Source: Acidobacteriota bacterium
GTDB taxonomy: Bacteria > Acidobacteriota > Terriglobia > Terriglobales > Acidobacteriaceae
DNA length: 34,728 nucleotides
Assembly (NCBI GenBank): GCA_021809235.1
Contig: JAKBAG010000003.1
Span: 1 to 34,728, forward strand
Reading direction: 5' to 3'
Shown here: piece after piece, positions 1-34,728 of the stretch
Position numbering within the stretch: the first letter of the stretch is position 1
How the letters are laid out: every line of letters begins with the position of its first letter
Translations under genes and position numbers: made by a program
The notes under the pieces: generated by a model
What the model saw: the letters and a program-made list of their open reading frames with translations, nothing else
Database searches by the model: none
Told to the model about the DNA's origin: nothing

Positions 1-448
1 ATACTGCCGCCAGAACAATTCCGCGGACTAACCCCAGCAAGCCACCAAACACTCCGTCTGCCTGGGATACCTTGGTCCATGCACCTTCATGGTGGTGGGC
101 GTGGATCACCTCATGATCGTGCACTTCCGGCTTCTTACCCTTTTTGTCCTCGTGACCACGATCATGGTGCAGCACCTGCCACACTTCATGCTGGATCGCG
201 TGAGCCAGTACATTGAAGGCAATCAGAACAATGAAGACCTGAAGGATGAACCAGGTGGCGTTGGCTGCCTCCAGACTGTGCACCATGGGAGCCAGTTCCT
301 TGGCAAACCGTTGGAAGTTTCTGCTGGCAAACTCAATGCCGATGATCATTCCCACCAGAGAGATCATCGCGCGAACCGCACCACCGTGATATCCGGACCA
401 GATGCTTAAACCCAACACAATCAAGATCACAAAATCGATCCAGCCCAC
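1..448 (-). CDS. CvpA family membrane protein (C-terminus cut by window edge)
   Basis: Manual minus-strand translation from a GTG at 448 with GGAGG just upstream: MGWIDFVILIVLGLSIWSGYHGGAVRAMISLVGMIIGIEFASRNFQRFAKEL...; open to the window edge. Hydrophobic segments and the WIDFVILIVLGLSIWSGYHGG start are CvpA-like. Not in the supplied ORF track because it is truncated. Confidence 0.75.
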   Translation of the reverse strand, partial: MGWIDFVILIVLGLSIWSGYHGGAVRAMISLVGMIIGIEFASRNFQRFAKELAPMVHSLEAANATWFILQVFIVLIAFNVLAHAIQHEVWQVLHHDRGHEDKKGKKPEVHDHEVIHAHHHEGAWTKVSQADGVFGGLLGLVRGIVLAAV

Positions 449-515
449 TAGAACCTCCAGTTCTCAGTTCAGAAGAAACTTCAGCCTGACAATCATTCCA
501 TATCGGCATGATTGC

Positions 516-1412
516 CTACAGAACCAGTTGTTGCCCAGTCAGTGCGTGATACGCTTCCAGATATTTCAGTTGCGTCCGCTCGGCCACCTCTGCCGGTAGT
601 TCCGGAGCAGGTGCCTGCTTGTTCCAGCCAATCCGTTCCAGATAATCCCGAACAAACTGCTTGTCAAAGCTTGGCTGCGCCCCGCCTGGCTTCCAGGAAG
701 CCCTATCCCAGAACCGCGAGGAATCTGGCGTCAATGCCTCATCTGCCAGAAGAATCGCCCCCCCCGGCTGCTCCACGCTTCGCCCAAACTCGAATTTCGT
801 GTCTGCCAGAATCAGCCCGCATGCCTCAGCATGCTCTGCCGCACGGACATATAGGGCCAGTGTTAACCGGCGCAGATCTTCTGCATCCTGCTCACCCACA
901 ATCTCAACCATTCGCGCAAACGAAATATTTTCGTCATGCGCCCCATCCTGGCTCTTCGTTGCGGGAGTAAAGATCGGTTCCGGCAACCGTGAGCCATCCT
1001 GTAAACCCGGGGGCAGAGGAATACCACAGACTGTTCCATGCTCGCGATACTCTTTCCATCCGGATCCGGCCAGATAGCCACGGGCCACACACTCAACCGG
1101 GAACATCCTGGCGCGCTTGACCAGCATGGACCGGCCTTCCAGTTGCTCGGCAAAGGGGCGCAGTACTGCCGGATAGTTCGCAATCTGGGAAGCAATCAGA
1201 TGATTCGGAACCAGATCCGCTAGAAACCGAAACCAGAATAATGAAATCTGTGTCAGAATCTTGCCCTTGCCCGGTATCCCCGTCCCCAGAACATGATCGA
1301 ATGCCGAGATTCGATCCGTTGCAACCAGCAAAAGATCATTGCCGACAGCGTAGAGATCCCGAACCTTCCCGCGACCGATGAGCGGCACACTGGAAATATG
1401 GCTTTCCTGCAT
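516..1412 (-). CDS. purC: Phosphoribosylaminoimidazole-succinocarboxamide synthase (SAICAR synthetase)
   Basis: GRGKVRDLYAVGNDLLLVATDRISAFDHVLGTGIPGKGKILTQIS and CVARGYLAGSGWKEY motifs. Track ORF extends to 1721, but the family-like start is MQESHISSVPLIGRGKVRDLY at 1412. Confidence 0.95.
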   Translation of the reverse strand: MQESHISSVPLIGRGKVRDLYAVGNDLLLVATDRISAFDHVLGTGIPGKGKILTQISLFWFRFLADLVPNHLIASQIANYPAVLRPFAEQLEGRSMLVKRARMFPVECVARGYLAGSGWKEYREHGTVCGIPLPPGLQDGSRLPEPIFTPATKSQDGAHDENISFARMVEIVGEQDAEDLRRLTLALYVRAAEHAEACGLILADTKFEFGRSVEQPGGAILLADEALTPDSSRFWDRASWKPGGAQPSFDKQFVRDYLERIGWNKQAPAPELPAEVAERTQLKYLEAYHALTGQQLVL

Positions 1413-1523
1413 AGCTTTCAACGCGTTACTCCCAAGGTTGTCTTCATCCGCAGCAGAATGAGGGGAAAGAACTACCGAATTGAAAGTATCATGCTTTCCT
1501 ACACTTGCGTAACCACATTCTTC

Positions 1524-1539
1524 TGTGATCCGCATCACA
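1524..1539. promoter_or_regulatory. CRP/FNR-type dyad TGTGATCCGCATCACA upstream of purC (candidate)
   Basis: Exact TGTGA-N6-TCACA, matching the E. coli CRP half-site consensus, in the smc-purC intergenic region about 112 bp upstream of the purC start. Confidence 0.4.
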
Positions 1540-1735
1540 GGAGGATTTTTCCAAAGACGGCATACTCGTTTTGTCGCGTTGCTTCGGACGGTTCGAGCGT
1601 CCTCAGCCGAACACTCCACCCGGAGCGCGCTGCACGCGACCGAACCACAGTGGGGAAGCTGTGCGTTTGCGTCGCTCCACCGGTCGATCGGCGGGTAGCG
1701 GTCACCTGACCTCCACCGCACCCGCTGGTCCCGGT

Positions 1736-4700
1736 TTATGCCAGAGCCCGCTCCTGCTCCCGTCCGCCTACATGTACGCTGACCACACGGGACACGCCTG
1801 GCTCCTGCATCGTCACCCCATAGATCAGATCTGCAGTCTGCATCATCCGCTTGGAGTGCGTTACCAGCAGGAACTGTGTATCGCCCGCCAGACCCCGCAG
1901 CAGATCGGCTAGACGGCCAACGTTGGTTTCATCCAACGCTGCATCCACTTCATCCAGCACACAAAAGGGAGCAGGCTGATACTGGAATATACCTACCAAC
2001 AGACTGAGCGCAGTCAGGGCCTTTTCTCCACCGGAAAGGAGCAGTACGTTCTGCAGCTTTTTGCCCGGAGGAGAAGCCACGATCTCCAAACCGCTTTCTG
2101 CCTGATTTTCTCCGTCCATCAGTCGCAGAAATGCCTGCCCGCCGCCAAACAGCCGGCTAAAGACAATGGCAAAGTTTTCATTGATCCGCGCAAACGCCTC
2201 CTCAAATCTTGTACGGGATATCTGGTCGATTTCCCGGATTGTCTGCAACGTATTTTCAATAGATTCGGTTAGATCCTTCCGCTGCGCTTCCAGGAAACCA
2301 TGACGCTCGGCCGTCTCTTTGTACTCTTCCAGGGCCATCATGTTCACCGGGCCCATAGCCTCCAGTTTCTGCCGCAGTTCCCGGCAAACCTCTTCTTCCT
2401 GGCTTAACGCATCTCCCTCCAGCCGCTGCAGAGTCTCCTCGGCGCGTAGCGCCGCCGCCTCTACATTCAGCTCGTGCAGGCAACTCGTCTCCAGATGCTC
2501 CAGGTCGCTCATGAGCCGTGCATGCTGCGTACCCAGATGCCCGCGTCGGTCGCGCATGGCATCCAGATGTAAGCGCTCGTCCTTCAGGCTTTGCTCCAGC
2601 TCGGTCAGCCGGGTACGGAGTACGGCAATCTCCGAAGCAGCAAGCCGAGCTTCCTCCAGCGCTTTGTCTTGCCGCGCGCGCAATTCGCTTCCGCTCTGGT
2701 TCAGCTGCTCATTCTCGCGGCTACGCTGTTCCCGCTCTGCTACCGTACTGGACTTCTGCTGTTCCAGCTGCAGCTTTCGTCGTTCCAGATCAGCAAATAC
2801 GCGGTCAATACGCTGGAATGTTCCTTCAGCATTTCTGCGCCGCTCTTCAAAGCCTGCCAGCTCCGCTGTCACCCGAGCCGCCTCTTGCTGCAGCGCATCG
2901 CGTTTTTGCCTGGCTTCCATGATTCTGCCAGCCAGTGCATCCATTGCCATCTCGGCCGACTCCATTTCAAGACGGATCGTCTCGGCCTCCTGACATTTCT
3001 GCTGAATCTGTGCCTGCTTCTGCTGTTGTGCCTCGAGGTTGCGGTTCTTCTGTCCGCCAAGATCCATCAGCCTGCGCTCCAGCCGCAGCCGTTCCTGCTC
3101 GCTCTGCCGCAGCATTGCATTCTGATTTGCCACTTCACGCTCAGCCACGCGTCGCTGTTCGTCCAGCTTTTCAATCGACTGCGTAATTGCCTCAATATTC
3201 CTTGTCGCGAGCTGCAGTGCCTCTTCGGAGGTCGCCAGTTGAGACTCTACCGTCTCCATCTGTTTCTGTCGGGCTCGAAGTTCGCGCTTCTGCAACAGCG
3301 GTCCCTCGGCTGCCGGCTTTCCGCCGCTCACGGTTGCCCCGTGATAACACTCCCCGCCAGGAACCAGGAAATATCCCTGCGGATACTGCGTTGCCAGCCT
3401 CAGCGCCGTGGTCCGGTCTATGCACAAAAATCCATTCCGCACCTTGCCCAGCATCTTGGACAGCGGCTGATCCAGCCCCTTTTGGTTGCGCAGAATGTCG
3501 CGCAATGCCTTCACGCCTTCTGCACGAATCTCCAATTCGTCATCCTGCGACACAGCCACCGCTTCCTGACCGGGGACCACAAACGTTGCACGTCCATCCA
3601 CGCTTGTCTTCAGTAGTTGCACACCGCTTTCCGCATCCTGCCATTCGCGTACAACTACGTAGCTCAGCTCTTCGCGCAGGAACTCATCCACCAGCACCTC
3701 ATGCTCGCCGTCCACATCCACAAAATCCGCAAGTGTACCCATCGGCGTGCGGCCATCTCCAAGCGAGTTAGCCCGGAGCAGCTTCCGCACCGTTTCGGTC
3801 GAATAGCTGTGATTGCGAATTTGCGCATCTAGTGCCGCAAGCTGACCGCTGATCACTGCCTGCTCCCGCCGCAGCTGATTGATTTTGCCCCGCAGTTCGC
3901 TCTCCGAACGACGCTCCAATCCCAGATTCTCGCGGAAACCTCCCATCTCCTGCTGCACACGCGTCAACATCTCGGCTGCTTCGGTTGCCCGCTGCTGCGC
4001 TTCCTTCCATTGCGCCAGCATCTGTTCATTTTCACCGGAACCTCGTGAGGCCTCTTCCTCAATACGCGTCGCCTCGCGCTGCAGTGCCGCCAGCGACTCC
4101 TCCGCCTGCGCCAGTTGCGTCCTCACCATGCCTGCACGAGACTCCATTTGCATGGCTGAGCGGCGACCAGACTCCAGCTGTCTTTCCAGGTCGTTCACCG
4201 CATCTGCAGCCTGCCTTGCCTCGCGTTGTCGCACTTCGGTTTCTGCGCGAAACTTTCTTGCTTCCTCGCCAATCGTCTCCTGCTGGCGCAGCTGTTGCTG
4301 GCGCTCCTCGCCAATGGTCCCAATCTGTTCGAGCGTCTGCTCCAGTTCTGCCGCGATAGCGGCCAGTCGGGTTTCCAGCTCAGCAATGCGCTCGCGATTT
4401 GCCTGTTCCCGCGTTGTAGCGCGCTCCAGTTCTACAGCTGCGGAATTCGCTTCGCCTTGTGCAGTGCGGCTTACCCGCTCCAGTTCATAGCCACGTTCGG
4501 TCAGCGCATGCTGTTCACCCTCGCGCGCCTGCAACTGCCCAGATGCCGATTCAATCTCCGTTGTCAGCCGTGCCATCTCTTCGGCCACGCGCTTCTGTTC
4601 TTCATCCAGCGCAACCATGCGGCTGGCTAGGGTTACACGCAACCGGCCACGCAGTTCATCGCGAACAGCAGCATAGCGCTCTGCCTTCGCGGCCTGCCGT

Positions 4701-5614
4701 TTCAGGCTGTTCATCTGTCTCGTTACTTCGTCAAAAATATCGTCCACGCGCGCCAGATTCTGTCGAGCAGACTCCAGTCGCAACTCCGACAGTCGTTTCT
4801 TCGTCTTGAAGCGAGTAATTCCAGCAGCCTCCTCGATAATCGACCTGCGATCATGCGGCTTGGCGCTCAGGAGTTGTCCAATTCGCTCCTGGCCAATAAT
4901 GGCGTAGCTTTCCGGGCCAAGTCCCGTTCCCATGAAGATGTCCTGAATGTCCCGTAGCCGACAAAGCTTGCCATTCAGCAGATACTCGCTTTCGCCGGTT
5001 CGGAATAGCCGACGCGTGATGATAATTTCGCCTTTCTGCACACGAGTATGGAATTTTCTGCGGCGAATCTTCAGCACCACGGCATTGTCTGCAGCGGATT
5101 CTGCGACCTCTCCGTCCTGCGCACCGGTCTCCGCTACCGGCTGATCCGAATCGCCTTCAGGTCCTTCCTCAGATGTAAGAGTTTCATCCAGATTCTCGTC
5201 AACGACTGGACCCGGTTGATGCTCGGCAGCGAGTGCTTCGGCCTCGGCCGCGCGCTCCCGGCGTAGCTCTTGCTCATCCCAATCGGCAGGCATCTCATGG
5301 ATGACCTCCACCTCAGGGGTCACTCCAATGGGACCTTCGTAGGCCTCCGGATCCACCAGCGTCAGGGAAACCTCAGCCATACCCAGTGCCTTACGCTCGC
5401 GTGTTCCGCTGAAGATCACATCCATCATGTGTGTCCCACGCAGCGTCTTGGCGCTCTGTTCGCCCAGCACCCAGGTCACGCCATCCAGAATGTTGGACTT
5501 TCCGCATCCATTCGGTCCGACAACGACGGCAATTCCGGTCCCGGGCAGTTGCAGCTCTGTTTTATCGCAGAAGCTCTTGAACCCGAGGATGTGAATCTTT
5601 TTCAGCTTGAGCAT
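1736..5614 (-). CDS. smc: Chromosome segregation protein SMC
   Basis: Walker A GPNGCGKSNILD, Q-loop LGEQSAKTLRG, long coiled coil, hinge-like region, signature LLSGGEKALTALSLLVGI and Walker B FCVLDEVDAALDE. GTG at 5620 or ATG at 5614 can start it. Confidence 0.97.
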   Translation of the reverse strand: MLKLKKIHILGFKSFCDKTELQLPGTGIAVVVGPNGCGKSNILDGVTWVLGEQSAKTLRGTHMMDVIFSGTRERKALGMAEVSLTLVDPEAYEGPIGVTPEVEVIHEMPADWDEQELRRERAAEAEALAAEHQPGPVVDENLDETLTSEEGPEGDSDQPVAETGAQDGEVAESAADNAVVLKIRRRKFHTRVQKGEIIITRRLFRTGESEYLLNGKLCRLRDIQDIFMGTGLGPESYAIIGQERIGQLLSAKPHDRRSIIEEAAGITRFKTKKRLSELRLESARQNLARVDDIFDEVTRQMNSLKRQAAKAERYAAVRDELRGRLRVTLASRMVALDEEQKRVAEEMARLTTEIESASGQLQAREGEQHALTERGYELERVSRTAQGEANSAAVELERATTREQANRERIAELETRLAAIAAELEQTLEQIGTIGEERQQQLRQQETIGEEARKFRAETEVRQREARQAADAVNDLERQLESGRRSAMQMESRAGMVRTQLAQAEESLAALQREATRIEEEASRGSGENEQMLAQWKEAQQRATEAAEMLTRVQQEMGGFRENLGLERRSESELRGKINQLRREQAVISGQLAALDAQIRNHSYSTETVRKLLRANSLGDGRTPMGTLADFVDVDGEHEVLVDEFLREELSYVVVREWQDAESGVQLLKTSVDGRATFVVPGQEAVAVSQDDELEIRAEGVKALRDILRNQKGLDQPLSKMLGKVRNGFLCIDRTTALRLATQYPQGYFLVPGGECYHGATVSGGKPAAEGPLLQKRELRARQKQMETVESQLATSEEALQLATRNIEAITQSIEKLDEQRRVAEREVANQNAMLRQSEQERLRLERRLMDLGGQKNRNLEAQQQKQAQIQQKCQEAETIRLEMESAEMAMDALAGRIMEARQKRDALQQEAARVTAELAGFEERRRNAEGTFQRIDRVFADLERRKLQLEQQKSSTVAEREQRSRENEQLNQSGSELRARQDKALEEARLAASEIAVLRTRLTELEQSLKDERLHLDAMRDRRGHLGTQHARLMSDLEHLETSCLHELNVEAAALRAEETLQRLEGDALSQEEEVCRELRQKLEAMGPVNMMALEEYKETAERHGFLEAQRKDLTESIENTLQTIREIDQISRTRFEEAFARINENFAIVFSRLFGGGQAFLRLMDGENQAESGLEIVASPPGKKLQNVLLLSGGEKALTALSLLVGIFQYQPAPFCVLDEVDAALDETNVGRLADLLRGLAGDTQFLLVTHSKRMMQTADLIYGVTMQEPGVSRVVSVHVGGREQERALA

Positions 5615-5718
5615 GAACACCCCGTCCGCCGATTGGCAGCATTTCTCGTCTGTGCAACGAGACTACCCTCCAAACTACGGAGACAGACACGCACTTTCAA
5701 CCACTCGGCAACGGGTTT

Positions 5719-5796
5719 TTGTGGATAACCCGTGCCGAAATTCAGCCTTTTCCTCATAACCGGATACAAGCTGAATTTCGTACGGATTTTCCACAA
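5719..5796. repeat. 78-bp imperfect inverted repeat (arms 28 and 27 nt, 23-nt spacer) with DnaA-box-like outer ends
   Basis: Left arm 5719-5746 TTGTGGATAACCCGTGCCGAAATTCAGC; right arm 5770-5796 GCTGAATTTCGTACGGATTTTCCACAA; inner 11 bp CGAAATTCAGC/GCTGAATTTCG perfect. Ends contain TTATCCACA (minus, 5720-5728) and TTTTCCACA (plus, 5787-5795). Confidence 0.8.
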
Positions 5797-5835
5797 GGGA
5801 AGAGAAGGCCCTTGGTCACAGAATGGATACTCGGT

Positions 5836-7092
5836 CTAACTCTGCTCCGGCGTTTTGTCGGGCACAGCCGCAGCCGGAGCAACCGCCGCCGTTGACGCGC
5901 TGGCACTCCAGTTCGTCAGCGAGCTGATAAACTTTGCACCCAGGAAATAACTCAGGAATCCCATCGTCATTGCGCCCCAGGCATCCATGACGTTGATCCG
6001 GATCGGAAGCGACGGATTCGAGATCCGCGAAGAGATTACTGTAACGGCTGCACTCAGAATTGCAGTTGCAATCAGTCGAACCACAAACCGGGCAGCCGCC
6101 TGCGCACCGCTTGATGTCATCAGTTTCTGCAGAAATCGTCCCACCGGATTGGAAGATTTTTCTTCCGGTGCCAGCTCCAGCAGGGAGGAGTTGAAGTCGT
6201 GCAGAATGCTACCCGGCTGGCTTGCCTTGCTGAAAACAACATAGAACAAGGCGAGCCAGCCACCAAGAACAGCAAAAATCACAATTGTTGTCTGGTCGAT
6301 GCCCACCGGAAAACTTGCCGATGCTGAAAAATTTCGCAGCGGCTGCATGCAGGCAGCATTCGTAGCCTGCTCTTTCATGTCTGTGCACAGGGTGAACTGG
6401 CCCTGCAGATAGTAATCATAATTTCCCGGAGAGAAGTCGAGCACGCGCTGCAATGGGCCGGACCAACCCATATTGCAGGTAGATAAAAAGTTCTTATAGC
6501 TTTGCTGCGCCAACTGGAGTGCCGCCTCACTCTCGTTGGCAAGGCGTATCGGAACGGCATAGTTCGGTGGCTGGGAGAGATTGAACAGCACCGTGATTGT
6601 GTCTTGCGGCTGCAGCGTCACCATCGGTTGCAAACTGGAGTTAATGTTTGCCTGCGGAATATCTACGACACATTTCGACGCTTTTCCGCCTACAATCGCC
6701 GGTGTCGTCAGCAGCAGAGAAGCTGTAGAGACAGAAACGGGCAGATTAGAGATGTTCTGAATCGTCGCAGCCATATTGGAGGTCGAACCGATCTTCAGCG
6801 GCGTCTCCGATGGCGTCATCGTAATCTTCAACGGGATTGCCGTGGTGGTCTCGCTGCCATGCAGTTTTGGGCCTGTATCCAGTGTTGCAGCCAGAGCGTC
6901 CACACCCGAATGCCCTGATTTGGCATGTACGCCGCCGGGCTCCTGTTGCATGGTTGGCGCCGCCACACTCTTGGACTCGGCAGGCGCAGGACGGGATGGT
7001 GTCTGAGCCAGGACCGTTACTGCGCAGAAAATCCCTGCCAACAATGTGGCTGGTCTGGAAACCTTCCGGAGATACTCCTGCATCCGACTCAT
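5836..7092 (-). CDS. Hypothetical exported/membrane protein (signal peptide, Ig-like-looking beta-rich region, C-terminal TM segments)
   Basis: Start ATG at 7092 with AAAGGAG upstream; MSRMQEYLRKVSRPATLLAGIFCAVTVLAQ signal-like N-terminus; TM-like TTIVIFAVLGGWLALFYVVF and FVVRLIATAILSAAVTVI. No family recognised. Confidence 0.8.
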   Translation of the reverse strand: MSRMQEYLRKVSRPATLLAGIFCAVTVLAQTPSRPAPAESKSVAAPTMQQEPGGVHAKSGHSGVDALAATLDTGPKLHGSETTTAIPLKITMTPSETPLKIGSTSNMAATIQNISNLPVSVSTASLLLTTPAIVGGKASKCVVDIPQANINSSLQPMVTLQPQDTITVLFNLSQPPNYAVPIRLANESEAALQLAQQSYKNFLSTCNMGWSGPLQRVLDFSPGNYDYYLQGQFTLCTDMKEQATNAACMQPLRNFSASASFPVGIDQTTIVIFAVLGGWLALFYVVFSKASQPGSILHDFNSSLLELAPEEKSSNPVGRFLQKLMTSSGAQAAARFVVRLIATAILSAAVTVISSRISNPSLPIRINVMDAWGAMTMGFLSYFLGAKFISSLTNWSASASTAAVAPAAAVPDKTPEQS

Positions 7093-7368
7093 CGTTTGCT
7101 CCTTTGTGGCAAGAGTTGCATCTCCTACCCGATCACGGAAGAATCCCGCGCCATAGTGTTTGTATTTTGGAAGTCCTGCCCATCCTATACCGCATTTTGA
7201 ATTTTCTCCATCCATTTTTTCGGTGCCGCTGCCATGGCTGATCCCTCCATCAGCCCAGTGGAAACCTGCTATGTTCTTAAAGGGTTGGCAACCTGACCGG
7301 GAAGCATCGGGCTAAGGCAAATCGCCGCCTGGAACTGGAACTGAATATCGGAACAGGACACCAAGACG

Positions 7369-8610
7369 ATGTGGAAGCGATGGCGAACCCGAATTTTTCT
7401 CTTCCTCGCCGTTCTCGGTCCGGGCTTCATCACTGCAAACGTTGACAACGACTCCGGTGGCATCCTCACCTACTCGCAGGCGGGTGCGCAATATGGACAT
7501 GCTCTTCTTTGGACCATGATTCCCATCACCCTTGCCCTCATCGTCGTGCAGGAGATGTGCGCGCGCATGGGCGTAGTTACCGGCAAGGGACTCAGCGATC
7601 TTATCCGTGAGGAATTTGGTCTTCGCCTGACCGTGATCGTCATGCTGTTGCTGGTCGTCGTTAACTACGCCAACGTCGTTACGGAGTTCATCGGGATCAC
7701 CGGAAGTTTACACCTGTTTCATCTTTCCAAGTTCATCTCCGTACCTGCCTGTGCGCTGCTCGTCTGGTTCCTGGTGGTCCGTGGCGACTACAAACGGGTT
7801 GAAAAGATCTTTCTCGTCGCCTCCGTTGTGTACATCGCCTACATCTTCGCCGGTGTGCTCTCGCAGCCCAGCTGGCATGACGCGCTGCTGGCCACCGTCC
7901 AGTTGCCGCACCGCTCCGTCTGGAGCAACCGCGCTTATATCTACATGGCCATCGGCGTTGTCGGCACCACCATCGCCCCCTGGATGCAGTTTTATCTGCA
8001 GTCGTCCATTGTGGAGAAGGGAATTCGCGTCAAAGACTACGCCGCCTCACGTCTGGATGTGATCGTCGGCAGTTTCTTCACGGACATCGTTGCCTGGTTC
8101 ATTATCGTCGCCTGTGCAGCCACGCTCTATGTCCATGGGATGGGAGCCATTCAAGTGGCCTCTGATGCGGCCGAGGCCATGCGTCCCCTGGCTGGCGACT
8201 ATGCCTTTCTCCTTTTTGCCTTCGGACTTTTTAACGCATCCTTGTTTGCCGCCTCCATCCTTCCGCTTTCTACCGCCTACACAGTTTGTGAGGGGCTAGG
8301 GCTGGAGTCGGGGGTCGATAAAAGCTTTCGCGAGGCACCCTTCTTCTACTGGCTCTACACCCTGCTCATTAGCGGTGGGGCCATCACTGTTTTGTTTCTT
8401 CCGGATGCGCAGCTGATCAACGTGGCCATCCTCTCGCAGGTACTGAATGGTATTCTGCTGCCTGTCGTCATCGTTCTCATGCTGGTGCTCATCAACCGGC
8501 GCGACATCATGGGCGAGCACGTGAACTCCAGACTCTTCAATGCCATTGCCTGGGTGACAAGTCTGGTTGTGATCGGGTTGAATGTAGCGCTGATCTTTGC
8601 GCATCCATGA
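7369..8610 (+). CDS. Nramp-family divalent metal ion transporter-like protein (noncanonical metal-site motifs)
   Basis: GPGFITANVDNDSGGILTYSQAGAQYG in the TM1 region; VVGTTIAPWMQFYLQSSIV in the TM6 region; multiple hydrophobic segments. Confidence 0.85.
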   Translation: MWKRWRTRIFLFLAVLGPGFITANVDNDSGGILTYSQAGAQYGHALLWTMIPITLALIVVQEMCARMGVVTGKGLSDLIREEFGLRLTVIVMLLLVVVNYANVVTEFIGITGSLHLFHLSKFISVPACALLVWFLVVRGDYKRVEKIFLVASVVYIAYIFAGVLSQPSWHDALLATVQLPHRSVWSNRAYIYMAIGVVGTTIAPWMQFYLQSSIVEKGIRVKDYAASRLDVIVGSFFTDIVAWFIIVACAATLYVHGMGAIQVASDAAEAMRPLAGDYAFLLFAFGLFNASLFAASILPLSTAYTVCEGLGLESGVDKSFREAPFFYWLYTLLISGGAITVLFLPDAQLINVAILSQVLNGILLPVVIVLMLVLINRRDIMGEHVNSRLFNAIAWVTSLVVIGLNVALIFAHP

Positions 8611-8649
8611 GCATCGACCGCAGCCGTAGGGATGAAGCGCAGCAGACTG

Positions 8650-9150
8650 CTAGAGCAGCTTGCCTCCGGCAAGGTCAGCTATCAACCCTCTGTCGGCTGC
8701 CAGAAAGTCATACTTCGGCAGTTCATCCAGCGCTACCCAACGGACATCGTGGAAAATATGTTCGCCAATCTCGCCTGCGAAGCGATGCACAGCAAAAAAC
8801 TGCAGATCCACGGCACCGCCATGCCGATATGTATGGCGGATGTGGGTAATCAGCGGTCCTATCTCGGCATCGATCTGCAGCTCTTCCATCAGCTCTCGAT
8901 GCAACGCCTGCTCGGCCGTTTCGCCTGGTTCAATCTTGCCCCCGGGAAACTCCCATTGCAGCGCCATTGGCTGATCCGGTCGGCGTTGGCATATCAGCAG
9001 CTTGTTCCCACGCAATATCAGTCCTACAGCCACCAGCCGTAGCGTGGGAGGCTTGCCGACTTTATTTTCCCCGATTGCTTCGTTGGCCCCGTTCTGTGTC
9101 ACACACACAGTGTAGCCTCTTGCGGGCTCCGCGCCATCCACACTTTCCAT
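8650..9150 (-). CDS. Nudix hydrolase, MutT-type (deoxy)nucleoside triphosphate pyrophosphohydrolase
   Basis: Nudix box GGKIEPGETAEQALHRELMEELQID preceded by ALQWEFPGG; start may be further downstream than 9150. Confidence 0.92.
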   Translation of the reverse strand: MESVDGAEPARGYTVCVTQNGANEAIGENKVGKPPTLRLVAVGLILRGNKLLICQRRPDQPMALQWEFPGGKIEPGETAEQALHRELMEELQIDAEIGPLITHIRHTYRHGGAVDLQFFAVHRFAGEIGEHIFHDVRWVALDELPKYDFLAADRGLIADLAGGKLL

Positions 9151-9195
9151 ACAATTGAAAAAACAACTTACCGCGACAGCGCATCTCTGCGCCTC

Positions 9196-9942
9196 TCAGG
9201 CGTGATCCACGATTTCTCTGCTGCCCTGCGCGCCTCCAGGCTGCAACAGCCGCCATCCGCGCTGAGCCGCAAGATTGCGCAGACCTTCGGAGGCATTCAC
9301 CGGCACTGCCAGTCGTGCCATCTCCAACATCGCCACATCGTGCAGCGAGTTGCCGAAGACCACATCCGGCCGCACCAGTCCAACCCGTCGCAGTGCAATT
9401 GCCTTGGCATCGCCGGTAGGTACATCCAGAATCTCCGATGTCAACTGCCCCTCGGTTACTCGTACCGTCGCTGCCAGTACCTGCTCAGGGGCAATGCCGA
9501 AGGCTTCCACTCCGGCAGTAACCACCCAACGATTGGTCGAACTGACCGCCCACAGGCTTACGCCGAGCTGCTGCAGCCCATGCACCACGCGCTCCATCTC
9601 GGCAAAATGCTGCCTGCGTACGCTTTGCCGCACAAACACTTTCGCTGCTTGGGCAATCTCTTCCTCGCGCAAACCGGCATAAACTTGTACCATTTCCCCG
9701 CAAATCTGTTCCTCGCTTACTGACCCGGCTTCGTATGCCCGGTGCCGCTCGTCCATCCAGTCGCTGGCCTCGCGCGAAATCAGCCCCTGCTCCATGGACC
9801 AGAGCATGAAGCCATAGCCGGAATCCCCGCTCCACAGCGTTCCATCGCAGTCGAAGACCGCTGTCTCCCTCACTTCCTGCCTCAAGTGTTCTTCCAGTTC
9901 CACACTGCCCCAGGGCAACGCCACCAAATCCATCGCGTTCAC
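9196..9942 (-). CDS. HAD-superfamily phosphatase (SerB-like)
   Basis: Motif I VFDCDGTLW, motif II WAVSSTNRW, motif III/IV GDAKAIALRR...DVVFGNSLHDVAML. GTG start at 9942 preceded by AGGAGGA; track ORF begins at 10044. Confidence 0.85.
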   Translation of the reverse strand: MNAMDLVALPWGSVELEEHLRQEVRETAVFDCDGTLWSGDSGYGFMLWSMEQGLISREASDWMDERHRAYEAGSVSEEQICGEMVQVYAGLREEEIAQAAKVFVRQSVRRQHFAEMERVVHGLQQLGVSLWAVSSTNRWVVTAGVEAFGIAPEQVLAATVRVTEGQLTSEILDVPTGDAKAIALRRVGLVRPDVVFGNSLHDVAMLEMARLAVPVNASEGLRNLAAQRGWRLLQPGGAQGSREIVDHA

Positions 9943-10154
9943 CGGTACTCCTCCTGAACAGATCGCTTTTTTCGTATTGTATGGCCCGACAATTCTGTCA
10001 ACATGAAATTTCAGCAGATTTCCTTCCGGCACAAACAGGTGCATCCGTGGTCATTCACTCTGCAGGTACGTATACAGCTTGATTCCTTGCCGATTCTGGT
10101 TCGGTCCCATCACATGCCGCAGCCAGGCAGCTCTAGCCGCGGAATAATGAGCAT

Positions 10155-11177
10155 GTGATTCCGGGGAGCAATGCCGAACTGATGCGGGACTACCGCCTGT
10201 ACCTTCAGGTGGAAAAGGGGCTGCGCCCGCTCAGCTGCGAGGCCTACGCCTCCGATCTGCGCACCTTTGCCGAATTTCTCGAGTCGCGTCATGCCGTACT
10301 GGTCACGGCTACTCAGCAGGATCTCTCCCACTTTCTCGAGCATCTCCGAACCCACGGCATCGACTCCCGATCGGCTGCACGCAAACTCAGCTGTCTGCGT
10401 GGCTTTTATAAGTGGCTGCTGCTGGATCGTCGTATCGATCACGACCCCACCGTGAATGTCGAATCTCCCAAAGCCTGGAAGGTACTGCCCAAGTCCATGG
10501 CAGAATCCGAAATTGCCACCGCGCTCGATCGCGCTTCAGCCCATGCGGCCACCTCTGAGTCGCGCGCCGTTGCCCTGCGGGACAGGGCCATGCTGGAACT
10601 TCTCTACGCCGGCGGACTTCGCGTCTCCGAGCTTACCGGCCTTGTCCTCAGTGATCTCGCCCTTGACATGGGTCAGATTCATCTCCGCGGAAAGGGAGAT
10701 AAGGAGCGCATCGTCCCCATAGCCCAGTCTGCCCAACAGGCCCTGGAGGAGTATCTCCACGATGCCCGTCCCGAGCTGATGCGTTCGGCTTCGGCGCGTA
10801 CCCAGCGTCAGCCTGCTTGGTTTTTCCTGTCCACGCGGGGACTGCCCATGACCCGACAGGCAGTCTGGCGTATCGTCCGTGCCGCCACGTCTGCCAGCCC
10901 GCATGCTTTGCGCCATAGCTGCGCCACCCATATGGTGGAACACGGCGCCGATCTGCGCAGCGTGCAAACACTGCTCGGCCACACCGATATATCCACTACC
11001 CAGGTGTATACGCATCTGGCTCTCAGCCGCCTCAAACAGGTGCATCGCATCCACCATCCTCGTGCCCGTCGCCAAGCTGCAGAGTCTGCCGCAGTACTCT
11101 CGCTGCCTGTCGATTCAGAATCAGCCTCTCCGCGTCCTGCGCTTTATCTTGTCCCTTCCGGTAGGAAGTCCTCATGA
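10155..11177 (+). CDS. xerD: Xer-type tyrosine recombinase (XerD-like)
   Basis: SAM-like N-domain; catalytic signature GGLRVSEL...[11 protein letters not shown]...[41 protein letters not shown]-terminal [13 protein letters not shown]. Confidence 0.85.
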
Positions 11178-12169
11178 GCGCCCAGGATCAGCCCGTCGCC
11201 ACTGGTCCGCTTGCGGATCTCGTCTCGCAGTATCTTTTTGTCCTGCAGAATGAGCGAAGCGCCTCCAGGCACACGTTGCGCGCCTATGAGCGCGAGCTGA
11301 CCTCCTTTGTTCTTGCTCTCAACCGCCAGTCTGGCACGCAACTCACCCCTGCTGACGTGGAGCACACCGCCATCCGAGCCTATCTCGGTGAGCTCTATCA
11401 GCGGGGACTTTCCCGTGCTTCAGCCGCACGCGCGCTGGCCGCCATCCGCAGTTGGTTTCGCTGGCTTGCGCGCACCGGCCATGTCCAGCAAAACGTGGCC
11501 ACACTAGTGGCTACCCCACGCCTGCCGCGTCATCTTCCACGTGTTCCATCCATTGAGCAGCTGAATCAGGTAGTGGATACCATCTCCGAATCAGATGCCA
11601 GCTGGCCTGCCCGTGACCTTGTCATCTTCGAGCTGCTCTACGGCTGCGGCATGCGCAACTCCGAACTGACAGGTCTGGATCTCACAGATATTCACTGGGC
11701 CAACGATGTCATCCTGGTGCGCGGCAAAGGCCAGAAGCAGCGCTATGTCCCGCTGGGTGATGCTGCCGCTCAGGCACTCCGGGCCTATCTGGTGGAACGC
11801 GAAACCCGACTGCAGGCACAGCAAAAATCCTCCCCTGCGCTGCTGCTCAATCTTCATCTGCGTGGCACGGCACGGCTTTCCAGCCGAAGTGTGGCTCGCA
11901 TCGTCAAGCGCATTGCCATGGAGCGTGGCCTGCCGTCCGATATCCATCCCCACACGCTCAGGCATGCCTTTGGAACACATCTTCTTGCCGAAGGCGCAGA
12001 CCTGCGCGCCATTCAGGAATTACTCGGCCATGAGCGCCTGTCCACTACACAGCGTTATACTCAGCTCACCACGGCCCAACTCGCTGTCGTCTATGACAGA
12101 ACCCATCCCCGCGCCCAGTCCCCACAGGACTCTCACCGCCATCCGACGCGAAACGCATATCACGAATAG
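11174..12169 (+). CDS. xerC: Xer-type tyrosine recombinase (XerC-like)
   Basis: Catalytic signature GCGMRNSEL...[11 protein letters not shown]...[42 protein letters not shown]-terminal [10 protein letters not shown]. Overlaps the previous ORF by 4 nt (ATGA). Confidence 0.87.
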
Positions 12170-12274
12170 CCCCGTGCAACGTATCAGCTCATATGCAGCT
12201 CTTTCGCACTGCACACCTCGCGGACAGGCTGCTATTCGCGTTTCCATCCGACACAGATTTACACTAATAGGGAT

Positions 12275-14875
12275 ATGTTCGGGAATGAAGCCAATCCGCA
12301 AGCTCCTGCAAACCCAGCCCCCACATTGCCCGTAACCGAGGCCGACACACGCGAACGCGCAGAACGGTATGATCCGGCAGCCATTGAATCAGCCTGGCAG
12401 CTGCGCTGGGCTGAGGATCCGTCCCTCTACGCCTCCGAGCCGCTCGAAAGTGCGAAACCCAAGTATTACGTGCTTGAAATGCTGCCCTATCCCAGCGGCC
12501 AGCTGCACATGGGCCATGTCCGCAACTACTCCATCGGCGATGCGCTGGCCCGTTATATGTGGATGCAGGGCCACAACGTGCTGCACCCCATGGGATGGGA
12601 TGCCTTTGGACTTCCGGCAGAAAACGCAGCGCTCAAAAACAATACACCGCCTCGCGAATGGACTCTGCGCAATATCGCAGCCATGAAGCGTCAGATGCAG
12701 CGGCTTGGCTTCTCCTACGACTGGTCGCGCGAGGTCACCACATGCCTGCCGGACTACTACCGCTGGAATCAGTGGTTCTTCCTGCGCATGTATGAGCGCG
12801 GCCTGGTCTATCGCAAGCAGTCGCGTGTCAACTGGTGTCGTGAGTGTGCTACTGTCCTTGCCAACGAGCAGGTCGTCAATGGCTGCTGCTGGCGCCATGA
12901 AGATGTGCTCGTCGAGCAGCGGAATCTCGAACAGTGGTTCCTGCGCATCACGGCCTACGCGCAGGATCTTCTCGACGGACTCGATCAGCTTGATGGCTGG
13001 CCGGAAAAAGTCCGCACCATGCAGCGCAACTGGATCGGTCGCAGTGAAGGGACTGAGGTGGATTTCACACTCGATGCCCCCGATGCCGACTTTGATCGTG
13101 CGCCCATCCGCGTCTTCACCACCCGCGTGGATACCATCTTTGGCGCTACCAGCGTCCAGCTTGCCCCGGAGCATCCGGTCGTGGCAAAACTTGCGGCCAC
13201 CAACCCCGCATTAGCCTCCGGCGTTCAGTCGCTGATCGAGCAGCAGAAGAAGGCGCGCGAAGCAGGTGAGCTCGGAGCCATTGAAAAACATGGTGTCCCC
13301 ACCGGCTTCCATGCCATCAACCCCTTCAGTGGCGAGCGTATTCCCGTCTGGGTCGGCAATTACATTCTGATGGACTACGGAACCGGAGCCATCATGAGCG
13401 TTCCCGGACACGACGAGCGCGACTTTGAATTTGCAGTCAAGTATGGTCTCGCCATCCGCCGGGTCATTGAGCCTGCGCAGGCTGCCGAACAAACGCAGCA
13501 GGGATCTGAGCCAGCTCTACCGTACCTCAGCGAAGAGGGTCGGCTGATCGCCTCCGGTGAATTCAATGGTCTCAGCTGCGAAGTTGCTCAAAAGCGCCTG
13601 CAGCAGATCGCAGAAGCCGCCGGATTCGGCAAAGCCACCGTCACCTGGAGGCTCAAAGACTGGGGCGTCAGCCGTCAGCGATACTGGGGAACGCCCATCC
13701 CCATGATTCACTGCGAACGCGACGGGATCGTACCCGTCCCGGACCATCAGCTTCCCGTCCTGCTGCCCGATCAGATCGAGATCACGCAGCAGGGTGGTTC
13801 GCCGCTCTCGCGCGTCCCGGAGTTTCTCCACACCACATGCCCGAAGTGCGGTGGCCCGGCGCGTCGTGAGACGGACACCATGGACACATTCGTCGATTCC
13901 AGCTGGTACTTCTACCGTTACACCGATGCACAGAATGCGCAGCAGCCCTTCCTGCCTTCCACCGCACGCTACTGGTTTCCCATTGATCAGTATATCGGCG
14001 GTGTGGAACACGCCATTCTGCATCTCATCTACTCCCGCTTCTGGACCCGCGTCATGCGCGACCTTGGGCTCATTGACAACAGGGAACCGGCGCAGCGGCT
14101 CTTTACTCAGGGAATGGTCATCAAGGACGGGGCCAAGATGTCGAAATCCCGCGGCAACGTAGTTTCGCCCGACGATATGGTCGCTCGATACGGTGCAGAT
14201 GCCACGCGCATGTATGCGCTCTTTGCTGCCCCTCCGGATCGCGATCTGGACTGGCAGGAAGACGGCGTAGCCGGAATCAGCCGCTTCCTGGCCCGCGTCT
14301 ATCGGCTCGTCCTGCGCCTGCTTCCGATCGCCGTCGCAGCCCCTTCTGCAGCGATCCCACCCACCGCCGCAGTCCAGCCACTGCTGCGCAAGCTGCACCA
14401 GACCATCGCCAAAATTACCCAGGACTTCGGTGGACGCTGGCATTTCAACACCTCGATTGCCGCCATCATGGAACTGGTCAACGAGATGATGGCCGCTGAA
14501 TCCGCCATGCTCTCCGGCGAAGTACCCGCTTCGGCCGTGCGTGAGCTTGTTCGCTCCCTGGTGCTCTTGCTCGGACCGTTTGCACCATATCTTGCTGCCG
14601 AACTCTGGCAGCGGCTTGGAGAGGCCACGCCGCTTCTACGCGCCAGTTGGCCGGTCTCTAACCCGGAACTTGCCCGCGAGGATCAGATCGAAATCCCCGT
14701 ACAGATCAACGGAAAGCTGCGCAGCCTCATCCGTGTATCGGCAGAGAGTCCGCGCGAAACCATTGAGTCCGCTGCTCTTGCCGATGCAAAGATTCAGGAG
14801 TGGCTGGCCGGGAAGGAGCCTTTGCGCGTGATTCATGTGCCTGGAAAACTTCTGAATCTGGTGGTCCGCTCTTGA
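12275..14875 (+). CDS. leuS: Leucyl-tRNA synthetase
   Basis: HIGH-type PYPSGQLHMGHVRNYSIGDALARY, editing domain, AKMSKSRGNVVSPDDMVARYGADATRMY, WFPIDQYIGGVEHAILHLIYSRF. Confidence 0.98.
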   Translation: MFGNEANPQAPANPAPTLPVTEADTRERAERYDPAAIESAWQLRWAEDPSLYASEPLESAKPKYYVLEMLPYPSGQLHMGHVRNYSIGDALARYMWMQGHNVLHPMGWDAFGLPAENAALKNNTPPREWTLRNIAAMKRQMQRLGFSYDWSREVTTCLPDYYRWNQWFFLRMYERGLVYRKQSRVNWCRECATVLANEQVVNGCCWRHEDVLVEQRNLEQWFLRITAYAQDLLDGLDQLDGWPEKVRTMQRNWIGRSEGTEVDFTLDAPDADFDRAPIRVFTTRVDTIFGATSVQLAPEHPVVAKLAATNPALASGVQSLIEQQKKAREAGELGAIEKHGVPTGFHAINPFSGERIPVWVGNYILMDYGTGAIMSVPGHDERDFEFAVKYGLAIRRVIEPAQAAEQTQQGSEPALPYLSEEGRLIASGEFNGLSCEVAQKRLQQIAEAAGFGKATVTWRLKDWGVSRQRYWGTPIPMIHCERDGIVPVPDHQLPVLLPDQIEITQQGGSPLSRVPEFLHTTCPKCGGPARRETDTMDTFVDSSWYFYRYTDAQNAQQPFLPSTARYWFPIDQYIGGVEHAILHLIYSRFWTRVMRDLGLIDNREPAQRLFTQGMVIKDGAKMSKSRGNVVSPDDMVARYGADATRMYALFAAPPDRDLDWQEDGVAGISRFLARVYRLVLRLLPIAVAAPSAAIPPTAAVQPLLRKLHQTIAKITQDFGGRWHFNTSIAAIMELVNEMMAAESAMLSGEVPASAVRELVRSLVLLLGPFAPYLAAELWQRLGEATPLLRASWPVSNPELAREDQIEIPVQINGKLRSLIRVSAESPRETIESAALADAKIQEWLAGKEPLRVIHVPGKLLNLVVRS

Positions 14876-15855
14876 CCGCCGACGAGCGTAGTATCGCCAG
14901 CCCGGCCAATCAGCATGAGCTGCAAGCCATCCTGGCCGGAAAGCCCGTTCGCGCCACGCAATCCATGATCGGCCAAATGTCCCGCGTCTGGCGCTCACCA
15001 TCGCTGACCGGGCTGGAGATTGCCTGGCGATGGCTCTTCGGTCTGCCGTTTGTACTGCTGCTCAATCAGCAACAGCAAAAAATCTTCCAGACGCTCACAC
15101 CGCAGGCCTCCGGACTAAGCAAGTTTGATTTCCAGGATCCGTGGACCGCCGCAACGCTGCTCAATCACGCCATACATCTCTACCATCCGCTGTTCATGGC
15201 AGCCTTTTGGCATATTGCTCCGGCTGCCGTTCTGCTCTGGGCCATCGTCTCCGGCACGGGCCGTACATTGATCTTCGTCCGCATGCAGGCAGCAGCACCG
15301 GGTTGGCAGCGTCGCATCCCATCCGTCATCCTGCTCCAGGCCATATGGGCCGTCTCTCTGCTCTTGGCATGGGCTGCCTGGTTCAATCTGCTAGCCTGGC
15401 TTGCTCAGGATCAGATCGAACGCACCTCGGTCGAGCCAAGTGTTGTCTCTTACCTCATCTGGGTCATTTTTCTGTCGCTTGGCATCTATGCCGGATGGGC
15501 TGCCATCAGTTGGGTGCTGCGGCTGGCACCCATTCTCGTTCTCCGCGAAGGGCTTTCACCGCTACGCGCCCTGCGCAGCAGCATGACAGCGGGCAGGGAA
15601 CTAGCCAGCAAACTTGCTGAGGTCAATCTCGTCCTCTGCATCGTTCGCATCATGCTCATCGTGCTCGGCATGGTCTTCTGCGCTGCGCCGCTGCCCTTCA
15701 GCGACGAACTCGGCCCCGACCAGATGCATACCCTCTACGAAGTTGTCGGTGTCCTCTACCTGATTGGCAGCGATTACTTCCACGTGGTGCGTCAGCAGTC
15801 CTATGTCGCGCTTGTACGTCGCTACCGGGATTTCACCGCAGCTCGCCAGGACTGA
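14872..15855 (+). CDS. Hypothetical multi-pass membrane protein, probably translationally coupled to leuS
   Basis: TTG at 14872 overlaps the leuS TGA (TTGA). Translation (M)TADERSIASPANQHELQ... with several hydrophobic segments. Track ORF starts at 14800 inside leuS. Confidence 0.75.
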   Translation: MTADERSIASPANQHELQAILAGKPVRATQSMIGQMSRVWRSPSLTGLEIAWRWLFGLPFVLLLNQQQQKIFQTLTPQASGLSKFDFQDPWTAATLLNHAIHLYHPLFMAAFWHIAPAAVLLWAIVSGTGRTLIFVRMQAAAPGWQRRIPSVILLQAIWAVSLLLAWAAWFNLLAWLAQDQIERTSVEPSVVSYLIWVIFLSLGIYAGWAAISWVLRLAPILVLREGLSPLRALRSSMTAGRELASKLAEVNLVLCIVRIMLIVLGMVFCAAPLPFSDELGPDQMHTLYEVVGVLYLIGSDYFHVVRQQSYVALVRRYRDFTAARQD

Positions 15856-16964
15856 TCGGTTCCCGGACCTGGTATGGTCTGCAGCTCCGGCACATGGTCG
15901 CGATAGCTTTCCCAGCCATTCAAGATGTTCTGCACCACTTTGTGACCCACGGCATAGGCGCTGGCAATCGCTGGTAGAAATGCCCCATAGCGGCTCACCT
16001 TCTGGTAGCTCAGGCTGGTCGCGGCATCCATTCCGGTCGGCTGCCGGTCAAAGTTGCTCACCGTGCGCAGCACCAGAATCCGATTCCAATCCACACGTCC
16101 GGAATCGGCCAGTTGTCGCAGAGATTCCAGCGTTCCGGAGTCTTCCATCGCCGTTGTCACAAACCGTCCCTTGCCGCCTGTATAGTACTGCATCCAGGCC
16201 GCAGCCCAGGCATCCATTCGGGCGCCGTGCCAGTAGGTCGAGGAGGATATCTCATCGCCCATCTGCACCTTAGGCGGAGCCTCTGCTGCTTTCTCCTGGA
16301 AGTGGCTGCGCACCTCACGAAGCCTTTCGGAGTCCGGAAGGGCAACGTTTCGGGTCTCGGCATACGCCCAACGGGCCAGCCCCGCATTCACGGAAAAAAC
16401 CTGCCCCGGCAGTGCATCCACTGGTTTTTCGTAGGGCTTGGAGCGCATCAGCGGCACCATGCCGGTCGGCCATCCCTGCGGAATTTCCCGTGCGTCAATC
16501 TCGTAGCCCAGGTCGCCATCCACAACCCACTCAGCCCATACCGCAGACCCCAGCGAAGCCTCATCCGGACTCGCTCCGGCGATTCCGGCAATCAGCCAAT
16601 AGGCGTGGGAAAGATCAAACTGGGGATCCAGCCCCAGTGCCATCACGGTTGCCGCAGCATGCGCTGTCCCTTGTCCGGTCACAATCGCCAGCTCTCCGGA
16701 ATCATTCATGCGCGCAGCATGGAAGGCCCCTGGCACTGGATACACATGCAGCAGATGATCTTTTTCCACCCACGTCTGCAACTCGCCCGGCTGGTCGCCG
16801 GTATCGGCTCCGGGCTCAAACATGGCCACCACAACTACCTTCACCGGAATCGGTTTCGGAGTTGCGGCCTGTGCCGGGCACCGAACTGCCAGCAGCCACA
16901 CGCATGTAGCCAGCCATCCCCATGGGATTACATTCCAACTCGAAGGCCGGAGACGTACCCGCAT
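15822..16964 (-). CDS. Purine nucleoside permease (NUP) family-like exported protein
   Basis: PIPVKVVVVAMFEPGADTGDQPGELQTWVEKDHL...AIVTGQGTAHAAATVMALGLDPQFDLSHAYWLIAGIAGASPDEASLGSAVWAEWVVDGDLGYEIDAREIP matches the remembered NUP family pattern; signal peptide-like N-terminus from ATG 16964. Confidence 0.8.
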   Translation of the reverse strand: MRVRLRPSSWNVIPWGWLATCVWLLAVRCPAQAATPKPIPVKVVVVAMFEPGADTGDQPGELQTWVEKDHLLHVYPVPGAFHAARMNDSGELAIVTGQGTAHAAATVMALGLDPQFDLSHAYWLIAGIAGASPDEASLGSAVWAEWVVDGDLGYEIDAREIPQGWPTGMVPLMRSKPYEKPVDALPGQVFSVNAGLARWAYAETRNVALPDSERLREVRSHFQEKAAEAPPKVQMGDEISSSTYWHGARMDAWAAAWMQYYTGGKGRFVTTAMEDSGTLESLRQLADSGRVDWNRILVLRTVSNFDRQPTGMDAATSLSYQKVSRYGAFLPAIASAYAVGHKVVQNILNGWESYRDHVPELQTIPGPGTDQSWRAAVKSR

Positions 16965-16995
16965 CCATTTTCCTCGCTTCACCCTATCGGGGGCG

Positions 16996-18612
16996 TTAGT
17001 TTCCCGCATGCAGGTGTGCGGCTGCCTTCTGGGCATCCGCTTTTTGGGCGCGTTCCACCAGGGCCTGGGCCTGTGGCAACTCCATGATCGCCTTTTGAAT
17101 CATCGGATCCCATTCGGCTTCCACTCGAAGTCCCTGTGCTTGTCCATTCAGAATGGTAACTATCTTGGACTTGATGTTTGCCTGCACCCAGCTCAGGTTT
17201 GCATCGAAATCCTTCTCGCTCCAATCGATCTTTTCTGCTGTCAGGAATTTCTTGAACTCCGCCGTCACCGCATCCGACATCACAAACTGTGTTTCCTTCG
17301 GATGGTTGGCTACCCACTGCGGCGCAAAGTGGAAGAACGCTTGATGTATCAGCAGCGTATCGGTAAACGCATTCGACTTCGGCGTTTCAATTTTTACGTC
17401 CGGGGTAATGCCGCCGCCGCCATACACAGTCCGTCCGGAGTCGGTCAGCTTCACTTCCGTATTGGTCTTGTTGGCCGGCAGCGCGTTGGCGTGGTTGTAG
17501 TAGTAGTCGTAGAGCGAAATACCCTTGTAATCGCGCTGGATCAGCCTTCCTGAAGGTGTGTAGTAGTGATACGTGGTCAGCGCCAGTGCTGTCGCATCCG
17601 ACAGGTTATAGACCGTCTGTACCAGCCCCTTGCCAAATGTCGTCTCTCCGGCAATCAGGGCGCGATCATGATCCTGCAGCGCGCCGGAAACAATCTCCGC
17701 AGCCGATGCAGTATTCCGGTTTACCAGCACAACAATGGGATAAAACTTCCCTCCGTTGCCGTGCGTCACGGTGTACACCTGGTCAGGATAGGCCCGTCCG
17801 CGCTGCGAGACGATGATCTGTCCCTTGCTCAGCAGATGATCACAAATCTCCACCGCCTGGCTCAACAGTCCGCCTGGATTTCCGCGCAAGTCCAGCACCA
17901 GCCCCTTCATGTTGCCAAAGCTATCCACGGCATCGTCGACTTCCTTACCTGCGGTCTCAGATGCAAAGTTCGCCAGGTGGATATAGCCCACGCCAGGCTG
18001 AATCTGGAAAGCCAGATCGACCGAGGGATGCGGAATCTCATCTCGCACCAGCGTAAAGCTCAACGGCTGAGGACTTCCGTATCGCACCGTCGTCAGGGTC
18101 ACGCTTGTGCCTTTCGGCCCTTTCAGCAGCTTGGACACCTGCTCAGAGTTCATTCCGGTCGTGCTCTTGCCGTTGATGGATGCAATGATGTCGCCCGGGT
18201 GAATGCCTGCCTTGTAGCTCGGCGTACCTTCGTAGGGAGTCACCACATAAATCTTGTCCTTTTGCTGCTGGATCAGCATACCCACGCCGAAGTAGCGTCC
18301 CTGCTGATCTTCGCGCATTTTGGCAAAGGCCTTCGGATCGTAGAAATTAGAGTGCGGATCCAGCACATGCAGCATTGACGGAATGGCTCCGTCAAAAATC
18401 ACATCGTCGGCCTTGTCCCCCACGATCGGTTCCGCATAGTTCTGCTCCACCAGCGCGTACACATCCGTAAACTGCTTCAAGTTGTCACGAAACTGGGACT
18501 GATCCGTCGCCGACTGTGCGCCGACCTTGCTCTGCAGCACCGTGCCAGCCAGTGCGCAAATACAGAAAAAGACAATCAGGAAAAAGGTTGCGCGACGGGC
18601 GCTGGATCGCAT
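16996..18612 (-). CDS. S41-family C-terminal processing peptidase with PDZ domain, N-terminally anchored
   Basis: PDZ-like PSYKAGIHPGDIIASINGKS; catalytic Ser region NRNTASAAEIVSGALQDH and Lys region GETTFGKGLVQTVY; N-terminal TM FFLIVFFCICALAG. Confidence 0.93.
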   Translation of the reverse strand: MRSSARRATFFLIVFFCICALAGTVLQSKVGAQSATDQSQFRDNLKQFTDVYALVEQNYAEPIVGDKADDVIFDGAIPSMLHVLDPHSNFYDPKAFAKMREDQQGRYFGVGMLIQQQKDKIYVVTPYEGTPSYKAGIHPGDIIASINGKSTTGMNSEQVSKLLKGPKGTSVTLTTVRYGSPQPLSFTLVRDEIPHPSVDLAFQIQPGVGYIHLANFASETAGKEVDDAVDSFGNMKGLVLDLRGNPGGLLSQAVEICDHLLSKGQIIVSQRGRAYPDQVYTVTHGNGGKFYPIVVLVNRNTASAAEIVSGALQDHDRALIAGETTFGKGLVQTVYNLSDATALALTTYHYYTPSGRLIQRDYKGISLYDYYYNHANALPANKTNTEVKLTDSGRTVYGGGGITPDVKIETPKSNAFTDTLLIHQAFFHFAPQWVANHPKETQFVMSDAVTAEFKKFLTAEKIDWSEKDFDANLSWVQANIKSKIVTILNGQAQGLRVEAEWDPMIQKAIMELPQAQALVERAQKADAQKAAAHLHAGN

Positions 18613-18682
18613 GCGGTTTAGAACCTCCGGACCGCATTAGCGCACCCCTGCAGTTGCCGGGTATGCAGCGGCCTTTGCGCAG

Positions 18683-18691
18683 AGTATAGCA
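18683..18691 (-). promoter_or_regulatory. Candidate extended -10 element (TGCTATACT) for the S41 protease
   Basis: Minus-strand TGCTATACT about 70 bp upstream of the 18612 start; no good -35 identified. Confidence 0.3.
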
Positions 18692-18897
18692 TCGCCATCC
18701 TTGCCCCTGTTGCACTCCAGCCGTGCCCCGCCCGGACAACGGTATACCGAACGCCGCTACCTTCCGCACCTGCTGCCCAGTCCACTAGCCCCGCGTCCAA
18801 TCATCAGCAACAGAAGTTCCCGGCCGGGACGCTCCGCAGCGTTTACAATACCGTTATGGGTCAGCCGCCTCGGCCGCTGTCCCGCTTGAGATCAAGA

Positions 18898-20775
18898 ATG
18901 GCATTCCATACCTTCCTTCGCTCTGCGCCTCTTCGCTCCCTTCTAGCCGTTGTCTGCGGCTCGTCCCTCTTTGCAGCACCCATGGTTTTTGCTCAGAGCG
19001 CATCTTCTTCCACAGCCAGCCTGGCGTCACAAAGTCCCTTTGGTGGCCAGGTCGTCGAAGACATCATCGCTCGCGTGAATGATCGCATCATTTCCAGCTC
19101 CGACTATCAGCGGGCACTCAAGGAAATGGATCAGGATGCACGCCAGCGCGGCGAGACCATGCAGCAGATGGAGGAGGAGCACAAGGATCTTCTGCGCAAC
19201 CTCATTGATCAGCAGCTTTGGCTCTCCAAAGGCAAGGAACTCGGCATTACCGGCGAGACGGAACTCGTCAAGCAGCTCGACGAGATCCGGAAAAAGTACA
19301 ACCTCGCCACCATGGAGGACCTCGAAAAGGCAGCCCAGCAGCAGGGTGTCTCTTTTGAAGACTTCAAGGCGAACCTTCGCAATCAGATCGTCACCCAGCA
19401 GGTCATGCGTCAGGAGGTAGGCAACAAGGTGAACGTCACCCCTGGCGAAGCCTACCGCTACTATCTACAACACCAGCAGGACTATGCCCAGCCGGAAAGT
19501 GTTCATCTGGCTGAGATTCTCATCTCCACCGCTCCGCCCAGCGGCACCAAAGCCGCAGCTGAATCCAACGATACCGCCCGACTAGCTCTGGCCAAGGCCA
19601 AGGCCGATGACATCGAGGCCAAGCTCAAAGCCGGGGCAAACTTTGACCAGCTTGCAAGGACAGAAAGCGATGGTTCCACTGCGTCGGAAGGCGGCGATCT
19701 GGGCAAATATGAGCGTGGCAGTCTGGCCAAGGTACTCGAGGATGCCACCTTCAGTCTGAAGCCAGGACAGTTCACCGAGCCCATACGCACCCGCCAGGGC
19801 TACGTAATCTTCAAGGTGCTCGAACACAATCAGGGCGGCATTGCCCCCTTCAAGCAGGTGGAAGGCCAGGCAGAGCAGGCATACTTCATGAGCCAGATGC
19901 AGCCGGCCATTCGCAAGTATCTGACTCAGATGCGCGAAGAGGCGTATATCGATATTCGCCCAGGCTACACCGACACCGGAGCCAGTCCGCTTGAAACCAA
20001 ACCCATCTACAGCGCCTACACGCCTCCTGCTCCCAAGAAGAAGCACAAGGTTGAGCGCTCCCGGTATCGCGAAACCGATCATGGCTTCCGCCAGAAGGGA
20101 CAGCCCAAGGGGCTGGCTCTGACGCCAGCATCACTGGACACCTCCAAACCGGCTCCTTCGGCAGTAGCGACTCAGCCGGACTCCAAGAGTAAACACAAGA
20201 AACACAAGCAGCAGAAGCCGCGGATTGAGCGCTCCGGCAAGAAGGAAAAGATTCGCTTTGGTCAGGCTCCCATGGAGACTCTGCCGGATTCCACACCCAC
20301 CAGAGTGGAGGATGCCGGCGCCGTGCAAACTGCCGACGCCTCCTCCGACGAACCGGTGAATCCTCTCGTACAGGCACCTGTCAAGCGGGTAAAAACCCGT
20401 TTCAGCCAGCGCGCCGAAACCGAGAAAAAGACCAGGAAGAAGAACAAGAAAAACAAGAAGGATGCCTTCTTCAATCAGGCTGAGGATCAGTATGCTCCTG
20501 CGCCACCGGATCCCACCGAGGTTGCCAATCAGCAACTCCAGTCAGCTCCGCTTGGCTTGAATGGCGACACCTCCTCGAAGAAAAAGAAGAAGCACGCCAA
20601 GAAGGTCAAGGTTGTCGGCCTGCCAAAGACACGCTACGAGGATCAGAAGGAAGTAAAGACTCCAAAGCAGCCGTTGCAATACACGCCTGCGGGCCCCGTC
20701 AAAGGCGCACCGGCACCAAGTACAGATCAGGCTCCAACTTCCACTCCTGCCGCACCATCCGGCACACAGCAGTAA
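18898..20775 (+). CDS. SurA/PpiC-type periplasmic peptidyl-prolyl isomerase/foldase with Lys-rich C-terminal tail
   Basis: Signal peptide-like MAFHTFLRSAPLRSLLAVVCGSSLFAAPMVFAQ; SurA_N-like VVEDIIARVNDRIISSSDYQRAL; parvulin core VHLAEILIST...FDQLARTESDGSTASEGGDLGKYERGSLAKVLEDATFSLKPGQFTEPIRTRQGYVIFKVLE. Track start 18856; ATG 18898 preferred. Confidence 0.9.
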   Translation: MAFHTFLRSAPLRSLLAVVCGSSLFAAPMVFAQSASSSTASLASQSPFGGQVVEDIIARVNDRIISSSDYQRALKEMDQDARQRGETMQQMEEEHKDLLRNLIDQQLWLSKGKELGITGETELVKQLDEIRKKYNLATMEDLEKAAQQQGVSFEDFKANLRNQIVTQQVMRQEVGNKVNVTPGEAYRYYLQHQQDYAQPESVHLAEILISTAPPSGTKAAAESNDTARLALAKAKADDIEAKLKAGANFDQLARTESDGSTASEGGDLGKYERGSLAKVLEDATFSLKPGQFTEPIRTRQGYVIFKVLEHNQGGIAPFKQVEGQAEQAYFMSQMQPAIRKYLTQMREEAYIDIRPGYTDTGASPLETKPIYSAYTPPAPKKKHKVERSRYRETDHGFRQKGQPKGLALTPASLDTSKPAPSAVATQPDSKSKHKKHKQQKPRIERSGKKEKIRFGQAPMETLPDSTPTRVEDAGAVQTADASSDEPVNPLVQAPVKRVKTRFSQRAETEKKTRKKNKKNKKDAFFNQAEDQYAPAPPDPTEVANQQLQSAPLGLNGDTSSKKKKKHAKKVKVVGLPKTRYEDQKEVKTPKQPLQYTPAGPVKGAPAPSTDQAPTSTPAAPSGTQQ

Positions 20776-20781
20776 CTCTCC

Positions 20782-20812
20782 AGGGCCTCGCTTTGAGGCC
20801 CTCTATCTTTTC
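20782..20812 (+). terminator. Candidate intrinsic terminator after the foldase gene
   Basis: AGGGCCTC-GCTTT-GAGGCCCT stem (8 bp) followed by a T-rich stretch CTATCTTTTC. Confidence 0.55.
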
Positions 20813-20835
20813 GCAGGCAACAAGGTGGCATCAGC

Positions 20836-21828
20836 ATGAAGGGTCTTAGCATTGCCGATCTGGCTGCTTTGCCGGAGAATCAGAGCATCGATGGCATCTT
20901 CCTCGTCCTAAGCCGTCAGCTGCGAACTACCAAGACCGGCAAACCCTACCTCAGTCTCACCCTGGGCGACTGTACCGGGCAGATAGAGTCACGCATCTGG
21001 GATCCCTCTCATCCCGACGTCTCCACTCCTTTTGAGCGCGGCGATGTCATCAAAGTCCGAGCGTTGGCCTCACGTTTCGATGGCAGCCTTCAGCTAAAAG
21101 TGGAGAAGCTACGGCTGGCCACAGCCACTGAGTATGATCGCTCCGAACTTCTTCCTGCCACCACGCAGAACGTGACGCTCATGTGGCAATCTCTGCTTCA
21201 GGTTATCGACTCCCTGGAGAGCCCGCATTTGCGTCGACTGCTTCATGTGCTCATCGATGATCCCCAGTTGCAGCAGGCCTATCAGCAGGCGCCCGCAGCC
21301 CGTCAGCTTCACCATGCCTGGCTGGGTGGACTCCTGGAGCATGTGGTCAGCCTGCTGGGGCTGGCACAGCGTGTTGTTCCGCACTATCCCATTGTTTCGC
21401 CTGATCTCGTCTACACCGGCATCCTGCTGCATGATATTGGCAAGATTCACGAGCTCAGCTGGCAGACAGGCTTTGAGTACACAACGGAAGGCCAGCTCCT
21501 GGGGCACATTCCCATCGGAATCTCCATGGTGGAGCGCGCCATCGACTCCATTCCTGACTTTCCTCCGCGTCTGCGCACCATCGTGCTTCACCTCATCCTT
21601 TCGCATCATGGCCGCCTGGAATTCGGTTCTCCCAAGCTGCCCATGATCCCCGAAGCGCTCATGCTCAATTTCCTGGATGATCTGGATGCCAAAATGCAGA
21701 CCATAGCCAGCGAGTTCCAGAAGGCCGCCCGGCAGGGAAAACCGGCGTATGAGATGACCGACCGCATCTGGGCGCTCGATCAGCGAACTATGCTTGATAC
21801 CCGCGCCTGGCTGGCCCAGTCCGAGTAG
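20836..21828 (+). CDS. OB-fold + HD-domain 3'-5' exoribonuclease, YhaM-like
   Basis: OB region IDGIFLVLSRQLRTTKTGKPYLSLTLGDCTGQIESRIWD; HD motif GILLHDIGKIHEL with H(HAWLGGLLEHV) and LILSHHGRLEFGSPKLPMIPEA. Confidence 0.88.
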   Translation: MKGLSIADLAALPENQSIDGIFLVLSRQLRTTKTGKPYLSLTLGDCTGQIESRIWDPSHPDVSTPFERGDVIKVRALASRFDGSLQLKVEKLRLATATEYDRSELLPATTQNVTLMWQSLLQVIDSLESPHLRRLLHVLIDDPQLQQAYQQAPAARQLHHAWLGGLLEHVVSLLGLAQRVVPHYPIVSPDLVYTGILLHDIGKIHELSWQTGFEYTTEGQLLGHIPIGISMVERAIDSIPDFPPRLRTIVLHLILSHHGRLEFGSPKLPMIPEALMLNFLDDLDAKMQTIASEFQKAARQGKPAYEMTDRIWALDQRTMLDTRAWLAQSE

Positions 21829-21851
21829 GCTCTTTTCCAGCTATTAGAGCG

Positions 21852-21888
21852 AAGGCCGCGGAGTCATCTCCGCGGCCTTTGTTTTTCT
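21852..21888 (+). terminator. Intrinsic terminator after the YhaM-like gene
   Basis: Perfect 12-bp stem AAGGCCGCGGAG-TCAT-CTCCGCGGCCTT followed by TGTTTTTC. Confidence 0.8.
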
Positions 21889-21903
21889 TGTATCTTGTAT
21901 TTG

Positions 21904-23418
21904 CTAGCCCATCTTCTGTACGCGACTGTGTTTGATGGAATAGGTAAAGTAGATCCCCAGTCCGACCACCAGCCAGCTCAGCATCACAATCCAGGTAATG
22001 CGCGGCAGTTGCACCATCAGGAACAGCGCCGTCAGAATGCCCATGATTGGCACAAACGGCACCAGCGGCGTCTTGAATGGCCGATGCATATCCGGATGCC
22101 GAACTCGCAGGATCCACACGCCGGCACAGACAATCATAAAGGCAAGCAGAGTGCCGATATTCACCAGCTCGCTCAGCCGGTCAATCGGCAGAAATGCTGG
22201 CATCAAGGCAACCACTACTCCCACAATAATCGTGGACTTCCACGGCGTACGGAACTTGGGATGAATCTCCGAGGCCCACTTTGGCAGCAGTCCATCCCGA
22301 GACATCGAGAAGAAGACGCGCGACTGGCCCAGCAGCATCACCAGCATCACCGTGCCCAAACCGAAGATCGCGCCGATCTTCACCAGAATCGACCCCCAGC
22401 TCACTCCGGTTGCATCAATGCCCAGTGCCACCGGCGCGGCCACATCCAGCGAGCGATAGTTCACCAGCCCGGTCAAAATAGTGGACACCACAATGTACAG
22501 CAGCGTGCAGAAAACCAGCGAGCCCAATATGCCGATCGGCATATCCCGCTGCGGATTCTTTGCCTCCTGTGCCGCCGTCGAGACAGCATCGAAGCCGATA
22601 TAGGAGAAGAAGATGGAAGCTGCACCGGCTGCAATACCCATCACGCCAAAGTTCCCATGGGAATCCCTTGGCGGAATGAACGGATGCCAGTTAGCATGCG
22701 CCACCTGCGGATGACGCATCAGGAAGTAGACACCCACCACTATGAACACGCCCACAATCGCCAGCTTCACGATGACGATTGCCGTATTCAGTGAGGCCGA
22801 CTCCTGGATGCCCACTACCAGAATGGCCGTCACCACTAGAATGGCCAGAATCGCAATCAGGTTGAATAGACCGGTTACATGCGGCAATCCAGCATCGCTT
22901 ACACCCGGTGGCAGGCTCATCAGCGGAGTCCACTGCTGTTGATAAAAAACCAGCACCGTTCCCGTAGTTGCCGTCAGTTGCGGTGGAATATAAATGTGCA
23001 ACTGCTGCAGAAAGCTGTTGAAGTACCCGGCCCATCCGGAGGCCACTGTTGCCGCGCCAAATGCATACTCGAGCACCAGGTCCCAGCCAATTACCCAGGC
23101 AACAAACTCGCCCAGCGTCGCGTAACCATAGGTGTAGGCTGAACCTGCAATCGGGATAATCGAGGCAAACTCCGCGTAGCACAGTCCGGCAAACGCGCAG
23201 GTGATCCCGGCCAGTACAAAACTCAGCGCCACGGCCGGTCCGGCATGCCGGGCTGCTGCCTGGCCTGTGAGCACAAAGATGCCCGCACCGATAATCGCGC
23301 CAATCCCAAGCATGATCAGGTTCAGCGCTCCCAAGGATCGCTTCAGGGTATGTTCGCCTTCTTCCTGAGCCTCCTGGTGCAGCAGCGCCAGCGGCTTGAT
23401 CTTCCACAGACTCGCCAT
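21904..23418 (-). CDS. APC-superfamily amino acid permease (cationic amino acid transporter-like)
   Basis: LGALNLIMLGIGAIIGAGIFVLTGQAAARHAGPAVALSFVLAGITCAFAGLCYAEFASIIPIAGSAYTYGYATLGEFVAWVIGWDLVLEYAFGAATVA; many TM segments; AGGAGGA upstream of the ATG at 23418. Confidence 0.92.
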   Translation of the reverse strand: MASLWKIKPLALLHQEAQEEGEHTLKRSLGALNLIMLGIGAIIGAGIFVLTGQAAARHAGPAVALSFVLAGITCAFAGLCYAEFASIIPIAGSAYTYGYATLGEFVAWVIGWDLVLEYAFGAATVASGWAGYFNSFLQQLHIYIPPQLTATTGTVLVFYQQQWTPLMSLPPGVSDAGLPHVTGLFNLIAILAILVVTAILVVGIQESASLNTAIVIVKLAIVGVFIVVGVYFLMRHPQVAHANWHPFIPPRDSHGNFGVMGIAAGAASIFFSYIGFDAVSTAAQEAKNPQRDMPIGILGSLVFCTLLYIVVSTILTGLVNYRSLDVAAPVALGIDATGVSWGSILVKIGAIFGLGTVMLVMLLGQSRVFFSMSRDGLLPKWASEIHPKFRTPWKSTIIVGVVVALMPAFLPIDRLSELVNIGTLLAFMIVCAGVWILRVRHPDMHRPFKTPLVPFVPIMGILTALFLMVQLPRITWIVMLSWLVVGLGIYFTYSIKHSRVQKMG

Positions 23419-23436
23419 AGATGAGTCAGTTCCTCC

Positions 23437-24996
23437 TCAATCGATTTCCAGCAAAGGATGATCCCTCGGCGGCAACCCCCTGCCACCCAGGGTCCAGAAA
23501 AAATACACAGGAATCCCCAGCAGTACGATCCCCAGTCCCGGCCATGTGTACTGTGGCTTGTACCGCAATAATACGATACAGATCCACGTGGCCATCGCGA
23601 TGTAGATCACCGGCAGCACCGGGTAGCCCACCGCCCGATACGGTCTTTCCGCATCCGGCCGCTTTACGCGCAGCACCATCAGCCCGGCAATCGTCAGAAT
23701 GTAAAAGACCAGCACGGCAAAGATCACATAGTCCAGCAACTGGCCAAACGAACCGGAGATGCATAGCAGCACCGTCCACGCCGCCTGTACCGCCAGTCCT
23801 GCCACCGGCGTTCTCGTCCTGCGGTGCAGTCTTCCCACGGACCGAAAGAACAATCCGTCCTGACTCATCGCATAGTACACGCGTGCACCTGCCAGCGTCA
23901 TTCCGTTCGCGCATCCAAATCCCGAGATCAGAATCGCCAGAGCCATCAGCGCCGTGCCCACGCCCGGGAAAATTGCCTCCAGCACTGCCGTCCCCACACG
24001 ATCATCCGTCGCATAGGCAATCCCCCGAGCCATCACCGTCGCCCCATGCGGATCCCCATGCAGCGGTAGCACCAGCAGGTATGCCAGCGAGATCAGGAAA
24101 TACAGCGTCAGCACGGAACCCGTCCCCAGCGCCAATGACAACGGCAGATTCCGCTGGGGATTCTTCACCTCGCCTGCTGTAAACGTCACGTTGTTCCACG
24201 CATCGGCAGAGAACAGTGAACCGACCTGCACCACCGCCAGCAGCACCACCACGGAGACCATCGTCGTCGCCCCATTGGCCCTCGTTACCAGTGGATGCAG
24301 CTTCGTCCAGCCAGCTTCCATCCCTGCGCCAAAGTTGGCATGAATCGCAGCCGCATGCCGCCCCACCGTTAACCCCAGTGCCACCATCGCCAGCAAAGAC
24401 AATCCCTTGGCGGTGGTAAAAACATTCTGTACCAGCGCACCCAGCCGCACACCCAGCGCATTGATAGCCGCCAGCAGAATCACCAGCAGCAATCCGGTCA
24501 GGTTGGCCGTATTCACGCCAATTTCCATATTTCCCAGCGCCACTGGTCCCACCTGCACCACCGGAACATGGGCGATGTGCCAAAGCCAGTGGCTGCTGGA
24601 AATGGTTGGGAAAAACACCCCCAGAAACTTGCCAAATCCCACACATACAGCGGCAATCGTTCCGGTCTGGATCACCAGAAACAGTGTCCACCCATACAGA
24701 AATCCCCACAGCGGCCCCAATGCCTCGCGCAGATAGACATACTGTCCGCCAGCCTTTGGCATCATTGCTGCCAGCTCGCCGTAGCACAGTGCGCCTATCA
24801 TCGTCATCGCCGCCGTTACCACCCAGGCTGCCAGAAACAGCCATGCCGACTGTGTGATCCGGGCAATCTCCGCGGCAACCAGAAAAATCCCCGAGCCAAT
24901 CATGGAGCCGGCCACAATCGTCGTCGAGCTGAACAGACCCAGCGTCTGCTCCAGTCGAACCTCTGTATTGCTCTGGCTTGTCTCTGCTTTCGTCAC
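23437..24996 (-). CDS. APC-superfamily amino acid permease
   Basis: LGLFSSTTIVAGSMIGSGIFLVAAEIARITQSAWLFLAAWVVTAAMTMIGALCYGELAAMMPKAGGQYVYLREALGPLWGFLYGW; GTG start at 24996; stop lies 18 nt upstream of the next permease start. Confidence 0.9.
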   Translation of the reverse strand: MTKAETSQSNTEVRLEQTLGLFSSTTIVAGSMIGSGIFLVAAEIARITQSAWLFLAAWVVTAAMTMIGALCYGELAAMMPKAGGQYVYLREALGPLWGFLYGWTLFLVIQTGTIAAVCVGFGKFLGVFFPTISSSHWLWHIAHVPVVQVGPVALGNMEIGVNTANLTGLLLVILLAAINALGVRLGALVQNVFTTAKGLSLLAMVALGLTVGRHAAAIHANFGAGMEAGWTKLHPLVTRANGATTMVSVVVLLAVVQVGSLFSADAWNNVTFTAGEVKNPQRNLPLSLALGTGSVLTLYFLISLAYLLVLPLHGDPHGATVMARGIAYATDDRVGTAVLEAIFPGVGTALMALAILISGFGCANGMTLAGARVYYAMSQDGLFFRSVGRLHRRTRTPVAGLAVQAAWTVLLCISGSFGQLLDYVIFAVLVFYILTIAGLMVLRVKRPDAERPYRAVGYPVLPVIYIAMATWICIVLLRYKPQYTWPGLGIVLLGIPVYFFWTLGGRGLPPRDHPLLEID

Positions 24997-25180
24997 TCCT
25001 CCCGTTGTATCGGAACAGCAATGCCTTTGTCTTCTCTTTTTTCCTTGCGTTTCCTGTTCCCAACCATTGCTTCCACCGGCACCCCCTGCATTTCTGCGTT
25101 TCCGTGCATCCTGCTACAATTCCGCATCAGGAATCCGGCGCGATGCCGCACGTGCGCCTTCTCAGCAGGAGCCTCGTCGC

Positions 25181-27007
25181 ATGTCGACCACACCATCCCG
25201 CCCGCCCATTGCTACTCTCAATGACATCTATCTGCATCGGGTACGTTCCGGCCAGGACGGCATCCTGCAATGGCAGGATGCTGACGATACCTGGTGCTCA
25301 CTCAGCGCCTCGCAAATGGATCAGCGTGTGCGTTCCGTCGCCCAGGCGCTGCGCCACTGGGGCATCCGCCGTGGTGATCGTGTAGCGATCCTGAGCGAAA
25401 ATCGCTGGGAGTGGGCAGTCACAGATCACGCCATCCTGGCTCTCGGAGCCATCGTCGTTCCCATTTATCCCACACTCACGCCGTCGCAGGCCGCTGCCCA
25501 ACTGGCTGACTCCGGCAGCCGCATCCTCTTCACATCCCACACCACCCATGCGCGAGCCATCGCCAGCGTCCGGCAGTCCACCGTCCTTGAGCGAATCGTC
25601 CTCTTCGATTCTGATCCAGCCCACCCCGATGACCTGCTGCAGGACTGGTCGAGCTTCTCCACACTGCTCGTCGATTTTCCCAATACCCCGCAGTCCGACT
25701 GTGAATTCGATGCCGAACTGGCTCGTACCACTCCCGACGATCTCGCCACCCTGGTCTATACCAGCGGCACCACCGGCGAATCCAAAGGCGCAATGCTCAC
25801 CCACGGCAACATCGTAGCCAACGTTATCGGCTCCATGCCCCGCATCCGCACCGGGGATCAGCCGCGCTGCATCAGCTATCTGCCGCTGCCCCACATTTTC
25901 GAACGTATGTTCGATTACCTGCTAGCTTACTGCAACTGCCAGATCGCCTACTGCTCCCAAATGGACAAGCTTCCGGCCATGATGCTCCAGTTTCACCCCA
26001 CGGAGTTCATTGGAGTCCCACGTGTTTATGAGAAAATCCGCGCCGGGGTCGAGCTTAAGACCTCAGCTTCACCGCTCAGCGCGCGCATCTTTCGCTGGGC
26101 GCTCGCCGTGGGTCGCCGCCACTGCCAGACGCTGATCGCCGGCCGCCGTCCCACCGCTCTCAGCTGGCGGCTGGCCGATCGACTCGTCTACCGCAAGGTC
26201 CGCGCAGCCTTCGGTGGTGCGGTGAACAACTTCGTCTCCGGCGGCGCACCCCTTGGCACTGAAACCGGCTACTGGTTTGCCTCTGTCGGCATCGTCGTGC
26301 AGGAGGGATACGGCCTCACGGAAACCTCACCTGTCATATCCGTCAACTTTCCCGGAGCGAGCAAAATGGGCACTGTCGGCCAGCCGCTGCAGAATGTCGA
26401 GTGTCGCCTTGCCTCCGACGGAGAACTGCTCGTCCGCGGTCCATCCATCTTTCGCGGCTACTGGAACAAGCCCGACGCCACCGCCGAGTGCCTGCAGGAC
26501 GACGGCTGGTTTGCCACCGGCGACATTGCCAGCATCGATGACGATGGTTTCATCTCCATCACGGACCGCAAGAAGGAGCTGCTCAAAACCTCCGGCGGCA
26601 AGCTCGTTGCTCCCCAGCCCATTGAGAACAAGCTCAAGACCGACACGCTTGTCTCCAACGCTGCCCTCATCGGCGATAAACACAAATTCCTCGCTGCGCT
26701 CATCAGCCCGAATATGGCCGCACTGGAGGCCTGGGCAACCGGGCAGGGAATTGACGTCTCCAACCGCGCCCGCCTCGTCGCCCACCCTCGAGTCATCAAC
26801 CGCTTCGAGCACATTGTCGCCGATGTCAATCACACCCTTGCCAGCTTTGAAACCATCAAGCGCTTCCTCGTCGTTCCCGACGAGTGGTCGCAGGAGGGGG
26901 GCGAACTCACCCCAAGCCTCAAGCTCAAGCGACGTGTCCTCAATGAGCGTTACGCGGAGCAGATTCGTCAGCTTTACGCCGACGAGTCCACTTCCCACGC
27001 CGGCTAG
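25181..27007 (+). CDS. AMP-dependent long-chain fatty acyl-CoA synthetase
   Basis: P-loop LVYTSGTTGESKGAMLTHGNIVAN; QEGYGLTETSPVISVNFPG; GDIASIDDDGFISITDRKKELLKTSGGK. ATG 25181 (MSTTPSRPPIATLNDIYLH) with AGGAG upstream; track ORF starts at 24854. Confidence 0.94.
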   Translation: MSTTPSRPPIATLNDIYLHRVRSGQDGILQWQDADDTWCSLSASQMDQRVRSVAQALRHWGIRRGDRVAILSENRWEWAVTDHAILALGAIVVPIYPTLTPSQAAAQLADSGSRILFTSHTTHARAIASVRQSTVLERIVLFDSDPAHPDDLLQDWSSFSTLLVDFPNTPQSDCEFDAELARTTPDDLATLVYTSGTTGESKGAMLTHGNIVANVIGSMPRIRTGDQPRCISYLPLPHIFERMFDYLLAYCNCQIAYCSQMDKLPAMMLQFHPTEFIGVPRVYEKIRAGVELKTSASPLSARIFRWALAVGRRHCQTLIAGRRPTALSWRLADRLVYRKVRAAFGGAVNNFVSGGAPLGTETGYWFASVGIVVQEGYGLTETSPVISVNFPGASKMGTVGQPLQNVECRLASDGELLVRGPSIFRGYWNKPDATAECLQDDGWFATGDIASIDDDGFISITDRKKELLKTSGGKLVAPQPIENKLKTDTLVSNAALIGDKHKFLAALISPNMAALEAWATGQGIDVSNRARLVAHPRVINRFEHIVADVNHTLASFETIKRFLVVPDEWSQEGGELTPSLKLKRRVLNERYAEQIRQLYADESTSHAG

Positions 27008-27599
27008 GATGCCCAATGCGGCGCCTCACTGATCCTCCGCGCCGCCACAATCGCTGCAATCCCTGAAAAAACGGTGCCCCCCAGGCACCCATCATCAGCA
27101 AGGAGCCAAACAGCACTACCGCATCGATACTCAGCCGTCCCCCCTGCTTCAACCAGTACGCATCCGGATTCAGATCCAGCCAGAGCGCAAACTCGTCCAG
27201 CGTCAGTGCGGCTCCCACCCCATAGGCAATGGAGAGGATGCGGCTGATCAGTATCCCTGTTGGCGTATGCGTCCGTCCCAGGTCCATCAGCCATCCATAG
27301 CCCACCAGGAGCAGGATCAGAATCCCCCAGACCAGGTGATGGATATGCCGCCCCCTTACCATCACCCAGACAAACGGCCCCGTTCCAGCCACCACAAAGT
27401 GCACCAGCAGGCGCACTCCGGCAAACGTCAGAAAAAACGCAACTGATGCCAGAAACATGCGGCGCCTGGGTCGATCCGGGATTGACGAACGCAGCACATA
27501 GCCCAACCGCGTCAACTGCAGCAGAAGCAGCAGAAATACGGCCACCACCGTGACAAAGCTCAGCAGCAGATAGGCTCCCGTATGCGGCATCTCTACCAT
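26940..27599 (-). CDS. Conserved-looking hypothetical multi-pass membrane protein
   Basis: Hydrophobic segments AYLLLSFVTVVAVFLLLLLQL, FLASVAFFLTFAGVRLLVHFVV, HHLVWGILILLLVGYGWLMDL; motifs RGRHIHHLVWGI and LDEFALWLDLNPDAYW; 3' end overlaps the acyl-CoA synthetase. Confidence 0.72.
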   Translation of the reverse strand: MVEMPHTGAYLLLSFVTVVAVFLLLLLQLTRLGYVLRSSIPDRPRRRMFLASVAFFLTFAGVRLLVHFVVAGTGPFVWVMVRGRHIHHLVWGILILLLVGYGWLMDLGRTHTPTGILISRILSIAYGVGAALTLDEFALWLDLNPDAYWLKQGGRLSIDAVVLFGSLLMMGAWGAPFFQGLQRLWRRGGSVRRRIGHPSRRGKWTRRRKADESAPRNAH

Positions 27600-27750
27600 T
27601 CAACCACTTTCACGCATCATTGGGTGCGGCGTATCCGGTAAATCCCGTTTTGCAACGCTCATTTCCGTGTGACGGCTGCTATTCTGAACTGTTCCCGGCA
27701 TCCAAACCTGCCGGTTCAACTCCCAATTTTCCCTGAGGAAAGGATTCCCC

Positions 27751-28326
27751 TTGGCGGGCATTCAGGAAGCCATCGAAATCAAACGCAAAATGTTCTTCGA
27801 GCACGAGGGCGTGCCCTACGTCTGCCTCGATGTCGAAGTCTCCACACCCACCGCTCGCGGCGGCCAGACTCTGGTCCGGCTCAAGATGCGCAATCTGCTC
27901 ACACGTGCCGTCTTCGACAAGACCTTTAAGGCCGGTGAAAAATTCCGCGAGCCCGATCTGGTCACCGTCGATGCAAGCTACCTCTACTCCGATGCCGACG
28001 GCTCCTACTTTCTCGATCAGGAATCCTTTGAGACCCTCCAGCTCACCGAAGAGATGATGGGCGATGCCCTGCAGTTTCTCCTTGAAGGCTCCATGATCCG
28101 CCTGCATAAGTTCAACGGAAATCCCATCGGACTTGACCTTCCGCAGCAGGTGGAACTGGCCGTCGCATACACCGAACCGGGCGTGCGCGGAGACACCGCC
28201 AGCGGTGCCGTCACCAAGCCGGCAAAACTTGAAACCGGCCTGGAAATCCGGGTTCCGTTCTTTGTCAAAACCGGCGAAAAAATTCGCGTCTATACGGAAA
28301 CTCGCGAATTTGCCGGACGCGCCTGA
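27751..28326 (+). CDS. Elongation factor P family protein with YeiP/EfpL-type tip loop
   Basis: KOW region VPYVCLDVEVSTPTARGGQTLVRLKMRNLLTRAVFDKTF; C-terminal KPAKLETGLEIRVPFFVKTGEKIRVYTETREFAGRA. TTG start at 27751 with AGGAAAGGA upstream. Confidence 0.93.
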   Translation: MAGIQEAIEIKRKMFFEHEGVPYVCLDVEVSTPTARGGQTLVRLKMRNLLTRAVFDKTFKAGEKFREPDLVTVDASYLYSDADGSYFLDQESFETLQLTEEMMGDALQFLLEGSMIRLHKFNGNPIGLDLPQQVELAVAYTEPGVRGDTASGAVTKPAKLETGLEIRVPFFVKTGEKIRVYTETREFAGRA

Positions 28327-28444
28327 GCGTGTCTCCGGCACGGGCTTCCAAATTCCTGTGGCCTGGGCTGCCGCTTCGGTGGCAGTCCCTTATCATCCAA
28401 GCAACCTTATCCCAAAATATGCAAGCAAGAAGGAGACTGGCACG

Positions 28445-29479
28445 ATGCGAGTAGCACTTTTGACCGGCGGAGGCGATTGCCCCGGCCTGAACGCCGTAAT
28501 CTACGCGGCCGTCCGCAAAGGCATCAACACCTACGGCGATGAGTTTGTCGGCTTTCTCAACGGATGGCGCGGCGTTCTGGATAACCAGTGGATCCCGCTC
28601 ACCCTGGAAAAGGTGGACGGTATCCAGCTGCAAGGCGGCACCATCCTGCATTCCTCCCGCACCAACGTCAAGAAAATCCCCGGCGGCATTGAAAAAGTCA
28701 AGGAAGTTCTGCAGGCCAACAAGATTGACGCTTTGATCGCGCTAGGCGGCGATGATACCCAGTCGGTCACCCTCGCGCTCACCGAAGCCGGTATCCCGGG
28801 CGTTGGCGTGCCCAAGACCATCGACAATGACATCAATGGTACAGACGCCACCTTCGGCTATGACACTGCCGTCGCCATCGCCACCGAGGCCGTCGACCGC
28901 ATCCGCACCACAGCCGACTCCCACAATCGCGTCGTCGTCATCGAGGTCATGGGTCGCGATGCCGGCTGGATCGCCTACGCCGCTGGCGTTGCCGGTGGGG
29001 CCGACGTTGTTCTCGTGCCCGAAAAGGAAATCGATATCGACCACGTCTCGAAGCTGCTCAAGTACAACTACGATCGCGGCAAGCACTACGGTCTGGTCGT
29101 TGTCGCCGAAGGCTGCCATCTGCCCTCCGGTGGCCAGGTGCTAGGCTCCGGTGAGGTCGATTCCTTCGGCCATGCGCGTCTGTCCGGCATCGGCGAGGCC
29201 CTGGCGAAGCTTATTGAAGAGAAGACCGGCTTCGAGACCCGCTCCGTCAACCTCGGCCACACCCAACGTGGCGGCTCGCCCACGGCCTTCGATCGCATCC
29301 TGGGGCAGCGTTACGGCCTCCACGCCATCGACATGGTCCACCAGCAGAAGTGGGGTCGCATTGCCGTCCTCAAAGGTACCGACATCACCGACATCACCAT
29401 CAAGGAAGCTGTTGCCACAAACCGCCGCCTTGATGAGCGATTCTTCAATGTAATCAAGGATCTGGAAGCAAAAGTTTAA
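28445..29479 (+). CDS. Phosphofructokinase family protein with PPi-dependent-type active-site residues
   Basis: MRVALLTGGGDCPGLNAVI; LIALGGDDTQSV; GVGVPKTIDNDINGTDATFGYDTAV; VIEVMGRDAGWIA. Confidence 0.93.
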   Translation: MRVALLTGGGDCPGLNAVIYAAVRKGINTYGDEFVGFLNGWRGVLDNQWIPLTLEKVDGIQLQGGTILHSSRTNVKKIPGGIEKVKEVLQANKIDALIALGGDDTQSVTLALTEAGIPGVGVPKTIDNDINGTDATFGYDTAVAIATEAVDRIRTTADSHNRVVVIEVMGRDAGWIAYAAGVAGGADVVLVPEKEIDIDHVSKLLKYNYDRGKHYGLVVVAEGCHLPSGGQVLGSGEVDSFGHARLSGIGEALAKLIEEKTGFETRSVNLGHTQRGGSPTAFDRILGQRYGLHAIDMVHQQKWGRIAVLKGTDITDITIKEAVATNRRLDERFFNVIKDLEAKV

Positions 29480-29504
29480 CTCTTGCTCTCCATTCTTGTC
29501 TCGC

Positions 29505-29542
29505 TGCCCCGGAGAGTACCCTTTCCGGGGCATTTCTTTTCC
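29505..29542 (+). terminator. Intrinsic terminator after the phosphofructokinase gene
   Basis: 9-bp stem TGCCCCGGA...TCCGGGGCA followed by TTTCTTTT. Confidence 0.7.
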
Positions 29543-29565
29543 GCACCATAACCGGCAACAACTAA

Positions 29566-29599
29566 GGATTGCGCACCGCCCCAACGTGCGCCGCAATCC
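29566..29599. repeat. GC-rich inverted repeat / hairpin without T-tract
   Basis: GGATTGCGCAC (29566-29576) pairs with GTGCGCCGCAATCC (29586-29599) with a 3-nt bulge. Confidence 0.55.
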
Positions 29600-29676
29600 C
29601 CGGTATCTCCTATGTGCAGTACCTGTTTTACGCCGGTCTGCTCCATTGCAATTCCGGAAAAATCCCGCAAATTCAC

Positions 29677-29705
29677 TTGTAACTCCGCCAAAACAGGGCT
29701 AAAAA
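29677..29705 (+). promoter_or_regulatory. Candidate sigma70-like promoter for the HTH gene
   Basis: TTGTAA - 17 bp - TAAAAA, about 67 bp upstream of the ATG at 29772. Confidence 0.4.
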
Positions 29706-29771
29706 AGAGGTACAGCCGGGGGCATCCAGAGTTCCCCGCGCACCGATTCATCCGCACTGGGGAGGGGTTCC

Positions 29772-30044
29772 ATGCGCCTGGCAGAAAAACGTAACCTGCT
29801 CGTACCCGAGATTCGCGAAGTCATGGATATCCGGCAGGCCTCCGATTACCTTGGCATATCGCCTGACACCCTCTATAAGTACGCTTCCGAGGGCTTTGTG
29901 CCCGCCTTCAAGCTCGGCAATCGCTGGCGCTTCAAGCGCTCCAGGCTCGATGAATGGATGGATCAGCAGTCGAACCGCAACGCAGCTGACGCCGCTCTCA
30001 GCCCCGAATCTTCCGACCGAAAGCCAGTTCGCTCAGCGCTTTAG
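29772..30044 (+). CDS. Excisionase-type/helix-turn-helix (HTH_17-like) small DNA-binding protein
   Basis: MDIRQASDYLGISPDTLYKYASEGFVPAFKLGNRWRFKRSRLDEWMDQQ; strong GGGGAGGGG just upstream of the ATG. Confidence 0.85.
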   Translation: MRLAEKRNLLVPEIREVMDIRQASDYLGISPDTLYKYASEGFVPAFKLGNRWRFKRSRLDEWMDQQSNRNAADAALSPESSDRKPVRSAL

Positions 30045-30181
30045 GCTTCCCACGGCAGCATCTGCTCCGATCCTCGCCTGCCGTCATCCGGCTTTCGTCC
30101 ACACAACCCTTGTTTCATGAAACGTGATTCATGGTTCCCAGTCGCCATCGTGCCGCTCCGGGTGGTATACCTGTTGCTGGG

Positions 30182-31270
30182 ATGAATCGCCGACTTACAT
30201 CTTTGCGCCGACTTCTCAGTGCTGCCCAAACCCCGGCTCTGCTGGTCACGCACCCACCCGATCTTCGCTGGCTTACCGGCTTTACCGGCTCCAGCGGAGC
30301 TCTCATCGTCTCTTCGCGCCAGGCTATCTTCTTCACCGATGGACGCTATCGGGCGCAGGCTGCCCAGGAGATAGCCGGAATCGGCATCGAAATTATCGAA
30401 GTTGCCCCCGCCAATGCTGCCCTGCATTGGGCTACTTCCCAGCCGGAGATTTCCGCTCTGTTCTATGACGCCGAGCAGATCACCGTCGCCGAACTGGAAC
30501 GACTGCGCGCCCTTCTGCCTGGCCGCCTACGCCGCAGCTATCTCCAGCCTGCTCCGCAGCCGTGGGTATCCGAGCTTCGCCAGCGCAAGGATGCCGGCGA
30601 GCTGGAAATCATGGCTGAGGCCGCAGCCCTCGGCTGTCGGCTGTTCGACCATATTCTCGGCTTTCTGCGTCCCGGCCTCACCGAGCTGGCCGTCGCAGCA
30701 GAGATCGAACATCAGGCCCGCCTGCGCGGAGCCGAAGGCATGTCGTTTGAGACCATTGTCGCCTCCGGAGCGCGTTCGTCATTACCGCATGGCCGTGCAA
30801 GCAGCGCTCGGCTCCCGCGTCGCGGTCCGGTCACGCTCGACTTCGGTGTTATCCTCAAGGGTTACTGTTCCGATATGACGCGTACCGTCTTCCTTGGCAA
30901 ACCGACTCCGCATGAGCTCCGGGCCTATGAGGCTGTGCTTGCCGCCCAGCAGGCAGGCGTTTCCCGTGTCCGCTCCGGCGTCCTCTGTCAGGCTGTTGAT
31001 GAGGCTGCGCGCAGCATCCTGCGGAATGCAGGCATGGCCGAAGCATTTTCCCACTCCACCGGCCACGGTGTAGGATTGCAGATTCATGAACAGCCCCGCA
31101 TTGCTGCGCGGCAGAAAGCGAAGCTACAATCCGGCATGGTCATCACCATCGAGCCGGGCGTCTATTTTCCCGGACAGTTCGGCATCCGTATCGAAGACAC
31201 CGTTGTGGTGGAGCGTAGCGGCTGCCGCAATCTGACCGCATCCGCGCCAACCGCGCTCATTCAGTTATAA
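30182..31270 (+). CDS. M24-family Xaa-Pro aminopeptidase/dipeptidase
   Basis: PPDLRWLTGFTGSSGALIVSSRQAIFFTDGRY; metallopeptidase motifs VTLDFGVILKGYCSDMTRTVFLG, FSHSTGHGVGLQIHEQPRI, MVITIEPGVYFPGQFGIRIEDTVVV. Start 30182 (MNRRLTSLRRLL) or 30131. Confidence 0.92.
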   Translation: MNRRLTSLRRLLSAAQTPALLVTHPPDLRWLTGFTGSSGALIVSSRQAIFFTDGRYRAQAAQEIAGIGIEIIEVAPANAALHWATSQPEISALFYDAEQITVAELERLRALLPGRLRRSYLQPAPQPWVSELRQRKDAGELEIMAEAAALGCRLFDHILGFLRPGLTELAVAAEIEHQARLRGAEGMSFETIVASGARSSLPHGRASSARLPRRGPVTLDFGVILKGYCSDMTRTVFLGKPTPHELRAYEAVLAAQQAGVSRVRSGVLCQAVDEAARSILRNAGMAEAFSHSTGHGVGLQIHEQPRIAARQKAKLQSGMVITIEPGVYFPGQFGIRIEDTVVVERSGCRNLTASAPTALIQL

Positions 31271-31315
31271 CCATCCGAGGAGCATACTCTCCGCAACAGG
31301 AGCAGGAAGCAAGCA

Positions 31316-31837
31316 ATGGAAGCCAGCAAAATCGAAAACCTCAAAGAACTCATCGCCTTCCTCAAGGAAAATGACGTAGCCGAGTTTGATCTCGACCGCG
31401 ACGACGTCAAAATCCGTCTTAAGTTCGCCTCTGCCGTTGTACAGCCAGCTGCTTCCCCCAGTGCCGGTCTTGATCTGGCCTCTCTGGCCCGCCTCATGGC
31501 TGTTGCTCCCGCTGCTCCGGCTCCGGTGGCAGCAGCAGCTCCGGTTACCCAGGCGCCGGCCGCGCCGGCAGCTTCGGCAGCTCCGGCGGAGGAGAATCTC
31601 CACATCGTCAAGTCGCCCATCGTCGGCACCTTTTACGCTTCTCCTGCACCCGGCTCGCCTGCCTTTGTCTCCATTGGCGACCGCGTCACCCAGGGCCAGG
31701 TCATCTGCATTGTCGAAGCCATGAAGCTCATGAACGAGATCGAGGCAGACGCCGCCGGAGAGGTCGTCAAGTGTCTGGTCACCAACGGGCAGCCGGTTGA
31801 GTATGGTCAGCCGCTCTTCGCCATCCGGACGGTCTGA
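31316..31837 (+). CDS. accB: Biotin carboxyl carrier protein of acetyl-CoA carboxylase
   Basis: Pro/Ala-rich linker, [48 protein letters not shown] biotinyl domain. Confidence 0.96.
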
Positions 31838-31844
31838 CGTGCCC

Positions 31845-33197
<1,353 letters not shown>

Positions 33198-33319
33198 GTA
33201 ACCACTCCGTCGTTGCGGCCTGCCGCAGGATTCATCGCCTTTTATTCGCTTTTTAATTTGTACTGTGCTAGCCTTGCATCACCTCCCGCTACGGGAAAAA
33301 GATTCAAGGAGATACCACC

Positions 33320-33826
33320 ATGGATGCCATCCGCGAACTTCTCGCCGAATACGACCGCGAAATCGCCATCACCCGCCGGATGCTGGCTGCCATACCCGCC
33401 GATGCGGACTTCAACTTCCGCTCCCATCCCAAATCCATGACGCTCGGTCGCCTCGCTGGCCACACCGCGGAGATATTCACCGAGTGGCCTGTCGCCACGC
33501 TATCGCTCGACGTTCTCGACATGCATTCCGGCTTCACGCCGTACTCGGCTACCAGCACAGCCGAACTGCTCCAGAAGTTCGACACCGAGCTGGCGAAGTC
33601 CAAAGCAGTGCTGGCATCCTTTGACCCTGCGCGTTGGATGGACACCTGGAAACTCACCATGGGCGATCAGGTCTTCGTCCAGGGGCCCAAGTGGGAGATA
33701 TTCCGCACCTGGGTGCTCAGCCACGGCATCCATCATCGCGCCCAGCTAGGCGTCGATTTGCGTCTGATGGGAGCCAAAATCCCTGGCACCTACGGACCTT
33801 CCGCCGACGAGATGCCAGGCGCCTGA
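33320..33826 (+). CDS. DinB-family (metal-dependent four-helix bundle) protein
   Basis: MDAIRELLAEYDREIAITRRMLAAIPADADFNFRSHPKSMTLGRLAGHTAEI... and RTWVLSHGIHHRAQLGVDLRLMGAKIPGTYGPSADEM; CAAGGAG RBS. Confidence 0.87.
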   Translation: MDAIRELLAEYDREIAITRRMLAAIPADADFNFRSHPKSMTLGRLAGHTAEIFTEWPVATLSLDVLDMHSGFTPYSATSTAELLQKFDTELAKSKAVLASFDPARWMDTWKLTMGDQVFVQGPKWEIFRTWVLSHGIHHRAQLGVDLRLMGAKIPGTYGPSADEMPGA

Positions 33827-33841
33827 ATTCCGGATCTGACC

Positions 33842-34501
33842 ATGACCCTCCCCCACTCCTACTCCATCCCCAATCTGTATCCCATTCTCGACGCGGGCAT
33901 TCTTCCGACTCAGGCAGAGGCCCGCGTGGAGTTTCTCACGCAGCTCGGCAGGGAACTGGCCGCTACTGACCTCATGCTGCTCGAATACCGGAATAAGCGG
34001 GATACCGACGCTCAGGTCTTTGCCGACGCTCAGATTCTGCGCGCGCTGCTGCCAGCCGACCATGTCCGTCTTGTTCTCGATGATCGTGTCGACGTAGCCC
34101 TTGCCGCAGGATTCGATGGCGTTCATGTGGACGCAGGAGATTTGCCGCCGCTTGCCGCACGTGCCCTGCTCGGCAAGGAGCGCATCGTCGGCACCTCTGC
34201 CAGCAGCGAAACTGCGCTTACTGCCGCTCTCGCCCAACCAGTCGATTACATCGCTTTCGGCCCGATTTTCCCCACCACGACCAAGCAGACCGATGCGACC
34301 CCCATCGGGATCAATGGCGTCCGCCGCTTTCGCGCACTCGCTGGCAACGCGCCGGTACTCGTTGCCGCCGCAGGCATCACGCTGGACACTGCCCCCGCCA
34401 TCCTTGCAGCAGGCGCAAGTGCCGTTGCCGTCTCGGCTGCCATCTTTCGCGCAGAAAATCCCGCAGCCGAGATTTGCAAATGGCTGAAAGTGCTGGCGTA
34501 A
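33842..34501 (+). CDS. thiE: Thiamine phosphate synthase
   Basis: LVLDDRVDVALAAGFDGVHVDAGDLPPLAARALLG, VGTSASS, VDYIAFGPIFPTTTKQTDATPIGINGVRRF, PVLVAAAGI. Confidence 0.85.
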   Translation: MTLPHSYSIPNLYPILDAGILPTQAEARVEFLTQLGRELAATDLMLLEYRNKRDTDAQVFADAQILRALLPADHVRLVLDDRVDVALAAGFDGVHVDAGDLPPLAARALLGKERIVGTSASSETALTAALAQPVDYIAFGPIFPTTTKQTDATPIGINGVRRFRALAGNAPVLVAAAGITLDTAPAILAAGASAVAVSAAIFRAENPAAEICKWLKVLA

Positions 34502-34595
34502 TCGTCACAAAGCGACGCAAGACTCCGGACGAAAAATAATCTTCTCGAAGTGGCATGGAATTATTCGATTTCTGCCATACTTGTCCCCAGATTGC

Positions 34596-34635
34596 AAAAC
34601 CGCGTTGGGCACTCTGCCCGACGCGGTTTTGTTTT
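34596..34635. terminator. Strong hairpin terminator, possibly bidirectional
   Basis: AAAACCGCGT TGGGC ACTCT GCCCG ACGCGGTTTT followed by GTTTT; A/T-flanked on both sides. Confidence 0.75.
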
Positions 34636-34660
34636 CCATCCAATTTCCTGGGAGGTGGAG

Positions 34661-34728
34661 TCAGTGCTGCAAGCCAAACGGACGCTCGAAGTGCCAGACC
34701 AGCTCGGCATAGCCGAATTGCAGATTCC
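34661..34728 (-). CDS. C-terminal end of an unidentified protein (partial)
   Basis: Minus strand is open from the window edge to a TGA at 34661-34663: ...NLQFGYAELVWHFERPFGLQH*. Its position after a possibly bidirectional terminator fits convergent transcription. A plus-strand GTG ORF with GGAGGTGGAG (34664 onward) is an alternative reading. Confidence 0.35.
   Translation of the reverse strand, partial: NLQFGYAELVWHFERPFGLQH

Follow-up and report, generated by a model that had tools for sequence, protein, structure and literature searches.

The gene at 27751..28326 on the + strand of the window, which is the whole 34,728-nucleotide stretch of acidobacterial DNA analysed here, encodes a 191-residue EF-P paralog of the EfpL type. 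Its product carries a long, conserved tip loop ending in arginine, the same genome encodes a second EF-P with an asparagine at the corresponding tip, and none of the modification enzymes EpmA, EpmB and EarP was found over cut-off in that genome. We consider it probable (roughly 75%), largely by analogy with the Escherichia coli protein, that this gene encodes an accessory EfpL-type EF-P whose unmodified Arg36 would relieve pauses at XP(P)X motifs beside the Asn-tip EF-P.

A long arginine loop on an EF-P fold

The gene was delimited from the list of open reading frames, profile matches and an alignment of orthologs. It begins with TTG, and the start at 27751 is backed by a ribosome-binding-like sequence, GAGGAAAGGA (27735..27744, +; read from the sequence), 6 nt 5' of it and by aligned orthologs that start at the same position with either TTG or ATG. 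All three Pfam domains score over cut-off (EFP_N 64.5, EFP 57.1 and Elong-fact-P_C 87.3 bits), and the whole protein also exceeds the cut-off of the canonical EF-P model TIGR00038 (192.4 against 185.8). It remains under the cut-offs of both NCBIfam YeiP/EfpL models, TIGR02178 (134.3; cut-off 264) and NF003392 (151.9; cut-off 216), on which E. coli EfpL, used as a control, scores 340.7 and 305. On the practical side, NCBIfam classes these long-loop proteins as plain EF-P. An AlphaFold model of the window protein built on 31 aligned orthologs reached a mean pLDDT of 75.6, compared with 31.7 from the single sequence, and its top overall superposition among the PDB entries listed was E. coli EfpL (8S8U, query TM 0.80).

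The beta3-beta4 loop region, located by the alignment and the AlphaFold model, reads STPTARGGQTL (residues 31-41; 27841..27873, +). In the model, a 9-residue loop, TPTARGGQT (32-40), connects the strands at residues 21-31 and 41-48. This loop is two residues longer than that of E. coli EF-P and aligns without gaps to that of E. coli EfpL, QSPTARGAATL, placing the tip residue Arg36 (codon CGC, 27856..27858, +) opposite Arg33 of E. coli EfpL, with Pro33 at position -3. The original prediction, which had read the loop as EfpL-type with Arg replacing Lys and had given the E. coli sequence for comparison, was correct on both counts. The features by which Sieber et al. 2024 describe EfpL, a loop of more than 7 residues with a tip Arg and a Pro at -3, are thus both present (Arg36 and Pro33). 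Residues T32-P33-T34-A35-R36-G37-G38-Q39-T40-L41 are unchanged in the 31 aligned orthologs, which share 70-95% identity, and the identical STPTARGGQTL recurs in 112 retrieved copies, some of them redundant; judged from these alignments, the loop sequence is therefore not a chance product. It is fixed across Acidobacteriaceae and Holophagaceae and almost fixed in orthologs from Acidobacteriota.

Origin of the loop

Two sets of long-loop proteins are considered here: the type found in the window, hereafter EfpL-A (at least 62% identity to the window protein), and a more distant set from other Acidobacteriota, hereafter EfpL-B (39-52% identity), whose loops include QTPSARGAATL and QSPTARGSATL. 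Viral contigs yielded no EfpL. Sieber et al. 2024 (PMC11611912), whose KOW-domain alignments contained the loop, placed acidobacterial EfpL in one branch with other EfpL, and in our trees all EfpL likewise join when the loop is included (87/99). Trees built without the loop columns unite the long-loop proteins of Acidobacteriota, with values of 100/98 in one tree and 95/59 in a larger one; gammaproteobacterial (gamma) EfpL, represented by few rows, is placed apart from them on a very long branch (2.2), close to the Asn EF-Ps. A constraint uniting all EfpL in one clade gave AU p values of 0.021 with all rows, 0.054 with long rows removed and 0.129 with rows added. Compared without the loop, the rest of the protein resembles gamma EfpL (28-29% identity) no more than it does Lys EF-P (38%). 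These results would suit an origin of the long Arg loop in Acidobacteriota independent of gamma EfpL, through either convergence of a Lys-type EF-P or transfer of the loop only, which we regard as possible though unlikely. The length of the gamma branch weakens the loop-free grouping, domains II and III on their own do not reject a single EfpL clade (AU p 0.36), and the near identity of QSPTARGSATL in one acidobacterial genome (G226) and QSPTARGAATL in E. coli is more simply explained by shared origin; Sieber et al. also obtained a single branch. Overall, the near-identical loop favours one origin, whereas the body, as far as sequence comparison goes, gives no sign of it and does not firmly reject it. 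Both the position of acidobacterial EfpL in the published tree and the case for common ancestry with gamma EfpL depend on the loop columns. We withhold the plain label "ortholog of E. coli EfpL" because the loop-free trees do not show such orthology.

The partner EF-P, gene neighbourhood and modification enzymes

The source genome (3.0 Mb, 84.7% complete) encodes a second EF-P on contig 68. This protein (MAIPATQMRPGMIIKHNDQLHLVFSVEHRTPGNLRAFIQ...) has a canonical 7-residue loop in which the residue aligned to E. coli Lys34 is Asn (TPGN). A search for a second copy, proposed in the original prediction, was thus positive, but the tip it revealed is not the canonical Lys; the idea that a Lys EF-P together with EpmA elsewhere in the genome supplies EF-P function was rejected, since the second copy carries Asn and EpmA is not over cut-off. 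A profile search recovered EF-P from 144 of 151 genomes of the class, and the first 30 class loci read all have the TPGN loop (30/30). EfpL-A is present in 71 of 297 phylum genomes, of which 70 also encode a second EF-P, and the partner tip is Asn in each of the 25 EfpL-A genomes in which it was read, from Acidobacteriaceae to f33 (apparently Holophagaceae) and others; these pairing counts, drawn from related genomes, are not independent. Exclusive pairing with Asn is limited to EfpL-A, since the partners of EfpL-B are mixed, with an Asn tip in five genomes (G388, G259, G411, G282 and G208) and a Lys tip in G226. Moreover, EpmA is present in the EfpL-B genomes G193, G328 and G357.

Two further kinds of EF-P were observed in the phylum. 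Some Acidobacteriota carry a third, divergent type with glycine-rich loops, for example KAGGGQLGG, KAGTAKLGG and HAGGGKMGG (loci L171, L172 and L173 in G438, G467 and G480; L238 in G319). Other EF-Ps of the phylum have TPGKG and no KPGKG (e.g., L252, L254 and L256), with loops between the Asn and Lys types, and are placed within the Asn group or close to it, a position that suggests repeated switches between Asn and Lys at the tip.

The original prediction had proposed the long-loop protein as the main EF-P of its lineage. It is very unlikely, in our assessment, that the long-loop copy serves as the principal or sole functional EF-P, with the Asn-tip copy marginal. Three genomes do carry EfpL-A as their sole EF-P (G456 and G315, each 99% complete, and G418, 84%), and in Vibrio EfpL and EF-P are of equal importance (PMC11611912). 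However, the long-loop-only genomes are draft assemblies, and the Asn-tip type is nearly class-wide, while the long-loop copy occurs in just 37 of the 120 family genomes sampled, 35 of which have a second EF-P.

Gene neighbourhood had also been taken to imply main-efp status. An M24 aminopeptidase gene (30131..31270, +), accB (31316..31837, +) and accC (31797..33197, +; true start probably about 31845) do lie close by, separated from the EF-P gene by a 6-phosphofructokinase gene (pfk; 28445..29479, +) immediately 3' of it. Only the 5-6 nearest relatives (L034-L038, at least 87% identity), however, share the order EfpL-pfk-M24-accB-accC, and with it the link to the M24 gene; relatives at 82% identity or below lack it. 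Of the 52 canonical-length EF-P loci of the phylum, 8 have a different M24 gene within 1.5 kb. The neighbourhood was therefore rejected as proof of a main efp. Between pfk and the M24 gene, at about 29870-30139 (+), is a gene for a 90-residue helix-turn-helix/excisionase-like protein (TIGR01764, 46.5 bits; cut-off 28.8) that is also MAD1-like, with a score under the MAD1 cut-off. On the 5' side of the EF-P gene, 26940-27599 (-) encodes an apparently membrane-bound protein of 219 residues, which gave no Pfam or NCBIfam match and has a counterpart in several near relatives.

None of the 151 class genomes, the source genome included, has EpmA (TIGR00462), EpmB or EarP over cut-off; the EarP model, as a control, did detect EarP genes already known from two plasmids. 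As the source genome is incomplete, the absence of these enzymes rests on the class sample. Weaker matches to TIGR00462 are open frames of about 500 residues that seem to be lysyl-tRNA synthetase or related proteins. Across the phylum, EpmA occurs in 28 of 297 genomes and in none of the 71 with EfpL-A. The expectation that the protein acts without EpmA lysylation or EarP rhamnosylation is thereby supported, and extends to the partner. With Asn at the partner's tip in place of the usual modifiable lysine, neither copy appears equipped for any known EF-P modification. In pseudomonads, EarP modifies Arg32 of EF-P. A comparable modification of Arg36 by an enzyme outside the known families, which searches of those families would miss, is most improbable given the lack of EarP in all 151 genomes, the absence from EarP-type loops of the proline that is invariant here, and the unmodified Arg33 of E. 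coli EfpL (PMC11611912).

Genes resembling DHS (PF01916) are present in 146 of the 151 class genomes, including the source genome (G000:C185:8923-9840, 135 bits). Volkwein et al. 2019 (PMC6544042) noted such genes in genomes whose EF-P carries Lys or Asn at the tip. A DHS-related enzyme, or other modifiers, may have a role for these EF-Ps; neither paralog offers a tip Lys. YmfI, an SDR difficult to distinguish from related proteins, acts on Lys. A broader proposal for Acidobacteriota, that Asn-tip and long-loop Arg-tip EF-Ps would both be active without tip modification and that the Arg loop would be independent of gamma EfpL, appears quite unlikely.

Relation to known EF-P systems

Acidobacteria have already been named as EfpL carriers, and EfpL was found mostly beside lysylated EF-P (Sieber et al. 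2024, PMC11611912). The window protein resembles EfpL/YeiP (8S8U) in having a loop of more than 7 residues, a tip Arg, a Pro at -3, the three-domain EF-P fold and a second EF-P in the genome. It differs in that its partner is of the Asn-tip type without EpmA rather than lysylated, and in scoring under the NCBIfam YeiP/EfpL cut-offs. In E. coli EF-P numbering, the window protein retains Arg186, a residue in contact with tRNA and 16S rRNA, and has Phe in place of Tyr183, Phe being present in 14 of 15 EfpL-A rows; Sieber et al. 2024 (PMC11611912) describe these two residues as common to EF-P and EfpL rather than as a criterion for EfpL. Acetylation of Lys51 has been reported to switch off E. coli EfpL. 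The corresponding residue is Val in the window protein, and Lys40 is Arg; control by acylation at position 51 in the manner of E. coli is therefore unlikely, judging by the substitution.

Canonical EF-P (TIGR00038) has the same domains and a model whose cut-off the window protein exceeds, but its loop, typically KPGKG with a Lys tip, has 7 residues, compared with 9 residues, a two-residue insertion and an Arg tip here. EarP-type EF-P (for example Pseudomonas aeruginosa 3OYY) shares the Arg tip, and 3 of the 4 EarP-types compared also have Phe at position 183. Its loop, however, has 7 residues without a proline, and this type requires EarP, while the window protein has Pro33 and comes from a class whose sampled genomes lack EarP. 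Volkwein et al. 2019 (PMC6544042) also noted EF-P with an Asn tip, the type to which the partner paralog corresponds, with TPGN, a Pro at -2, the canonical loop length and a separate group in the tree.

Returning to the accessory EfpL reading, the protein would bind the ribosome between its P and E sites. From there its loop, longer by two residues, would bring an unmodified Arg36 close to the CCA terminus of tRNA-Pro in the P site, matching the model for E. coli EfpL. As an accessory to the second, more widespread Asn-tip EF-P, it would help to free ribosomes that have paused at XP(P)X motifs. We infer its action on the ribosome, the unmodified state of Arg36 and its preference for these motifs from E. 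coli EfpL, a protein that rescues XP(P)X stalls and whose Arg33 has been shown to carry no modification (PMC11611912).

The window gene is thus a further EfpL of an already reported type, and what is added here is the consistent association of EfpL-A with a partner of the Asn-tip type in the absence of EpmA, which does not appear in the available portion of Sieber et al. 2024 (PMC11611912), together with the dependence of common ancestry with gamma EfpL on the loop columns. EfpL has been described mainly beside a lysylated EF-P, whereas the EfpL-A clade regularly occurs with an Asn-tip EF-P and never with EpmA in the genomes sampled. This pairing offers a natural test of an EF-P system that operates without a modified lysine.
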